Assembly: GCF_004364125.1 (NCBI RefSeq)
Contig: NZ_SNZV01000007.1
Coordinates: 1 to 64,000 of the forward strand
Length of the DNA: 64,000 nt
DNA from: Sphingobacterium paludis
GTDB taxonomy: Bacteria; Bacteroidota; Bacteroidia; Sphingobacteriales; Sphingobacteriaceae
Direction: 5' to 3'
Shown here piece by piece: positions 1 to 64,000 of the stretch. Each line of letters starts with the position of its first letter. The stretch's first letter is position 1. The position numbers were made by a program, and so were the translations under genes. The notes under the pieces were generated by a model. It was not told the DNA's origin. It searched no databases and worked only from the letters and a program-made list of their open reading frames with translations.

Positions 1-203
1 TTTTGTTGTATCTTACGTTCCGAACTGACAGGTTGATTTGTTTGTTAGTGTATAACTTTCATCTTCCGACTACTCGTTACGCTACATGATCATATCTCTT
101 AAAGAACTGTTATCGCCGCCGCGTCGCGCTTTGGCATCCTATATATCGTGGCATCGCTGCCCGAACTATCTTTTTTTTGTTTCCCTCCGTTTCGTTGGGA
201 CTG
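1..203 (-). promoter_or_regulatory. Probable rRNA operon leader with boxA-like site
   Basis: On the minus strand this stretch reads as an untranslated leader running off the left edge. It contains GTTCTTTAA (positions 107 to 99), like the boxA antitermination signal of rRNA leaders, and it ends at the window edge with TACAACAAAA. That ending is the kind of sequence that directly precedes the 16S start in Bacteroidota. It lies downstream of two strong promoters and holds no credible gene. That the 16S gene starts just outside the window is inference. Confidence 0.6.
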
Positions 204-234
204 CAAAGGTAGAAGATTTTTCCGGATCCGCAAA
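204..234 (-). promoter_or_regulatory. Strong Bacteroidota promoter, proximal (P2)
   Basis: Read on the minus strand: TTTG (234-231), a 19-base spacer, then TACCTTTG (211-204). This matches the Bacteroidota -33/-7 consensus exactly. It fires leftward into the presumed rRNA leader. Confidence 0.7.
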
Positions 235-355
235 ATAAAGTTTAACTTTTTTTTCGCTGCCCCAAAGGGCAAAAACCGGCGGAACGCCCCTTGTATACAG
301 GCTTTTCCATCTCCACGTGTTCGCTTTTCAATCGTCCCTCCCTTGCGGAGTGGTG

Positions 356-387
356 CAAAGATAGAACTTTGGCACAATCCCTGCAAA
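356..387 (-). promoter_or_regulatory. Strong Bacteroidota promoter, distal (P1)
   Basis: Read on the minus strand: TTTG (387-384), a 20-base spacer, then TATCTTTG (363-356), again an exact consensus match. Tandem consensus promoters about 150 bases apart pointing the same way are typical of rRNA operons. Confidence 0.7.
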
Positions 388-723
388 CAATAACCGCTTA
401 TTTCTTGCCAAAACACCGCAAGACACTGGGGATCTGTGGGATATTTTTACCGAAGGGAGCTAAACGCTATACGTAGATTGCAGCCTATCGCTTTTAGCCA
501 AATAAATAGGGTCTTTTATACGTTCTACTAAAGAGCAAACAACTGCGGGCAAAGTACAAGACGGAACGTCCTAATATATCGTACCCTACGAATACTATCT
601 GTACTGCAACAAACCTAGTCATACGCAACCTCTCATCGCAAAGCAATACGGATCACTAAACAGCAGGATAGACATTCATGAACAACGTCTCGCGTGAACC
701 CTGGACGCTACCGGCTTGCCTCA
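388..723. other. Gene-free gap upstream of the rRNA promoters
   Basis: No convincing ORF, RNA gene or repeat is seen here. The short frames that cross it have no protein-like composition. It separates the 3' end of the TPR-histidine kinase gene from the tandem promoters. Confidence 0.5.
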
Positions 724-2724
724 CTAATCGACTTCAGAATAGTGATCGTGAGTTTCTTTCAATTTGGTATTTTTCGGGATACAAATGTAGAATGTACTAC
801 CAAGACCAATTGTACTCTCCATCCTGATGTACCAACCCATGCGGTTGGCAAATTCATGGCACAACATCAGACCTATACCCGCGCCTTTTTCTTGCAGAGT
901 CCCTAGGTAGCTCTCCTGCACATCACGTTTTTGTAACTTTGATAGCTTCTCTTTATCCATCCCCGCCCCTTCATCAGCGATACCGATCACAACCTCTTTA
1001 TCCAGATCTTCATGGCGTACAGTAATAGACTTTCCCAAGTAACTGAACTTAATTGCATTGCTTATGATGTTACGCAGAATAAATTCAAAACGTTTCAGAT
1101 CGCCTTGAATCACGACGGTTGGATCAACGAGATTCTTTAAATGTAACTCCTTTAAGTCCAATCGATCGGAGAACAAGGATTTACAAACTTCGACCAGGTC
1201 GAACACAGCCAAAGATTGCATCTCCAAACTCTCATTTCCCATTTGCTGTGATGACCATACGAGCAACTCGTCTAACATTTTGGACGCCGTTTCTACCTCG
1301 TGGCCGATGGCAATCAAGGTCCGCTTAACATCATCCGCCGGCAGATCGATCAATTTAGAGACCGAAAGCAAAACCTGAAAATTAGCTATTGGCGCACGCA
1401 GATCGTGCGAGACCACGGAGAAAATACGCGACCGAAAGCGGTCGGCTTGAAAAAGTTCCTTGTGCTGTTCGTGAATACGTTCGGCCTGTTCTTTAATTTC
1501 ATCACGTGCCTGCTCTACGTTTCGCTTCTCATTGCGCAACTGCACATTCTTGCGCTGTAGCAATATCAGCATAAGCACGAATGTCAGCAAAACCGCCAAG
1601 GCACCGCCCAATAACAGCTTAAACAACAACGTCTCCCCTTCTATGGCGACATTTTCAAGCTGCAAATTTTTATTTTCAAGTTCTTTCTTTTCTGTTTCGT
1701 ACTTCTCCCGAAGCTCTTCGCGAACTTTCAAACGAAGCATCTCCATTTCTTCACTATCCGCAACGGTGGCGCTATCCACATCAGTAAGCACGACATGTTT
1801 ATCATTTTCCTTTACCGCCTTGGCTATTTTTTGGAAGTCGGAACTAAATTCATCGAAAAGATCATGAAGTCCACTTTTCTGTATATTACGCCGGATGATC
1901 TCAACCTCCTTCTGTGCCAAATCAAACTGCCCCCGGCGCACAAAAATATTCGCTCTATTTATCCGCGAATAGCATATGCCGTATGTAAAATTACCAGCTT
2001 CGGCAATATTGATCGCTAAATCTGTGTAGTATTCGCTTTTCAGAACATCCTCATTCTTTAGATACAAATAACCTAGTAGTATATAGCAATTGTACAGGTC
2101 TACCTCTGGCGCTTTTCGTTTTGCAAAATCTATGGTTTTTAATAGGTATGTTATTGCGTTGACCACATCTGATTTATTAAACCCTTTCAATGCTCCCTGC
2201 GCTCGTATATTACCCATATTAATCGCGATATTCGCTTCGTTGCGTACATCGCCTATTTCCCGCGCGATAACCATAGCCTGCTCATAGTATACCAAGGCCT
2301 GCTTAGCATCTCTGCTCACGTTAAACACATTCCCTATATTCAGAAGGGAAAGCATAGCACCCTTTCTATCCCCCTTTTTTTCGCGAGCACGGAGGACTTT
2401 GAAATGTGTGTTGATACTCTCATCGAAATTATACAATTTTGATTCGATGACGCCGATCACATTCAAAAAAGAAAGCTGGATTTCTTCCATCTTATTTGCT
2501 ACGGCTAATTGGTATCCCTTTTCCGCAATCTCTTTTGCTTCCTGAGGAGCACTTTTGTACAATTCCGTAGAAACTTTATAGTGTGCCATGACCTTCAGCG
2601 AGTCATCGCTCAGCTTCGCCAGCTCGCTGTTTAACTTGTCCCAACCTGTTTGCTGGCCCGAACTCAGCAGACAGCATACCATGAGTATGCAACTGAGAAT
2701 GATTGATTTTGAAGTAGGTATCAA
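724..2724 (-). CDS. TPR-containing membrane sensor histidine kinase
   Basis: A 666-residue sensor kinase. The N-terminus has a short hydrophobic signal (about residues 5-22), then tetratricopeptide-like helical repeats (about 40-300) that would sit in the periplasm. A charged coiled coil, one membrane span (about 357-382) and a second coiled coil lead into the kinase core. The phosphoacceptor His lies near residue 439 in SHDLRAP. The ATPase N box (RNIISNAIKFS) is near 553 and G boxes (DEGAGMD, GAGIGL) near 585-616, so the enzyme looks active. The start is TTG; the next in-frame ATG would cut the signal peptide. No response regulator lies beside it, so it is an orphan and its partner is unknown. 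The domain assignment is firm; the signal it senses cannot be read from sequence. Confidence 0.9.
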   Translation of the reverse strand: MIPTSKSIILSCILMVCCLLSSGQQTGWDKLNSELAKLSDDSLKVMAHYKVSTELYKSAPQEAKEIAEKGYQLAVANKMEEIQLSFLNVIGVIESKLYNFDESINTHFKVLRAREKKGDRKGAMLSLLNIGNVFNVSRDAKQALVYYEQAMVIAREIGDVRNEANIAINMGNIRAQGALKGFNKSDVVNAITYLLKTIDFAKRKAPEVDLYNCYILLGYLYLKNEDVLKSEYYTDLAINIAEAGNFTYGICYSRINRANIFVRRGQFDLAQKEVEIIRRNIQKSGLHDLFDEFSSDFQKIAKAVKENDKHVVLTDVDSATVADSEEMEMLRLKVREELREKYETEKKELENKNLQLENVAIEGETLLFKLLLGGALAVLLTFVLMLILLQRKNVQLRNEKRNVEQARDEIKEQAERIHEQHKELFQADRFRSRIFSVVSHDLRAPIANFQVLLSVSKLIDLPADDVKRTLIAIGHEVETASKMLDELLVWSSQQMGNESLEMQSLAVFDLVEVCKSLFSDRLDLKELHLKNLVDPTVVIQGDLKRFEFILRNIISNAIKFSYLGKSITVRHEDLDKEVVIGIADEGAGMDKEKLSKLQKRDVQESYLGTLQEKGAGIGLMLCHEFANRMGWYIRMESTIGLGSTFYICIPKNTKLKETHDHYSEVD

Positions 2725-2889
2725 ACGTTTCTTTGTTTAATGCGGTTAATAATAAATGCTACAAAAATAATAAAAGCTAGGAATTAGTGCCACTCGGTAA
2801 GACAGTTAATATAGAATATCTATCGCACACACTATCTTTTTTTGTATAATAGCATGATCTACGCTGCACAAGCAATTTAGCCAGGAGCT

Positions 2890-3261
2890 ATGAAAAAACA
2901 AAAATTCAAACTTGAATCTAGCATGAAAAGCTTCCGTTACGCAGTTAATGGATTCGTGATTGCGCTTAAAGGGGAATTTAATTTACGGATACATGCCGTA
3001 GCAACATTGTTCGTCCTTACAGCGGGCATTTATTTCGACCTGCCCCTTGTGGAATGGATTCTTCTATGTTTAGCGATTGCCCTAGTAATCATTTCAGAAT
3101 TGGTTAACACGGCGATAGAATATTTATGTGACGTTGTATCGCCACAGAAAAATCCGCAGATCGGGAAAGTGAAGGATGTCGCTGCAGCAGCGGTACTTTT
3201 TGCTTCGCTTATTGCATTAACCGTTGGCCTACTGGTCTTTCTCCCCAAGATCTCTTCGTAA
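2890..3261 (+). CDS. dgkA: Diacylglycerol/undecaprenol kinase family membrane protein
   Basis: A 123-residue integral membrane lipid kinase of the DgkA family. It carries the family's conserved SELVNTAIE stretch (glutamates near residues 70 and 77) and the GKVKDVAAAAVL stretch (about 93-104) that form the active site. There are three membrane helices (about 32-50, 54-72 and 97-118). In this family Gram-positive-type members phosphorylate undecaprenol and Gram-negative members phosphorylate diacylglycerol; sequence alone does not decide between them here. It is a single-gene unit. It is divergent from the histidine kinase to its left, with a shared 165-base upstream region, and it has normal family length. 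Confidence 0.9.
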   Translation: MKKQKFKLESSMKSFRYAVNGFVIALKGEFNLRIHAVATLFVLTAGIYFDLPLVEWILLCLAIALVIISELVNTAIEYLCDVVSPQKNPQIGKVKDVAAAAVLFASLIALTVGLLVFLPKISS

Positions 3262-3745
3262 GCAGACACACTGTACAAAAAAAAGGGCAACGACTGTAGT
3301 GTATACTCAACAACAGATTGGGAGTTATTCAACAAGCCGAATCCCCACGCTGACACAATGTAGAATAACAGCTACAAAGCCATACTCGTCCTGGCCGCAA
3401 TCAAAAAATCCAGTATTGTAAAAATAAAGTGATGATCACAGTGTGGCATAGCGATTGTACAGTTAACAGTAATTCATAATTTTTAGGTTAATAATTGGTT
3501 AGTTTAAAAGAAATCCTGAAGCGCCTGCTACGGGATTTTTTTTTGCAAAACGAGGTTGTTTGGCTATCCTAATCTCCGCGCAAGTGAATCAAATAACCGC
3601 AACCAGATTCACATTCCATTCGTACGTACTTGACAGCGTGCGCTCCTTGACAGCTTATTTTGCTCAATTGTACATGCTAACATTGGTTTATAAATCCCTA
3701 TCCATTTTCAAGAGGAAAAAATAATTAAAAAACTAGTGTTCAAAT
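3262..3745. other. Gap downstream of dgkA
   Basis: No convincing gene. At about 3512-3548 there is a weak hairpin (AAATCC and GGGATTT arms) followed by a T run. It could end a plus-strand transcript. Nothing else is recognised. Confidence 0.35.
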
Positions 3746-3777
3746 TTTGGTGAATTTAAAACTGATATGTACCTTTA
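3746..3777 (+). promoter_or_regulatory. Promoter of candidate small RNA
   Basis: TTTG (3746-3749), a 20-base spacer and TACCTTTA (3770-3777) match the Bacteroidota promoter except for the last base. Transcription would start near 3783. Confidence 0.5.
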
Positions 3778-3782
3778 CTCCC

Positions 3783-3870
3783 GCATTACATTTAGACCGA
3801 CACATTATTTGTGTTCTATTTTTAAATAGGTTGAAAAATTCCCTGTCCCATACAGGGAATTTTCTTTTTT
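3783..3870 (+). ncRNA. Candidate small RNA or attenuated leader, about 88 nt
   Basis: Between a near-consensus promoter (3746-3777) and a strong intrinsic terminator (3835-3870) lies a stretch with no credible ORF. It holds a small hairpin (ACACA...TGTGT, about 3798-3814). A 12-bp perfect terminator stem follows (arms 3835-3846 and 3852-3863, loop of 5) with a U-rich tail. It may be a free small RNA or an attenuated leader of the GIN-domain gene 170 bases downstream. No known RNA family was recognised. Confidence 0.4.
3835..3870 (+). terminator. Intrinsic terminator
   Basis: A perfect 12-bp stem (AAAATTCCCTGT and its complement) with a 5-base loop is followed by TTTTCTTTTTT. It points to the plus strand and lies well upstream of the next gene, so it must end a short transcript. 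Confidence 0.7.
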
Positions 3871-4042
3871 CTACCTTAAAGATGACCACACAGCGTCGAT
3901 TTAATCTATACAACGGAAATAGGAATGGAAATCCACGCCTTTTCCAAAGAATTACGGCTTTGAAAACATTTCATTCTAGACAAGATTATCAATTCGAGCT
4001 CATTTTTCCTAACTTCATGCCGAAGAATAAACAATCAATTTT

Positions 4043-4792
4043 ATGAAAAAACTATTAACCCTTGTATTTATCCTAAGCATGATGCTGGCCCGCGGGCAGC
4101 ATAAAGAAACACGTTCAATCCCTAGTCTGAAAGGCATCACTGTTTCCAGTTCTATCAAAGCGACCTATGTGCAATCCAACCGCAACGAAGTGGTGGTTGA
4201 CGTGGAAGAACGCGGTCATTTGAACAAGCTACAGACAGGCGTGGAGCATGGAACGCTCATCATTCGATACGCACCAAACAGCAATATTCGCACTAGACAG
4301 GCTAACCGTGTGACGATTTACACATCCTCTCTATCGTTGGAGAAAATTAAGGTCACGTCTAGCGCGGAATTACATATCGAAGCACCAATTAAAAGCTCAA
4401 AAGCGCAGATCGAGGTGAACTCTTCAGGAAAATTGTATGCCTCGCATCTTGTGGCAGACAACGCCAGCATTAAAACAAGCTCGTCTGGACGTTTCGATGC
4501 AAAAATCACAGCCGCCTCCGTCACGATAGACGCATCCAGTTCTGCAAAAATCAACCTGCTTGGATCCGCGAGCTCTGCCAGTATAGCGATAAGCTCATCC
4601 GCAGAAGCGAACCTTTCCAAGCTGAAAATAAAGCATGCTGTTGTTGAAGCAAGCTCGTCGGCGAAAGCAACCGTTGATGTACGCGATAATCTGGCTGCAA
4701 AGGCATCATCTTCGGGAAAGATAATCTACGTAGAAAAACCTAGCCGCTTGACCGTAGATAAGTCATCAGGCGGCTCCGTGCGTCAGCAGTAG
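4043..4792 (+). CDS. GIN-domain (DUF2807) secreted protein
   Basis: A 249-residue protein with a signal peptide (about 1-18, ending ARG-QH). It is made of repeating short strands rich in Ser, Ala and Lys, such as VTSSAELHI, VNSSGKLY and ASSSAKINL. This is the signature of the GIN/DUF2807 'auto-transporter adhesin head' domain, a right-handed beta-helix common in Bacteroidota. It probably acts in the periplasm or on the cell surface; no enzymatic residues are seen. It is a single-gene unit that converges on the gamma-glutamyltransferase gene. Function is unknown beyond the fold. A distant relative of similar character lies at 27000-27857. Confidence 0.85.
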   Translation: MKKLLTLVFILSMMLARGQHKETRSIPSLKGITVSSSIKATYVQSNRNEVVVDVEERGHLNKLQTGVEHGTLIIRYAPNSNIRTRQANRVTIYTSSLSLEKIKVTSSAELHIEAPIKSSKAQIEVNSSGKLYASHLVADNASIKTSSSGRFDAKITAASVTIDASSSAKINLLGSASSASIAISSSAEANLSKLKIKHAVVEASSSAKATVDVRDNLAAKASSSGKIIYVEKPSRLTVDKSSGGSVRQQ

Positions 4793-4857
4793 CTCCGCTC
4801 GCGCGTATGCCAGAGCGAAAGATCATTCTGGCATACGTTGGTAAACCATGGATAGCC

Positions 4858-6813
4858 TTACCAACCAATTCCGTAATCTTCACCATTGTTGCTGCTTCCC
4901 CCCCATAGGGTTTTGTGCTTTTCATCAAAGAAAATAGCGTTGATAGGACCACTGGTACGTTCGCCAAACTGAATGCTATAGCCCATAGTCTTTAATTTCT
5001 CGACAACCTCTTGCGTAACACGTTTGTCCAGCAACAGGCTGCCCGGCCTTGGCTTTCTATCGGCTATTTTTGTACCGCCTAAGGACAGCCAGAGCTGGTT
5101 ACTATTTATATTTGGTGCTTCACTGGCCTCTTGTACCGTCATTCCAAACTCCACTACATTCAAGAAAAACTGCAATAAATTTTGGTCTTGCGTGTCTCCG
5201 CCCTGTACGGCGAATGACAAGAAGGGCTTTCCGTCTTTTAAAGCTAGTGAAGGTGTCAATGTGACCCTAGGGCGCTTACCGGGTGCAACCACATTGAACG
5301 GGCTGATCAAGGAATCGAGTACAAAACTTTGTAATCGTTGGCTCATACCAACGCCCGTGCGCCCGGCAATACAAGCGGGTAACCATCCACCACTAGGTGT
5401 AATCGATACTACCCAGCCAGCAGAATCAGCAGCTTCTACACTGGTCGTACCTCGTAGCAAACGATCCATATATGCGCTATCCACTGCGGATAAGTCTGCT
5501 GCCGATAAGGTGTTAGGGTTCGCGACGGTAACCGTTGGCGTGGCATCATGCTTCGGAACAAAATCTTTGATTCCGCTACCTGCCGTATCCAGTAATTTTG
5601 CGCGTTCCGTTAGGAGCGCCGAGAACGGATTCTTTTTTCCTTGCCATGCATAAGGATCGCCCGGTGCAGCGAGAGGATTATTTTGCGTGGGATTAATTTC
5701 TTTTGCACGGGCTCTTGCATAGTCTTCACTCAGCAAGCTTTCTATAGGCGTTTTCGGTAGAAAATAGGGGTCGCCGTAGTAAAAATCACGGTCGGCGAAA
5801 GCTAAATTCATCGTTTGATAAACCGTGTGGATGTAGCTTGCGGAATTGTATCCCATCGTTTTCAGATCGAAATGCTTCAGCATGTTTAGGCTTTGCAACA
5901 AGGCCGGCCCTTGCGTCCACTCTTGCAGCTTGTACACATCAATACCTTTATAATTTACGTGCAATGGTTCTTCTTCGATGGGCTTCCAATTTGCCAAATC
6001 GGCCTTGGTGATTAACCCGCCTTGTTCCTGACTACCGCGAACAAATTCTTCCGCAATATCACCGGTGTAAAAGCGGTCATAGGCAGCCATAATCGCTTCT
6101 TCCCGGCTTTTACCTGCACGCAGGGCTGTTTCTTCGGCGTTGATCATCTTCTGCAATGTAAGCAGGAGATCTTTCTGCACAAAAAGCTCACCAGCTTCCG
6201 GCGCTTCACGCTCCTCCCCTTCGTGCGTCAAAAACACATCTTTACTGTAAGGCCACTGCTTGATCCGATCTTTGCCGCGCTCGATACTGTTTGCTGTCTG
6301 TGCATCAATCGGGTAGCCGGCTGCCATTTCTATGGCGGGTTTTAAGACACTAGCAAGGCTTTTGGTGCCATAATGTGCCAACATATAACATAGTCCGCCC
6401 GGCGTTCCCGGCGTAACAGCCGCCAGCGGGCCATATTCCGGTGGAAAAGCGTACCCTTTTTTCTTAAAAAAGTCTACTGTGGCTCCCGTGGGCGCCACCC
6501 CCAATGCGTTGATGGCAATTACTTTCTTGAGCTTCGGATGGTAGATTAGTGCCTGCGTCTCGCCGCCCCAGCTCAGCACATCCCACATGGTGCAGGTGGC
6601 GGCTAACATCGCACAAGCTGCATCCACCGCGTTGCCCCCATCGTTGAATAGCTTTGCACCCGCAGTGGCTGCCAGCGGCTTTCCCGTTATAGCCATCCAA
6701 TGTTTACCATGAAGCGGCGGCTTTTGTGTGCGCTGCGCCTGCGCGCTGTGAAGAATGCTGCAAAAAAGAATAAGCAAATACGGCGAAAAGCGAAAAGATG
6801 AAGTAGATGGCAT
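4858..6813 (-). CDS. ggt: Gamma-glutamyltransferase family protein
   Basis: A 651-residue Ntn-hydrolase of the gamma-glutamyltranspeptidase family, secreted by a signal peptide (about 1-27, ending AQA). The large-subunit signature is present (GKPLAATAGAKLFNDGGNAVDAA is split here around residues 43-65). The self-processing and nucleophile Thr is probably in GTTS near residue 455, at the usual subunit boundary, followed by the GG...Q-rich small subunit. Typical substrates are glutathione and other gamma-glutamyl compounds. The small subunit is somewhat divergent: the canonical DTTH is GTTS, and an expanded linker precedes it. It may therefore act as a cephalosporin-acylase or hydrolase-like member. 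I chose the ATG at 6813 because the longer frame adds an implausible hydrophilic stretch before the signal peptide. Confidence 0.88.
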   Translation of the reverse strand: MPSTSSFRFSPYLLILFCSILHSAQAQRTQKPPLHGKHWMAITGKPLAATAGAKLFNDGGNAVDAACAMLAATCTMWDVLSWGGETQALIYHPKLKKVIAINALGVAPTGATVDFFKKKGYAFPPEYGPLAAVTPGTPGGLCYMLAHYGTKSLASVLKPAIEMAAGYPIDAQTANSIERGKDRIKQWPYSKDVFLTHEGEEREAPEAGELFVQKDLLLTLQKMINAEETALRAGKSREEAIMAAYDRFYTGDIAEEFVRGSQEQGGLITKADLANWKPIEEEPLHVNYKGIDVYKLQEWTQGPALLQSLNMLKHFDLKTMGYNSASYIHTVYQTMNLAFADRDFYYGDPYFLPKTPIESLLSEDYARARAKEINPTQNNPLAAPGDPYAWQGKKNPFSALLTERAKLLDTAGSGIKDFVPKHDATPTVTVANPNTLSAADLSAVDSAYMDRLLRGTTSVEAADSAGWVVSITPSGGWLPACIAGRTGVGMSQRLQSFVLDSLISPFNVVAPGKRPRVTLTPSLALKDGKPFLSFAVQGGDTQDQNLLQFFLNVVEFGMTVQEASEAPNINSNQLWLSLGGTKIADRKPRPGSLLLDKRVTQEVVEKLKTMGYSIQFGERTSGPINAIFFDEKHKTLWGGSSNNGEDYGIGW

Positions 6814-7350
6814 AGTCAGTTTTTCGTACAAGATATGGTTTTGATTAAAAAAATACAAATGCCTATCCCCGTACGACTCCAACTTTTTTTTAGGGCTACA
6901 GATTCCTTTATTTAAACTATAATTTTTGAAATATTATTTTCACCATCTACTCAAAAGCCCCGTGCTGTATAGCGAAGAAGCAGATGCAACGATCGCACTA
7001 CGTTACTTTCAGCAGGATATAGTATACATTAAATGGAAACTACAGCAGCACATTTACGTTGATAAATCATTCGTAGTCAAAGCTAAAACGATTAGAATAT
7101 CAGTCAACAGAGCCCAATAGCTTATTGTAATATTTACCATTAGATTTATTGGAATAAATTTTTTTTTCTATATTCGATTCAGCTAACAGATTAATAATGA
7201 AGTACAATCTGATCATCGCGCATATTTTTACGCCGATTCATAAACGATAAAAAATAAATATAAATTGAAAATGACGCCATCTTGGCCGGGCTTAAAACGA
7301 TTTATGGCATAGAATTAGTACTGATACTTACAATCTTAAATTTAAATATA
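6814..7350. other. Gap between ggt and HU gene
   Basis: This is the divergent upstream region of ggt (leftward) and the HU gene (rightward). A 64-codon frame at 6926-7120 has no recognisable family or convincing composition and was not called. The region is AT-rich and no clear consensus promoter was found. Confidence 0.4.
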
Positions 7351-7647
7351 ATGAACAAAGCAGACTTGATCAAGCATATTGCCAGCGAGGCTGGAATTAC
7401 GCAGTCACAGGCAGAGAAAGCAGTTAACAGTTTTACTGGTGCGGTATCCTCAACCTTATCAAAGGGAGAGTCCGTTACGTTAATCGGATTTGGAACATTC
7501 GGAATCTCTGACCGCGCGGCGCGCAATGGTAGAAATCCGCAAACTGGCGCAACAATCAAAATTGCCGCTAAAAAACTTCCAAAATTCACGGCAGGTAAGG
7601 CCTTAAAAGAGGCAGTCGATGCACCGAAAAAAGGCAAGAAAAAGTAA
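7351..7647 (+). CDS. HU family DNA-binding protein
   Basis: A 98-residue histone-like protein. The N-terminal helices ([18 protein letters not shown]) form the dimer core. The conserved [18 protein letters not shown] segment leads into the DNA-binding beta arm, and a lysine-rich tail (KKGKKK) ends the protein. It bends DNA and compacts the nucleoid. The ATG at 7351 fits the family start exactly; an upstream TTG would add 23 residues unlike any HU. A strong terminator follows 9 bases after the stop, so it is transcribed alone. Confidence 0.95.
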
Positions 7648-7655
7648 AGATAAAA

Positions 7656-7685
7656 AAGAAGGGAGCAATTGCTCCCTTCTTTTTT
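7656..7685 (+). terminator. Intrinsic terminator of the HU gene
   Basis: A perfect 26-base palindrome (7656-7681, AAGAAGGGAGCAATT and its complement) is followed by T residues. It lies just after the HU stop codon and could also serve the leftward gene at 7711-8196. Confidence 0.9.
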
Positions 7686-7710
7686 ATTGCGCTAAGCTAA
7701 AACCGGCATA

Positions 7711-8196
7711 TCACATCCATTTCATATGTCGAAAACCATGTAACCCTCCTATCCCAATGGATATGAATGGATATCCGCGATTATTCGGAAACATCACATC
7801 ATAGCCTACACGCAGGTTTAGAATAGCACTGTATTCAAGATACAGGTGCGGACTGATACGGATTTGATTTTCATGATTTGAGTTGAAATCAAACATATAC
7901 CCTGCTCCTGCCCCAACTGCCAGCAAATAGTTATAACGCTTACTATCCACAAGATAGTAATGTAGTGTTGTTTGAGGAACGAAGCCAGAAGGTACGGCCT
8001 TGTTTTTTGTCGTATAATCTACGCCGACCATAAATTCAAACGGACTGTATGCACTTAGTATAAACGGATAATTCAACGAAACCTGCACCATAGGTTTCTG
8101 CTGCTGTTTATAACCTAAGCTCACTATTTGCGCCTGACTTTTATTCACCTGCAACACAGCAGCGATTAGCATGAATAGTATGGAATAAATTCGCAT
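7711..8196 (-). CDS. Secreted, probably outer-membrane beta-barrel protein
   Basis: A 161-residue protein with a signal peptide (about 1-22, ending SQA). The mature part alternates aromatic and small residues in strand-like stretches such as YLLAVGAGAGYMF, LYLEYSAILNLRVGYD and FISIGIGGLHGF, suggesting a small outer-membrane barrel. No named family was recognised with confidence. It ends convergent to the HU gene and shares its bidirectional terminator. It is separated from the upstream S9 peptidase gene by another terminator, so it is probably its own unit. Confidence 0.7.
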   Translation of the reverse strand: MRIYSILFMLIAAVLQVNKSQAQIVSLGYKQQQKPMVQVSLNYPFILSAYSPFEFMVGVDYTTKNKAVPSGFVPQTTLHYYLVDSKRYNYLLAVGAGAGYMFDFNSNHENQIRISPHLYLEYSAILNLRVGYDVMFPNNRGYPFISIGIGGLHGFRHMKWM

Positions 8197-8281
8197 CAGA
8201 TAATATATTGTCTCTTGTAATCATAAAGATAGCTTGCAAATAGCCACAAACATATCCCTAATAAAAGGGATTTTACAAAAT

Positions 8282-8313
8282 AAAGCTGCCCGCCGAAAAT
8301 GGCGGGCAGCTTT
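8282..8313 (-). terminator. Intrinsic terminator of the S9 peptidase gene
   Basis: A perfect 13-bp stem (AAAGCTGCCCGCC and its complement) with a 6-base loop sits 25 bases after the stop of the 8339-10606 gene in the minus direction. It is followed by a T-rich stretch. Confidence 0.85.
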
Positions 8314-8338
8314 TTCACATGTGAAAAACCGGATGGTA

Positions 8339-10606
8339 TTAATTCAGATGTTTGCTAAAAAATCCAATCATCGCTTTATAAAACTCGATTTGGTTTTCTT
8401 CTTTTCCAAAGCCATGCCCTTCGTCATACTTTACCATGTAGGGCACGTCAACTCCTTTTTCCCGCAATGCTTTTACGATTTGATCGGCTTCTGCAATTTT
8501 TACGCGAGGATCATTCGCTCCCTGCACAACGAACAAGGGTGCCTTGATTTTGTCGATGTGAAATAATGGCGATACCTCTTTCGCTATCGCAGCCTCCTCT
8601 TCGTTATCCAAGTCATACCAAATTTCATACAACATGTCTTTATAGGGCTTCCAGTATTCAGGGATAGAACTCATCAATGTGAAAATATTGGAAACGCCTA
8701 CATAATCTACGCCGGCTTTGTATAAATCTGGTGTTTTCGTAAGCCCACGCAGTACAGCATAGCCGCCATGGCTAGCACCATAAATAGCGATATTGCTTTT
8801 ATCTGCCCAACCTTGATCGATGGCATACTGTATGCCATCTTCTACATCATCCATCGCCTTACGACCAATTTCTTTAAAACCTGCGCGCAGAAAATCTTTA
8901 CCGTATCCGCCTGAGACGCGAAAGTTAACTTGTAATGTAGCGTATCCGCGGCTAGCGAAAAGCTGTGTTTCCGGATTGAAACCCCAGCTATCGCGAATCC
9001 CTTGCGGCCCGCCATGCGGATTAACAATCAACGGCACCTTTTTACCCGCTACGGCTTCTTTAGGTAAAGTAATGTAGCCGTGCAACGTCAGTCCATCACG
9101 CGACTTAAACGTGATCGGACGCATCTCGGCCATATCCTGCTCCTTCAATTGCGGCATGAGATCAACCAAAAGCGTAGCCTTTCCTGTTTTTGTATCGTAG
9201 TGGTAATAACGACCGTATAGCTTATCACTCTGCACCACGACCAAGAGCTGGTCTTCATCATCAGTTTTACCAGCGATAGAAAACTCATATCCTTTAAACT
9301 GCTTGTCTAAATTAGCGTAAATCTTTTTAAACGTATCACTAATTGGGTTGATGATTACCTTTTCCCCCTCGTATCCTACGAAATCTATTTCCCAATTGCG
9401 CTTGCGCGACAAGGAGATCAGGTTTGCATCATATTCTTTATGAGAATAAATCTCTTTAAGAACCTTTTTAGTCTTTAAATCATACAAGACAATACGCGAT
9501 TTATCCGAATCTAGATTTGTCAACACGTATGCTTCATCTTTATTTTGCGAGGCATAGTTGAACGATACTACGCCAAACGTATCATCCCATTTTGTTGTGT
9601 GGAAAAGCGAAAAATCAGCGGCTCCTGCCGGCTTATAAAAAAATTGGGTATTGATTCCGTTAAGCATTTTCGCGTAGCCCCGAAGATTACCGTCTTTATC
9701 GAACTCATATCCAACGATGGCATTCTCCGGATCTTCGTTGGTAAATAGTTTCTCCATAGCGCCGGTATGGATGTTGACTTTATAGGGCTCAAAAACTTGC
9801 TTATTATCTTTATTCATTTGAATGATAATATAGTCCTTTTGCTCCTTCAGCATATTCAAGATTGAAGCCTGCACACCGTCGAATGGCGTGAGGTCAATAT
9901 TTTTGCTGCCGTCAATGTTGATGGCATACAGGTGGTAATTTTCATCTCCACCTTGATCCATCACGTAAACCAAACGCTCGTCGTTAATCCAGCCCATTCC
10001 ACGGATCAGTTCATCTTTTTCCTCAATGGCGCGCACGACGTTGCCTGTAGCCACCTCCTTTACCATAACATGACGTTTGTTTTTTTCGTCTTTCTCCCGA
10101 TACGAGATGTACTTTCCATTCGGCGACAGCTGGAAACCAGACATTTTCGGCTTGGCAAAATAGTCTTCCACGCGATATTTAAAATCTCCCTGATCTCGAG
10201 CGATCAGGTCGGCTAACTGTTGTTGGGTTGATACAAGCGTCGTGTCGCCTGGTTTGGTGACTACCGTCTTTTTAAGTACTAGCGGCAAATCCATCCCTGC
10301 CTGGCTGTAATTTCCTGTAAAGGTTTCGCCTTCCCGCGTTCCCTTATATAGTATACCAGCCTGATCAATCGCTAAACTTAGTACATCTGCATTGTAAGTA
10401 ATCGTCGACACGGGGATGCCGACTGCGCCTTGCAGCGGGACATCCATAGTGGCTTGCAGCACGCTATTTTCTTCCGTAATGTGAAAAATAATCTCGATGG
10501 CGGTACCTTGAAATTCCAGCGTACCCTTCCAATCGCCCTTAATTTGTGCAATGGTATTTGACATTCCCAAAACTACAAATACAAATGAATAAAAAATCTG
10601 TTTCAT
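8339..10606 (-). CDS. S9 family prolyl oligopeptidase-type peptidase
   Basis: A 755-residue secreted serine peptidase. A signal peptide (about 1-20) is followed by an N-terminal beta-sandwich-like extension (about 25-110) that is not part of the peptidase core. A beta-propeller of WD40/DPP-IV type comes next (about 130-480). The C-terminal alpha/beta hydrolase has its nucleophile Ser in GASHGG (about 607), Asp in GANDPRV (about 699) and His in DEGHGFG (about 729), so the triad is complete. It should cleave short peptides, possibly after proline or as an acylaminoacyl peptidase, in the periplasm. It is transcribed alone, with a terminator just downstream. Confidence 0.93.
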   Translation of the reverse strand: MKQIFYSFVFVVLGMSNTIAQIKGDWKGTLEFQGTAIEIIFHITEENSVLQATMDVPLQGAVGIPVSTITYNADVLSLAIDQAGILYKGTREGETFTGNYSQAGMDLPLVLKKTVVTKPGDTTLVSTQQQLADLIARDQGDFKYRVEDYFAKPKMSGFQLSPNGKYISYREKDEKNKRHVMVKEVATGNVVRAIEEKDELIRGMGWINDERLVYVMDQGGDENYHLYAINIDGSKNIDLTPFDGVQASILNMLKEQKDYIIIQMNKDNKQVFEPYKVNIHTGAMEKLFTNEDPENAIVGYEFDKDGNLRGYAKMLNGINTQFFYKPAGAADFSLFHTTKWDDTFGVVSFNYASQNKDEAYVLTNLDSDKSRIVLYDLKTKKVLKEIYSHKEYDANLISLSRKRNWEIDFVGYEGEKVIINPISDTFKKIYANLDKQFKGYEFSIAGKTDDEDQLLVVVQSDKLYGRYYHYDTKTGKATLLVDLMPQLKEQDMAEMRPITFKSRDGLTLHGYITLPKEAVAGKKVPLIVNPHGGPQGIRDSWGFNPETQLFASRGYATLQVNFRVSGGYGKDFLRAGFKEIGRKAMDDVEDGIQYAIDQGWADKSNIAIYGASHGGYAVLRGLTKTPDLYKAGVDYVGVSNIFTLMSSIPEYWKPYKDMLYEIWYDLDNEEEAAIAKEVSPLFHIDKIKAPLFVVQGANDPRVKIAEADQIVKALREKGVDVPYMVKYDEGHGFGKEENQIEFYKAMIGFFSKHLN

Positions 10607-10817
10607 AATTAATTCAGTTATTTTAGTAATGAGTCGAATGTATCATAAAAAAGTTACAAGTTAATCTATCTTTTTTTAACATATATACGAATATGGTGGG
10701 TGACGTAACGTGCCTTCTGTATGGATTAGGACTTCCATAACTTCAACTATACGAAAAGAGCCAAACACCGCAGCGTTCAGCTCTTCTTTAAAACCGACTC
10801 CTATTCACCCTATTTCT
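10607..10817. other. Short gap
   Basis: Upstream region of the S9 peptidase gene and downstream end of the GH92 gene. No gene or clear hairpin was identified. Confidence 0.4.
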
Positions 10818-13076
10818 TTAGTGGGGCATAGCGAAGGAAGGCGGAGGTATATCCGCTCCCCAGTTTCGGTTGGGCTTGTCGCCCATCTCCAAAATTAGCT
10901 CGCCACCCTGCATCAGATCTTTATGCGTTATCCATGAGGCGTGTAGCGGCTTTCCATTTAAAACTGCCGATTGTATGTACTTATTCTCTTTGGCAAAGTT
11001 TTTAGCCTTAACCCGGAATGTTTGTCCATTGGATAAGGCAATGCTTGCTGTTTCAAAGAACGGACTTCCGATAGTATAGGCCGGCAAGCCTGGCGTGACG
11101 GGATAAAATCCGATCGTAGAAAACACGACAAATGCAGACATCCCTCCGCCATCTTCGTCGCCTGGAACGCCCATAAGATCATTTCTAAACCATTGCCGAA
11201 TGAGTTCGTGAATCCTCTTCTGCGTCATCCACGGCTGACCTGCATACGCGTATAGATAGGGAATATGCAAACTCGGTTCATTAGCCATCGAAAACTGCCC
11301 GACATTACCCGTGTGGTCGGGAAGTTGACTGTAAAAATCAAACTTACTTTTCCCGAGCGGCTCGCGAAATGTCTGATTGAGGTTGTCTAGGAAAGGCTTG
11401 TTGCCGCCCATCAGCGTGATCAGATCAGCCACGTTATGCGGAACATCCCAGCGATAAACCCAGCCATTGTTTTCTCCGTAATATCCTCGAGCGCCCTGTC
11501 CGCCCGCGTAGCGGTAATCAAACGGTTCAATAAAACGTCCTTCTTTATCTTTTGGATGGAAAAATCCGGTTTCGCTGTTATATAGGTTACGGTAGTTCGT
11601 GCCATTTTTCAACAACGAAGAGGCGTCAGCTTGCTTACCAAGGGCTAATGCCAGCTGTCCTAGCGCCCACTCATCATACGATGTTCCTAGGGTAACGGCC
11701 ACTGGTTGTCGTTTTTCAAAACGGTGTACTTCCGGTACGGTCTCTTCCTCGCCCGCCTGAAGAGCGGGGATGTATCCCTTTTCTTTATAAAATTGATCCA
11801 ACCAGCCTGCAGGCGCCGCGGACCAAGGTGCTAAAGTCTTATCGTGCACGGCATTCTTACCACTTTGATAAGCTTTCTCTACATCGAAGCTGCGTAACCC
11901 TTTTACATAGGCATCTGCAATGGTGACCACGGCATGGTTGGAATTCATACGCCGCGAATCACCCGTAATCTCTGGAAAGGTTGGCATCCAGAAGTTGTCC
12001 ATTTGCTCCGCCATCCGCACAAACGAATTCAGGATCGAAGATTCCATCGGCGCATCGATCAATAAGCGCAAAGGATGCGTGGCGCGATAGGTATCCCATA
12101 TCCAATCATCGGTATAAAAATCTTGACTATCGGTATGTACTTTACCATCAAAAGCGCTGAAATATCGTCCATCTTCCGTGATATTTACTGGGCGTTCAAA
12201 GCATCTGTATAACGAAGTATAAAAAAGACGCTTATCATCCTCATACGTCGTTTCTACTTTAACGGCAGACAGCGCTTTATCCCAAATTTTACGTCCCTTT
12301 TCTGCAACTTCTGAAACATCAAAACCTTTTATCTCGCGTCGCAGATTTTTAGCAGCCTGCTCTACACTGATAAATGATATGCCGTAGCGAAATTTCACCT
12401 TAGCTGTGCGCGCATCGAAATGAAATGCAGCTGCGACTCCCTTACCGCTGGCCTTCGTTTGCTTTTTCTCTATACGGTTGTCAACCAATATTCCGCCTTC
12501 GAGCGGGGCGACGTCTACCTCACCATATAGGTAAACTATCGTGTTGTTTTGCAGATGTTGCGATGCATAAATTTCTTTTCCTTGAATAGAAACATCACCG
12601 GATAAGGTATTAAATATTAAGTTCTTGTCCGATTTTTCATCAAATGTTAATTCATATATTGCAGACTGATGTGATGGTGCAAAGGTGACATCAATCTGCT
12701 CATCCAATAGGGAAACCCCGTAGGAATATGGTTTGATATGTTCATTATCATAGGTGTATAGGTAGACATGTTGAAGTTCGTTCTGGCGTTTTCCCTGCAC
12801 GGGGCTGAGGTTAAATGCTGATCGCCCCCGATGGCTTGTTACGACTAAGGGAAGTCCTTTGATTTGATCGCTGGTGTAATCAGCGCGCTCAGGATAAACG
12901 CGCAGCATACTATTTGGCAAATGTATCGTTGGGAAAGTGGGAACTAACAAATGACTTATATTTCCCATATACGGATTTACGTAATCTACCGGAGCCTTAT
13001 TTGCTTGTCCAAATACTGCTGTTTCCGGGGATTGGAAAACGCATAAAAGGCCGATTAGGCTTAGAACTTTCTTCAT
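10818..13076 (-). CDS. GH92 family glycoside hydrolase (alpha-mannosidase type)
   Basis: A 752-residue secreted enzyme with a signal peptide (about 1-23, ending FGQ). It begins VDYVNPYMGNISH, the family's variant of the VNPxIGT start. It contains the GH92 catalytic-domain hallmarks WDTYRATHPL, GDEDGGGMSAF and YPVTPGLPAYTIGSPFF. Family members are calcium-dependent exo-alpha-mannosidases (1,2 or 1,3 linkages) acting on glycans in the periplasm. There is no SusC/SusD pair nearby, so it is a lone enzyme here and not part of a polysaccharide locus. The ATG at 13076 was chosen because it is followed directly by a proper signal peptide; the longer frame adds 41 residues of no signal character. Confidence 0.92.
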   Translation of the reverse strand: MKKVLSLIGLLCVFQSPETAVFGQANKAPVDYVNPYMGNISHLLVPTFPTIHLPNSMLRVYPERADYTSDQIKGLPLVVTSHRGRSAFNLSPVQGKRQNELQHVYLYTYDNEHIKPYSYGVSLLDEQIDVTFAPSHQSAIYELTFDEKSDKNLIFNTLSGDVSIQGKEIYASQHLQNNTIVYLYGEVDVAPLEGGILVDNRIEKKQTKASGKGVAAAFHFDARTAKVKFRYGISFISVEQAAKNLRREIKGFDVSEVAEKGRKIWDKALSAVKVETTYEDDKRLFYTSLYRCFERPVNITEDGRYFSAFDGKVHTDSQDFYTDDWIWDTYRATHPLRLLIDAPMESSILNSFVRMAEQMDNFWMPTFPEITGDSRRMNSNHAVVTIADAYVKGLRSFDVEKAYQSGKNAVHDKTLAPWSAAPAGWLDQFYKEKGYIPALQAGEEETVPEVHRFEKRQPVAVTLGTSYDEWALGQLALALGKQADASSLLKNGTNYRNLYNSETGFFHPKDKEGRFIEPFDYRYAGGQGARGYYGENNGWVYRWDVPHNVADLITLMGGNKPFLDNLNQTFREPLGKSKFDFYSQLPDHTGNVGQFSMANEPSLHIPYLYAYAGQPWMTQKRIHELIRQWFRNDLMGVPGDEDGGGMSAFVVFSTIGFYPVTPGLPAYTIGSPFFETASIALSNGQTFRVKAKNFAKENKYIQSAVLNGKPLHASWITHKDLMQGGELILEMGDKPNRNWGADIPPPSFAMPH

Positions 13077-13224
13077 AGTTTTTCGTTGATGAGCAGCCAA
13101 GATAAAAAAATAATTAGCTCCATGCAGGCGCACGGAGCTATAACTATGTAACAAATTAATTAGACAGATCGGCGTAGCCCGAATGCGTAAAATTTGCACT
13201 GATACGTCTGCTAAAACATTTTTG

Positions 13225-13494
13225 TTAGTCTTCTAGAAATTCATGGAATAACGCGTCTAACTCATCGAGCTCCGTTTGAGTGGTTGGATATCCGGCAGAC
13301 TCCTCTTGTCCTAACGGGTTTCCTTTAAAATCTTTGATCATTGCGATCGTACAATGTTCGTTATCCCCATGAAAGAGGCCTACCCCAACGTTTGCGCCGT
13401 CGCGCAATACATAGCGGAAAGCAACCTGTGTATTGTTTTCATCAGAATGTCGTTCTCGAATAACGTTTCCTTTTTTCAGTTCTTCTCTAGTCAT
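13225..13494 (-). CDS. Small acidic protein of unknown function
   Basis: An 89-residue soluble protein with no signal or membrane segment and an acidic C-terminus (TELDELDALFHEFLED). It begins MTREELKKGNVIRERHSD. I do not recognise the family. It lies between the GH92 gene and the PepSY gene on the same strand, 76 bases after the PepSY stop, and could be cotranscribed with the iron genes. Confidence 0.65.
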   Translation of the reverse strand: MTREELKKGNVIRERHSDENNTQVAFRYVLRDGANVGVGLFHGDNEHCTIAMIKDFKGNPLGQEESAGYPTTQTELDELDALFHEFLED

Positions 13495-13570
13495 AAATGT
13501 TAACGGTTACATGTACCTAACGAACATGTAGCTATCGAAATAGTTTCCAATGATCTGGCGAAAAATAGGA

Positions 13571-14755
13571 TTAATATGCAGCCCTTGCCGCCGATGTCTT
13601 ATTTCGCTTTTTTGATTTACGGCTTTTATGCCACCACAGGATATAGCCAGTGATGGGCAAACTTGCGCAAACCAAGGAGACAATACAGGCCAAAACCTTA
13701 GTTGTAAATCCACCGATGCTGCCCGTGTGTAGGTCAAAATTAAGTGAGGCAAGTTTATCCCCTGCTGGTAGGTGTTGGCTGTCCTGTACCTTGTCTACTT
13801 GAAGATTGTCTCGTCGGAAATAATACCATTTAAATTTTCCACTGCGATTTTCCTCCATCCTGATCTGTACATCGAGCAAAGGCGCGCTAGCATCCCTTAG
13901 GCGCACGGACATCATATCAGCAGATGGGTATTTTTCAAGTAGATAATGTAAGGCATTGTCTAATGGATCTGCAGAACGATATACCGTTGTATCAGGCCTT
14001 TCATCCCGCAGATCCTTTACATCCACTTGTGTGGAAAAGGCATTGAAAAAATCGATATAGGCTTTCTGAAAAGCAGGAAAGCTGAATACGAGACCCGTGA
14101 TCCCCAAAATTATCGCGATGAAAAGGCTGTAAAAGCCAAGCACATTGTGCAAATCATAGTTCAGTCGCTTCCATTTGGTTTTCCAATCCAAGGATAATGC
14201 TCGCTTTAGCGGCTTTCCGCGCCACTTCTTCGGCCACCACAATATCACCCCAGAAAGGAGCAACAGCACAAAGACAAGCGTGCTATATCCGACCAAAGCA
14301 TGCCCATATGTTTTCCCTAACAGTAAGTTCATATGCAACTGAAGGCAAAGTTGGAAAAATTCATTCTTGGTATCTTCCACCGCTAGCGTTTCGGCGGTAT
14401 ATGGATTTAAAAACACACGCTTGTTGTATCGGTGATAATTCCAATGACCAAAAGCGTTAGGATCGGTCTCCGCAGCACGGAAAACCCAAGATCTATTCTT
14501 CGCTGGATAAAGGTCGACGCGCGAAACCCGCTCTGTGGGGGATAGCTGAGCTTGCGCAGTCGCGATAAGTTCGCTTAAAGGTTTAGGATCCTGTTCCACC
14601 CTATCCACTCGTAGCACATACTTACTTGGATAGCACAACAACTTCAACTCGTCTTGAAAGGTATAGACTGCGCCGCTTAAGCTAACGAAGAAAACAACAA
14701 TCCCTGTCAGTATTCCTAGCCATTTATGTATCCACAGTATTGTCTTTTTGACCAT
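13571..14755 (-). CDS. PepSY-associated membrane protein (iron-uptake reductase type)
   Basis: A 394-residue inner-membrane protein of the PepSY-TM family. It has four membrane helices (about 12-34, 150-172, 203-228 and 345-372) and conserved histidines in KWLGILTG-like and LHMNLLLGK positions. A large periplasmic loop precedes helix 2 and a second lies between helices 3 and 4. Family members sit beside siderophore receptors and are thought to reduce or release iron from siderophores. It begins 3 bases after the stop of the TonB receptor gene, so the two are cotranscribed. The C-terminus is basic and cytoplasmic. Confidence 0.92.
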   Translation of the reverse strand: MVKKTILWIHKWLGILTGIVVFFVSLSGAVYTFQDELKLLCYPSKYVLRVDRVEQDPKPLSELIATAQAQLSPTERVSRVDLYPAKNRSWVFRAAETDPNAFGHWNYHRYNKRVFLNPYTAETLAVEDTKNEFFQLCLQLHMNLLLGKTYGHALVGYSTLVFVLLLLSGVILWWPKKWRGKPLKRALSLDWKTKWKRLNYDLHNVLGFYSLFIAIILGITGLVFSFPAFQKAYIDFFNAFSTQVDVKDLRDERPDTTVYRSADPLDNALHYLLEKYPSADMMSVRLRDASAPLLDVQIRMEENRSGKFKWYYFRRDNLQVDKVQDSQHLPAGDKLASLNFDLHTGSIGGFTTKVLACIVSLVCASLPITGYILWWHKSRKSKKRNKTSAARAAY

Positions 14756-14758
14756 CTT

Positions 14759-17098
14759 TTAAAACCGGTAATTAAGATTTAACGACATTGTCGCTCCCTC
14801 TCCTTTCACATAGTTTGGATCTGTTGCCGAAAACTGACTGTATACTGAATAATAATCTTTATTGAAGAGGTTGGCCAATCCTACGCCGACTGACCATTGT
14901 CTATTAATCTTATATCCGCCATTAAAATTGAGTATATCCACGGGTTTGACCGGCCCTTGGTTTCCCAAATATACAGCATTTGCTGTTCGTTCGAAACGAT
15001 CACGGTTGCCGGTGTGCACCCAAGATACCTGAAAATCTAATGCGCTTGTTGGCGAATAATGAACATAGCCTGTCGCTTTAGGTGGCATGATGCGACTTCC
15101 ACCGAGATAGCTCTCCGTGCCATCGTCTCTTTTCAACTTTCCTTCGACGTATGAATAGGTGCCTCCTAGTGTAAGGTTGGACGATAGACGGACATCAAGG
15201 GCTAGCTCAACACCACTTACTCGTTCTGGCGCGCGCTCCGGAAAAAAGTAGCCATTTTCCTCTCGCGCAGTCAAATTAACGCCCAACTTCGATGTGCTAA
15301 TAAAGTAAGCTACTGATACATTAACCATACCGATCTGGCTGGCGAACCCGAGCTCATAATTATTCGTCACGATCGGGTCTGTCTGAATGTTTTTTAGATC
15401 ACTCTCGGTCGCATTTCGGACGATACGCCCGAGTTCATTAATGGTAAATCCTTGTGAGAAGCTGACAAACGGATTCAGGAATTGATATTTATTGTAGCGC
15501 AACCCTGCATTGAACGTTACCCCACGATAAGGGATCGTTCCGCCTTCAACGGCCACACTTCCTACGTTTCCGGGTCCGGTGGGCAAGGTTTCAAAATCCT
15601 TGATATTCACCGTGGCATCCTCATAGCGTAGTCCGCCTTTGAAAATTACATGGTCGACGAAGGTTAAGGTCAACTGTGCAAATGGCGCGTAATTGAACAT
15701 ATCCATTTTCGGAACAAAAACACGGCCGTCTGTTAGGTCCTGGAAAGTTATATCGTTCAACAAGTCAATACCGTAGGTTACACCCCCCATTACGGTTCCA
15801 ATTTCGAAAGGCGTATGTAAATCTACACGGAGACCCTTTTTATTGGAATTGATCTGTGTTTGCCCGGGGCCATACCAAGAGTTCGATTCTTCGACGTAGC
15901 GGTTCATGGAGCTAAACGTATTGTAATACATGGCGGCATTAAGCGATGTCTCTCCAAACAGCTGATTTTTTGCAAACGTAAGCATGGCATTGTGGTTAAA
16001 CCGTGTTCCCGTGCTCTTGCCCGGATCCACACCCAATATGCCAATAGTCGGGCTTTCGCCATATTTACCATTTTGGCTAACGTATCGCGCATGTTGTAGG
16101 CTATTGAAGAAATTGTAAACGAACGATAATGATGAACTTGCATCAATATCATAGCCCAATTTTACAAAAGCGTTGTACGATCTACTGTTAGATAGACCAT
16201 CAGTTTGTCCTAAGGGAACCCCATCACCATCACGCTGCAGCCCGGTATAGTCCACGGTGCCACTCGCTGTATAACTAAATTTATCTTGCCGGCCGTAGAG
16301 GGTCTGCGAAAACCGATAGCCTTCGGTTTCTTTATTATGGTATGGATTAAGCGTACCGCGCAGTGTGGTGATACCACCGACTTTTGTCGCCTGCGCATCG
16401 TTTTTTCGTGTAATGTAGTTTATGATGCCCCCTGCGGATCCATTTCCATAGATAGAGGTTGCTCCTTTTATTACTTCGACGCGTTCAATCACACTCGGAT
16501 CTATTGATCGAATATCACGGGCTCCATTCATCAAGGGCGTCGACTGCGGAATCCCATCGATGAGCACAAGTACTGCGCGACCCCGTAACGTTTGCCCGCT
16601 GTTCGTGCCTTTGCGTGCTGCAACGCCAAGACCTGGAATGGTATTCCCCAGCACGCTGGCAATGTCCGTACTTATCTGACTCTGCGCTTCGATTTCCTTC
16701 GTCGTTAGTATGGCCACTGACGAAGGGATGTTAGCCATACTTTCAGGTTTGCGGCCTGCTGTAACCACCACCTCGTCGAGCTTGCGTTGATCATCCATAG
16801 CAAGTTGAATAGCCGAAACCACCGTATCTAATTTCACTTGCTGCAAGCGGTCAGGATAGCCACTATGAGAAACACGGATTTGTATACCGTTTGTCGTCGG
16901 TCGCGGAAACACTAAACTCCCGGAAAGGTCTGTGACTCCTTGCAACTTTCCATTGATCCAAATATTCGCATAGGGAAGTGCTTTATTTTCCGTATCCCGT
17001 ACCTGTACGGTGAGATCTTGCGCAAAGGCACATGTCCCGATAGCGCATAGCAAGACTGTAAGGGCGGCAATCACATACATTTTTGTATCAAACAACAT
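14759..17098 (-). CDS. TonB-dependent siderophore receptor with CarboxypepD_reg-like domain
   Basis: A 779-residue outer-membrane receptor. A signal peptide (about 1-27, ending AFA) is followed by a carboxypeptidase-regulatory-like domain (about 28-100) typical of Bacteroidota receptors. A TonB box/plug region comes next (DEVVVTAGRKPESM, then SIDPSVIERVEVIKGATSIYGNGSAGGIINYIT) and then the 22-strand barrel, ending in Phe (NLNYRF) as outer-membrane barrels do. FpvA/FhuA-like features point to ferric siderophore uptake. The PepSY gene follows by 3 bases. ATG at 17098 gives the better signal peptide; the frame's earlier ATG adds 15 residues. Confidence 0.93.
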   Translation of the reverse strand: MLFDTKMYVIAALTVLLCAIGTCAFAQDLTVQVRDTENKALPYANIWINGKLQGVTDLSGSLVFPRPTTNGIQIRVSHSGYPDRLQQVKLDTVVSAIQLAMDDQRKLDEVVVTAGRKPESMANIPSSVAILTTKEIEAQSQISTDIASVLGNTIPGLGVAARKGTNSGQTLRGRAVLVLIDGIPQSTPLMNGARDIRSIDPSVIERVEVIKGATSIYGNGSAGGIINYITRKNDAQATKVGGITTLRGTLNPYHNKETEGYRFSQTLYGRQDKFSYTASGTVDYTGLQRDGDGVPLGQTDGLSNSRSYNAFVKLGYDIDASSSLSFVYNFFNSLQHARYVSQNGKYGESPTIGILGVDPGKSTGTRFNHNAMLTFAKNQLFGETSLNAAMYYNTFSSMNRYVEESNSWYGPGQTQINSNKKGLRVDLHTPFEIGTVMGGVTYGIDLLNDITFQDLTDGRVFVPKMDMFNYAPFAQLTLTFVDHVIFKGGLRYEDATVNIKDFETLPTGPGNVGSVAVEGGTIPYRGVTFNAGLRYNKYQFLNPFVSFSQGFTINELGRIVRNATESDLKNIQTDPIVTNNYELGFASQIGMVNVSVAYFISTSKLGVNLTAREENGYFFPERAPERVSGVELALDVRLSSNLTLGGTYSYVEGKLKRDDGTESYLGGSRIMPPKATGYVHYSPTSALDFQVSWVHTGNRDRFERTANAVYLGNQGPVKPVDILNFNGGYKINRQWSVGVGLANLFNKDYYSVYSQFSATDPNYVKGEGATMSLNLNYRF

Positions 17099-17130
17099 TT
17101 TGCTTTTATTTAGATTGATTTTAAATTGAG

Positions 17131-17159
17131 CAAATATAGCCAACTTTTTTAAGCCACAA
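17131..17159 (-). promoter_or_regulatory. Promoter of the TonB receptor/PepSY operon
   Basis: On the minus strand: TTG (17159-17157), an 18-base spacer, then TATATTTG (17138-17131), about 33 bases upstream of the start codon. The spacer is slightly short. No recognisable Fur box was found, though iron control is expected for such operons. Confidence 0.5.
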
Positions 17160-17292
17160 CCCTTGGCGTTTGGGAATTTTAGAAAATGCCGTGGTGCGGA
17201 GTCGCTCGCAACTGCTGCGTTTCCGAATCAAAAAATAGCTATGCTATACGAGCACGCGGATTTCTCTATCCTCAACTGCGTTAAATTTTGAT

Positions 17293-17300
17293 TACCTTTG
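17293..17300 (+). promoter_or_regulatory. -7 element of the helicase-like gene
   Basis: TACCTTTG is a consensus -7 element 30 bases upstream of the chosen GTG start. A good -33 TTTG was not found at the right distance. It shows that the longer frame beginning at 17288 cannot be translated in full. Confidence 0.45.
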
Positions 17301-17329
17301 TGGCTTGGTATTCAATTAAACATTCTGCC

Positions 17330-18604
17330 GTGTCTTTAGAGAAATTAAAACTTAGCAAGCGCCTTCATACATCCATGACCGATTTGGGTTATTTTACAGC
17401 GAAAGAAATTCAATTAAAATCACTCTCTCGTATTATCGGTGGACAAAGTATGATTGGCATTGCCCCGGAAGGCGCGGGAAAAACAACAACCTATGTACTT
17501 GGGGTGTTGATGCGTTTAAAGTATACACGAGATGAAGCGCCGAAGGTGTTAATTTTGGCACCCAACGAAGAAAAAATCAACGAAATAATTGATCGTTTTT
17601 TTACCATCAGTAAGAATAAAGACCTCCATATCATGGGGCTTAAAGCTAGCGGAAGCATGGAAGAAGAGATCGAGAACCTCGTTCGTGGTGTAGATATTGT
17701 CGTAGCAACGCCGAATCGCGCCCGAGCGGTATATTTGAAACTTGGGCTTAACCTGAATCGTATACAAACATTCATTATCGATGATGCGGAAGAAATGGTG
17801 AAGCAAGGCATGCAAACAAATGTAAGAGAGCTAGCGCAAAGTTGTGGTGATGTGCAGTACCTGGCATTCAGCACCGTAGAACATGATAAGTTGCATGTGA
17901 TGGTCGATGATTTTATGCCATTTGCCACAATCGTAGAAGTCGATGAGCTTGGTGACGAAGTTGTAGAAACGCACGAACTTATGCTGTATCACGTACCGAA
18001 CTTCACGACCAAAATCAACCTACTAAACACCTTGATGAGCGATGAGGAAATTTTTGATAAAGTTGTCGTGTTTGTGAACAACCGACTGACGGCACATAAT
18101 CTTCTTAAACGCTTGCACGCGCCTAAAGGTGAGGCCGCGATTTACAAGCCGTTCTTTCATGAAGATGCTGGCATCGACGACATTCGCGATTTCCATCAAA
18201 TACCCGAATGCCGCATCCTCCTTGTTGCGAATGAAGGGTTAACGAATCTTGATTTATCTAATATTCCCTTTATCTTTCACTTTGAAATTCCGGAAAGCAG
18301 TGACATTTTTGTGTCCCACATTTTAAAAACGCCTACTTCCGAATCTATTGCTATTACTTTTGCGACCGATATTGAACTTCCAGAACTTCGGAAAATAGAA
18401 CAGTCGCTCGGAAAAAAAATTCCTGTTTCCCCCCTTCCTGACAATCTTATCATTTATCGCCCGACAGACCATCCGAAAGAAAAAGATTCATTTGACGAGT
18501 CGCAAGGTGGTGCATTTCATAAAAAAAAGGAAAGCAACAGCAAAACCTATAACTATGGTAGCGGCCTGAAAGCTAAAATGACCAAGAAAAATAAGAAACG
18601 ATAG
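17330..18604 (+). CDS. Degenerate DEAD-box helicase-like protein
   Basis: A 424-residue two-RecA-domain protein of DEAD-box type. Motif I is intact (APEGAGKTT, about residue 45) and motif Ib is near VATPNRAR. Motif II, normally DEAD, reads DDAE, motif III (SAT) is STV, and motif VI (HRxGRxxR) is replaced by SHILKTPTSE. The C-terminus is a basic tail (KKKESNSK...KMTKKNKKR). ATP may still be bound, but RNA-stimulated hydrolysis and unwinding look doubtful; a binding or scaffold role in RNA metabolism is an inference. The start chosen is GTG at 17330, because a -7 promoter element lies at 17293-17300; an ATG at 17375 is also possible. It is transcribed alone. Confidence 0.8.
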   Translation: MSLEKLKLSKRLHTSMTDLGYFTAKEIQLKSLSRIIGGQSMIGIAPEGAGKTTTYVLGVLMRLKYTRDEAPKVLILAPNEEKINEIIDRFFTISKNKDLHIMGLKASGSMEEEIENLVRGVDIVVATPNRARAVYLKLGLNLNRIQTFIIDDAEEMVKQGMQTNVRELAQSCGDVQYLAFSTVEHDKLHVMVDDFMPFATIVEVDELGDEVVETHELMLYHVPNFTTKINLLNTLMSDEEIFDKVVVFVNNRLTAHNLLKRLHAPKGEAAIYKPFFHEDAGIDDIRDFHQIPECRILLVANEGLTNLDLSNIPFIFHFEIPESSDIFVSHILKTPTSESIAITFATDIELPELRKIEQSLGKKIPVSPLPDNLIIYRPTDHPKEKDSFDESQGGAFHKKKESNSKTYNYGSGLKAKMTKKNKKR

Positions 18605-18672
18605 CGGGCAATCGACTGTAGACTACACCGCTCTTTTAATGATTTATCAGCAGACGCTAGGTAGGGCGATGT

Positions 18673-20130
18673 TTATGCTGTCGATGCCTTTTTTATTTTT
18701 ATTTCAGATCGGCTATTAGGCATAAATCGTCGAAACAAACGCAGTAGACGCGTGGTTTTATCGGTATAAGGAAACCAAAAAAATTTCGATAGCGGCATCA
18801 GCTTCACATCGGCTATCGCGCGCTCATGGGAGAAAGCACGAAAGCCATACCAGCCAAAAGATTGGCCAATGCCCGAATTATTGACGCCGCCAAACGGTAA
18901 ACTAGGGTGCATCACATGTACCATGGCGTCGTTCACACAGGTGCCACCCGCCGTCGTGTTCGCGATCACCCGCTTCACAAATGCCCTATTCTTACTAAAA
19001 ATATACATGGCTAATGGCTTTTCATGGCCTTTTATTTCGACAAAAGCTTCGTCAACCTCGTTGTAGAAAACGATCGGCAATAGCGGACCAAAGATTTCTT
19101 CTTGCATGATGACAGCTTCTGGATCTACCGCTGTGATTACTGTGGGTGCAACAAAACGGCTACGGGCATCTGTTTGTCCACCGACAAGGGTAGAAGCGCC
19201 GCGCTGTACGGCATCACGCAACGCATCTGCTAAACGTCCGTATTGCCGATCATTGATAATACGCGCCAAGTCTGGAGACTGGCTAGCGTCTGCACCAAAC
19301 GCGTGTTGTATCTCTTCGACAAATATGCGTTCCACCTGCCCCTTCCAAAAACTATCGATTAGTACATAATCCGGAGCAATACAGGTTTGACCGGCATTAA
19401 TAAATTTTGCCCAGATCAAATTTTTGACTACCTCACGTATCGCTACATCCTTATCAACAATAGCCGGAGATTTGCCGCCCAATTCCAGTGTCACACCTGA
19501 CAAGAAATGACTGGCTGCCTGCATAACCACTTTCCCAATGGCGGAAGAACCGGTAAAATGTATGTGGTCGAAGCGCAAGCCGAGTAAAAACGTAGTTTCT
19601 GCTACCGCCCCCTCTACCACACACACGTGCTCTTCTTCAAAGACATCCTGCACAATACGCCGAATGACCTGATTGCTGTGCCAGGCATGCTCTGAAAGCT
19701 TCAACATGACAGTATTTCCGGCCGCGACACTAGATACCAAGTGCGACATCGGTAATTGGAAAGGATAATTCCAGGGGGTAATAATCAGCGTATTGCCTTT
19801 AGGTTCATAATGCAGATAAGGTTTGATCGAAAAAAATTTCCAACTTCTTCGACAATTTCTGTCTTGCATCCAACGGTTTATATTGCTGGCCGCCTCCCTA
19901 ATCTCCATCTGAACGGCCATAATTTCTGTGATTTCTGCTTCGACAGCATTTTTGTTAAAGTCTTGGTGCAGGGCCTGCTTTATATCCTCCTGATAGGCGT
20001 TGATCGTTGCCGATAATTTTTGTAGAAGTATCTTCCGCCAATTCGCATCCTTAAGCTTATAATAATCTTTTTTTGCGACTTGCTGTCGGTACAGGCGTTC
20101 TATTTCCGTAAACGGGGTATACTGCTCCAT
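18673..20130 (-). CDS. Aldehyde dehydrogenase (class 3-like)
   Basis: A 485-residue NAD(P)-dependent aldehyde dehydrogenase. It shows the GSSAIGKVV nucleotide-binding stretch, catalytic Glu in LELGGKSP (about 217) and catalytic Cys in NAGQTCIAPD (about 251). PWNYPFQL and the C-terminal PFGGVNNSGIG complete the fold. The C-terminal LPLSKFFWFPYTDKTTRLLRLF resembles the membrane-associated tail of fatty-aldehyde/coniferyl-aldehyde types. Substrates are probably medium- or long-chain aldehydes. It is a single-gene unit, convergent with the helicase-like gene; an orphan with no pathway neighbours. Confidence 0.93.
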   Translation of the reverse strand: MEQYTPFTEIERLYRQQVAKKDYYKLKDANWRKILLQKLSATINAYQEDIKQALHQDFNKNAVEAEITEIMAVQMEIREAASNINRWMQDRNCRRSWKFFSIKPYLHYEPKGNTLIITPWNYPFQLPMSHLVSSVAAGNTVMLKLSEHAWHSNQVIRRIVQDVFEEEHVCVVEGAVAETTFLLGLRFDHIHFTGSSAIGKVVMQAASHFLSGVTLELGGKSPAIVDKDVAIREVVKNLIWAKFINAGQTCIAPDYVLIDSFWKGQVERIFVEEIQHAFGADASQSPDLARIINDRQYGRLADALRDAVQRGASTLVGGQTDARSRFVAPTVITAVDPEAVIMQEEIFGPLLPIVFYNEVDEAFVEIKGHEKPLAMYIFSKNRAFVKRVIANTTAGGTCVNDAMVHVMHPSLPFGGVNNSGIGQSFGWYGFRAFSHERAIADVKLMPLSKFFWFPYTDKTTRLLRLFRRFMPNSRSEIKIKKASTA

Positions 20131-20270
20131 ATGCTATCTCTTAACCTTCCCAAGATAAGCATTTTACACCATCCCCTAACGGGGTGCTCTGATTTTGTTC
20201 ACGCCTCATTTTAGCTGATCGGCAACGCTAATGCTAAAGCAGGAGATTACCCCCAAAACGTCAGCAGCTT

Positions 20271-21422
20271 TTAAAATTGCGTCCATTTTTGATCGGAGCG
20301 TGACGAACGTAATACGGTATCGATAAACTTCATTCCTCTTACGCCATCTTCCACTGTAGGGAAGTCTAGCATCATTTCATTCGGTTTGCGCTCGTTAAGC
20401 CCCTCGAGCAACGTGGCGGCAAAATTCCGGTAGATATTTGCAAATGCTTCGATATAACCCTCCGGATGCCCGGCCGGAAGCCTGACATTGTGCTTAGCAG
20501 CATCGGTGAGGTATGCCTGTCCAGCCCGATAAATTTGCGCAGGCGCATCCAGCCATTTTACCAGCAGGGTATTGGGCTCCTGTTGATTCCATTCCATCCC
20601 CCCATGCTCGCCGTATACTCTTAACTTGAGCGCGTTCTCTTCTCCCGCAGCAACCTGCGAAGCGGAAAGCGCGCCACGAGCATCATTATCAAACCGCAAC
20701 AAGATATTACCATCATCTTCCAGACGACGGCCGTCGACAAAGACATGCAGATCTGCACAGATTTTGGTGATTTTTAATCCTGACACGTACTCTGCCAAAT
20801 GCGCGGCGTGTGTTCCTATATCGCCCATACATCCGCTTTGGCCAGCTTTTTCTGGATCGGTGCGCCATGCAGCAAGCGGCGTATCCGTCTCAATACGTGT
20901 ACTCAGCCAACCTTGCGGATATTCGACCATAATTTTTCTGATTTTTCCGAGCTTACCTTCGGCAACGAGTTGCCGAGCTTGTTTCACCATGGGATAGCCG
21001 GAATAGGTATGGGTGAGGCAAATAAAAAGTCCAGTTTCCCTAACCTTCTCCTGTAATAGTTGGGCTTCTTCCAACGAAAAGCTAATTGGCTTTTCTAAAA
21101 CGACGTGAAAGCCATGATCCAAAGCCATCATCGCCGGCTCAAAATGGGCGAAGTTGGGTGTCACGATGCTAATGAAATGGATGCGTTGATCCGCTGGGCG
21201 TTCGCTTTCCTTCGTTATCATTTCTTGATAGCCTTGGTAAATCCGATCTGAAGCTAACCCAAGTAGTTGGCCTGATTCTACCGCTCTCACGGGATCTGCG
21301 CTAAGTGCGCCGCAGCAAAATTCGATCTGCTCGTCTAGTGCTGCTGCCATGCGGTGCACCTCGCCTATAAAGGCGCCCTTGCCGCCGCCGATCATACCCA
21401 TCCTAATTTTCTTTGTACTCAT
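20271..21422 (-). CDS. Gfo/Idh/MocA family oxidoreductase
   Basis: A 383-residue NAD(P)-dependent sugar oxidoreductase. The Rossmann motif lies at the N-terminus (RMGMIGGGKGAFIGEVH), the conserved EKPIS motif is near residue 105, and the GDIGTHAAHLAEY segment carries the catalytic His region. Family members oxidise sugars, inositols or sugar acids, or their phosphates. I chose ATG 21422 because the protein starts there in the family; the longer frame reads through the preceding gap. It is the last gene of a three-gene operon after the GMC oxidoreductase and gluconate-dehydrogenase subunit 3 genes, which suggests it acts on an oxidised sugar. Confidence 0.92.
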   Translation of the reverse strand: MSTKKIRMGMIGGGKGAFIGEVHRMAAALDEQIEFCCGALSADPVRAVESGQLLGLASDRIYQGYQEMITKESERPADQRIHFISIVTPNFAHFEPAMMALDHGFHVVLEKPISFSLEEAQLLQEKVRETGLFICLTHTYSGYPMVKQARQLVAEGKLGKIRKIMVEYPQGWLSTRIETDTPLAAWRTDPEKAGQSGCMGDIGTHAAHLAEYVSGLKITKICADLHVFVDGRRLEDDGNILLRFDNDARGALSASQVAAGEENALKLRVYGEHGGMEWNQQEPNTLLVKWLDAPAQIYRAGQAYLTDAAKHNVRLPAGHPEGYIEAFANIYRNFAATLLEGLNERKPNEMMLDFPTVEDGVRGMKFIDTVLRSSRSDQKWTQF

Positions 21423-21471
21423 TTTTATTTCGTTACGTGATACACTGTGTATGGATACTGCACCAGCGCGA

Positions 21472-22056
21472 TTAAGTCGCCCATGCTTTATCACCACGGC
21501 TATATGGAACATCGCCTTCATAGCGGCCAGGGATAGCCACGTACCTGAGCGCCTGCGTACAGCCGATCTCTGAGGTGAAATACCCCAATAAGGTCAATTG
21601 TTTGAACATCGGGAAATAATGTTTGGTTCTTTTCTCCGCGTCATTCTTTTTTTCATTAAATTCTTTTGCTTCTTTTTCTAGGGTCGTCAGCAACGATAGC
21701 CGTTGTTCGGGTGTAGCACCGATAAAAGACGACTGATAGGCTTTTTTGCATTGCTCATCCAGTTCTACTATACCGCTGATGAAAATTTGCTGATCTTCCG
21801 GTTCATAGCAATCGCGTACCATACCCGACATAAATAACCCGACATTTGCCGCTTTTGCACCCGGGCTCCGCGTTGTTGTCGGCAAAATGGTATCGGCGAC
21901 TTCATTCAACAAAGCGATTTGAGATTCGCTAAAGAATAAACCTTGTTCGGTATTTTCTTTCTTACCGGATGTACAGCTTGTTAAAAACATGTTTCCACCG
22001 ATTACCGCTCCTCCGGTAAGGAGGGCAACCATTTTTAATAATTCTCTACGATCCAT
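21472..22056 (-). CDS. Gluconate 2-dehydrogenase subunit 3 family protein
   Basis: A 194-residue secreted partner subunit. The N-terminus (MDRRELLKMVALLTGGAVIGG) has a twin-arginine-like signal and then a lipobox-like Cys (LTSCTSG), so it is probably exported folded and lipid-anchored. The rest matches the small subunit of membrane-bound gluconate dehydrogenases (EVADTILPTTTRSPGAKAANV). In this family it carries the signal that exports the attached GMC flavoprotein. Its start lies 4 bases after the GMC stop, so translation is coupled. ATG 22056 was chosen because it places the twin-arginine signal at the N-terminus. Confidence 0.9.
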   Translation of the reverse strand: MDRRELLKMVALLTGGAVIGGNMFLTSCTSGKKENTEQGLFFSESQIALLNEVADTILPTTTRSPGAKAANVGLFMSGMVRDCYEPEDQQIFISGIVELDEQCKKAYQSSFIGATPEQRLSLLTTLEKEAKEFNEKKNDAEKRTKHYFPMFKQLTLLGYFTSEIGCTQALRYVAIPGRYEGDVPYSRGDKAWAT

Positions 22057-22060
22057 AAGG

Positions 22061-23740
22061 CTATATATTATTTTTCTTGAGCTCACTTACCGCATAATCT
22101 GCAGCTCTGGCCGTCATGGCCATGTAGGTCAACGATGGGTTTTGACAAGCAGATGAGGTCATAAACGCACCATCCGTAACAAACACATTCAAGCAATCCC
22201 ATACTTGGTTCCATTTGTTTAATACAGAGGTTTTGGGATCTAATCCCATGCGTGCTGTGCCCATTTCATGAATACCGTGCCCGATGGCGTGGCCCCCATC
22301 CCAGCTTCCTACATTTTTGGCTCCGGTTTTCTCCAGCATTTCCATAAGCTCGCTCTGCATGTCTTTACGCATTTTCCATTCGTTGTCTTTGAGCTCTGCA
22401 TCCATAGCCAGCACAGGCAACCCCCACTTATCTTGTTTTGTTTGATCAAGTGAAATTTTATTTTCATGATAGGGCAAGATCTCGCCGAAACCTGTCGCAC
22501 CGACCGACCATGCTCCGGGCTCTGTAAGCGCATCTTTGAAATTGCCTCCTAAACTTAGTTCGGCAACGCTCCTGCCCCAGCCTTCGCGACTTGCGCCTCC
22601 TTGGTAACCAAAGCCCCGCAAGTAGTCCCGTTTGTCGCCGCCCAGATTGACGAACCTCGGTATGTAGAAACCATTGGCCCGTCTGCCGTACGTATATTTG
22701 TCTTCATAGCCTTCCATAACACCGCTTGCGCCAACGTTATAATGATGATCCATCACGTTGTGCCCTAACTCTCCGCTTGAACTCCCTAATCCGCCAGGCC
22801 AAATATCGGTAGCTGAATTAAACAATATCCATGTACTATTTAATGCAGAAGCGCAGAGAAAGACGATCTTACTTTTAATTTCATAGGTTTTATTATCTTC
22901 TGTATCTAAAATCTCGACACCCTTGGCTTTTTTCGACTCTTTATCATACAGGACTTTCGTGACGAGCGAATAGGGACGTATGGTCAGATTTCCGGTTTTT
23001 TTTGCAGCAGGTAATGTAGATGATTGCGTACTAAAATAGCCTCCAAAAGGACAGCCTTCCCAACATCTGTTCCTATACTGGCAGTTTACGCGCCCTTCAA
23101 TGGGTTTGGTAAGATTCGCTACCCGACCAATAATCAGGTGTCGTTTAGCATCATACGCTGTCTTTATCCGTTGCGCCATGTCTTTTTCTACGCAGTTCAA
23201 TTCCATGGGCGGCAGAAATTGCCCATCGGGCAAATGGGGGATGTTTTCGTTTGATCCACTTATGCCAGCAAACTTTTCTACATAATCGTACCATGGTGCT
23301 ACGTCGGAATAGCCAATAGGCCAGGGAACAGCGATACCGTCTCTCTCATTGGCTTCGAAGTCCATCTGACTTAGGCGGTAGGATTGCCTACCCCATAAGA
23401 TGGATCGTCCACCCATTCGATAACTACGCCACCAAGTAAATGGCTTTATTTCGGTGTATGGGCTGTCTTCTTCATTCGCCCAACCATCCATCACTACTTC
23501 TGAAGCGGCCCATCCACGGTGTATAACGGGATATTTTTTCTTTTGCTCGGGCGTTGTTCTTCCGCGATGCGGAATATCCCAAGGGTCTTTGTTGGCTGTT
23601 TTGTAATCTTTGACATGATCATAAGGGCCGCCACGTTCCAATAATAAAACTTTTAACCCTTTCTCACATAGTTCTTTCGCAGCCCATCCGCCACTAATAC
23701 CGGATCCGACCACAATGGCATCATAAGTGATATTTTCCAT
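22061..23740 (-). CDS. GMC family oxidoreductase (sugar/gluconate dehydrogenase large subunit)
   Basis: A 559-residue FAD flavoprotein. The FAD-binding VGSGISGGWAAKEL motif lies at residues 11-24, and a typical GMC substrate domain with GHGIHEMGTARMG follows. The C-terminal NPSLTYMAMTARAADY contains the usual active-site region. It has no signal peptide of its own, consistent with export together with the Tat-signal subunit encoded next. It probably oxidises a sugar or sugar acid on the periplasmic side and passes electrons to the respiratory chain. It is the first gene of the operon. Confidence 0.93.
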   Translation of the reverse strand: MENITYDAIVVGSGISGGWAAKELCEKGLKVLLLERGGPYDHVKDYKTANKDPWDIPHRGRTTPEQKKKYPVIHRGWAASEVVMDGWANEEDSPYTEIKPFTWWRSYRMGGRSILWGRQSYRLSQMDFEANERDGIAVPWPIGYSDVAPWYDYVEKFAGISGSNENIPHLPDGQFLPPMELNCVEKDMAQRIKTAYDAKRHLIIGRVANLTKPIEGRVNCQYRNRCWEGCPFGGYFSTQSSTLPAAKKTGNLTIRPYSLVTKVLYDKESKKAKGVEILDTEDNKTYEIKSKIVFLCASALNSTWILFNSATDIWPGGLGSSSGELGHNVMDHHYNVGASGVMEGYEDKYTYGRRANGFYIPRFVNLGGDKRDYLRGFGYQGGASREGWGRSVAELSLGGNFKDALTEPGAWSVGATGFGEILPYHENKISLDQTKQDKWGLPVLAMDAELKDNEWKMRKDMQSELMEMLEKTGAKNVGSWDGGHAIGHGIHEMGTARMGLDPKTSVLNKWNQVWDCLNVFVTDGAFMTSSACQNPSLTYMAMTARAADYAVSELKKNNI

Positions 23741-24426
23741 AATATATTCCTGTATAAAGTTTCTCCTTTATGGCCTTAGAGGCGCGCTCCTGTAAGCGAC
23801 AGACTTCATGGCAAGTGAAGAACGAAAATGTTTCATCGCTAAAAGTTACATGACCATTGTTTTTTGGCCCCTCCGCGTCAACGCGTTTGCCTATCTACGT
23901 CGCTAGGTTATTCTCTATCTTTCCGCCCTTTGCAACGTAGGTATTTACTACCGCTAACCGGGACTAAGCTGCTATTTGAACGACGCCATACCTGCTTTTT
24001 TATATAAAGCGATACGCGCCCGAATTCGCTATTAAGCCAAGTCAACCGGTTGCATTATTTGCCAGAAGCTAATTTTCGCATATGCAGCTATTCTTTCAAA
24101 AAATCTGTACTGTCATTTATAAAATCGGTTGCTCTTCTCAATATCTCAGGTTTCCCCCTAAGTAATTAAACGCAAGGGTTAACAATAATAGTATTTTTAT
24201 TTTAAAAAAACGATGGTAAGTAAAATTTTTTACTGATCCGGCATAATCGTGCCGCCAGTATCAAAAAAGCTGGGCGAGGATAAATAAGAATCAAGGGGGT
24301 AACTATGCGGAGTGCGATGGAGGTTTTGTAAACCGGCGGCGGTTAACGAAAAATACAATGGCGACAAAGATGCCATCCTCAGACCTTGTCCGAGGATATC
24401 GCAATCTTGTACTTTTTATTTTTCGT
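23741..24426. other. Gap upstream of the GMC operon
   Basis: About 690 bases between the start of the GMC gene and the 3' end of the DEAD-box gene. A small hairpin (ATCCTC and GAGGAT, 24375-24397) lies near the DEAD-box stop and may help end that transcript. No gene or RNA was recognised; the short frames in it are not protein-like. Confidence 0.4.
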
Positions 24427-25647
24427 CTAGTCTGCTTTAGGCTTATGAACTTTTTTAAATTTCTTTTTTCTCTGTACAGGTTTACTTGGTCGTTTCGCTT
24501 TCGGCTCGTAAACTGGGCCAGCAGGAAATCCTTCCGGGAGTTCTTTTTTTGGAACTTCTTTTTCAATCAGTCGCTCAATACGCCCGAATCGCGATTGATC
24601 TTTCTCATTTATAAAGGTGATCGCCGTACCTGTTGTTGCAGCTCTGGCCGTTCGCCCAATACGGTGAACATAGTCTTCCGGATCTGGTGGTACATCAAAA
24701 TTGACAACAAGACTGATGCCTACAATGTCGATACCGCGAGAAATGACATCCGTGCCGACCAAGATCCGTAAGCGCTTCGCTTTAAACCGGTGCATGACTT
24801 CTTCCCGTTGCGCTTGTTCAAGATCAGAGTGGAACCCTTCGGCAGAGAGCCCATTTTTTATAAGCTCGCGCGTGAGGCGTTTGACGAGATCCTTTTTGGA
24901 AGCGAATATAATGACGCTTTCATACATCGGATTCTCCAGAATGCTTTTAATAAGCGCTATTTTATTATCGTCATAGACAAGGAATGCCTGTTGATCAATT
25001 CCTTCACTAGGTTTGGAAATGGCCACATTGATTTCTTCTGGATTCAGCAAGATTTTCTTTGCCAGTGTTCGAATTTTCGGTGGCATAGTTGCGGAGAAAA
25101 GCAGGCTTTGCCTCTTCTTGGGCAAATAGCTGATGATGCGCATAATGTCATCGTGGAATCCCATATCCAGCATACGATCAGCCTCATCAAGGATAAGATG
25201 TTCTACGTGCGTAAAGTCGAACTTGCCAGAGGTCATATGCGCCAAAAGACGACCAGGTGTCGCAACGATAATGTTAACGCCTTCGCGGATAGCACGCTTT
25301 TGTTGCTCGTAGCCCATGCCGTCGCCGCCCCCATACACGCATATGGATGTGGCACCCGTGAAGTAGCCAAATCCCATAATCTGCTGGTCTATCTGTAGCG
25401 CCAACTCCCGAGTAGGCACCAAAATCAACGTGTTCACACGCTCTTGCGGATTGTTTGCTATCCGGTGAAGCACCGGCAGCAGGTAAGACGCTGTCTTACC
25501 GGTTCCTGTTTGTGCACAAGCTATTAAATCGTGTTGTTTTAAAATGACAGGGATGGCCTGCGCTTGTATGGGTGTGGGATCGACAAACCCCATGCTATCT
25601 AGGCCCTCTTCTAAAGTGGCAGAGAAACCAAATTCGGTAAATTTCAA
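24427..25647 (-). CDS. DEAD-box ATP-dependent RNA helicase (RhlE type)
   Basis: A 406-residue RNA helicase with all motifs: Q motif (FGFSATLEEGLDSMGFVDPTPIQAQAIP, split at about 6-33), motif I AQTGTGKT, motif II DEAD in LILDEADRM, motif III SAT, motif V RGIDI and motif VI HRIGRTAR. A basic C-terminal tail (KPVQRKKKFKKVHK) likely adds RNA binding. It acts in ribosome assembly or mRNA turnover. It is intact, unlike the degenerate relative at 17330. The start is TTG because a stop lies two codons upstream and the first ATG would delete the Q motif. Confidence 0.94.
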   Translation of the reverse strand: MKFTEFGFSATLEEGLDSMGFVDPTPIQAQAIPVILKQHDLIACAQTGTGKTASYLLPVLHRIANNPQERVNTLILVPTRELALQIDQQIMGFGYFTGATSICVYGGGDGMGYEQQKRAIREGVNIIVATPGRLLAHMTSGKFDFTHVEHLILDEADRMLDMGFHDDIMRIISYLPKKRQSLLFSATMPPKIRTLAKKILLNPEEINVAISKPSEGIDQQAFLVYDDNKIALIKSILENPMYESVIIFASKKDLVKRLTRELIKNGLSAEGFHSDLEQAQREEVMHRFKAKRLRILVGTDVISRGIDIVGISLVVNFDVPPDPEDYVHRIGRTARAATTGTAITFINEKDQSRFGRIERLIEKEVPKKELPEGFPAGPVYEPKAKRPSKPVQRKKKFKKVHKPKAD

Positions 25648-25842
25648 ATTATTGTATCGTTTTTTTAAAAGTACCGGAATATTTTAAATTTCACAACATA
25701 TATCCCATATATAATTTCTACAACTTGCCCATTTCCAAGCATGACATATACAAATCGAAGCTCGGTTCCGCAAGCGAATCGAAATAAAAATAAACTGTAG
25801 CTAGTGTAAGCTGTTATTTAGGCGGAACAATTTTAGTAATCA

Positions 25843-26946
25843 ATGACGCACTATATATCGTTACTCTCGGAAAAGATGCCTTCCTGGACCTGGAACCTTT
25901 TGGTTATTCTATTTGCGCTTTTGATGGGAATTCTTATCAAAGCGATTGCGGTTCCCTTGGTCAAAAAGCAATCATCAAGTTACACCAAGTATTCGGTCAT
26001 ACGATCTGTGATACGGCATTTCAGTAAAATATTTAGCTTTTTCATTCCGCTGCTGGTTTTTAATGCACTCCTCCCCTTCACGCGCTTTAATACAGCAACC
26101 CATCTTGTCGTTAGCAAAATCACGGAAATACTTTTTGTTGGGTGCTTTGCTATTCTTATCATCCGCATTATCCGGGTGTTCGAGGACTACCTGTACCACC
26201 GCTTTGATATTAGTAAGGAGAACAATCTTCGGGAGCGAAAGATCCGAACGCAGATTGTATTTATTCGGAAACTGCTGGTCAGTATTATTATATTGGTTGC
26301 GCTTGCGATTGTATTATTGAGTTTTGATAATATGCGAAAGATCGGGGCAGGTTTACTTACTGGCGTTGGGATTGGTGGTATCATCATCGGTTTTGCCGCA
26401 CAAAAATCACTTGGAAATTTGTTAGCCGGCTTTCAGATTGCATTCACGCAGCCCATTCGTATGGATGATGTGTTGGTTGTGGAAGGCGAATGGGGGCGTG
26501 TGGAGGAGATTAACCTCACGTATGTCGTCGTAGCAATCTGGGACAAACGCCGGTTGGTACTGCCGATCAACTATTTTATCGAGAAGCCCTTCCAAAACTG
26601 GACGCGGACAACGGCCGAAATATTGGGCACCGTATTCTTGTATACGGATTTCGCGGTGCCGATTGATAAGCTACGGGATAAGCTTACCTCGCTTTTACAG
26701 GCCAACAGCTTGTGGGATGGACAGGTTAATGTGCTTCATGTGACCGATTTGCGGGAACACACCATGGAAATACGATGCTTGATGAGCTGTCGCAACTCGG
26801 GGCAGGCTTTCGAGCTCCGAGCCCATGTTCGGGAAGAAATGATTAAATACATCAGCACAAACTATCCCGAGAGCTTATCGCGAACCCGGGTTAGCCTATC
26901 GACGAACGATGGCAATAGCCCATTGGTCAATGACCACACCGTGTGA
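25843..26946 (+). CDS. MscS family small-conductance mechanosensitive channel
   Basis: A 367-residue inner-membrane channel. Helices lie at about 15-38, 60-85 and 95-115, with a further helix around 145-165. The pore-lining helix (GAGLLTGVGIGGIIIGFAAQKSLGNLLAG, about 168-196) has the MscS Gly-Ala pattern. The beta-domain VVEGEWGRVEEI follows, then the C-terminal cytoplasmic vestibule. It opens under osmotic down-shock to release solutes. It is single-gene and convergent with the 27000-27857 gene, with a shared hairpin between them. Confidence 0.92.
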   Translation: MTHYISLLSEKMPSWTWNLLVILFALLMGILIKAIAVPLVKKQSSSYTKYSVIRSVIRHFSKIFSFFIPLLVFNALLPFTRFNTATHLVVSKITEILFVGCFAILIIRIIRVFEDYLYHRFDISKENNLRERKIRTQIVFIRKLLVSIIILVALAIVLLSFDNMRKIGAGLLTGVGIGGIIIGFAAQKSLGNLLAGFQIAFTQPIRMDDVLVVEGEWGRVEEINLTYVVVAIWDKRRLVLPINYFIEKPFQNWTRTTAEILGTVFLYTDFAVPIDKLRDKLTSLLQANSLWDGQVNVLHVTDLREHTMEIRCLMSCRNSGQAFELRAHVREEMIKYISTNYPESLSRTRVSLSTNDGNSPLVNDHTV

Positions 26947-26955
26947 TCGTAACGA

Positions 26956-26986
26956 GCCGGCCAAACGTCTCTATCGTTTGGCCGGC
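26956..26986 (+). terminator. Bidirectional terminator hairpin
   Basis: A perfect 12-bp stem (GCCGGCCAAACG and its complement, 26956-26967 and 26975-26986) with a 7-base loop. It lies between the convergent MscS gene and the 27000-27857 gene, but lacks long T runs. Confidence 0.65.
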
Positions 26987-26999
26987 ATAAAATCCGTCG

Positions 27000-27857
27000 T
27001 TATTTGTTTGTGATCAGCTTTCTTAACTGATGGATAGGCAGATCAATAGTCGTTTCCTCTGAAAGCGTTCCTTGTATGCCCCCTACCCGCAAGCTATCCA
27101 ACGATACGATGTTTTCTCCCTGTGTATGCAATTCGAGCGTATGTATTGAACCTCCGGGTGATCGATTGTCAAAAACGACCTTCGACCGTTCCGATTTGAT
27201 CTGCATCTTATCAACCTTGGGTGTTTCGATACGGAGATCAGAGCGGACGAGGTGTAATGTTGCATTTCTTATGGTGCCCATGGAGGAAGCCGCTTCTCGC
27301 GTTGGACTACTCATGTTTAGCGATGAATTTCTCATCTCGACAACGAGTTCCCCGATAGCAGATTCTGGCGAAAAGCGCAATTCCGTCACGCTGTCTGCCT
27401 GCACAGTGAGGCGCTCTGTATCGACTTCGATATTCGCGCCGACATGTTTCAAGATCAATTCTTGGGCACTAGGGGTGAAAATATAAATAATGTTATGATA
27501 GAAATAAGGCTCATCGCCTGTTATCGATAGTACTCCCTCTGCGTTTACGGTGGTCTTAAAATATGACGCCTTGTTCTTATCTATCTTGACGGCATACTTA
27601 TCGCTCTTGACAAAAATCAGGTTAACGCTGCCGGGCCGCTCAGCGCTGCCCAATACCTGTACTTTTTGAAATGCGGTTAATGCCGTGGTCTTTAAATACT
27701 GGTCTTCCTTGTCTATTTGCGTCGCTTCGGCATGGAAAGTTTTGGAATATTCATCGATCCCAACACGACCTCGGCTAACGGTGTACGAAAGTATAGAAAA
27801 GGGAAGAATGAAGATCGCTATCGCGAGTGTGATCAATAATTTTGAGCTAGTTTTCAT
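27000..27857 (-). CDS. Exported beta-helix-like protein at the end of the ABC operon
   Basis: A 285-residue protein with an N-terminal signal anchor (about 6-28). The mature part resembles the DUF2807/GIN pattern in a loose way (VQVLGSAERPGSVNLIF, LILKHVGANIEVD, LHLVRSDLRIETPKVDKMQI). It appears to be a beta-rich domain displayed in the periplasm. It is last in the GntR/ABC transporter operon, 71 bases after the GntR stop. ATG 27857 was chosen over the frame's first codon because it gives the signal. Its link to the transporter is inferred from position only. Confidence 0.75.
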   Translation of the reverse strand: MKTSSKLLITLAIAIFILPFSILSYTVSRGRVGIDEYSKTFHAEATQIDKEDQYLKTTALTAFQKVQVLGSAERPGSVNLIFVKSDKYAVKIDKNKASYFKTTVNAEGVLSITGDEPYFYHNIIYIFTPSAQELILKHVGANIEVDTERLTVQADSVTELRFSPESAIGELVVEMRNSSLNMSSPTREAASSMGTIRNATLHLVRSDLRIETPKVDKMQIKSERSKVVFDNRSPGGSIHTLELHTQGENIVSLDSLRVGGIQGTLSEETTIDLPIHQLRKLITNK

Positions 27858-27928
27858 TTGTATAATTTGTCTTTTAGTGGCCAAATGGCATATTCCTATC
27901 AATTTTTAAAAACATGCGTATCCACGGG

Positions 27929-28300
27929 TTAATTAAAATTTTCGTCAACAAAATCCTGATATCGTTTCTTCAGTTCCTCCAAGGAGATATCAAGTAAATA
28001 GATGTTTCGGAATACCTGAGGAAGCTCATCTTCAAGAAAAATGTTCTTTCGATATGTTTGCACCTGTTTTAACGAATCTTTTGTAACAAAAAAACCTACA
28101 CCTCTTTTATTGGCTATAATTTCCTTTTGTTGCAAAAGATCATAGGTTCGCATCACGGTATTGGGGTTTACTTCCAACTGCACGGCGAGCTCTCGCACAG
28201 AGGGCAATTTCTCTTCCTCCTTCCAAGTGCCTAGCATGATGTGCTCGCAGATATGTTCTGCGATTTGTATATAAATAGCCTTATTGTCGCTAAACTCCAT
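27929..28300 (-). CDS. GntR family regulator (YtrA subfamily)
   Basis: A 123-residue repressor. The N-terminal winged helix (LPSVRELAVQLEVNPNTVMRTYDLLQ, about 32-57, split here) is followed by only a short C-terminal helical tail and no effector domain, which defines the YtrA subgroup. Members repress ABC transporter operons and respond to cell-wall stress or antibiotics. Its stop and start are directly adjacent to the ABC membrane gene before it. The operon leader contains the palindromic operator at 29954-29979, fitting autorepression. Confidence 0.93.
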   Translation of the reverse strand: MEFSDNKAIYIQIAEHICEHIMLGTWKEEEKLPSVRELAVQLEVNPNTVMRTYDLLQQKEIIANKRGVGFFVTKDSLKQVQTYRKNIFLEDELPQVFRNIYLLDISLEELKKRYQDFVDENFN

Positions 28301-29116
28301 TTAGACCTCCTTTTCTTTTAAGCGGAAGAACCCGATAACCCACAAGAAAACCGTGAGGAAGATACCGATCCCCAAAATCAACCGGAAAATAGCCAAGTCA
28401 TCATTCCAAAATCCGTTATCCGTTACGGACATCGTATCGCGTGTTATTAGCTTCATCAGGTATACTAGACTTATGGTCCAGACGGCGATATAGATGATAA
28501 CAGAAATCGCGGTTTTTATATATTGAAAGTTTTGGAACGCTATGGATCCTAACAGAAAAATGGCGCTCAACAAGCAGGGTAAAAAATAGAAGTATGGCAA
28601 TTGTGGCGGGAAGTCTTTCATCGAAAGATAGGGGATTTTGCTATCGATAACCCCATGCCCTACCGCTGAAGAACTGTCTGATATAGACTCGGCTAAATTT
28701 CTAAAATACAGCACAAACCCAACATCAATAACGATGTACATCACGATGTAGGAACCTATCGTTACCACTAAACTAAAGAATAGGGCGGTTATAAATTTTT
28801 CGAGGCGGGAAGCAGGGATGAGTATTTCGAAGATCGCTTTTGGCTTCTGCCCCAGGTCAGAAAAATACGTACCTGCTATGATGGTTACAAAAAGTAAACC
28901 GAGAAAGATGAACAGTATTGGCCTAAACGATAATAGATCGTTGATAAAGCCGGGCTCAGCGGATAGATTGTAAAAAAACTCTTTTACAGCGTAGCCATAA
29001 AAAGCGGCTATCACGCCCGCAGCGATCCCTAACGACATGATATAAATTTTACCAAAGCTTATCCATTGCCTATTGATTAGAGACATTAATCTGCGCATAT
29101 CAAGTGATTCAGACAT
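28301..29116 (-). CDS. ABC transporter membrane protein
   Basis: A 271-residue integral membrane protein with six predicted helices (about 22-45, 64-84, 108-132, 172-195, 201-225 and 237-262). It starts inside the ATPase stop region (8-base overlap, so translation is coupled) and ends adjacent to the GntR start. It is therefore the permease partner of the ATPase encoded just upstream. The family is not one of the well-named ones. The substrate is unknown; related YtrA-controlled transporters act in cell-envelope stress or peptide/antibiotic handling. Confidence 0.85.
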   Translation of the reverse strand: MSESLDMRRLMSLINRQWISFGKIYIMSLGIAAGVIAAFYGYAVKEFFYNLSAEPGFINDLLSFRPILFIFLGLLFVTIIAGTYFSDLGQKPKAIFEILIPASRLEKFITALFFSLVVTIGSYIVMYIVIDVGFVLYFRNLAESISDSSSAVGHGVIDSKIPYLSMKDFPPQLPYFYFLPCLLSAIFLLGSIAFQNFQYIKTAISVIIYIAVWTISLVYLMKLITRDTMSVTDNGFWNDDLAIFRLILGIGIFLTVFLWVIGFFRLKEKEV

Positions 29117-29951
29117 ATTCAGGTTTATTTAAGAGGTTCGTAATTTGTTCTTTGCGCTGTGTTACCGCGTTGAAAAGCAGTTCAAGATCCAGTTTAGAAT
29201 CTTCCGCATGGTCGTTACGCTGTAACGTGTTGTACCCGCCCAGGGCGCTTTCTGCATACAGCACCGATTCAGAAAGCTCCTTCGTTTTTTTAAAGCAAAA
29301 TTTCGTCGTGATATCTTCTACGGAAGCGTTTAATGCTACGCGGTACTCATCCAACAAAATAACGGCATCAATGAGGTTATCGAGATCACGTACCTGATGC
29401 GTAGATATCAGCACACAGCGATCTTCCGTCAGTGTCGCTGCCATAATTTTCCGGAACTGCGCCTTCGAAGGGATATCTAAGCCATTTGTTGGTTCATCCA
29501 TAATGATGAGCTTGGTATTTGTTGCCAACCCAAAGGATATCAGATATTTCTTTTTCTGTCCGTAACTCATATCGGCAAGCTTTTGTGTCACGGGAATTTC
29601 GAACTCCCGCATCAGCTCGTTGAAATAGGCTTGGTCAAATTTGGGATAAAAGGGTGCATTGGCCCGCACAAATTTCTCGGAGCGGACGGAAGGCAAGTAA
29701 AACTCCTCTGGTATAAAGCTGATTTCGCGCAACAGTGATGGTTCCCGTTTTTGAGGATCTTGCCCGAAGACGCTGATCTTGCCTGCATGTGGAAAAACGA
29801 GCCCCGCAATATTCTTCAATAGCGTGGATTTTCCTGCGGCGTTTTTTCCGAGAAGGCCATAGATATGCCCCTGTTTGAGTTGCAGATCCATCTGTTTAAA
29901 TAGCGGCCGGCTTTTGCTGTAGCTAAAATTAAGGTTTTGGATAGTTATCAT
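29109..29951 (-). CDS. ABC transporter ATP-binding protein
   Basis: A 280-residue ABC ATPase. Walker A is GKNAAGKST (about 35-43), the signature is a divergent MSYGQKKK (LSGGQ position), Walker B is LIIMDEPTNGLD, and the H-loop is STHQV. It energises the membrane protein encoded next. The DEPTNGLD and single-domain layout match the drug/antibiotic-type exporter families. It is the first gene of the operon, directly behind the palindromic operator. The C-terminal extension (about 210-280) is operon-specific. Confidence 0.94.
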   Translation of the reverse strand: MITIQNLNFSYSKSRPLFKQMDLQLKQGHIYGLLGKNAAGKSTLLKNIAGLVFPHAGKISVFGQDPQKREPSLLREISFIPEEFYLPSVRSEKFVRANAPFYPKFDQAYFNELMREFEIPVTQKLADMSYGQKKKYLISFGLATNTKLIIMDEPTNGLDIPSKAQFRKIMAATLTEDRCVLISTHQVRDLDNLIDAVILLDEYRVALNASVEDITTKFCFKKTKELSESVLYAESALGGYNTLQRNDHAEDSKLDLELLFNAVTQRKEQITNLLNKPEYV

Positions 29952-29953
29952 AC

Positions 29954-29979
29954 TAGTGTACTATTTAAATAATACACTA
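29954..29979 (-). promoter_or_regulatory. Palindromic operator of the GntR/ABC operon
   Basis: AGTGTA, a 12-base spacer, then TACACT lies inside a 26-base palindrome (one mismatch) 3 bases upstream of the ATPase start codon. A -7-like AATCTTTG (minus strand, 29993-29986) stands just before it, so a bound repressor would block initiation. The AGTGTA...TACACT half-sites resemble, from memory, sites reported for YtrA in Bacillus. The repressor should be the product of 27929-28300. Confidence 0.7.
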
Positions 29980-30012
29980 ATGTAGCAAAGATTTTGTGAA
30001 TGTCAATATTTT

Positions 30013-30048
30013 GTGAAAAAAAAATCTCGCTGCGGTATGCAGCGAGAT
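30013..30048 (-). terminator. Intrinsic terminator of the Spy-like gene
   Basis: A perfect 10-bp stem (ATCTCGCTGC and its complement, 30024-30033 and 30039-30048) followed on the minus strand by nine T. It ends the transcript of 30086-30433. Confidence 0.8.
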
Positions 30049-30085
30049 CGTGATGTATAACTATTTTGTTAAATCTTGGAAGATA

Positions 30086-30433
30086 TTAGTCTTTCTTTTT
30101 CGCATCGCGCTCTTCGATATACTTTCCGTAAAGTGGCTTTTGCTCATCCGTCAACTTCTCAATAATCTTCGCGTCTGCATTTGCTTTTAATGTTGTCGCT
30201 TGTTGTTCAGCAACATCTTTAGCGATAGTTGTGTCTGATTTGAGCGCCCATTTCGCTTTTGTATGCTCGAGCACGATGTCGTAGACTTCCGTCTTTTGTT
30301 CTGGTGTCAACATCAATTTCTCTGAAATCTTCTCGACCTTCGCTTTTGCTTTATCTTCAGGACTGCCCTCTTGAGCGAACGTAAGTGTCAGTGCAAATAC
30401 TAAACTTAAACCTGTTAAAATTAACTTTTTCAT
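30086..30433 (-). CDS. Small periplasmic helical protein (Spy/CpxP-like)
   Basis: A 115-residue exported protein. A signal peptide (about 1-20, ending TFAQ) is followed by a charged helical domain with a MLTPEQKTEVYDIVLEHTKAK core and a KLTDEQKPLYGKYIEERD repeat. The LTPEQ/LTDEQ pattern is characteristic of Spy/CpxP-like periplasmic chaperone-type proteins. It probably helps protein folding or metal or envelope-stress sensing. It stands alone with its own terminator. The assignment rests on pattern, not on a catalytic residue. Confidence 0.72.
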   Translation of the reverse strand: MKKLILTGLSLVFALTLTFAQEGSPEDKAKAKVEKISEKLMLTPEQKTEVYDIVLEHTKAKWALKSDTTIAKDVAEQQATTLKANADAKIIEKLTDEQKPLYGKYIEERDAKKKD

Positions 30434-30927
30434 ACCTTAATTATTTTGATGAAATATTCTATTTATAAATTCTTTTCTTTTTATCAAACGAATAAAGGTG
30501 CGGAATAGTTTGAACTGTGTATCCATTATGTTACAAATTAACACTCTTTAACATGTTATTCTCGATGCTCCGGGATTGATATTGCAGTGGCCACAGCGGC
30601 TTACGGGGGTAAAAAAGAGAAAGGTTTCCATCCGGGCGAATGGAAACCTTTCAAAACCAATTATAACTTGCCGCCATGCTCATAGCGGCCTGAATTATGA
30701 ACTTCCAATTTCGGGACATTTTTTTATATATGCAAATTTTATTTTAAAAATGTTTTCGTTTTTGGCGATTAGCTACGCGAAGATATGGGGCTTTGCCGCT
30801 GGCTAGTGGAGTACACTGTTGGCATGAGTACGCTCGCGGGCAACATGCGTTTCGCACTTTTATTCGACCAAAAGGAGTAAAAACCCCGATGGCAGACTAA
30901 CGCGAGATTTATGTAATGCGCACCACA
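30434..30927. other. Gap with a terminator-like hairpin
   Basis: No convincing gene. It holds a small hairpin (GCCGC...GCGGC, about 30673-30692) and a larger one at 30622-30651 described separately. A minus-strand RNA that includes both is possible but unproven. Confidence 0.4.
30612..30651 (-). terminator. Terminator-like hairpin
   Basis: A 12-bp stem (AAAGGTTTCCAT and its complement) with an 8-base loop, about 30620-30651. On the minus strand it is followed by TCTCTTTTTT. It lies about 280 bases past the broken lipoprotein gene, so it may end that transcript or an unannotated RNA. Confidence 0.55.
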
Positions 30928-31403
30928 TCACCTTCTGTTATATTTCTTTTCAAATGCATCGCTGGCACCATTAACTCCATTGGCCATATTTTCAAAAGCG
31001 CCGTTGATATTGCTCAACAATGTCGCTTCCGTCTCGGGATGGTCTGCTTTGGCTTGTTTGCGCATGTTGATCAATTTTGGATAGTCATCGGTAATAATTT
31101 TTGATAACCTTTTAAGCCGTTTAAAACGGCTCGCTGATAAAGCGTATCGCCATGAAAATCACCCAGCTCTTCTATCTTTTTGATGTCTCGATCAATGGAT
31201 GCTTCCCACAGCTCGCAAATCTCTTCTGCTTTCCGGTAATCGGCTGTATTCACCGCTGTATTCATAGCAGAGACGTGCTTTTCGCTGTTATCGATAATAC
31301 GCATGATTGTATTATTATAGGTGACTGCGTTCTCCAAATCGCTACAACTTGGCAAGCTCAGCGCAATTACGCTTATGCAGCGTACAAAAAATGTTTTTAT
31401 CAT
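30928..31403 (-). pseudogene. Exported protein gene broken by a one-base frameshift
   Basis: The gene starts at ATG 31403 with a signal peptide (MIKTFFVRCISVIALSLPSC, possibly a lipoprotein). It reads well until a run of five T (plus strand 31098-31102), where the frame hits a stop at 31071. Adding one base there joins a second frame (IITDDYPKLINMRKQAKADH ... NGASDAFEKKYNRR) that runs to a stop at 30928. The two parts together make about 158 residues, a helix-rich exported protein of unknown function. Either a mutation, a sequencing slip in the homopolymer or slippage explains it. The truncated product (111 residues) alone would lack the C-terminal third. Confidence 0.7.
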
Positions 31404-31725
31404 TGGGTTTAATATTAAATTTTGCCCTATTTTGTTTCTATCACACACGTAAAGTACGGCATAGAACGTTTAATATCGTGTAAAATTAACCGATAGCGGG
31501 ATATGTTTTTATCACCGAAAACAGTGATTTATTTACTTTACATTACAAAAAAACCTATCACTCCGCAATCAGCTAACCGTTACATTATTTCATCAGAAAA
31601 TAAGTTTAACCAAAAATATTGTTTAAAAGGAATTAATTGTATATTGCGCCACATTTAACAAATAATCAAACTAAATATTGCTCAAATAAACATAATAATT
31701 CATTTAAAATTAACATACAAACTCT
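31404..31725. other. AT-rich intergenic region
   Basis: Divergent upstream region shared by the broken exported-protein gene (leftward) and the LpxR-like gene (rightward). It is AT-rich with no recognised gene, terminator or consensus promoter. Confidence 0.4.
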
Positions 31726-32685
31726 GTGACACACAAATTAAAACTACTTTACTTGACAATTGTCTTTTTATGTATTCAGCCTTATTATTTAAAATCTCAG
31801 GAACGTAGCCGCGAAATAGGGATACAAACGGATAACGATGCATATTTATGGTATGGGCAGGATCGTTATTACACCAATGGTTTGTTTATTTTTTATCGAC
31901 AGAGTATGGATCAAAGTAAGCTTGAGGGTAAAAAACTACACAAGATAATATACGAAGTGGCGGTAGGCCAGGAAATGTACAACCCCTACTCTGGCTATGC
32001 CCCAACAAGGATGTTACATGACCGGCCATTTGCAGGCCACCTATTCGCCAAAGGGCAGCTTAACCTTTTCTACACAAACGAACAGGTCTTGAAAGTAGGA
32101 CTGAGCCTAGGAACGGTAGGTCCTAATGCATTGGCGCAACAGGCTCAGGAGTTACTTCACCGAACCTTTGGCTTTTATTATCCTGACGGGTGGGACGGTC
32201 AGATAGGCAATGCTGTCGCAGTAAACCTACAATCTACCTACGCAACGCTCCTTTTCCGTGCGAAGAATGAATTTGATATTTCTCTTGAAGGCCATTTGAA
32301 CGTCGGAACCACCTTTTCAAATGTAGGGATTGGTCCTTTATTTAGAATCGGAAATATCAACCCACTTTATCAGTCAGCGCATTACAACGCAACAATAAGC
32401 CGCAACAGCAGTATACCAAAGCGGGATAAGCATGAGTTTTATCTTTACGCAAAACCCCAGCTCCGCTATGTCGCCTATGACGCTACCGTACAGGGAAGCC
32501 TTTTTACAAACAATAGCCCACTAACTTTTGACATGCGTCCACTGGTTTTCGAGCAAAAAATAGGCATCAACCATTCTAGCGCTCGATTTACGATAGACTA
32601 CGCGCTCACCTTCCGGTCAAAGGAAATAAAAAGCCCTGCGAGACACCACCAATATGGCAGTATATCTTCTTTCTATCGCTTTTAG
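31726..32685 (+). CDS. lpxR: LpxR-like lipid A deacylase (DUF2219)
   Basis: A 319-residue outer-membrane beta-barrel protein with a signal peptide (about 1-24). The N-terminal strand carries TDNDAYLWYGQDRYYTNGLF, a close match to the LpxR/DUF2219 motif, in which an Asn-Asp pair and a Tyr-Thr-Asn-Gly stretch form the active site. LpxR removes the 3'-acyloxyacyl chain of lipid A in the outer leaflet in a calcium-dependent way. The C-terminus (SISSFYRF) ends in Phe as in outer-membrane barrels. The start is GTG. It is transcribed alone. Confidence 0.85.
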   Translation: MTHKLKLLYLTIVFLCIQPYYLKSQERSREIGIQTDNDAYLWYGQDRYYTNGLFIFYRQSMDQSKLEGKKLHKIIYEVAVGQEMYNPYSGYAPTRMLHDRPFAGHLFAKGQLNLFYTNEQVLKVGLSLGTVGPNALAQQAQELLHRTFGFYYPDGWDGQIGNAVAVNLQSTYATLLFRAKNEFDISLEGHLNVGTTFSNVGIGPLFRIGNINPLYQSAHYNATISRNSSIPKRDKHEFYLYAKPQLRYVAYDATVQGSLFTNNSPLTFDMRPLVFEQKIGINHSSARFTIDYALTFRSKEIKSPARHHQYGSISSFYRF

Positions 32686-32925
32686 CGCAGCATGCAGCAA
32701 AAACTTCACACATAGCGGTTGACGTGTGGAGCAAACATACTTGCATTAGCTACGAAAATAGCAATACGGTTATAATCGGATAAGTCAATATTATTCTGCG
32801 TTCAAACGTGAACGTAGTGGCTTATCCCTTATCGAATTTCGTGCAGAAAATAAATCTATATTTCTATTGAAATATCCTTACTTTAGTCATCTTTATTCAA
32901 ATCGCCAAACTAGATATTCTAATCC

Positions 32926-34347
32926 ATGCAATTCATAGCTTTTTATGCATATACCGTCATCTGGTTTTTATGTTGCGGAACCTTTCAATCGGCCAACGCT
33001 ACCGAACATGCGACGCAAGCTCCAGTAGAATCACCATCAAAAGAACTATATCATAATGCAGACCTTCATTCGATGCAAACTGAATCCGGAGGCATCTGGG
33101 TAAAAGGTATTATACCTACGCATCTCCGAGGCAAGTCCCTCATTCTCCAAATTCCCTCGGCAAACCTCCACGACTATGAACTTTTCTTACACGAGGAAGG
33201 CGAACTTCGCAAGCAGTCTACGGTAGATGTGACATCACCGGTACATGCCCCAAGTAGATTTCCGCGCTTCCATATGCAAAGCACCGATTCGATTTACATC
33301 TTGCATTTTCCGGATCGAACACTCAAGATCGCAGAGGTTCAGCTTGAAGAACGCGGAGCATTCACCAGCTCGGAGTCCATGCGTTTCTTTCGCATCGGAC
33401 TGTATTATGGTCTCGCTTTGATGTCTATTGTATTTAATTTTGTTTTCTATCTGATATTTAAAGACCGCCGCTTTATAACCTATTGCTTGCTGTTGCTTAC
33501 CATATTCATAACATTCTTTTACGAGGATGGTATGTTTTACTTTTTTTCCGATGGAAAATGGACGCTAGACTACCTGATGGTATGGAACAATTCGATCACC
33601 GCATTGATCGCTGTCCCGTTTACAATGTACTTCCTGGATCTACAGGCATTTTTTCGTCGGTATAAATCGTGGTATCAATACGGCACGGTCTTGCTGTTGT
33701 TAGCGGCGCTACTATATACCTGCACGGACATCTTGTTTTTTTATGCCATGGTGTATATACTTTGCTTTGTTATTGCCGGATCCTGTATTGTTCGGGCTGC
33801 CATGCGGTTTCGAAAAGATGTATATGCGCGATTCTTAGTATTGGCATTTGGTTTGGTCTTGCTCACCGGAATTTTGTATGTTTTGTACACCCATATCGAT
33901 TCCCACACCTTTTCTTTTTTTGATTTGGGCACCTTTCGCTTGATAAGTGCGTTGGAGATTATAAGCGTTAGTTTTGCCATCATTTATAAGGTTCGTGCGC
34001 TTCAGGACGAAAATGAAAAAAATCGGCGTGAGCTTGACAACTACCTTCGGTTCATCCATCAGGAAACACCCGCTGATGAGGCTTCACTAGGGTCTATCAC
34101 AAGTCCGATTGACGAAAACCAACAGTCAGACGCCAAGAAATATGCTGTAAGCGAACGTTTGAAAGATCTACATGATCTTACTGAGCGCGAGACGGAGGTG
34201 TTATTGTGCATATGGGAAGGGCTGACGAATAAAGAAATTGCCGATAAGCTGTTCATATCGGTTAGCACCACAAAATACCATATCGGCAATCTATACGTCA
34301 AACTCGATGTAAAAAATAGAAATCAGGTGCAAACGCTTCGGGAGTAA
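32926..34347 (+). CDS. Membrane-bound 7TM-DISM protein with LuxR-type DNA-binding domain
   Basis: A 473-residue protein. A signal peptide (about 1-26) is followed by a periplasmic sensory domain (about 30-145) and a block of about seven membrane helices (about 150-355) of 7TMR-DISM type. A short coil leads to a C-terminal LuxR helix-turn-helix (LTERETEVLLCIWEGLTNKE, about 415-434, continuing to the end). It would sense an extracellular ligand and control transcription directly from the membrane. No target genes are next to it. The family architecture is seen in Bacteroidota but the ligand is unknown. Confidence 0.88.
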   Translation: MQFIAFYAYTVIWFLCCGTFQSANATEHATQAPVESPSKELYHNADLHSMQTESGGIWVKGIIPTHLRGKSLILQIPSANLHDYELFLHEEGELRKQSTVDVTSPVHAPSRFPRFHMQSTDSIYILHFPDRTLKIAEVQLEERGAFTSSESMRFFRIGLYYGLALMSIVFNFVFYLIFKDRRFITYCLLLLTIFITFFYEDGMFYFFSDGKWTLDYLMVWNNSITALIAVPFTMYFLDLQAFFRRYKSWYQYGTVLLLLAALLYTCTDILFFYAMVYILCFVIAGSCIVRAAMRFRKDVYARFLVLAFGLVLLTGILYVLYTHIDSHTFSFFDLGTFRLISALEIISVSFAIIYKVRALQDENEKNRRELDNYLRFIHQETPADEASLGSITSPIDENQQSDAKKYAVSERLKDLHDLTERETEVLLCIWEGLTNKEIADKLFISVSTTKYHIGNLYVKLDVKNRNQVQTLRE

Positions 34348-34704
34348 GTGGCAAGGAAGAGTCTTTACCAGCTATGGGGTATTTCTATTCATGACATAAC
34401 GCAGTCGGCTGGCTCAATTTCAGCAACCACCTCTCGTTTTAAGCAAATACACAATCAGACTATGGCTTAAAATAAAGAGATACACAACTACCATCATCCA
34501 ACAAAACATTAACCCAATATAAAGATAGATCGAAGGTTTTGATCAGCACTTTGTATATAATGCGTCAGTTGAAGATTATTTCAGGATAAAAAAGCTATCT
34601 TTACCCCCGTAAATTTGCTCATTTTTTTAAGTAGAACAACATATACTTTTAAAAAACGCTAAGCGGTGATGCTTTATTATAACAGGAAAAATTGACGTAT
34701 TCAT
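34348..34704. other. Gap upstream of the orphan histidine kinase
   Basis: No gene or clear terminator. A -7-like TAAATTTG lies at 34610-34617, about 90 bases upstream of the kinase start, without a good -33 match. It may be the kinase promoter. Confidence 0.35.
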
Positions 34705-36003
34705 ATGGTTATATTTCAACATTGCTGGAGGATTTTGACTAATTTCTGGCTTAAAGTTGACTCTTTTGGCTTAACGACGGATATGTCTTATCTGGAAGAT
34801 CGACGAGTTCGTATGGTTAATTTGATTGCGGCGTGGTCTTTCATCTGCGCTCTCTTTTACAGTATCGTGAATCTGGTGACCGATATTCTTATCCTTACCG
34901 CCGTCGACCTGACCTATTGTGTGCTCGTTCTATTCGTTTTTTACTTTCATCATCGGAAACGGTTTAAGCTAGCAAGAATATACTTATCGGTTATTACGAT
35001 ACTATTTTTGGGGACCATAAGCTATTTCTTTTATCACATTGCCGAGTATTATCTTTTTTGTGTCCTTATCGCTGGAATCTTAGTTTTTCATGATAAGCAA
35101 ACACACGTACTGATCAGCATCTCTCTGGTATTGGCTATACTCATTCCCAAAGCTTTTTTTAGTGACTTTTCACCGGTAGATCCGCTTCCGCAAGCAAGGT
35201 TATTATTTAATCTTCCATTAGCCGTTTTTTTAATCTTTTTTATGGTTCGACATTTTAAGCATATCCAGCAGAACTATCAAGATGAGATAAAAAAGCAGCA
35301 ACAGCACTTGGAAGTTCTTAATCGAGATAAAGAGCAGCTTTTTGCAATTATTGCACACGATATACGTTCGCCACTTGTTGCAACAAGCCAGATACTGCAG
35401 CATGTAAGCAACGAAGTGACCAGCGAAGAATTTAGGAAACAGTCTCTGTTACAGGTAACATCACAACTGCGTGTTATGACAGAAAACGTAGATAACCTGT
35501 TGCATTGGAGCAGCCAAAACTTACAAGGACTTATCAGTAGGCCTGTCAGTTTTAATTTGCACACGCTACTCCTAGATGTTCTTAAAAGCATGGAAGCGCA
35601 ACGTAAGGCAAAGCGAATACAAACCGTTATCGATGTACCTGTCGATATTTATGTCTTCGCGGATTCCGAGCAGATTCACATCGTTCTACGAAACATTTTG
35701 AGCAATGCATTTAAGTTTAGCCATAAGCAAGGCGAAGTAAAGATTAGTGCAAAAAAAGCAGACGCTGCTATAAAGATTGCTATCGAAGATTGGGGCGTGG
35801 GGATGTCTAAGAAAAAGGTCAAAAAACTTTTTAATAATTTACAGCTGCCTAGCTACGGTACATCTGGCGAGCGCGGCACAGGCTTAGGATTGGTATTGGT
35901 GAACAACTTGATACAAATAAACCGTGGCGAGATCAAGGTGTCAAGTGTGGAGAATGCCGGCACCACGATCTTATTGAAATTCCCCGCTGTTGAGTCCTTA
36001 TGA
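34705..36003 (+). CDS. Orphan membrane sensor histidine kinase
   Basis: A 432-residue kinase. Six membrane helices fill the first 185 residues with only short loops between them, suggesting sensing within or near the membrane. A linker coil then joins the catalytic core. The phosphoacceptor His is near 218 in IIAHDIRSP, the N box RNILSNAFKFS is near 330, and G boxes include WGVGMS and GTGLGLVLV. It looks active. The nearest response regulator (36071-36691) is on the opposite strand, convergent with it, and belongs to another operon. The partner is not evident. Confidence 0.92.
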   Translation: MVIFQHCWRILTNFWLKVDSFGLTTDMSYLEDRRVRMVNLIAAWSFICALFYSIVNLVTDILILTAVDLTYCVLVLFVFYFHHRKRFKLARIYLSVITILFLGTISYFFYHIAEYYLFCVLIAGILVFHDKQTHVLISISLVLAILIPKAFFSDFSPVDPLPQARLLFNLPLAVFLIFFMVRHFKHIQQNYQDEIKKQQQHLEVLNRDKEQLFAIIAHDIRSPLVATSQILQHVSNEVTSEEFRKQSLLQVTSQLRVMTENVDNLLHWSSQNLQGLISRPVSFNLHTLLLDVLKSMEAQRKAKRIQTVIDVPVDIYVFADSEQIHIVLRNILSNAFKFSHKQGEVKISAKKADAAIKIAIEDWGVGMSKKKVKKLFNNLQLPSYGTSGERGTGLGLVLVNNLIQINRGEIKVSSVENAGTTILLKFPAVESL

Positions 36004-36070
36004 TACATTGCCTCATTCGTAGCGGTAGCTCAACTCAACTACCTTCCTACACCTCCTCGTCATATTTCCT

Positions 36071-36691
36071 TCAAATGAATTTCATCTCGGTCGCTTTATG
36101 GATCAGCGAAGCTGCGTTGCTGACATTGAATTTCTGCAGCAAATTTCTTCGGTGTGTTTCTACCGTGAGTTTGCTGATGAACAACAGGTCTGCGATTTCA
36201 GGTGTTGTCTTGCCTTCTGCTAAGAGCCCCAACACTTCTTTTTCTCTGGGTGTCACAACCGGAATCTCCTTCTGTCGGTCCTCCATGGCAAACTGCATTT
36301 CCTTGCTAACGACTTTTTGATCGTTGTCTATATCGTGTATAGCCTGAATGAGTTCATTTGCTGCGATATTTTTGAGCAGGTAACCCGAAGCGCCGCTTTG
36401 AAGCATACGGTCTGCAACACTGGCTTCGTTCAAATTGCTGATCGCTACGACGTGCGTGGCCGGATGTTTTTTCTTAATAGCTAGGGTAGCATCGATGCCA
36501 TTCATGTCGGGCATATTGATATCCATAAGCACAACATCCACTGTTTCAATTGCTAAAAACTCCAGCGCATCCAGTGCCGAAATAAAACAGCCTTTCAGGT
36601 TGATAGCTTTGCTGTTGCGCAGAATAAACTGAAGCCCATTCAGTACCAAAGGATGGTCATCAACGATGATGACGGAAATAACATTATCCAT
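36071..36691 (-). CDS. Response regulator, NarL/FixJ family
   Basis: A 206-residue two-component regulator. The receiver domain (about 1-120) has the phosphoacceptor Asp near residue 54 in DVVLMDINMPDMN and the conserved Lys region (SGYLLKN). A C-terminal LuxR/GerE helix-turn-helix (about 142-206, TPREKEVLGLLAEGKTTPEI) binds DNA. It overlaps the 3' end of the histidine kinase gene by 8 bases, so the pair is translationally coupled. The kinase should be its phosphodonor. Confidence 0.94.
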   Translation of the reverse strand: MDNVISVIIVDDHPLVLNGLQFILRNSKAINLKGCFISALDALEFLAIETVDVVLMDINMPDMNGIDATLAIKKKHPATHVVAISNLNEASVADRMLQSGASGYLLKNIAANELIQAIHDIDNDQKVVSKEMQFAMEDRQKEIPVVTPREKEVLGLLAEGKTTPEIADLLFISKLTVETHRRNLLQKFNVSNAASLIHKATEMKFI

Positions 36692-38711
36692 TTAAATCAA
36701 TATCGATATGAAAAGAAGCGCCTCTTCCTATAACGGAATCGACTTCCAATTGTCCATTAAGTAGTTCCACCCGATTACGAATGTTTGATAGGCCGATACC
36801 GCTGGGCGTTTCCGGCTCAACGTGGTAGAGAAAGCCTTTGCCATTATCTTCCACGGAAAGATAAAAATGGCCGTCATTTTCATTGCATTGCACCCAGACC
36901 TTTTGTGCTTCGCTGTGTTTAACAGCATTTGTCAGCAACTCTTGCACGATTCTGTAAACAGAAATCAAGAAAGACTGGTCGTAGTCCGTGCGTAAATCTC
37001 GCGCTTCAAATTCAATATCTAACCCTTTATGGCTCATAGCATTGCAAAGATCCCGTAATGCGGCCTCCAAGCCCATGTAGAGTAGCGATTCGGGCATCAT
37101 ATTTCTTGCGACGCGCCGTAACTCGTTAACCGATTGATCCAACTGATTTATAATGGTGTACAGTTCCATATCTGTTTCCTCCGTTTGCTGTCCAAATTGT
37201 TTTTCGTCTGCCACAGCAGACAGTTTTAATTTTACACTTGCTAACATCCCTCCCAGCCCATCATGCAGATCGCGGGCTATTCGGCTTCGTTCCTTCTCCT
37301 GCCCTTGCACCATGGCATTAAATACGCTGATCTTCTCGCGCTGTTGTACATTCTTCAACTCCTGATGTAACAACAACTCCTGCTGTATGGCTAGCTTTTT
37401 TCGGTTGCGTAACGTTGTATACCACAAGAGGCTTAACATGGCGAGCAACACACAAGCAAAACCCATAATAATTAACCAATTTTGAGATCGTTTTAGCGAG
37501 AGTTGCTGTTCTTGGAACTTTCCCTTCGTGAGCAACAGCTCGTTTTCTCGTTCTGCTGTTTTATATTTTTGTTCCAATCCCAGAATCTTTTCTTCTCCAG
37601 CGTGCGCAAAAACACTATCGGAAACGAGCTTAAACTTTTCATACCATTGTGTTGCTTCCCTAAAGTTTCCGGTCAGTGTATGCAAATTTGCGATATGGTA
37701 ATATAAGGTCTGTTTATTGCGCAACAGTGCCTTACCTTCTACATAGGGCAGGACGTCTAAAAGTGCTTTTTTTGCGTCTTCATATCGCCTGCTTCGCTTG
37801 AAAGCTTCATATCGTCCGTAGAATATTTGCGGGAAAAGATCTCTCGAATCCAACTCTTTCGCCCCAACCAATGCTTTATCATAGTGCTCGAGCGATGTCC
37901 CGACCTCATTTTTTCGCTCCCAATAACTCCCTTCCACGACGTGGTAAACCGGCATGTAACTTGAAAAGGGAATCACTTTTAACACCGTCTGCGCACTATC
38001 GAGAAACTTTCGCGCATTGCCCATATCCTGTTGGTATATGGCATTCCGAGCACCGTTTACAAACAAGGTTAATCGCTGCTCTTCGCTATGTGCTTTGCCT
38101 TGCAAGAGCAGCAGCGCCTCTTCGTAGTATCGATTTGCTTTTTCATAGTGCTGCATATTCATCATAGCCATGGCAACATTCTGTAAGTTGTTGCCGAGCA
38201 GCACGGAATCACGTATACCTTTTGCCATCGGTATTATTTTCTCCAACAACACCGATACATATTCTTCAGCAAAGCCTTCTCGCTGCAGCAGTGCTCCATA
38301 GCTACCCAATCCTCGAATACGGTAGCGAATAGCCTGCTCATTTTTTGGTAAGTTTTTCAGTATGTTATCCGAAGTTAGGTAAGCTTTTTTGGCTCTTTCT
38401 GGGTCGGCTTCAAACAGTGTAGAAGCGCGATAAAACCAAAGTAAGCCACGATAATAGGTATCCTTTGCTTTAGGCCCCAACAGGTTCTTGGCTTCGTCGA
38501 TATATTGAAAAGCTTTTACAGTGTCGTAGTCGCTCCAGAAGAAACTCAGATCAAGCAAGGCTTGCGCTTTCTTTTCTGAATCTGAAAGCGTCGACAAGGT
38601 GCGGTACATGCTGTCACCGTAGGTTTTTATACTTTCCCTTGACTGCGCAGAAAGGGAGCTAGCAAAAAAGAAAAGCTGCAATATGCATAATAAGTAGTGA
38701 ACCTGGCGCAT
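36684..38711 (-). CDS. TPR sensor histidine kinase of NarL-partner type (HisKA_3)
   Basis: A 675-residue kinase. The signal peptide (about 1-22, ending LSA) is followed by a long TPR domain (about 40-385), one membrane helix (about 410-432) and a coil. The dimerisation/phosphoacceptor motif RIARDLHDGLGGMLASVK (His near 479) is the HisKA_3 type that pairs with NarL-family regulators. The ATPase domain has N box TNAVKHS and G boxes DNGKGF and GIGLSNI. ATG 38711 was preferred because it opens the signal peptide. Downstream it overlaps the regulator by 8 bases; upstream lie two lipoprotein genes on the same strand. Confidence 0.93.
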   Translation of the reverse strand: MRQVHYLLCILQLFFFASSLSAQSRESIKTYGDSMYRTLSTLSDSEKKAQALLDLSFFWSDYDTVKAFQYIDEAKNLLGPKAKDTYYRGLLWFYRASTLFEADPERAKKAYLTSDNILKNLPKNEQAIRYRIRGLGSYGALLQREGFAEEYVSVLLEKIIPMAKGIRDSVLLGNNLQNVAMAMMNMQHYEKANRYYEEALLLLQGKAHSEEQRLTLFVNGARNAIYQQDMGNARKFLDSAQTVLKVIPFSSYMPVYHVVEGSYWERKNEVGTSLEHYDKALVGAKELDSRDLFPQIFYGRYEAFKRSRRYEDAKKALLDVLPYVEGKALLRNKQTLYYHIANLHTLTGNFREATQWYEKFKLVSDSVFAHAGEEKILGLEQKYKTAERENELLLTKGKFQEQQLSLKRSQNWLIIMGFACVLLAMLSLLWYTTLRNRKKLAIQQELLLHQELKNVQQREKISVFNAMVQGQEKERSRIARDLHDGLGGMLASVKLKLSAVADEKQFGQQTEETDMELYTIINQLDQSVNELRRVARNMMPESLLYMGLEAALRDLCNAMSHKGLDIEFEARDLRTDYDQSFLISVYRIVQELLTNAVKHSEAQKVWVQCNENDGHFYLSVEDNGKGFLYHVEPETPSGIGLSNIRNRVELLNGQLEVDSVIGRGASFHIDIDLNG

Positions 38712-38757
38712 CGTGTTTATTGGCTGTACGTGCTGAATATACATATTAAACACCGGA

Positions 38758-39369
38758 TTAGCAATCCGGAACCATGCCCATGGTTACGCCCGAAGGACTC
38801 CAGATCGGAACCAACCGCATCGCACATCCTTCCCCATCATCTGTTTCCATATCCCTCGATGTATCGAAATTCAAATTCAAGACGGCATTTTTGCGAAAGG
38901 CGCCGACCTCTTCCAGAAACTGGACCCGCATAGTGACAATGGCCTTTTCACGCTCAAACCGTCCGTTAAAATCCATCGTTTGCGATACATTGACTATGGT
39001 CCCCGTCAAATTGTTGCTGCTGATCGAGAATGATGATTTTGGATCGTTTTCTCCGGCCTGAAAATTTTGGTCGCGGTAAGCGCCGCGGATCTTAAAATTT
39101 ATTTCGCCCTCGTCTCCGAAATCGGCCAAGAACACCAGCGAAACAGAATCTGCTGTTGGCTCGATCAATGCGATATGTGCATCGCCCGCCCAATTGTAAT
39201 CCACTTGTCCATTCATCGACCGCTGGCCTTTTGCCTCCCCCTTGAACGGCTTTGATCCGTAGAGGGAAACAAAATTTGTATTGTCCAACGGCTCATCAGC
39301 TTGTTTGGAACAGCTTGTTATTAAACAAGCTGCAGCTGCAAAATAGCGTATCAAATAGTTTGCCTTCAT
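38758..39369 (-). CDS. Lipoprotein of unknown function
   Basis: A 203-residue lipoprotein with the signal MKANYLIRYFAAAACLITSC, so Cys20 is the lipidated residue. The mature part is beta-rich (VSLVFLADFGDEGEINFKI, AIVTMRVQFL) and ends in MRLVPIWSPSGVTMGMVPDC. No family was recognised. It lies 21 bases after the neighbouring lipoprotein gene and 46 bases before the TPR kinase gene, so all four genes probably form one operon. It could be a sensor or target of that two-component system; that is inference. Confidence 0.72.
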   Translation of the reverse strand: MKANYLIRYFAAAACLITSCSKQADEPLDNTNFVSLYGSKPFKGEAKGQRSMNGQVDYNWAGDAHIALIEPTADSVSLVFLADFGDEGEINFKIRGAYRDQNFQAGENDPKSSFSISSNNLTGTIVNVSQTMDFNGRFEREKAIVTMRVQFLEEVGAFRKNAVLNLNFDTSRDMETDDGEGCAMRLVPIWSPSGVTMGMVPDC

Positions 39370-39390
39370 GATGATGTTATTTACTGAAAT

Positions 39391-40356
39391 TTATCGCCAC
39401 AGCATTTGTCCTCCGGCTGATTCAATTTTATCCTTATCTTTCCATATAACTGGAATGACTTCCCTAGAGTTCTCCTCAACAGGATCAACATGATACGGAC
39501 CACCTGTGCTTGGAATAATTTTTAACTGCCAAATATAGCCGAAAGGCCCCGTTTGCCTGTATTCCGTTCCGATCAATATGTGCTTTCCATCCGGTGAGAA
39601 AACGGGTTCCGCTTCCTTGAAGTTACTTGTTGTCAACTGCGTTAAGTTTGTTCCGTCCATATTCATGGTATGGAGATGGTTTCCTATCCGTACCACCAAC
39701 ATAGTACCTTGCAGGTTTACCTGGAGATCGCCCCAATCAGCATAATCCATTTGTTTGACCAAGGTTCCGGAATTGTAGGGTGGATCCAAACGGATGATAT
39801 AGTTCTTATGCTTCATCAATAGGCTATTGTTAGGAAGCCAAAGCACAGTCTGGTTAAATTCAAACTGTTCTCCATTGATATCATGTAGCCGACCAAAAAA
39901 CTCACCGTTGCGCTTTAATATGGTGATACCATCCTCTTGATCGTTAGATGTTACCACGATCAAACTATTATCGGGCGATAAATAGCCTTTACAAAAGGTG
40001 TTTCCTCCCGGGCTATTATACACGAACTCGTCCACAATGCTTCCATCCCCCATATTGCTCGTCGTAAACCGAACATCATACTGCCCTAGCGTACTTGCAT
40101 TGACAACGGTGAGCCTTAAGTTGCCATCCCGGGATATATCAAAGTTGTTTAACTTCGTATTGTCTGGAATAAACGAGCCACCGGTACCATCTGGCAAGCT
40201 CATTTTTAGAATTCCTTCCGTGGCCCAATCGTAATAAATAGTACCGTTTAAGTTGTTTGGGTATTGACCAGGGCCGACCTCGCCCGGGCCATCATTTTTT
40301 GAACAGCTTGCCAAGAACAGGAAAGAGCTAAGCAGCAGTAAATAGATCTGGCGCAT
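39391..40356 (-). CDS. Beta-propeller lipoprotein (WD40/PD40-like)
   Basis: A 321-residue lipoprotein; the signal peptide MRQIYLLLLSSFLFLASC ends at the lipidated Cys18. The mature protein has repeated Ser-x-Asp-Gly strands (DISRDGNLRLTVVN, LSPDNSLIVVTS, FSPDGKHILIGT), the PD40/TolB-like propeller pattern. It is predicted to be a periplasmic or outer-membrane-anchored scaffold. ATG 40404, 16 residues upstream, is an alternative start, but the chosen one begins the signal directly. It is the first gene of the lipoprotein-kinase-regulator operon. Confidence 0.8.
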   Translation of the reverse strand: MRQIYLLLLSSFLFLASCSKNDGPGEVGPGQYPNNLNGTIYYDWATEGILKMSLPDGTGGSFIPDNTKLNNFDISRDGNLRLTVVNASTLGQYDVRFTTSNMGDGSIVDEFVYNSPGGNTFCKGYLSPDNSLIVVTSNDQEDGITILKRNGEFFGRLHDINGEQFEFNQTVLWLPNNSLLMKHKNYIIRLDPPYNSGTLVKQMDYADWGDLQVNLQGTMLVVRIGNHLHTMNMDGTNLTQLTTSNFKEAEPVFSPDGKHILIGTEYRQTGPFGYIWQLKIIPSTGGPYHVDPVEENSREVIPVIWKDKDKIESAGGQMLWR

Positions 40357-40645
40357 ATCGGGCAGGGGTTCTGTTAGGCGTATCTTTATTTTCTTTACGT
40401 TCATTGCTTTACGAATTATGGTATACTGATTAAACAAAATTATTTAAAGGATCTTGGGTAGACAATCCACGAAAACTAGTAATTTATGCATTGGCCAACC
40501 TAAAAAGCACGTTAGGGTGTGTGCGCTCTGGTCGTAGCGCTTCATTACCCAAGAAAATAAGTAAAAACCAAGGTGTATCCATCCGTTCATAAAAGTGTAG
40601 ATTTGGGTGTCAAATACAACGATTTAGAAAACTCTCGATTTAGAT

Positions 40646-41488
40646 ATGGTGAATAAGCAAAAAACATGGTTTATAACTGGCGCATCTCGTGGCTTTGGTC
40701 TGGCATTGACGAAGCGACTACTGACACATGGTGATCGGGTTGTGGCGACCAGCAGGGATTTGGAAGCTCTTCGTTTAAGCGTAGGAAACGATACTGGCAA
40801 TTTCCTGCCCCTACAGGTAGATCTGACGTCTGACCTCGCGGTGAGGGAGGCAATAGCCCACGCTATCGAACACTTTGAAAACCTAGATGTGGTCGTCAAC
40901 AATGCTGGATATGCCTTGGTGGGCAGTGTCGAGGAAATGAGCGACGAAGAGTTTCGCGCTACGATGGATGTCAACTTTTTTGGAACGGTTAATGTCCTGC
41001 GGCATTTGATTCCTCATTTCCGATCACGGCGGGCTGGTCATATCATTAACATATCGTCTATTGCCGGCTATACGGGCATTGCGCTAGCCAGCAGCTACAG
41101 TGCTTCAAAATATGCCGTTGTGGGACTTACAGAAAGCTTGATGAAAGAAGTTACCCTTTTTGATGTGAAGGTGACACTGCTGGCGCCGGGGGAATTTCGC
41201 ACAAATTTTATGGACGAGGTTTCCATACGCTATGTCAGCAATCGTGTGCGCGAATACCAACTAGATCAGACGCAACAAGCGTGGACAGAAGCTAGTGGCG
41301 AACAGCCCGGAGATCCTGAAAAACTCGTTGAAATTATCGAAGATATTGCTGCAATGGAGATGCCACCACAACGACTGATCTTGGGAGAAGACGCTTATCA
41401 ATTATTTACAGCACAGCAACGTGTCGAGTCCGAAGACGTGGAGAAATATAAGGCGCTAAGTTTATCGACTAATTTTAATAACGGTTAG
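40646..41488 (+). CDS. SDR family oxidoreductase
   Basis: A 280-residue short-chain dehydrogenase. The Rossmann motif TGASRGFG lies near residues 13-20, the NNAG motif is near 89, catalytic Ser lies in NISSIAG and the catalytic Tyr-x-x-x-Lys is YSASKYA near 151. It is NADP(H)-dependent by its first-loop basic residue (TSRDLE). Substrates are unknown. It is a lone gene with a weak -7-like TAGATTTG at 40598-40605. It resembles the second SDR at 45091 only at family level. Confidence 0.92.
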   Translation: MVNKQKTWFITGASRGFGLALTKRLLTHGDRVVATSRDLEALRLSVGNDTGNFLPLQVDLTSDLAVREAIAHAIEHFENLDVVVNNAGYALVGSVEEMSDEEFRATMDVNFFGTVNVLRHLIPHFRSRRAGHIINISSIAGYTGIALASSYSASKYAVVGLTESLMKEVTLFDVKVTLLAPGEFRTNFMDEVSIRYVSNRVREYQLDQTQQAWTEASGEQPGDPEKLVEIIEDIAAMEMPPQRLILGEDAYQLFTAQQRVESEDVEKYKALSLSTNFNNG

Positions 41489-41654
41489 CGTAGCGAGATA
41501 CATCGCTGTCTTGTTTCTGTTGGCGACTGGTAGCTGTCAATGAACGTCTACATTTTATTGTTAAGGATGCGGCTGTGAAGCATCCAGAAAAAAACACCTC
41601 CTTTTTGGCCTGGATCTTGTAAGACGACGACTATCAAAAAAATACATAATAAGA

Positions 41655-42554
41655 ATGAAAATGTACAAGAACATCTCCACCGTTTTTTTCGCTGTTTTAG
41701 TAGCTATGGGCTTTGCTGGCTGTAGTAACCATAATGACGATATTAATCATCCAGATGGCGATACAATTGAAGCCTCGGCCTTACCTCAGGCATCACGCAC
41801 AACGCTGAACACGTACTTCAACGATGCGACTATTACTTCGGCAAGAAGGTCAGGCAGCGCAAATATCTATGGTTCTATTTACAAAGCGCTACTAAGCAAC
41901 GGTTTTGAGATAGATTTTGATAAGGATGGCTTATGGACCGAGGTGGAAAGCGAGAAAAATCTACCGATACCAAGCAAATTTTTCGAAGATCAATTGCCGG
42001 AGATTCAAGCTTACATCGAAGCGAACTATGCACGTAGTCATGTTGTCGAGATAGAACGTGAACAATTTGGTTTCACCGTCGAACTCGATAACGGTATCGA
42101 TCTGGTTTTCGATCGCGAGCAAAGATTCATTGGAATCGATTTAGATGATAATGACGATGATGAAATTCGTATCCCGTTAGAGCAGCTACCTGAAAAAGCG
42201 CGCATGTTCTTGAGCACATCTTTTAGTGGTGCGAAAGCAATTACTATCAAAAAAGACCGAGATGATAACGAGACCACCTTTGAAGTTTATTTGGACAACG
42301 GTATCAAAGTACAATTCAATGAGGGCGGCGATTGGATCGAAATAGAGAGCAAACGAAACGTCATCATCCCAGCAGCTCTTATTCCTACGACTATTGCAGC
42401 GTATATTCTTCAATCGTATCCGGCCTATGCTGTGAAAGAAATCGAGAAGAATCGCAATGGCAGTTTTACGATCGAAATCCAACATACCTCGACAGGACTA
42501 GATCTGGAACTCGATTTTGATGCGAATGGTAATTTTGTTCGCGTAGACGATTAA
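41655..42554 (+). CDS. PepSY-like tandem-repeat lipoprotein
   Basis: A 299-residue lipoprotein with a signal ending FAGC (lipidated Cys23). It holds two copies of a PepSY-like/DUF2874 unit: NGFEIDFDKDGLWTEVESEK with IEANYARSHVVEIEREQFGF in the first, and NGIKVQFNEGGDWIEIESKR with LQSYPAYAVKEIEKNRNGSF in the second. It is predicted to sit in the periplasm or at the outer membrane. Such proteins are often inhibitors or chaperones of peptidases, but no partner lies next to it. It is transcribed alone. Confidence 0.85.
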   Translation: MKMYKNISTVFFAVLVAMGFAGCSNHNDDINHPDGDTIEASALPQASRTTLNTYFNDATITSARRSGSANIYGSIYKALLSNGFEIDFDKDGLWTEVESEKNLPIPSKFFEDQLPEIQAYIEANYARSHVVEIEREQFGFTVELDNGIDLVFDREQRFIGIDLDDNDDDEIRIPLEQLPEKARMFLSTSFSGAKAITIKKDRDDNETTFEVYLDNGIKVQFNEGGDWIEIESKRNVIIPAALIPTTIAAYILQSYPAYAVKEIEKNRNGSFTIEIQHTSTGLDLELDFDANGNFVRVDD

Positions 42555-42567
42555 GCCGGTCGTTCTT

Positions 42568-42590
42568 AACAAACAAACAAACAAACAAAC
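42568..42590 (+). repeat. Tetranucleotide repeat (AAAC)n
   Basis: About 5.75 copies of AAAC in tandem, 14 bases after the PepSY-like gene stop. It could vary in length between isolates. Confidence 0.85.
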
Positions 42591-42649
42591 GATTATGCGT
42601 GCGGCTGTCACATTGGGGCGGCCGCTGGTATGAAGAAGCCGGGAATCAC

Positions 42650-42730
42650 GGGAGAAAGGGAGTTGGTGAACGGACAAGTGAACTCGAGCACAGTACACAA
42701 ACAGAAAAACGTTCACCTTCCCTTTCCCTA
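42650..42730. repeat. Imperfect inverted repeat between convergent genes
   Basis: Left arm GGGAGAAAGGGAGTTGGTGAACG is split by one small mismatch zone; its core GGTGAACG (42665-42672) pairs with CGTTCACC (42710-42717). The flanking purine runs also pair with TTCCCTTTCCCT. It could act as a terminator for both convergent transcripts. Confidence 0.5.
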
Positions 42731-42783
42731 ACCGCGACAGTTATAATTGGAATATAAATGTTAAGGGCTAGAACTAAGCAGCG

Positions 42784-43698
42784 CTACCTGACAGGCTCAT
42801 ACCAACTTTTAAACTCTTTTGCGAAATCTCGGCTAACTACGATTTCTTTTACATGCTTTACAGAGCGCTTTAATTGTACCAGAATGCGACCGTGCCTTGC
42901 AGCCTCATAACCCAGGATGATATCCCGGTTAACCAAATAACGACGGCTTACCTTGAAGAAAAGGTTTGGATCGAGGCTTTCTGCCAATGTATCTAATGCA
43001 TAGTCAAATTCATAAGTAAATCCACCTTCTTTCAACATGCAACTACGTCCTTGAGCAGAAGCTTCGAAAAGACCGATACTTTCCACGAGGATGATTTCTT
43101 TGCGAAAGCCTACACGAACATCCAGAGCCTTTAAGTAGGGATTTAAAACCCCTGATCGTTCAAAGTCCGACAGTTTTTGTTCGGCAGAATCGCATGCTTG
43201 CGCGACTAGCCCATACCTACTCGATGTGAAAAGGCAAAAATCCACCAAGAACCACACCGTGTAAACCAGATTAATGACAATGAGAAAACTGAATAGCATA
43301 GGATGCAGTATAATAGCAAACCTTCTCGTTGCAGACACATCGCCAGTATAAAAAAATAGTGCAAGCGACAGAACGCCTGTGAGCATGACACTTGGCAACA
43401 CGACTATGCTTAGCGCCTGCGTCGTTAACCTAGAAACGAAATGTAGCGGCCAAGGCATGCGCCTATCAAAAAATAACACTATTTTTTGGACGCTTATCCA
43501 TAGCGCTAGGAGAAGCAGATACGTAATTACGAGCGCGGGGATGGCATAGACATGAATGGCACTGTCGCGCAAGCTTTCTAAAAAAATGGGATAGGTATAA
43601 CATGCAAGAATGAAACTCAGCAAACACTGCAACGATAAAGGAACGTAAGACAGTTTAACATGATCACGAAACTCATAAGTTAACTCTTTCAAATGCAT
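42784..43698 (-). CDS. Membrane protein with LytTR DNA-binding domain
   Basis: A 304-residue protein. Four membrane helices lie in the first half (about 22-42, 52-72, 90-112 and 128-150). The C-terminal half is a LytTR DNA-binding domain (about 195-300; FFKVSRRYLVNRDIILGYEA is its recognition region). It therefore is a one-component membrane regulator rather than a kinase-regulator pair, since no receiver domain is present. ATG 43698 was chosen over the frame's first codon because the earlier part is a poor N-terminus. Its targets are unknown. Confidence 0.85.
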   Translation of the reverse strand: MHLKELTYEFRDHVKLSYVPLSLQCLLSFILACYTYPIFLESLRDSAIHVYAIPALVITYLLLLALWISVQKIVLFFDRRMPWPLHFVSRLTTQALSIVVLPSVMLTGVLSLALFFYTGDVSATRRFAIILHPMLFSFLIVINLVYTVWFLVDFCLFTSSRYGLVAQACDSAEQKLSDFERSGVLNPYLKALDVRVGFRKEIILVESIGLFEASAQGRSCMLKEGGFTYEFDYALDTLAESLDPNLFFKVSRRYLVNRDIILGYEAARHGRILVQLKRSVKHVKEIVVSRDFAKEFKSWYEPVR

Positions 43699-44200
43699 AC
43701 ACGTTATAGTTAAATGAAAAAATTGGTTAAGCATCTTTGCGCTACTGCTAAAGTAGAAATTCCATTTTATTAACCCATATGATTTATAAATTTCGTTAAT
43801 AGATTTTAGACGAAATGCATCAGGTGCCCTAGAAAACTACGCGGAGCACACCGCTGAAAGGGATTTGGAATTCGTTTTCCGCCGGACGTCACCGACCCAT
43901 CGAAAACAACTGTTATTCAATTGGTTAAATTAACAATTATAAGTCGCATTGATGGACGTCGACTATCGTTCAGGAAAACATCACAAGACTGTTGCAGCAG
44001 GCATGCTGTCGTTTTAAAAAGCGATATGAATAGCGCATCGCCATGGTTAATCTGCACAAAAAGCGCACATAAGCATATGCAAAAAAATGACACCTGTATT
44101 TTTCTTGCATAGTATAAGAGGGTTTTTTACGGCCCTACACGAAACCTTGGTAACTATACGGCAGTAGATGGAGCTAATAACGGCCCGCGCTGTAGCAACT
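43699..44200. other. Gap with no recognised gene
   Basis: Upstream region of the LytTR gene and downstream region of the NAD(P)H reductase gene. A short frame at 43921-44112 is not protein-like. No terminator or promoter was recognised. Confidence 0.4.
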
Positions 44201-44767
44201 CTAAATGGCTTTTACGCCAAAGCCGTGAAGCTTAGCGGTCCATTTACGACTATAATTATTATCTAGTTGATGGAGATGGCCTATCGTCGCTGTATTGACC
44301 GGGTGAAAATGCACACGTTTAAATACATCTTTTTTTATAGCCATAAAGTTAGCCTTTTTTTCAAGCGACCATTCCTCAAACAATCGCTCGTCAAGAATCG
44401 AGACAATACGAGCAGACCGGCCCTGCAGCGTTCGATTTGTCCACGCATGGATAGCATGCTCCGCTTGGTTGAACAGCCGTTCAAAAAAACCACTTACCTT
44501 GGACGGAATGTAGGTGGCAAATACAGGACAGAATAGCACAACGTGATTCGCCCACAGGATCTGTCGCCAAGCGGCTTCCAAATCAGTTTCTAATCGCGCT
44601 GTATGGCTATGCGGAAATTGCCTATTGAAATTAAAAAGGTGATCGGCAATGGCAATAGTTTTTACGCGGTGATTCCCATCTTTAGCTCCCATGGCATAGG
44701 CATTGATCAAAAACTCGGTCGCTTCTGTCTTAAATAAGTCGCCATTAATAATGAGAATGTTCTTCAT
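44201..44767 (-). CDS. NAD(P)H-dependent flavodoxin-fold oxidoreductase
   Basis: A 188-residue flavoprotein of the NQO/YwrO/KefF quinone reductase fold. It begins MKNILIINGDLFKTEATEFL; the FMN-binding phosphate loop and the PVFATYIPSKVSGFFERLF segment are typical of the family. It transfers two electrons from NAD(P)H to quinones or disulfides, protecting against redox stress. It is a single-gene unit, opposite in direction to the SDR gene that follows beyond the 320-base gap. Confidence 0.88.
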   Translation of the reverse strand: MKNILIINGDLFKTEATEFLINAYAMGAKDGNHRVKTIAIADHLFNFNRQFPHSHTARLETDLEAAWRQILWANHVVLFCPVFATYIPSKVSGFFERLFNQAEHAIHAWTNRTLQGRSARIVSILDERLFEEWSLEKKANFMAIKKDVFKRVHFHPVNTATIGHLHQLDNNYSRKWTAKLHGFGVKAI

Positions 44768-45090
44768 GTCGTTCTGAAACCTGGAATGTTGTTGTACAAC
44801 TAGCCCCTTAATCCTGCTGGATTATACCGGCAAAAATACAATAATAATCGACAATTTAAGCGGGCAACAGGCATTTACAGGGCTGATTCTTTCCTGATTC
44901 GGCACAGAAGGCATGCGAACGTAAAAGGGTCGCTGGATTGGCTTGTATAGCCCAGCATTTTGAATGCAGGCCTTCACATCTGAAGCCTGCTTTTAAAGGG
45001 CGTTATTACATTTACGAGAAATGCTCTAGCAAGATCCAAGCACGAAATAGACGAGGTATCGAGGGAAACACATCCATATAACCCCTCCCG
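44768..45090. other. Gap with tandem hairpins
   Basis: Between the NAD(P)H reductase gene and the SDR gene; no protein-coding frame. It contains two neighbouring hairpins at 44932-44994 (see the separate terminator entry). Confidence 0.4.
44932..44994 (+). terminator. Tandem hairpins with terminator-like tail
   Basis: First a stem GCTGG/CCAGC (44932-44936 and 44952-44956) with an inner GCT/AGC. Then a 9-bp stem (GCAGG-CTTC with GAAG-CCTGC and one bulged C, 44966-44990) followed by TTTT. It points to the plus strand, where no gene precedes it, so it may end an unannotated RNA. Confidence 0.45.
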
Positions 45091-46110
45091 TCAAAACTGA
45101 TTATATTTTCGGGCGGACTTGTCTGCCAAAAATCCAGCAATCGTTTTGGTTAACCACGATTCACTTTGGTAGCCTTTTTTCGAAGTCTTATCGCTACCAG
45201 AGGGTAACATAGCACCTACTTTTTCGGTAAGCACGGCTGTAGTTTCTGGAAGCAGCGCCTGTAGGCCTATGGCTAGCTTTGCGTTCAAACTTAAGGTGAT
45301 GTTTCGCTTCCGATCTTCGATGCCCGCAATAATTGTTTTTGCTGCTACGGCAGCATGTTGCGACAGTAGCGGCAACGAATCTGCCAGCTTAAACCAGGCG
45401 TATTCCGCTTTATGCTTGCCTTTGACATCTATATTTCGAGGGCTGCCAGTACGCATGAGGCTTGGCACAACGGTAGTCACCCGCACATTTTCCTGCGCGA
45501 GTTCAGCAGCAAAGCCTTGCGAAAGCCCGACGAGTGCAAATTTACTCACACTATACGGCAACATATGCGGCACCGACAATTTACCACCAATGGATGCAAT
45601 GTTGACAATATGACCTACCTGCTGCGCTCTGAAATGTGGCAGAATAGCTTTCGTAGTAAATAAGCTCGACCAACAATTGGTCTCCATAATGTGTTTGTAG
45701 TCTGCAATTTCCATGGTTTCTTCCGGCCCTACTATCATCGCCCCAGCGTTATTTATTAAAACATCCACGCGGCCGTAATGCGCTATTACCGCTGCGACCA
45801 TGTCTTCTACCTCAGCTGCTTGGCTGACATCCGCGGTAACGGTAAACACTGTACCCCCGGCAGCTTGCAGCACGGCCTCCGCTTGCGCGAGGTTTTCGGC
45901 ATCGCGGGCACACAACGCCAGCATAGCACCTTTCTTTACCAGTTCTTGCGCAAGCGCAAATCCCAGACCGCGAGATCCTCCTGTGATCAGGACAACGTTG
46001 CCATCAAGATTTTGCTTCCTACCCGAGCGTGATACCTTATCCATGACCACGCGTGTTGCAATAGCAAGCAATGCTATTTTAAGCGTACTCGATAGTATGT
46101 TTGTTTTCAT
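45091..46110 (-). CDS. SDR family oxidoreductase with membrane anchor
   Basis: A 339-residue short-chain dehydrogenase. The N-terminal hydrophobic stretch (about 5-21) may anchor it to the membrane. It then has the Rossmann motif TGGSRGLG, NNAG near 120, catalytic Ser in NIASIGG and YSVSK. The C-terminus is an extra 60 residues with no known motif. It is probably NADP(H)-dependent; substrate unknown. The start at 46110 was preferred over the upstream codon at 46119. It lies downstream of the zinc dehydrogenase gene on the same strand, with a terminator between, so the two are separate units. Confidence 0.9.
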   Translation of the reverse strand: MKTNILSSTLKIALLAIATRVVMDKVSRSGRKQNLDGNVVLITGGSRGLGFALAQELVKKGAMLALCARDAENLAQAEAVLQAAGGTVFTVTADVSQAAEVEDMVAAVIAHYGRVDVLINNAGAMIVGPEETMEIADYKHIMETNCWSSLFTTKAILPHFRAQQVGHIVNIASIGGKLSVPHMLPYSVSKFALVGLSQGFAAELAQENVRVTTVVPSLMRTGSPRNIDVKGKHKAEYAWFKLADSLPLLSQHAAVAAKTIIAGIEDRKRNITLSLNAKLAIGLQALLPETTAVLTEKVGAMLPSGSDKTSKKGYQSESWLTKTIAGFLADKSARKYNQF

Positions 46111-46169
46111 CGTATACATTTTTGGAGTTCGTTTACCTTTCTATAAAAACGAAGGTGGGCAAAAATAGT

Positions 46170-46203
46170 TCGAAAAAAAGAAGCCGATGATTCACCGGCT
46201 TCT
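46170..46203 (-). terminator. Intrinsic terminator of the zinc alcohol dehydrogenase gene
   Basis: An 8-bp stem (AGAAGCCG and CGGCTTCT with an 8- to 9-base loop, 46179-46203) followed on the minus strand by seven T. Confidence 0.8.
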
Positions 46204-46242
46204 TGATCGTATTACAGCTTGTTACGTAGTCGGATAGTTTCG

Positions 46243-47400
46243 CTATGGCTTCAGCACCACCTTAACACAATCTTCCTGTTTCTTTTCGAAAATTTCATAG
46301 CCGAAAGTGGCTTCCGAGAGCGGCAAGGTATGGGTAATGATATCATCCAGCACCACTTTATCTTCTTTAACCAGATCGATCAGCTTATCGATGTAGTTCA
46401 AAACCGGCGCTTGACCTTGCTTGATGGTGATACCCTTGTCGAAAATGCGATGCAATGGAAAATTATCGTAGGTTGATCCGTATACACCGACGATGGAAAC
46501 GGTTCCCATACGCCTTACCGCTTGGAAGCAGAGATCCAACACTTTCATAGAGCCCATTTCAAAGTTGACGGTGGCTTTCACTTTATCCAAGAAATTGCGC
46601 TCGGGCTCAAACCCGACCGCGTCAACACAGACATCTGCCCCTCGTCCTCCGGTCATTTCGCGAATAGCTTCTACGACATCCACGTTATTCGGATTCAGTG
46701 TATCGACTTTATTGACCGCCCGCGCTTTGTCCAATCTGTAGTCCAAGGGGTCGATAGCGATAACGCGGCTCGCACCATTTAACCAAGCAGCCTTCTGCGC
46801 CATAAGCCCTACTGGTCCTGAGCCAAAAATAGCGACTACCTCCCCGCCTTTGAGCTGTGCCCAATCGATCGCAGACCATCCTGTAGGAAAGATATCGGTA
46901 AGAAATAGCGCTTGCTCATCACTTAGATGGTCGGGTACAATACGCGGGCTGATGTCTGCATAGGGTACACGAACATATTCCGCTTGGCCGCCAGAGTACC
47001 CTCCATAAAGGTCCGTATAACCAAAAAGGGCTGCCCCTTTCTGGTCCAGCATATCGCCGTTGGGTCCGTAATGTTTATAGTTTGAATTTTCACAGGCTGT
47101 AGATGCTTCATGATTACAAAAAAAACATTGTCCACAGGCTATCGGAAAAGGCACAACTACACGATCTCCCTTTTTCAGCTTGGTAACTGCCGAACCCACC
47201 TCTTCTACAATACCCATAAATTCATGACCCATAATAAGCTCTTCTTTTTGAGGGACGGCTCCACTCAATATATGAAGATCACTGCCGCATATTGCGGTCG
47301 ATGTGACTTTTAAAATAACATCCTGTGGATCCAAAATCGATGGATCCGCTACCGTATCTACCCGGATGTCTCCGGGTTTGTGAAACACTGCTGCTTTCAT
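46243..47400 (-). CDS. Zinc-dependent alcohol dehydrogenase (formaldehyde-dehydrogenase-like)
   Basis: A 385-residue medium-chain dehydrogenase. Catalytic zinc ligands include Cys38 in CGSDLH and GHEFMG; the structural zinc Cys cluster lies in CGQCFFCNHEASTACENS (about 88-105). The NAD-binding GSGPVG motif is near 177. The layout matches glutathione-independent formaldehyde dehydrogenases of the threonine-dehydrogenase-like branch. It is commonly involved in aldehyde detoxification. It stands alone with its own terminator. Confidence 0.92.
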   Translation of the reverse strand: MKAAVFHKPGDIRVDTVADPSILDPQDVILKVTSTAICGSDLHILSGAVPQKEELIMGHEFMGIVEEVGSAVTKLKKGDRVVVPFPIACGQCFFCNHEASTACENSNYKHYGPNGDMLDQKGAALFGYTDLYGGYSGGQAEYVRVPYADISPRIVPDHLSDEQALFLTDIFPTGWSAIDWAQLKGGEVVAIFGSGPVGLMAQKAAWLNGASRVIAIDPLDYRLDKARAVNKVDTLNPNNVDVVEAIREMTGGRGADVCVDAVGFEPERNFLDKVKATVNFEMGSMKVLDLCFQAVRRMGTVSIVGVYGSTYDNFPLHRIFDKGITIKQGQAPVLNYIDKLIDLVKEDKVVLDDIITHTLPLSEATFGYEIFEKKQEDCVKVVLKP

Positions 47401-47531
47401 AGTTTATCGTGATTATGTGTAAACAATATGCTGCTATCCCTTGACCACTGCCGTGGAATAGCTGCCATTGTTTGAACGTAGATTTTACCTTTTGGTTCTT
47501 ACGTCTAGTTTTTGATCGATTTATTTAAACA

Positions 47532-47555
47532 GACAAGGGGCTTTAGCCCCTTGTC
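47532..47555. terminator. Hairpin downstream of katE
   Basis: A perfect stem GACAAGGGGC and its complement around a 4-base loop (47532-47555). A long A run on its right makes it better suited as a structural end for the leftward katE message than as a strong plus-strand terminator. Confidence 0.6.
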
Positions 47556-47579
47556 CAAAAAAATATCCGCGCGGCGATA

Positions 47580-49718
47580 TTAAACCGCAATGTGCGTGGT
47601 TTGAGGTTCACGGTCCCAATTTCGATGCTGCGCTATGGCCGCTATGAATTTCTCTGGTTCGGCATCTACCAATATCGCTTTGTCGTTTGGAAAATCTTTC
47701 GCAGCAGATTTTTCAAACAATGCTTTCGCGCGCCCCTCGAAAGCAATGGCTTTACAATGTTTAACGGCTTCATTGATAAATTTAAACACCTTCCCCTGTT
47801 TCGCCAGTGATGTTACGCTTTCTTCTCCGCAGGGAATGTAAACCGCATCAAATAGCACGCTCTCCGTAGTCGGCAATGCTGCGTCTACCTTATGCTCCAT
47901 ACCCTTGTTACACGTGATTACTCCACCTTTTGGCGCAATCAATTTGACTATTGCTTTTTCGGCCAACAGGGCAGCTTGCATTTTTCCGAAACCGTCCATG
48001 TCGAAGCCATTGTCTACCAAAACGGCAACTTGGCGCGTAGCAATTGGCGACAGCTTTGATGTCTCTTGACTTAAAGCCGGAGATTTTTCTAAATAGACCA
48101 CTGGTTTTCCTGGCTGGTGGGCTTCTACATCTTCATCAGCGCCAACATTGCGATTCACAGGTCCTTCAATTTCGGATGGAATCGCTAAACCGATACCTTC
48201 TGCCACACGCTGCGCCAGACCATTGTCTATCTGATCAAGCAAATACAACATTCTTGATTTTATGGCATCAATCGTGCACTTCCCTAATTCAAAGGTATAA
48301 GCGCCGATGATATGCTCTTTTTCCCAGTGGGATAGACTGCGGTATAGCAACGCCGGTTGGGAGAAGTGATCGCTGAAACTTGCTGAGCGTGTGCGCACTT
48401 TATTTCCATCGATTCGTTCTTCATAACTTGAAAAGCCTCCATCAGCTATTTTGGAAAGAAATGGACATCCTCCGCCCATCGAATTTGGATGGTACGCTAC
48501 CTTTCCCTTATTGATAGTCGTCCGCATCTGTGCATCGCGCTGGTTATTATGTACCGGCGCTACAGAACGGTTGATAGGCAGCTCGTGGAAGTTAGGGCTG
48601 CCGAGTCGGGAAAGCTGCGTATCGGTATAAGAAAACAAACGCCCCTGTAGCAGCGGATCATTGGTGAAATCTATTCCCGGCACAATATGCCCAGGGTGAA
48701 AGGCCACTTGTTCAGTTTCCGCAAAGAAATTGTCTGGATTTCTGTCTAATGTAAGTTTACCTACGATTTTTACCGGCACCATTTCTTCGGGGATAAGCTT
48801 CGTCGCATCCAAGAGGTCGAAATCAAATTTATGTTCGTCTTCCTCTGGAATAACTTGCAAGCCTAGTTCCCAAGAAGGATAATTGCCGCTTTCTATGGCA
48901 TCCCAAAGATCCCTTCGGTGAAAATCAGGATCTGCTCCGTTTATTTTCAACGCTTCATCCCAGGTTACAGAATGCACGCCCAACATCGGTTTCCAATGAA
49001 AGCGAACAAAATGCGCTTTACCGGCATCGTTTATCAGCCTGAACGTATGAATGCCAAACCCTTCCATCATGCGTAGGCTGCGGGGAATTGCGCGATCGCT
49101 CATGGCCCACATATGGTTGTGCAACGTTTCCGTCGCGAGGGACACAAAATCGTAAAACGTATCATGTGCTGATGCCGCCTGTGGTATTTCATTATCCGGT
49201 TCAGGTTTTACCGAGTGGATCAAATCAGGAAACTTCATCGCATCCTGAATAAAAAATACCGGGGTATTATTTCCGACCAAGTCAAACACGCCCTCATCCG
49301 TATAAAACTTCACCGCAAAGCCACGTATATCCCGCGCGAGGTCAGCCGACCCTTTGCTACCTGCCACGGTGGAAAACCGAACAAAGACTGGCACCTTCTG
49401 ACTGGTATTTGTTAGAAAGGAAGCTCGTGTAAGGGTGCTCAAATCTTCGTAAAGCTCGAAATATCCATGCGCACCACTTCCTCGGGCATGCACGATCCTT
49501 TCGGGGATACGTTCATGATCAAAATGGGTGATCTTTTCGCGCAGTATAAAATCTTCCAACAAGGTAGCCCCTCTGCTCCCTGCTTTCAAAGAATTTGCAT
49601 CGTTGTTGATCTTTAGTCCCTGATCGGTGGTCATAGGTTGGCCGGCATCATCTTGCGTAAAGTTGGCGAGATCCTGCTGTTTTGATAACTGGTCAGTCTT
49701 TATTGTGCTCTTCTCCAT
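47580..49718 (-). CDS. katE: Large-subunit catalase HPII (KatE)
   Basis: A 712-residue heme catalase. Catalytic His77 lies in VHARG, the essential Asn is in VGNNTPVFF, and the proximal heme ligand Tyr is in [14 protein letters not shown]. The C-terminal 190 residues form the DJ-1/PfpI-like domain found only in large catalases ([20 protein letters not shown]). It destroys hydrogen peroxide in stationary phase or stress. It has normal family length. It runs leftward towards the zinc dehydrogenase; a second PfpI-type gene (49946-50488) lies upstream on the same strand. Confidence 0.96.
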
Positions 49719-49866
49719 TTCGCTATTGATTTATGTTTCCTATCGAACAATAATCGCATGGCTTCGTTCACTTAAGTTCTTTATTATATCATTTAAATAT
49801 ACGTGGATAGGCGGCGTAGCGATTTTGTGACAAAATCGATCAGGATCTCGCTATACAAAGAAAAAA

Positions 49867-49893
49867 AAGAAGGCTCCCAATCGAACCTTCTTT
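49867..49893 (-). terminator. Terminator of the PfpI gene
   Basis: A 7-bp stem (AAGAAGG and CCTTCTT) with a 12- to 13-base loop (about 49867-49893). It lies 53 bases after the PfpI gene stop in the minus direction and is flanked on its far side by an A-rich stretch (T-rich on the minus strand). Confidence 0.65.
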
Positions 49894-49945
49894 TCTAATC
49901 TAAAATTTAAATATAGCGTTGCGCTTTCAAGCTCGCGAGGCTTTG

Positions 49946-50485
49946 TTATTCCTCTTTATCTGCCGCTAGATAATCTATTATGGCATCATTAAAGGCGTCG
50001 AGATCTTCAGGCGTACGACTTGTAATGAGGTTGTCGTCCACGACAACTTCGCTGTCTTCCCATTCCGCTCCGGCATGCACCAAGTCCGTTTTGATGTTTT
50101 TTACAGAGGTCAGGCGTTTGCCACCCACGTACCCATTTTCTGTCAGAATAAGTGGGCCGTGGCAGATCGCTGCGATAAGCTTGCCCTCATCTATAAACTT
50201 GTTCAGAAAAACCACGCTTTCTTCGCTGACGCGTAATTTGTCTGGATTCAACACGCCACCGGGCAGAATGATACCGCGGTAATCAGCGGCATTTGCTTCC
50301 GTTACATGGACATCTACGGGAAAATCCTTTCCCCAATCGGTCTTGTCCCAAGATTTGATGCTACTCTTGTCATTTGGTGATATAATATGGACCTCGTATC
50401 CCTGCTCTTCAAGTTTTTGCTTTGGCGACGTCAATTCCACTTCTTCAAATCCAAGTTCTGTCAATATTGCTATTTTTTCTTTCAT
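49946..50485 (-). CDS. DJ-1/PfpI family protein (type 1 glutamine-amidotransferase-like)
   Basis: A 179-residue protein of the YhbO/PfpI group. The conserved Glu lies in GFEEVEL, the nucleophile Cys in AICHGPLIL near residue 109, and the following His completes the active site. Members act as stress-response glyoxalases/deglycases or chaperones. It is divergent from mnmE with only about 88 bases between the start codons. The start at the second Met (50485) was chosen, one codon inside the longest frame. Confidence 0.92.
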   Translation of the reverse strand: MKEKIAILTELGFEEVELTSPKQKLEEQGYEVHIISPNDKSSIKSWDKTDWGKDFPVDVHVTEANAADYRGIILPGGVLNPDKLRVSEESVVFLNKFIDEGKLIAAICHGPLILTENGYVGGKRLTSVKNIKTDLVHAGAEWEDSEVVVDDNLITSRTPEDLDAFNDAIIDYLAADKEE

Positions 50486-50535
50486 CACGTTGTTTTTTTG
50501 TTACCATGAAACGAACGCCTATGAACGTATAAAGT

Positions 50536-50568
50536 TTTGATCGAAATAAATTCTAAAACGTACCTTTG
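50536..50568 (+). promoter_or_regulatory. Promoter of mnmE
   Basis: TTTG (50536-50539), a 21-base spacer, TACCTTTG (50561-50568). The ATG at 50573 begins only 4 bases after the -7 element, so the message should be leaderless or nearly so. Confidence 0.8.
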
Positions 50569-50572
50569 CAGG

Positions 50573-51949
50573 ATGTCAACTGATTTAATTTCGCAAGATA
50601 CCATTGTCGCACTTGCCACATCCTCCGGGGCAAATGGCGCTATTGCAGTCATTCGACTATCGGGTTCGGAAGCCATAGCGATAACAAATGCGGTATTCAA
50701 AGGGAAAGATCTCCTCCAGCAAGCTTCGCATACGATTCACTTCGGTACAATTCGTGACGGTGAGGAAATAATAGATGAGGTACTGGTTTCTTTATTTATA
50801 GGGCCAAACTCCTATACCAAAGAAAACGTCGTCGAAATCTCGACACATAATTCCAAGTATATCGTTGAACGCCTTATTGGTTTGCTGCTTAAAAAAGGCG
50901 CGCGGGCGGCGCGGGCCGGAGAGTTTACTTTGCGCGCATTTTTGAACGGCGGTTTAGACCTATCCCAGGCGGAAGCTGTTGCCGACCTCATCGCATCTAC
51001 CTCTGCGGCATCGCATCAAGTGGCTATGCAGCAAATGCGCGGTGGCTTTTCCAATCAGCTGAAAAAATTACGGGAAGACCTTGTTCATTTTGCATCGCTA
51101 ATCGAGCTGGAACTGGATTTCGGCGAGGAGGATGTAGAGTTCGCGAATCGCGATCAGTTGAAGTCGCTTATTCTCCATATCGAGCAGGTTATTCGTAGAC
51201 TCATATCGTCGTTCGAGCAGGGCAACGTGCTGAAAAACGGCGTTCCTGTTGTTATCGCTGGTAAACCCAATGTAGGGAAATCTACGTTGCTTAACGCGTT
51301 ATTGAATGAAGAACGGGCCATCGTTTCTGATATTGCAGGGACAACGCGGGATACCATAGAAGACGAAATCAATATCCAAGGTATCACGTTTCGTTTTATC
51401 GACACCGCCGGCATTCGGGAAACGCTGGATGTCATCGAAGCAAAAGGCGTCGAACGCACCCGTGATAAGATGAAACAAGCACGGTTGATTATTTACTTAT
51501 TCGACCCCACACAAGACTCACTGGAAACTGCCCAGCAACAGATCACAGAACTTTCTGCGTTAAACATTGCATTTGTAACGCTGATCAATAAATCTGACCT
51601 GCTCTCGGCGGAGCAACGCCGCGACTTTGAAGTGTTGACTCCCGTATATATATCGGCAAAAGAACAGGTGGGTATCGAAGAATTAAAGACAGAGCTGCTT
51701 CGCCAGGTAAACCTGCTCCATATACAGACCGACGATGTGCTGGTAACCAACATCCGACACGTAGAGGCGCTACAGAAAACGGAGGACGCTTTAGCACGCG
51801 TGCGCTATGGCATAGATAATCCCGTGACGTCTGATTTCTTGGCCATGGATATTCGGCAGGCGCTGCACCACCTCGGTGAAATTACCGGCAGCGTAACAAC
51901 CGATGATTTGCTGGAAAACATCTTTTCTAAGTTTTGTATTGGCAAGTAG
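50573..51949 (+). CDS. mnmE: tRNA uridine-5-carboxymethylaminomethyl(34) synthesis GTPase MnmE
   Basis: A 458-residue GTPase that, with MnmG, modifies the wobble uridine of tRNAs. N-terminal formyl-THF-binding domain (about 1-120), helical domain, and an inserted G domain with G1 GKPNVGKST (about 228-236), G3 DTAG, G4 NKSD. The C-terminus FCIGK is intact; its Cys is the family's functional Cys. ATG 50573 was chosen because the promoter ends 4 bases before it. A mobile element starts immediately downstream. Confidence 0.96.
   Translation: MSTDLISQDTIVALATSSGANGAIAVIRLSGSEAIAITNAVFKGKDLLQQASHTIHFGTIRDGEEIIDEVLVSLFIGPNSYTKENVVEISTHNSKYIVERLIGLLLKKGARAARAGEFTLRAFLNGGLDLSQAEAVADLIASTSAASHQVAMQQMRGGFSNQLKKLREDLVHFASLIELELDFGEEDVEFANRDQLKSLILHIEQVIRRLISSFEQGNVLKNGVPVVIAGKPNVGKSTLLNALLNEERAIVSDIAGTTRDTIEDEINIQGITFRFIDTAGIRETLDVIEAKGVERTRDKMKQARLIIYLFDPTQDSLETAQQQITELSALNIAFVTLINKSDLLSAEQRRDFEVLTPVYISAKEQVGIEELKTELLRQVNLLHIQTDDVLVTNIRHVEALQKTEDALARVRYGIDNPVTSDFLAMDIRQALHHLGEITGSVTTDDLLENIFSKFCIGK
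51932..51949 (+). other. Putative left attachment site at the 3' end of mnmE
   Basis: The last codons of mnmE, encoding FCIGK, are TTTTGTATTGGCAAGTAG. The same gene end is the known target of the Salmonella genomic island SGI1. Here a tyrosine recombinase gene starts 190 bases downstream, so this is the most likely junction core. The matching right-end copy was not seen within the window, as expected if the element extends beyond 64,000. Confidence 0.4.
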
Positions 51950-51991
51950 TTGCATATTACTGGATATAACTAGATATTAGTAAATAAATAT

Positions 51992-52028
51992 AAAGCATTG
52001 AAGATGAATTATTTTCAATGCTTTATTG
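51992..52028 (+). terminator. Terminator of mnmE
   Basis: A perfect 11-bp stem (AAAGCATTGAA and TTCAATGCTTT, 51992-52002 and 52014-52024) with an 11-base loop and a T-rich tail, 42 bases after the mnmE stop. Confidence 0.75.
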
Positions 52029-52070
52029 TTTGTAATGCATTAGCTTTGAAACGATGCATTTTTAATGGAT

Positions 52071-52118
52071 TTGTACGTGGTTTGTATTTTTTGATTTTGC
52101 CACGTACATGACGTACAA
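52071..52118. repeat. Inverted repeats in front of the integrase gene
   Basis: TTGTACGTGG (52071-52080) pairs with CCACGTACA (52100-52108), and its first half pairs again with ACGTACAA (52111-52118). Candidate arm-type or regulatory sites for the integrase, or its promoter operator. A second pair, AATGCAT and ATGCATT, lies at 52034-52060. Confidence 0.55.
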
Positions 52119-52138
52119 ATTTTAAAAACTAATATCTT

Positions 52139-53266
52139 ATGAAATCTTACAGAGTTACGCTACGTGAGCAAAAGAACAAGTCAGGTAGAACCAGTCTTTA
52201 CTTGGACATCTACCCACCGATTTACGATGAAAAGAAAAAGAAAGAAACGCGTCGTAAGTTTTTAGATCTTTATCTGTTTGAAAAGCCGACAAACAAGATC
52301 GAACGTGAGCATAATAAGTTCACTCTAGTTAAAGCCAAACAGATAGAGAGTGAATGGCAAATGGATCTGCTAGGTCAAACGCTTGATATGCCATTTATCT
52401 CCAGTAAAGATTTAGACTTTCTAGCATACTTTAAAAGTATCGTCAAGAAACGGTATACTTCTAAAGGAAATTACGACAATTGGTTGTCAACGTATAACTA
52501 TTTGGAAGACTATACTGACGGACAATGCCAAATGTCTACAATTGATGAAGCCTTTTGTCAAGGTTTCAAAGATTACTTGGATAGCTGCTATACAAAGAAA
52601 TCTTCCGCTTATAAACTATCTGCCAATTCAAAATACAGCTACTTCAATAAATTCCGTGCAGCTATCAAGCAGGCAATGGAAGATAAGCACCTTCACTATA
52701 ATCCGATTTTGAGAATTAAAGCGTTTCCGCAAGGAGAAAGCTTCCGTGAATTTTTGACACTGGATGAAGTTAAAAAATTGAAAGCTGTCCGCTGTGACAA
52801 TCCCGTTCTGGAAAAAGCTGCATTCTGGTCGATCCGTACGGGTATGCGCTGGGGAGATTGTATGAAGCTAAAATGGGAAAAAATACAGTATTCAGAAACG
52901 AGTGGTTACTTTATTCGTTATTTTCAAGGAAAAACACAGACTTGGGAAACACTGCCGATCACAAATGAAGCAGTAGCGGATTTAGGAGAGTTTTCTAAAA
53001 ATCAGTCCGATCTTGTTTTTAGTGGATTGACTTATAGCTCCCATAATAATTTTCTGCTTGCAAAATGGGCAATGAATGCCGGTATTAATAAGCATATTAC
53101 CTTTCATTGTTTTCGCCACACCAACGCTACGTTATTGATTAGTGCTGGAGAAGATATTTATACGGTTTCAAAAATGTTAGGACACAAAGAGCTCAGAACT
53201 ACGGAAATATATGCCAAAGTGTTAAATTCAAAGAAGGTTGAGGCTGCTAATCGTATAAAATTTTAA
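52139..53266 (+). CDS. Tyrosine-type site-specific recombinase (integrase)
   Basis: A 375-residue integrase. The N-terminal arm-binding domain is followed by a SAM-like core-binding domain (about 95-200) and the catalytic domain. Catalytic residues: Arg near 232 in RTGMRWGD, His-x-x-Arg near 323-326 in FHCFRHTNA, His in LGHKELRTTE, and the Tyr nucleophile near 357 in TEIYAK. It should integrate and excise the element at the mnmE end. It is the first element gene and is followed after 4 bases by the next gene. Confidence 0.95.
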   Translation: MKSYRVTLREQKNKSGRTSLYLDIYPPIYDEKKKKETRRKFLDLYLFEKPTNKIEREHNKFTLVKAKQIESEWQMDLLGQTLDMPFISSKDLDFLAYFKSIVKKRYTSKGNYDNWLSTYNYLEDYTDGQCQMSTIDEAFCQGFKDYLDSCYTKKSSAYKLSANSKYSYFNKFRAAIKQAMEDKHLHYNPILRIKAFPQGESFREFLTLDEVKKLKAVRCDNPVLEKAAFWSIRTGMRWGDCMKLKWEKIQYSETSGYFIRYFQGKTQTWETLPITNEAVADLGEFSKNQSDLVFSGLTYSSHNNFLLAKWAMNAGINKHITFHCFRHTNATLLISAGEDIYTVSKMLGHKELRTTEIYAKVLNSKKVEAANRIKF

Positions 53267-53270
53267 TGTT

Positions 53271-54455
53271 ATGAATAAATTATCAGGAAGATTCTATGTT
53301 ATATTAATTACAGAATGGATTGGGGTAAATGAATCCCTAAGTTTTGAATCTCGTTATAAAGTTCTGAAAGCGACTATCGGTATTCTGATAAACGACATGC
53401 CTCTTGAAGATATATGGAGATTTTATCGGAAAAGAGAGATGTTTTACGGTAGTCTTAGACTACTAACTATGTTTTCTTTGCTGATGTTTCTTTTTCAGTT
53501 GTATAATGACTTTTACAGTTACTTTTTTCAACTTAGTCCCTTATTGGTGACTTCATACGTGTGTACATTGCCCATTTTGAGACCTGGGTATCGGTATTCT
53601 GACATATGGGAAGATAAAAGTGAATTTCTCAATTTAGTTCGCTCAAAAGATATAGAAGATTATAAAATGCAAAAAGATAATTTTTGGAACTATAAAAATA
53701 TAAATGCTGAAGAACGGGTATTAACATTGCACAACCATTTTAATTTCGATATTATGGTTGTGCAAACGCCGCAACGAAGACGAAATCCGGAATATGATCG
53801 GTTTTTTCGGAAAGTGGAGGCTGGTAGATTTTTTCATGGAATTCCACCGGAAGAGTACTTCGATATTTCGAAGGATTTCGTCTTTATCTTAAAGAGCAAG
53901 ATTGATGGTCAAGAATATTCATTCTCGTACGATACTATATTCAATAAAATCAAGAGCGATGTGGTGCAGTCCCTGAATGCTGAGAAAGGAAAAAAGGCCT
54001 ACTTAGACCCATCGTTATCGTTTGATGCTAGAATCCAGTCTTTAATGTGTTGCGAAAACAGCTTTAATCTCCTTCCTATGCGGAGTGTGATTTTGTTCTT
54101 TGATCCTTTGCGTCTCCGTAGTGATTGTGATCCAAAGCTAAAGAAGTTCGGTTTGACGGATGAGCAATTTATTACTTTTATCGTTTCCAGATTTGTTGAA
54201 AAAGATGGAGTGGACTTAAATCTAAGTTTAAACAAGGACGCTAACAAGGGCTTTGCAGCAACATTTTTCCATCATTTCTACGTCTATTCGACGAAAACAA
54301 CGGGTGAACCGAAGAGAAACGGATTGAAAAAATATTATATTCTTCTATCGAGTACCTTTTGCGAATTTAAAAAAGAAAAGACAGACAATTTTGCATCGAC
54401 AGATCTGGAATTGATCGGAAACCATGAGTCATATCAGAAATCGGTAGAAATATGA
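53271..54455 (+). CDS. Membrane protein of unknown function, coupled to the integrase
   Basis: A 394-residue protein starting 4 bases after the integrase stop, hence probably cotranscribed with it. Two hydrophobic helices lie at about 63-82 and 88-105; the rest is soluble, rich in Asp/Lys/Phe, with no recognised domain. No catalytic motif stands out. Position suggests a cargo or accessory role in the element; a defence role is possible but unsupported. Base composition is more AT-rich than the chromosome upstream. Confidence 0.75.
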   Translation: MNKLSGRFYVILITEWIGVNESLSFESRYKVLKATIGILINDMPLEDIWRFYRKREMFYGSLRLLTMFSLLMFLFQLYNDFYSYFFQLSPLLVTSYVCTLPILRPGYRYSDIWEDKSEFLNLVRSKDIEDYKMQKDNFWNYKNINAEERVLTLHNHFNFDIMVVQTPQRRRNPEYDRFFRKVEAGRFFHGIPPEEYFDISKDFVFILKSKIDGQEYSFSYDTIFNKIKSDVVQSLNAEKGKKAYLDPSLSFDARIQSLMCCENSFNLLPMRSVILFFDPLRLRSDCDPKLKKFGLTDEQFITFIVSRFVEKDGVDLNLSLNKDANKGFAATFFHHFYVYSTKTTGEPKRNGLKKYYILLSSTFCEFKKEKTDNFASTDLELIGNHESYQKSVEI

Positions 54456-54563
54456 CTTGTATGATTGTCAAACTCAATTTTATATTTATTTCGATATTTT
54501 ATAATTAGCTGAGGCGCGTACCTATATCCATTATTATTGACTCAAATTAAGTCATATAATACT

Positions 54564-54905
54564 ATGGAATACAGACAGAATCCCTTCCTGTTTTTGGAAC
54601 AGCGCCTTAATCGAATCGAAGATTTGATTGGCAATTTAAATCAAACTTTTGCTAAATTACACTTAGACGGTGTACGTGAAGACCGAGAACCTGAATTTAT
54701 AGACGCCGTCGAAGTATCCACTATTGCGAAAGTCAAACTCAATACCATTTACGCGTATAACACACGTGGTACCATTCCCATTTATTCTTCGGAAACACCG
54801 ATTATCTACAAACGCGATGAAATAGTCGAGTGGTTGGGTAATGGCAAGAAGTTAACTCCAAGGCTTGAAAAGCTAATGGAAGAGCGGAAGTTAATAAAAA
54901 AATAA
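54564..54905 (+). CDS. Helix-turn-helix (excisionase-like) protein
   Basis: A 113-residue protein. A coiled N-terminus (LEQRLNRIEDLIGNLNQTF) is followed by an HTH of the MerR/HTH_17 excisionase type (DAVEVSTIAKVKLNTIYAYN, about 50-69) and a basic C-terminus. In elements with tyrosine recombinases such proteins direct excision or regulate the element's genes. ATG 54564 was chosen; the frame's first codon is a TTG. A terminator follows at once. Confidence 0.85.
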   Translation: MEYRQNPFLFLEQRLNRIEDLIGNLNQTFAKLHLDGVREDREPEFIDAVEVSTIAKVKLNTIYAYNTRGTIPIYSSETPIIYKRDEIVEWLGNGKKLTPRLEKLMEERKLIKK

Positions 54906-54934
54906 AGCAGGTTCTGCTAAAACCTGCTTTACAA
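54904..54934 (+). terminator. Terminator of the HTH gene
   Basis: A perfect 10-bp stem (AAAGCAGGTT and AACCTGCTTT) with a 7-base loop (54904-54930), starting inside the stop codon. Confidence 0.75.
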
Positions 54935-55006
54935 TTTCTTACGGATGGGTGTCCTTGATTTCTCTATTCAAAGATAGGGCATACCATCCATTTACACAAA
55001 TAATAT

Positions 55007-55264
55007 ATGATGAAAATGGATAACATCTATCACTTCGACCATGAATCGGAGTCAATTTATAATCAGGTGCACCGCTACATTACCGAACGGTACAAAATCT
55101 ATTTCAATGAACTTAGTTTGTCATATGAGATAGCACCAATGACGGATATGTTGCAGATACACGAAATGAATGAGAATTCGCTGCTGATCGAACTGGATCA
55201 GGCCGGTATAAAGATCAGTCGCGAGAAATTCATTAACTATTTGAAATCTTATAGAAAAATATAA
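55007..55264 (+). pseudogene. VapE/VirE-type protein, N-terminal fragment
   Basis: This is the first part (85 residues) of a VapE-like protein split by a frameshift. It has the family's N-terminal region (MDNIYHFDHESESIYNQVH, then NENSLLIELDQAGIKISREK). It stops at 55264. Removing one A from the run of five A at 55255-55259 would join it to the following frame (NPIRRYFESLPVWDG), which is the expected continuation. The three Met codons at 55007-55018 make the start ambiguous by up to three residues. On its own this fragment has no catalytic site. Confidence 0.75.
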
Positions 55265-55373
55265 TCCTATTCGTAGGTATTTTGAATCGTTACCTGTTTG
55301 GGATGGGTTCGATTACATCAAACAATATTGCAGCTATGCCAAAACCGATAACGACGATCTCTACTATTATCAC

Positions 55374-56183
55374 ATGAAAAAATGGGCTGTTCGCGCAGTC
55401 AAGACATCGCTCATACCCGATGAAATCAATAAGCATGCAATAATTCTGGGAAACGGCCTACAAAACGCAGGTAAGAGTACGTATCTGAAAAAATTGATGC
55501 CTGTATCGTTGCTAAAATATTACGGTGAGAATCTTTCACTGGATAAGGACGGAAGAGTCAAGCTTTGTAAAACATTTATAACCAATTTGGAGGAGTTACA
55601 GTCGTTGAATAGGCACGATACCGATAAGGTTAAAGCAATGATTTCGCTGCAAACCGTCAATGACCGCTTGCCTTTTGACAAAAAGAATTCATTTCTGAGC
55701 CGCACATGCAGTTTTGTGGGAAGTACGAACAAATCTGAATTTCTAATTGATGAAACGGGAAATGTGCGCTGGATCGTCTTTGAGATATCCGGGAGAATCG
55801 ATTACGAACGCTACAACATTGAGTTTGATGTCGATAAGTTTTGGACGCAAGCCTATCATATTTTTCAACACGTGCCAACCTTCAATTCAGCGTTGACGGC
55901 AGAAGATGTAAGAATAAACGAAGAGCGAAATGAGCGCTTTATGATCCTGTCTGTAGAATGTGAAGGGGTACTCAAATTTTACGAAAATAGTGAGGATATG
56001 GATGATTTCAGGACAGCTACGGAGATAATCTCCGAACTTTCGTTGATAGGAATGAAACTGAATAGCATAAGGATGGGATCCGCTTTAAAGAAATATGGAT
56101 TTCAACGAGTGAAACATGCCCAAAGGCAAGTATACGGCTATTTAGCTAAGCCGAAATTCACTGATTTACCCATTAAGTTTTAA
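55374..56183 (+). CDS. VapE/VirE-type P-loop protein, C-terminal part
   Basis: A 269-residue fragment of a VapE-family (virulence-associated E) protein. The Walker A-type motif GNGLQNAGKST lies near residues 27-37, and the region VGSTNKSEFLIDETGNVRWI carries the family's arginine/box III features. The coding sequence continues upstream, out of frame with the N-terminal fragment, to about 55263. The only in-frame start in that stretch is this ATG. VapE proteins are primase-polymerase-associated ATPases of mobile elements and probably help initiate element replication. The pair of fragments is likely one interrupted gene, or relies on slippage. Confidence 0.75.
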   Translation: MKKWAVRAVKTSLIPDEINKHAIILGNGLQNAGKSTYLKKLMPVSLLKYYGENLSLDKDGRVKLCKTFITNLEELQSLNRHDTDKVKAMISLQTVNDRLPFDKKNSFLSRTCSFVGSTNKSEFLIDETGNVRWIVFEISGRIDYERYNIEFDVDKFWTQAYHIFQHVPTFNSALTAEDVRINEERNERFMILSVECEGVLKFYENSEDMDDFRTATEIISELSLIGMKLNSIRMGSALKKYGFQRVKHAQRQVYGYLAKPKFTDLPIKF

Positions 56184-56198
56184 AAAATATCAAATAGA

Positions 56199-56392
56199 GT
56201 TACCTAGTTACCTAAAGTTACCTAAGCTATCTTATAATCAGGTGTTTGTATAGGTAGGTAACTATAAAATATTACTTACCTATCCTACCTAAACGCTATA
56301 AAAAGGTAAGCAAGGTAAGCTTAGGTAACCTACTCTTAAATCATTAATGAGCAGATTGTCAGGTTTTTAGGTAGGCTAGGTAACTAGGTAAG
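56199..56392. repeat. Iteron-like array of GTTACCT heptamers
   Basis: Twelve copies of the heptamer GTTACCT or close variants lie in 194 bases. Five are in one orientation (56199, 56207, 56217, 56275, 56284). Seven are in the other, as AGGTAAC, AGGTAAG or AGGTAGG (56256, 56304, 56313, 56323, 56369, 56378, 56386). The ends are inverted: 56199-56213 pairs with 56378-56392 (14 of 15), and 56217-56227 pairs with 56319-56329 (11 of 11). It lies between the VapE-like gene and the Toprim primase gene, as expected for a replication origin of the element. Confidence 0.75.
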
Positions 56393-56422
56393 TGTTTTTA
56401 TAAAAAAATCATTGTGAATACT

Positions 56423-57334
56423 ATGAATTGTACACAAGCAAAACAGATTTCGTTACTGCAGATTTTATATAAGTTGGGACATAAAGAAGTCTTTACCCGA
56501 ACGAATAGGGGAACAACATATTATTGGTTTATCTCGCCATTCAGGTCTTCGGAGGCAAAGCCTAGTTTTTCGCTCAATAGCGAGTTGAATACCTTTTACG
56601 ATTACGGTAATGGCATCTCTGGGACAGTCATCGACTATATCTGTGCTTATTATCACTGTGAAATTCCCAAAGCCCTTGAACTGCTTGACGATTTTGATTT
56701 TTCTTTTTCCCAGCAAAATATAACTAATGAATTTATTGCTGAGAAAAGAGAAAATAAGCTTGGAGAATATGAAATAACAGCTATCAATACAATAAAACAC
56801 CCAGCCTTGGTAAAATACCTAGCTAAGCGCAAGATAGCCGCAAGTCTTTATTCAAAGTATCTTGTCGAGATCAAATACAATATGAATAGACGTTCTTTTT
56901 TTTGTGTTGCTTTTCAAAATGTCAACAAGGGTTATGAGGTTAGCTACGAATATAAAAAGAATGGCACCGATGAATTCATACGTGTAAAAACATGTCTTGT
57001 CTGTAAAGATATTAGCTTTTTTGCTAGGGGCAGTACGAGCGTGGTTGTTACAGAATCCTGGAGCGATTTCTTAGCGCTATTAACACTGTACCCAAAGATG
57101 GAAGATCGTAATGATTTTATTATTCTCAACAGTGTTTCTATGCGTGAACGATTAATCGATAAAATCAAACTTTTGAATTACTTGACGATTTATTCGGCGG
57201 TCGATAATGATCCGGCAGGCAATGATATTTTGAAAGTGCTCGTTGAGAATTTTGCCGATCGAGTGATTCCCCTAAATCCGTTTTATTCCGATTATAAAGA
57301 TGTCGCAGAGTATCTTGAAAAGGAATGCAAATGA
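56423..57334 (+). CDS. Toprim-domain primase (element-encoded)
   Basis: A 303-residue primase-like protein. An N-terminal CHC2-like region (ISPFRSSEAKPSFSLNSELNTFYDYGNG, split around 35-62) has the conserved aromatic and Gly pattern but no zinc cysteines or histidines. A Toprim fold follows with Glu near 209 in VTESWSD and the Asp-x-Asp pair near 260 in AVDNDPAGND. It likely primes element DNA replication. It follows the iteron array. Start: the ATG at 56423 matches the family; a GTG at 56414 is possible. It has no operon partner before it but faces the same way as the mob genes. Confidence 0.88.
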   Translation: MNCTQAKQISLLQILYKLGHKEVFTRTNRGTTYYWFISPFRSSEAKPSFSLNSELNTFYDYGNGISGTVIDYICAYYHCEIPKALELLDDFDFSFSQQNITNEFIAEKRENKLGEYEITAINTIKHPALVKYLAKRKIAASLYSKYLVEIKYNMNRRSFFCVAFQNVNKGYEVSYEYKKNGTDEFIRVKTCLVCKDISFFARGSTSVVVTESWSDFLALLTLYPKMEDRNDFIILNSVSMRERLIDKIKLLNYLTIYSAVDNDPAGNDILKVLVENFADRVIPLNPFYSDYKDVAEYLEKECK

Positions 57335-57346
57335 TTACAAAAATTA

Positions 57347-57413
57347 GGATAGCAAGACATGGATAGAGTCCCTCTCAATAATATTGAGAAGGTCTTCTAT
57401 CCGCTTGCTATCC
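57347..57413. other. Three-tier palindrome, candidate origin of transfer
   Basis: Outer stem GGATAGCAAG/CTTGCTATCC (57347-57356 and 57404-57413, 10 of 10). Middle stem GGATAGA/TCTATCC (57361-57367 and 57396-57402). Inner stem TCTCAAT/ATTGAGA (57373-57379 and 57383-57389). GGATAG recurs in the outer and middle tiers. It starts 13 bases after the primase stop and ends 22 bases before mobC. Origins of transfer of mobilizable elements sit in just such a place. It could also be an attenuator or terminator. Confidence 0.6.
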
Positions 57414-57435
57414 TCAAACTGCACTTTGTTTAGTT

Positions 57436-57774
57436 ATGAAGAAAAGAAAATTACATCCTGATGAAAAGCGGGTTTTTGAAGTAAAAATCCGCTTGAATAT
57501 TGAAGAGAAACAAAAGCTTGAAAAGATTATTGATCTGACCAACACTCATGCTCCCGATATATTCAGAAAGCTGTTAATGAAAGGAAAGCTACCTGATGCG
57601 TCAGTTCCGCTTTTAGATATACAAACATACTACCAAGTGAGAAAGATCGGTCTGACCTATAATGCATATATGAAAGCGATTAATCAAAGCCGAATTACCG
57701 AGATAGATCAGCATATCGGCAAGCAGGTTTCGGAGATCTTAAATATAGTGCAAAATAAAATACGGAAGTTATGA
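57436..57774 (+). CDS. MobC-like mobilization protein
   Basis: A 112-residue basic DNA-binding protein. The N-terminus (KRVFEVKIRLNIEEKQKLEK) resembles the ribbon-helix-helix/MobC family that binds the origin of transfer and recruits the relaxase. A helical region (RKLLMKGKLPDASVPLLDIQTYYQVRKI) follows. It begins 22 bases after the three-tier palindrome and overlaps the relaxase start by 4 bases (ATGA), so the two are coupled. Confidence 0.85.
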   Translation: MKKRKLHPDEKRVFEVKIRLNIEEKQKLEKIIDLTNTHAPDIFRKLLMKGKLPDASVPLLDIQTYYQVRKIGLTYNAYMKAINQSRITEIDQHIGKQVSEILNIVQNKIRKL

Positions 57775-58952
57775 TTGCTATCCAACAAGTACACAGCTTC
57801 GCTGACGCACTGAAATACAATGAAAAGAAAATGAATTTGCAGGATGTAACCCAGCGCGCAGAATTATTGGATCATAATTTTTTAGACCCGACGAGTGAAG
57901 CTGTTTTGAAAGAGGTCAAAATGATCAACAGCCTGCATAGCGGTCGTATGAAGAATGACGGATATCACGTTGCCTTGAGTTTTTCAGAAAATGACAAAGT
58001 TTCGGACAAAATGCTTAAATCCATTGCAGATGATTATAAAAAAGGAATGGGATTTAGTGATGATCATTTGTTTTTGCTTTACAAGCATAACGATGGTGAG
58101 GATCATAAACATATTCACGTTCACCTTTTACTGCATCGGCTCTCCATTGATCCTGAAACGGGTAAAACAAAATTGGTCAGTGACTCAAATAATTATCAGC
58201 GTAGCGAGAAGTTGTCTCGGCAAATAGAGCAAAAGTATGGACTAGAGGTTGTGAAGTCATCAAAAGAAGCACAGGATCGAGCGCCAAATAAAGATGAGCT
58301 GGAAATGATCGAGCGTACTGGAAAACTTTCTGATCGGATGCTGATACAAGCGAAGGTTAAGATAGCTTTATCCGATGCCAATTCTTTGAATTCTTTCATC
58401 CATAACTGCGCTGAAAATGGAGTTTATCTACTGTTCAATCAGTCTACGACAACTGGCTTCATAAGTGGTGTAACCTATGTAATGGACAATGGATTTATAG
58501 CAAAAGGGCAAAAACTGGGAAACCAGTACAAATGGAATAACTTAAAAGACAGAATCAACTATGAACAAAGCAGAGATGGCGCAGCGGCTCGCTCAGCAAA
58601 CAGTGAAACAAGAGCAAGATTTAAAGATATACTTGAAAAATCAAGTCGAGGAGCTGAAAATCAGCATCAAGAAATTATCAGAACTCCAAATAACGGTAAC
58701 GGAGAACCAAGCCGTATTACATCAAAAGATGAATACGATGTCCAAAATGTCTACAACGGTAGATTTGACTCCAATTCTGGACGAAATGACAGAAGTGAAG
58801 AAACAGAACAAGAGATTGAAGAGGCAGTTTCTAATCAATTTTCTATTGGTGCAAGTGCCGTTATTAGCGGTCTTAGCGGCTTACTTGGTAGTGTTGGCGG
58901 TGACGAGGTAGATGAAGATGAAAAACGGCGAAAAAGAAGATTAAAGCGTTAA
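57771..58952 (+). CDS. Relaxase (MobP-type mobilization nuclease)
   Basis: A 393-residue relaxase. The catalytic Tyr is near residue 16 (LKYNEKKMN), and the metal-binding His motif is HKHIHVHLLLHR (about 111-122), typical of Bacteroidota relaxases. It nicks the origin of transfer and pilots the DNA in conjugation. It is encoded directly after mobC with a 4-base overlap. From about residue 264 the protein becomes hydrophilic and low in complexity, ending in a KRRKRRLKR basic tail. That same stretch of DNA carries another open frame (58561-58911). Confidence 0.93.
   Translation: MIAIQQVHSFADALKYNEKKMNLQDVTQRAELLDHNFLDPTSEAVLKEVKMINSLHSGRMKNDGYHVALSFSENDKVSDKMLKSIADDYKKGMGFSDDHLFLLYKHNDGEDHKHIHVHLLLHRLSIDPETGKTKLVSDSNNYQRSEKLSRQIEQKYGLEVVKSSKEAQDRAPNKDELEMIERTGKLSDRMLIQAKVKIALSDANSLNSFIHNCAENGVYLLFNQSTTTGFISGVTYVMDNGFIAKGQKLGNQYKWNNLKDRINYEQSRDGAAARSANSETRARFKDILEKSSRGAENQHQEIIRTPNNGNGEPSRITSKDEYDVQNVYNGRFDSNSGRNDRSEETEQEIEEAVSNQFSIGASAVISGLSGLLGSVGGDEVDEDEKRRKRRLKR
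58561..58911 (+). CDS. Coiled-coil membrane protein embedded in the relaxase gene (+1 frame)
   Basis: A 116-residue frame lies wholly inside the relaxase gene in the +1 frame, with an ATG start. Residues 1-88 are a dense coiled coil (VKQEQDLKIYLKNQVEELKI, then ILDEMTEVKKQNKRLKRQ). Residues 90-115 are one hydrophobic helix (FLINFLLVQVPLLAVLAAYL...). This is more protein-like than the relaxase frame over the same stretch. Mobilization genes nested in relaxase genes are known in ColE1 (mbeB and mbeD within mbeA) and RSF1010 (MobB within MobA); RSF1010 MobB has a membrane part. By analogy it may stabilise the relaxosome or attach it to the coupling protein or membrane. No homology was checked. 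Confidence 0.65.
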   Translation: MNKAEMAQRLAQQTVKQEQDLKIYLKNQVEELKISIKKLSELQITVTENQAVLHQKMNTMSKMSTTVDLTPILDEMTEVKKQNKRLKRQFLINFLLVQVPLLAVLAAYLVVLAVTR

Positions 58953-58960
58953 GCAGTACA

Positions 58961-59033
58961 TAATTATATAATGCTATCATTATATAATTATATCATTGTA
59001 ACACTATATAAATATATAATGTTACAATGATAT
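58961..59033. terminator. Two AT-rich hairpins between convergent genes
   Basis: First stem TAATTATATAATG and complement (13 bp, 58961-58990). Second stem ATATCATTGTAACA and complement (14 bp, 58990-59003 and 59020-59033). They share one base and lie between the relaxase and lipoprotein genes, facing each other. They may end both transcripts or mark a recombination spot. Confidence 0.6.
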
Positions 59034-59051
59034 TTTGAAGGTGTTTATTAT

Positions 59052-59561
59052 TTAGCTTTCAATAAGTTCGGAGGGATTAGACACTTCAAAAATGAGAACT
59101 TTTGCAGCAGAATCGTTTGGTTGGAATGAAAGTGATTTTTCAACGGTTTTTTTGCCATCAATATAGAATTCAAACTTAGCCGTCAGTGGCGTGGCATTTT
59201 CGGTCAGATTGGTCGCTATCGTGGCAATGGAGAAAGTGCTAACAGGTGTTGATGTTTTAATGCTTTGACCGGAACTGCTAATCGGTGATATTTCCGCCTG
59301 GTGAATAATGCTTGCATCATGAACGATGGAAGGGGTTGAATTGATCCCTTCAAATCTAAAATTGTTAGGCAATCCGCCATCTATGCTGGCTACTTGTAAC
59401 CCAAAGTTGGCACCATAGCTAGCGTAATTTGTTCCAAAGTTGATCTTTATTTCTATCACTTTTTTGACTGACTTTTGATCTTCAACTTCAGGATTGTCTT
59501 TTCCGCAAGCACTGAATAATAGGATCGTTGCAATAATTAGTAATTGATTGAATTTGTTCAT
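59052..59561 (-). CDS. Lipoprotein of unknown function
   Basis: A 169-residue lipoprotein (signal ending LFSAC, lipidated Cys19). The mature part is Ser/Thr-rich and beta-like. No family was recognised. It lies 30 bases after the cysteine-cluster gene on the same strand, so the two are likely cotranscribed. Confidence 0.7.
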   Translation of the reverse strand: MNKFNQLLIIATILLFSACGKDNPEVEDQKSVKKVIEIKINFGTNYASYGANFGLQVASIDGGLPNNFRFEGINSTPSIVHDASIIHQAEISPISSSGQSIKTSTPVSTFSIATIATNLTENATPLTAKFEFYIDGKKTVEKSLSFQPNDSAAKVLIFEVSNPSELIES

Positions 59562-59591
59562 ATGAATTGAATTTGATAATATAGTTCTGTT

Positions 59592-60803
59592 TTATGATTT
59601 AGCAGCAGTAGCTACAGCCACTGCTTTTGTCCATGTAAAGTGGTCTGCCTCGAGTTTGAAAATGTATTTTCTGATGATTTGTGACTTAACGTTAATTGGT
59701 AAATTCGCAGGTCGATTAAAATCTTTGATGATGTGCTGATTGTCTTTCTTTTGTTCTGCCATATCCAGTATTTTAGTAACCAGATAGTTTTTCAGAACTT
59801 TTTCTTTCGGTTTTTTCTGCACTTGAAAACGTAATGCAGAACTGATCGAGAAATAAATCAAATTGAATGCTTTGGAGAGCGGATATGCTTCTGCTAAGTA
59901 TTCAGATATTGAAAGGATTTCAAGATCGGTCAATGCTAGGTTTAGGTTTTCCTTTGCTTGATCATGTACATACTGGGATAGTTCATTATGGTATAACTCT
60001 AACCAAAAGAGATTGAGCTCATCGGCATTATAGATGCGTTGTGAAATGCAAGTTTTAATGTATTTACTGACCGAGTCTACTGTATCTTCTAAATTAAATC
60101 TCCATTTAGGTAGGTAAAAGGGGATTTTCGAAAGCTTGTCGTATCCTTTTAGTAGACGCACTCTTGTAGCAGTTAAGTCCTCGACAGGAACGAGGATATG
60201 TCGATCGATAAGCGCGTGTATTGATGCCAGGAGCTCAGGATTAAAGCTGCTGACATGTAATAATTCACTACGATTATTATAAGACGTGTGAACAAGATCA
60301 AAGCTAATTTGATTATCGCTGTAATTCATTAAATTATCATTATCAAATAGAATTAGCAGGTCAATAATGTCATTTAAATCGAGGGAAGTGATCTTTCTCT
60401 TTGTTGTAGCAAACGAATCGCAGTAGAATTTCCACCGCTCCAAAAACTCACTATTTTCTTTTTTCTCAGCATTAAGACGTATTTCGGTGCAATATTGGCA
60501 CTCGCACAACTTTTGCTGTTCATCGTGCCAACAGTTTGGACATATGGCAACATTTTCTTTGTACGACGTTCTCCCTGGAACTTTTCGGTAGATATGGTGA
60601 CCACAGATACATTTTTCGTTTGTCAGTTCGTATGGAAGGTTAACATATAGACTATTGTTGATCGGAGCATCAGGGAAATCCGCTTTTATTTTTTCAACCT
60701 GATCACCTCTTTCATAAGCTTTGATAATCCGCTTAACAATTTGTTGATCAATATATTTTAGCGCAATGCCGTTATGGGGATAATAAAATTGTTCCTGTGC
60801 CAT
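59592..60803 (-). CDS. Cysteine-cluster protein of unknown function
   Basis: A 403-residue soluble protein. A knot of seven Cys at about residues 65, 67, 88, 91, 100, 102 and 105 (CICGHH, CPNCWHD, CECQYC) suggests zinc binding. The C-terminal two thirds are mostly helical with a basic end. I do not recognise the family. An R-x4-H motif (RSELLH) exists but is not enough to claim HEPN nuclease activity. ATG 60803 was chosen because the longer frame reads through a strongly palindromic leader. It is the first gene of a short operon with the lipoprotein gene. In a mobile element next to a restriction system, it could be a defence gene; that is inference. Confidence 0.75.
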   Translation of the reverse strand: MAQEQFYYPHNGIALKYIDQQIVKRIIKAYERGDQVEKIKADFPDAPINNSLYVNLPYELTNEKCICGHHIYRKVPGRTSYKENVAICPNCWHDEQQKLCECQYCTEIRLNAEKKENSEFLERWKFYCDSFATTKRKITSLDLNDIIDLLILFDNDNLMNYSDNQISFDLVHTSYNNRSELLHVSSFNPELLASIHALIDRHILVPVEDLTATRVRLLKGYDKLSKIPFYLPKWRFNLEDTVDSVSKYIKTCISQRIYNADELNLFWLELYHNELSQYVHDQAKENLNLALTDLEILSISEYLAEAYPLSKAFNLIYFSISSALRFQVQKKPKEKVLKNYLVTKILDMAEQKKDNQHIIKDFNRPANLPINVKSQIIRKYIFKLEADHFTWTKAVAVATAAKS

Positions 60804-60853
60804 ATTCTGGTTTATTTCGAGAAATAAAAAAGGCGTGAAACTAAAATCGATCA

Positions 60854-60969
60854 TAGACTGAGGCTTGCGACGGCCTGACAACCAGAAAGACTTAGCCCAC
60901 GCCCATATAAGGCACGGGCGTAAGCCTATCGAAAGTTGGTTGTCAAATGAAGGTCGCAATTTCAGTCTA
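60854..60969. other. Strongly structured element of about 116 bases
   Basis: One long hairpin with perfect helices: TAGACTGA/TCAGTCTA (8 bp), TTGCGAC/GTCGCAA (7 bp), TGACAACCA/TGGTTGTCA (9 bp), then CTTA/TAAG and CGCCC/GGGCG at the tip. Short internal loops separate the helices. It lies in the leader of the cysteine-cluster gene and in the upstream region of the metallophosphoesterase gene. Candidate structured RNA, regulatory element or site-specific recombination or REP-like DNA site. No known family was recognised. Confidence 0.7.
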
Positions 60970-61085
60970 ACCAATACGATAGCTTACGCTATTTCGTTCA
61001 AAAAATTAATGGTATAAATATACGGATTTACGGACATATTGGGGATTTTTTGTTGTCTTAGACGGTATAATCCATAAATTTGGAG

Positions 61086-61712
61086 ATGCAAATTGTCGCC
61101 ATTTCTGATACGCACGGAAAACATCGAGATCTAAATATCCCTGATGGTGACATTCTTATTCACGCGGGCGATGTTACTCGAGGTGGAACAAAAGAACAGG
61201 TCGTAGATTTTCTAAAGTGGTTTGCTGAACAAAAGCATACACACAAAATATTTATTGCAGGGAATCATGATTTCTTTTTTGAAGAGTCGGAGTCAAAAAA
61301 GATTAGCAGGATAATCCCTAAAAATATTATCTATCTAAATGATTCCGGTGTGGAGATTAATGATCTAAAATTCTGGGGTTCACCTATTACGCCGTGGTTT
61401 AATAACTGGGCTTTTAACCGTAATCGGGGTAGTGAAATTAAGAAGCATTGGGACTTGATTCCGAATGATACAGATGTGCTGATTACACATGGTCCTCCTT
61501 TTGGTATTTTGGATGAAACGGTTTATGGAAAAAGGACTGGATGTGAAGAATTACTTTTACGAGTCTATCAAGTGAAACCCCAATATCATATTTTTGGTCA
61601 TATACACGAGGATTACGGAAATTTCACGAAGGGAGAAACAATATTTATCAATGCCAGCGTGTTAGATGACTGGTATGAGATGAAGAATAAACCAGTAATT
61701 TTAGATTTGTAA
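61086..61712 (+). CDS. Metallophosphoesterase (calcineurin-like)
   Basis: A 208-residue phosphoesterase with all metal-binding motifs: DTHG near residue 9, GDVTRGG, GNHD near 60, THGPPFG and GHIHED. It is related to small Ppp/YfcE-type phosphodiesterases or nucleic-acid phosphatases. The start is the ATG at 61086; a TTG two codons earlier is less likely. It is separated by 2 bases from the DUF3024 gene, so they form a pair. Confidence 0.92.
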   Translation: MQIVAISDTHGKHRDLNIPDGDILIHAGDVTRGGTKEQVVDFLKWFAEQKHTHKIFIAGNHDFFFEESESKKISRIIPKNIIYLNDSGVEINDLKFWGSPITPWFNNWAFNRNRGSEIKKHWDLIPNDTDVLITHGPPFGILDETVYGKRTGCEELLLRVYQVKPQYHIFGHIHEDYGNFTKGETIFINASVLDDWYEMKNKPVILDL

Positions 61713-61714
61713 GG

Positions 61715-62065
61715 ATGATAGATAAAAAAGAACCTATTTCAATGGTCGACGTTCAGTTTAAGAGTTTTGTAGATGCTAAGCGACCCCAAAACGAGGAAGT
61801 GCGTAAGCAATTGGATTTTGGTTATTCTTGGGATGGACAAACGGCTTTACTCTTTGAGATCAGACCCCAATGGAATAATCCAACAAATATTTTAGAACTA
61901 CCGTTTGCCAAACTTCGCTTCATTAAATCTTCTAAAATATGGAAACTCTACTGGATGCGTGGATCAGGTAAATGGGAATCGTATGAACCGAATCCGGACA
62001 GCAATAGCCTACAAGAATTGCTTACAGAAATAAAGAATGACGCCTACGGATGCTTTTTTGGATAA
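61715..62065 (+). CDS. DUF3024 family protein
   Basis: A 116-residue protein matching DUF3024: a conserved RPQWNNP and AKLRFIKS-KIWKLYWMRGSGKW pattern and a C-terminal AYGCFFG. The role is unknown; no catalytic site is obvious. It follows the metallophosphoesterase after 2 bases. A functional link between the two is suggested by coupling only. Confidence 0.85.
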   Translation: MIDKKEPISMVDVQFKSFVDAKRPQNEEVRKQLDFGYSWDGQTALLFEIRPQWNNPTNILELPFAKLRFIKSSKIWKLYWMRGSGKWESYEPNPDSNSLQELLTEIKNDAYGCFFG

Positions 62066-62081
62066 TAGACGTTAAAAAAAA

Positions 62082-62309
62082 CTACCTCCGCATATCCTTT
62101 TTTGTGGCCTGACGATAGTATCGTTTACCATCTTTCGCGCCATCCCAAACGTCTGTAACGCCTTGGATTTTGATTGGAGGGTCTTTCTCTAGACGGATTA
62201 ATTTTTTACAAACTTTCCTGAATGTTCTGTTCCATCGCCTTTTGTCTTGTTTTTCTGTTTCAGCTGTAGTGATGCCGAATATTTTAGTTTTTCTTACTGA
62301 TCGAGACAT
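62082..62309 (-). CDS. Small basic conserved protein of unknown function
   Basis: A 75-residue basic protein (MSRSVRKTKIFGITTAETEK, then KKDMRR). It is of a kind seen as a conserved hypothetical in Bacteroidota elements; no function known. It has its own promoter at 62352-62382. It converges on the DUF3024 gene. Confidence 0.75.
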   Translation of the reverse strand: MSRSVRKTKIFGITTAETEKQDKRRWNRTFRKVCKKLIRLEKDPPIKIQGVTDVWDGAKDGKRYYRQATKKDMRR

Positions 62310-62659
62310 GGTTGTTTTATAAGTTTTAAATCGTAGTCAAATGTATCAATGCAAAGATAAATATGCTTGATAGCTATCCAAATTTTATGCAATACCTCTA
62401 ATCATAAATACTATCTTTCTTGTAACAAATATTTGCTAAATCTGTTACAGTACAATGGGGTTGTAAATTCTGTAAGTCTCTAAAAATAAGATAGAAAACA
62501 AAATTTCAAGATGATCACGTGGCGAGTTGTTTTTCGCTGGGACTGTAAGAATTTTGTAACCCTAAAAAATTCCTATGTCCAAGTTTCACGCGCTCATTTA
62601 CAATTCGAATAAAGAAACATAATCTAAAGTATGTATATTTACACGAAACGCAGATTATT
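62310..62659. other. Gap with a minus-strand promoter
   Basis: Divergent upstream region of the small basic gene (leftward) and of the HTH/hsdM operon (rightward). Apart from the promoter listed separately, nothing is recognised. It is AT-rich. Confidence 0.4.
62352..62382 (-). promoter_or_regulatory. Promoter of the small basic protein gene
   Basis: On the minus strand: TTTG (62382-62379), a 19-base spacer, TATCTTTG (62359-62352), an exact consensus match, about 43 bases upstream of the start codon. Confidence 0.75.
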
Positions 62660-62866
62660 ATGCCGAAGAAACCAATAAACAGATTGAAAGTGGTACTAGT
62701 AGAACAAGGCAAAACCAGCAAATGGCTTGCCCAGACGCTTAACAAGAACGAAACAACCGTTTCTCGTTGGTGTACGAATGAAGTACAACCGAGTTTGGAT
62801 ACTTTGTTGCAAATTGCTGCTTTATTAGAAGTTGATATTAAAGAATTATTGAATTCGAGTAAATAA
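62660..62866 (+). CDS. XRE-type helix-turn-helix regulator of the type I R-M operon
   Basis: A 68-residue Cro/CI-type DNA-binding protein (TSKWLAQTLNKNETTVSRWC HTH). Its stop codon overlaps the hsdM start by 1 base (TAATG), so it is the first gene of the restriction-modification operon. It probably controls expression so methylation precedes restriction, like a C protein. Confidence 0.9.
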   Translation: MPKKPINRLKVVLVEQGKTSKWLAQTLNKNETTVSRWCTNEVQPSLDTLLQIAALLEVDIKELLNSSK

Positions 62867-64000
62867 TGAGTTCCAAATCGAAAATAACACAGTCTCAATT
62901 AGAGCAATACCTGTCCAAAGCTGCCTGGATCCTGAAAGGTCCGGTAGACGCTTCGGACTTTAAAGTTTATATATTTCCCTTGCTATTTTTTAAGCGGATA
63001 TCCGACGTCTATGATGAAGAGTTTGCTCTGGCGATGGCCGAGTCTGACGGCGATACTGAATACGCATCACTTCCCGAGTTTCACCGATTCGTTATTCCTG
63101 AAGGCTGCCATTGGAAAACCGTACGAGAAACCACAGACAATGTAGGGTTGGCTATAGAAAAGGCTCTGAGAGGAATAGAACAGGCCAATCAACAATACTT
63201 GTACGGAATATTTGGCGATGCACAATGGAGTAATAAAAGTAAACTATCTGACCGTTTATTAATTGATCTTATTGAGCACTTTTCACAATACGAATTATCT
63301 AACTCCAATGTAGAAGCGGATATACTTGGGAATGCCTATGAATATCTCATCAAGCATTTTGCCGACTTGACCAACAAGAAAGCTGGAGAATTCTATACGC
63401 CACGGTCTATCGTCCGTTTATTGGATCTCATATTGGACCCCAAAGCCAGTGAGTCGGTTTACGATCCGGCTTGTGGTACAGGGGGCATGTTGTTAGAATG
63501 TGTCGATCACTTACGCGAAAAAGAAGAAGATTACAGAACGCTTAAACTGTTCGGACAAGAGAAAAACCTGACATCGAGTGCCATTGCTCGCATGAATATG
63601 TTTCTACACGGTATGGAAGATTTTAAAATTGTACGTGAAGATACCTTACGAAATCCTGCTTTCTTTACCTCTGACGGTTTGCAAAAATTCGATTGTGTGA
63701 TCGCCAACCCACCATTTTCTTTAAAGGATTGGGGAGCTGACAATTGGACAAATGATCCTTATGGCCGAAATATCGCGGGCGTTCCACCGAAAGGAAATGG
63801 CGATATGGCATGGGTGCAACATATGATCTCCTCCATGAACGATAAGGGTAGGATGACGGTTGTGTTACCTCATGGTGTTCTTTTTAGAAAAGCCTCGGAA
63901 CAGCGGATTCGGAAAGCGCTTTTGGAAATGGATCTGCTGGAGGCCGTTATTGGGTTAGGACCGAATATTTTCTACGGTACACAGTTGGCCGCTTGTGTGC
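62866..64000 (+). CDS. hsdM: Type I restriction-modification DNA methyltransferase HsdM (partial)
   Basis: At least 378 residues of HsdM, cut by the right edge. The N-terminal helical domain is followed by the N6-adenine methyltransferase motifs DPACGTGGM (motif I, about residue 200) and NPPF (motif IV, about 281). It methylates adenine in the operon's target sequence and joins HsdS and HsdR. Those subunits are expected just beyond the edge. It starts 1 base inside the HTH stop codon. It was not visible as a closed frame because it has no stop in the window. Confidence 0.96.
   Translation, partial: MSSKSKITQSQLEQYLSKAAWILKGPVDASDFKVYIFPLLFFKRISDVYDEEFALAMAESDGDTEYASLPEFHRFVIPEGCHWKTVRETTDNVGLAIEKALRGIEQANQQYLYGIFGDAQWSNKSKLSDRLLIDLIEHFSQYELSNSNVEADILGNAYEYLIKHFADLTNKKAGEFYTPRSIVRLLDLILDPKASESVYDPACGTGGMLLECVDHLREKEEDYRTLKLFGQEKNLTSSAIARMNMFLHGMEDFKIVREDTLRNPAFFTSDGLQKFDCVIANPPFSLKDWGADNWTNDPYGRNIAGVPPKGNGDMAWVQHMISSMNDKGRMTVVLPHGVLFRKASEQRIRKALLEMDLLEAVIGLGPNIFYGTQLAACV

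Follow-up and report, generated by a model that had tools for sequence, protein, structure and literature searches.

The window, by which we mean the whole 64,000-nucleotide stretch of Sphingobacterium paludis DNA analyzed here, contains a locus whose natural reading, judged from its gene content, is an integrative mobilizable element (Table 1). An integrase gene of the putative element lies next to the 3′ end of mnmE, a site that also serves other mobilizable islands such as SGI1. Neither the window nor the genome yielded an attachment repeat matching the mnmE 3′ end, and the right end of the element was not found. Fifteen proteins of the element and its surroundings were scanned, and none was recognized as secretion machinery. 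The same genome has two PF12508 (TraM) loci elsewhere, which we take to indicate conjugation systems of the Bacteroidota type. Helper systems are therefore likely to be present.

Table 1. Features of the mobilizable locus and of the frame nested in its relaxase gene
Feature	Position	Strand	Details
mnmE	50537-51949		MnmE helical domain, E = 1e-54
Tyrosine integrase	52139..53266	+	PF00589, E = 4e-22; adjoins the 3′ end of mnmE
VapE-like (helicase-type) protein	55374..56183	+	PF05272, E = 8e-30
CHC2/Toprim primase-like protein	56414..57334	+	PF13155, E = 2e-7
Candidate oriT	57346..57414	+	Inverted repeat AGGATAGCAAG/CTTGCTATCCT, upstream of mobC
MobC-like small protein	57436..57774	+	Directly upstream of the relaxase, 4-bp overlap; assigned by synteny
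MOBP-type relaxase, host of the nested ORF	57771..58952	+	393 aa; PF03432, E = 3e-24, above cut-off
Relaxase Tyr264 codon, TAT	58560..58562	+	Its last two bases and the next G form the nested ATG
Nested gene	58561..58911	+	+1 frame of the relaxase, ATG, 116 aa; helical, probably coiled-coil, C-terminal membrane anchor
Membrane helix of the nested protein, residues 94-112	58840..58896	+	Strongest 19-residue window; mean Kyte-Doolittle 2.6
Relaxase C-terminal tail, acidic then basic	58912..58949	+	Beyond the nested stop; candidate type IV secretion signal

The MobC-like protein gave sub-threshold matches only (PF19514 MobC_2, E = 0.004; Bacteroid_MobA, E = 0.05). As for the candidate oriT, repeats with an AGCAAG/CTTGCT core lie upstream of the relaxase in 6 of the 13 relatives examined, being the second-best repeat in L007; five of the other seven have no repeat of at least 9 nt, and two have unrelated repeats. 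Downstream of the relaxase, a calcineurin-like phosphoesterase gene (61080-61712) is located about 2 kb away, and a similar gene directly follows the relaxase in L015 and L021. The occurrence of this gene near the relaxase in three different elements perhaps reflects recurrent cargo. A frame resembling a type I restriction-modification methylase subunit (by eye; 62866-64000), which runs off the window, is possibly also cargo of the element.

The relaxase is 56% identical to that of S. cavernae, and His114, His116, and His118 are invariant in an alignment of 19 rows. Residues 294-381, which make up most of the overlap with the nested ORF, are without predicted structure in a model that is poor as a whole (mean pLDDT 36), and this part of the relaxase may be an unstructured linker. 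Past the nested stop, the relaxase frame takes up its own signal again: the net charge of the last 14 residues is +4 or more in 69 of 77 relatives, and this charged tail is a possible type IV secretion signal. Dense AT-rich hairpins, perfect or near-perfect, lie directly 3′ of the relaxase stop (58954-59033), with 14-nt arms that are 100% complementary and 21-nt arms that are 95% complementary.

The nested ORF lies fully within the relaxase ORF at an offset of 790 nucleotides (3 × 263 + 1), that is, in the +1 frame. A preliminary description of the locus had proposed here a 116-residue, ATG-started frame encoding a coiled coil and a C-terminal membrane helix. The ORF coordinates bear out the frame, and the hydropathy of residues 94-112 bears out the helix; the coiled coil is probable, given two long predicted helices and the names of the PDB matches. 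AlphaFold2 with a two-row alignment (the window protein and L044) predicts helices at residues 3-62 and 70-115 with a mean pLDDT of 84, and the A1 profile of the nested protein gave three matches against the PDB at E ≤ 0.1, all named coiled-coil constructs (best E = 1e-6). The nested protein is predicted to be a long helix that ends in a C-terminal tail anchor, and the helix is probably a coiled coil. A KR-rich stretch precedes the membrane helix, and four residues follow it. Lys and Arg residues are more numerous before the helix than after it in 69 of 70 relatives. Since an excess on one flank marks the cytoplasmic side (the positive-inside rule), the N-terminus is likely to be cytoplasmic and the protein tail-anchored. 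The membrane helix and the charge pattern are kept in relatives down to 16% identity with the window protein; the helix is weaker in L127 (1.61).

By itself, the nested ORF is weak evidence and only mildly unusual. A +1 ORF at least as long occurs in 4% of 2000 synonymous-codon permutations of the window relaxase (P = 0.04), and one of such length that also encodes a membrane helix in 0.4% of them (P = 0.004). Permutation was extended to 33 loci, among which L044 and L007 are one relaxase and the 33rd, L018, is without the nested gene. An equally long +1 ORF appears in more than 40% of trials for L005, L015, and L021. With the membrane helix included, the chance is at most 0.03 in 31 of the 32 gene-bearing loci, the exception being L005 (0.25). 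The comparison with relatives is decisive.

Conservation of the nested frame

Matches to the window relaxase occur in 253 of 399 genomes of its family and are mostly distant, while the nested protein searched alone has matches in 12 of the 399. Its profile matched 11 of 395 genomes of the phylum. Only three of these matches look real (the source genome, G036, and G072), all within the family of the window; the other eight are weak and partial. A census of 104 distinct relaxase ORFs was assembled from the loci that these and related searches returned, with further places fetched from the relaxase match list down to about E = 1e-20. The fragments G111:C1:770237 and G155:C1:2100917 (short, with several stops) were left out, as were weaker relaxase places and some places that came without a locus. 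A profile score of at least 224 delimits a clade of 78 relaxases; the next score is 133, and the other 26 relaxases score 133 or below.

The nested profile matches the overlapping +1 frame in 73 of the 78 clade relaxases, uninterrupted in 71; the other 26, all from Bacteroidota and more distant, have no such match. The frame is +1 in all 73 loci and ends 32-89 nt before the relaxase stop. It starts with ATG and an M[NS]K-like motif in 70 of the 73; L026 has no ATG at the usual start. Five clade rows, L018 and L099 (from one genome), L138, L069, and L135, give no match and have 5-12 stops in that frame. The relaxase ORF of L135 is broken, and those of the other four look intact. The nested frame is thus not strictly required, since four intact-looking relaxases lack it. 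In L104 and L120, a single stop codon interrupts the nested frame within an intact relaxase ORF, and only the C-terminal piece matched; these two loci are natural test cases for the dispensability of the nested protein.

A relaxase tree was built from 83 rows, with L135, L011, and L121 out, eight of the 26 distant rows in, and L104 and L120 counted as nested. It requires three label changes for the four gene-less rows and five for the nested label, though the tree is rough and its bootstrap not settled. The nested row L122, which has a long branch, is placed together with six of the distant rows; this grouping may weigh against a clean clade or may be a long-branch effect.

The position of the start should be noted. 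The relaxase codon over the 70 nested starts encodes Tyr in 69 cases and Asn in one. The start Tyr is TAT in 69 of 69 genes, while elsewhere in the same genes TAT accounts for 557 of 945 Tyr codons (59%); no probability is attached to this bias, as the sequences are related. An in-frame stop lies within 15 codons ahead of the nested ATG in 66 of the 70. No Shine-Dalgarno-like site precedes 67 of the 70 starts; such sites matter little in Bacteroidota. The N-terminal motif itself calls for caution. In the +1 frame, the relaxase sequence TAT GAR CAR nnn NGA GAY encodes M-[NS]-K-x-E; the relaxase motif Y-E-Q-x-R-D therefore dictates most of the common motif M[NS]KxE. The cyanobacterial relaxase L147 has the Tyr-Glu motif without the nested gene, indicating that the relaxase motif stands on its own.

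Differences per codon were counted in 25 pairs of loci, each locus being used once. At relaxase positions 1, 2, and 3, they amount to 0.143, 0.091, and 0.382 upstream of the nested start and to 0.296, 0.199, and 0.196 in the overlap. The drop at position 3 is marked (paired Wilcoxon p = 6e-8). Because relaxase position 3 is nested position 2, this pattern is the one expected if selection acts on a nested protein. In 21 of the 25 pairs, identity is higher in the nested frame than in the relaxase frame; it is lower in three (L137/L134, L017/L097, and L130/L129) and equal in one, the window's own pair L002/L005 (31% versus 31%). In L096/L016, position 3 rises in the overlap, from 0.02 to 0.07. 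Four pairs that lack the nested gene served as controls: three of them (L079/L082, L083/L085, and L074/L072) show an increase at position 3, and L099/L018 shows a slight decrease (0.28 to 0.19). Broadly the same picture emerged from 15 pairs compared earlier, which shared loci; in L002/L003, for example, identity is 70% in the relaxase frame and 79% in the nested frame.

Conservation of the frame in related relaxases had been set beforehand as one part of the test that could refute the gene, and synonymous-site conservation in the overlap had been proposed as a check. With 73 of 78 clade relaxases carrying the frame, the gene was not refuted, and the fall of position 3 from 0.382 to 0.196 over the 25 pairs agrees with the check. 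The case for coding thus rests on the conservation of the frame across the relaxase clade and on the codon-position signature, and the coding nature of the nested frame is very well supported.

Small proteins encoded within or beside relaxase genes

Searches for a known family to which the nested protein might belong gave, in Pfam and NCBIfam, matches at chance level or of coiled-coil type only. In Pfam, 30 nested proteins scanned at E ≤ 0.01 gave scattered single-member matches to 11 families, PF17511 not among them. In NCBIfam, the window protein matched no model above cut-off and, among the matches listed, no family was common to more than two of the 30 members; two members match TraP of IncI1 (best E = 2e-6 among the matches listed). 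Three nested proteins gave no match in PHROGs, and the window nested protein gave none by tblastn against plasmids. As far as the accessible text of the open-licence literature goes, no report of a nested or overlapping mobilization gene in Bacteroidota was found. The earlier statement that the gene is not a standard annotation for Bacteroidota elements is in line with this, as no Pfam, NCBIfam, or PHROGs model names the scanned proteins and that literature, in its accessible text, offers no Bacteroidota report. The available portion of a review of integrative mobilizable elements gives Bacteroidota elements none or one relaxosome accessory factor (PMC5704250).

The closest parallel is MobB of the IncQ plasmids (RSF1010/R1162; PF17511). 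In the accessible parts of the papers concerned, mobB is described as lying within mobA/repB in a different frame (PMC2200642), and IncQ MobB as having a membrane segment at its C-terminus and contacting MobA through its N-terminal part (PMC4655240). We examined 14 plasmid MOBP relaxases, all among the matches listed (40 of 226 records). In six (L045, L061, L150, L151, L152, and L153), all Proteobacterial, a +1 ORF with a membrane helix starts exactly at the codon homologous to Tyr264. Such an ORF is absent in the other eight, namely the cyanobacterial L147-L149, L156-L158, and also L154 and L155. In L045 and L061, the nested gene is annotated as MobB, and its ATG lies in Tyr248, which is aligned with Tyr264 of the window. 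In the RSF1010-type MOBQ relaxases L063 and L065, the MobB ATG is also on the aligned codon, in a weak alignment (profile score 2). Neither L062 nor ColE1 (L064) had a relaxase match in this comparison of start codons. The parallel with the nested mob gene of RSF1010, drawn in the preliminary description, is thus strengthened by the homologous start codon in the six Proteobacterial MOBP relaxases.

The window protein and IncQ MobB share the nested position, the +1 frame, the homologous start codon (firm for the MOBP relaxases L045 and L061, weak for the MOBQ relaxases L063 and L065), and a predicted helical N-terminal part followed by a C-terminal membrane domain. They differ in that IncQ MobB is longer (136-167 aa) with a longer tail past the helix, is known from Pseudomonadota plasmids, and in L045 and L061 has a host ORF that runs on into a primase. 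None of the 30 nested proteins scanned matches PF17511, whereas the positive controls L045 and L062 do (E = 4e-13 and 1e-82, respectively). Profile-profile alignment of the nested family and PF17511 by hhalign gave 20% over the first 13 residues and 54% over the membrane helix only.

MbeB (PF04837) and MbeD (PF04899) of ColE1 are likewise small helical mobilization proteins encoded with a MOBP relaxase, and their genes are nested in mbeA. In contrast to the window protein, MbeB has its hydrophobic segment in the middle of the protein and MbeD has none (both by eye), and ColE1 has two such genes. No MbeB or MbeB_N profile matched the nested proteins scanned, while ColE1 MbeB itself was detected at E = 4e-22. 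The nested ORF of small enterobacterial plasmids (L151 and L152) resembles the window gene in its +1 frame, homologous start codon, and membrane helix, and differs from it in its length (166 aa), its longer tail past the helix, and a sub-threshold PF17511 match (E = 0.006).

The more distant Bacteroidota relaxases tend to have a separate partner. A gene with one membrane helix directly follows 10 of the 13 short ones (268-371 aa; L070, L073, L074, L077, L078, L079, L082, L083, L085, and L090). A MobC coupling-protein-like product (by eye) follows 8 of the 13 longer ones (424-533 aa); one such follower was checked and matched NF041326 (E = 3e-82). The one-helix follower of the relaxases of about 320 residues is similar to the window protein in having a helical N-terminal part (by eye), one membrane helix, and coupling to the relaxase gene. 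It is separate rather than nested, however, and has about 55-105 residues after the helix. Five followers scanned against NCBIfam (L070, L073, L077, L082, and L085) gave no match above cut-off. Descent of the nested gene from this adjacent gene of the sister elements was considered and rejected, there being no profile-profile signal. As a membrane partner beside the relaxase is frequent (18/26), the nested clade can be seen as having placed one inside the relaxase gene.

Possible role and origin of the nested gene

We consider it likely that 58561-58911 is a real nested gene of the integrative mobilizable element, very probably translated, and that its product is a MobB-like factor coupling the relaxosome to the membrane. 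The coupling function is suggested by analogy: a MobB-like role is the most likely one because the same make of protein is found in the same place. Following this analogy, the ORF would be translated, the C-terminal helix of the product would sit in the inner membrane, and the cytoplasmic helical part would bind the relaxase or the relaxosome. The protein would then bring the relaxase-DNA complex to the coupling protein and the type IV secretion channel that a helper conjugative element supplies, with an effect on transfer. Bacteroidota integrative mobilizable elements move genes between bacteria, and the parts of their relaxosomes beyond the relaxase are poorly known. The nested gene adds a conserved part to the relaxosome region, one whose position within another gene makes it easy for gene finders and family models to miss.

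It is conceivable that the +1 frame is merely left open by the linker codons and that nothing is translated from it. Some weight comes from the permutations, which yield an equally long +1 ORF at a rate of 4% for the window relaxase and above 40% for three other loci, and from the N-terminal motif, which mostly follows from that of the relaxase. However, an ORF that also encodes a membrane helix is seldom produced by chance outside L005 (at most 0.03 in 31 of 32 loci), nested identity is mostly the higher one, the start Tyr is always TAT, and 5-12 stops interrupt the frame in those members of the clade that gave no match. The codon-position rates, which track the nested frame, speak strongly against an untranslated ORF, and we regard it as highly improbable. 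A constraint on the RNA or DNA (a structure, an antisense RNA, or a second oriT) instead of on a protein could by itself account for the synonymous constraint. Such a constraint would hardly be expected to have a three-base period set to the +1 frame or to keep a membrane helix and a charge pattern at identities down to 16%, and its probability seems close to negligible.

The remaining alternatives accept that the frame is translated. A +1 frameshift might join the frame to the relaxase, so that the product is a relaxase with a membrane helix at its end and no separate protein is made. A relaxase with such a membrane tail would also reach the membrane, the overlap frame is indeed +1, and a shift after the ATG is compatible with the sequence. 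On the other hand, the frame has its own ATG in 70 of 73 loci, 69 of them over the conserved Tyr codon, at which TAT is fixed; the stop within 15 codons before the ATG in 66 of 70 leaves little room for an earlier shift; and the relaxase frame retains its own charged C-terminus in 69 of 77 relatives. Frameshifting is thus improbable. A separate nested membrane protein may also have another job, such as that of an entry exclusion protein, a regulator, a membrane-active toxin, or a maintenance factor. Small helical single-pass proteins of mobile elements do fill roles of this kind, and MbeD, from the mob region of ColE1, is annotated as a mobilization/exclusion protein. The location inside the relaxase gene in all 73 census loci, the helical, tail-anchored build like that of MobB, and the one-helix membrane gene kept right after the relaxase by the sister elements (10/13) make another job rather unlikely, and favor the MobB-like coupling factor.

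Common descent with IncQ MobB is possible but unproved, as the start motif mostly reflects that of the relaxase. A tentative reading, to which we give somewhat less than even weight, is that one ancestral nested gene arose by overprinting at a conserved codon of the relaxase (in the Tyr-Glu motif, TATGA) and was kept in at least two phyla. A single origin would join IncQ MobB, the ORF of the small enterobacterial plasmids, and the Bacteroidota family; the sequences would have drifted beyond recognition, while the start codon, the frame, and the anatomy of a helix plus an anchor would have stayed. If true, few gene-within-gene pairs on bacterial mobile elements would be older or more widespread, and family models would have largely missed this one. 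The start codon common to the nested gene and IncQ MobB opens the age of a bacterial overlapping gene pair to testing.

The small enterobacterial plasmids provide a separate observation. The nested MobB-like ORF is found in 27 plasmid records at 88-100% identity, 26 of them at 4.3-5.0 kb and one at 35 kb. All 27 are typed as 'non-mobilizable' by MOB-suite, and no listed PLSDB feature names the ORF, the feature tables being incomplete. The plasmids of L151:1372-2856 and L152:1339-2835 also encode MobC and a relaxase.
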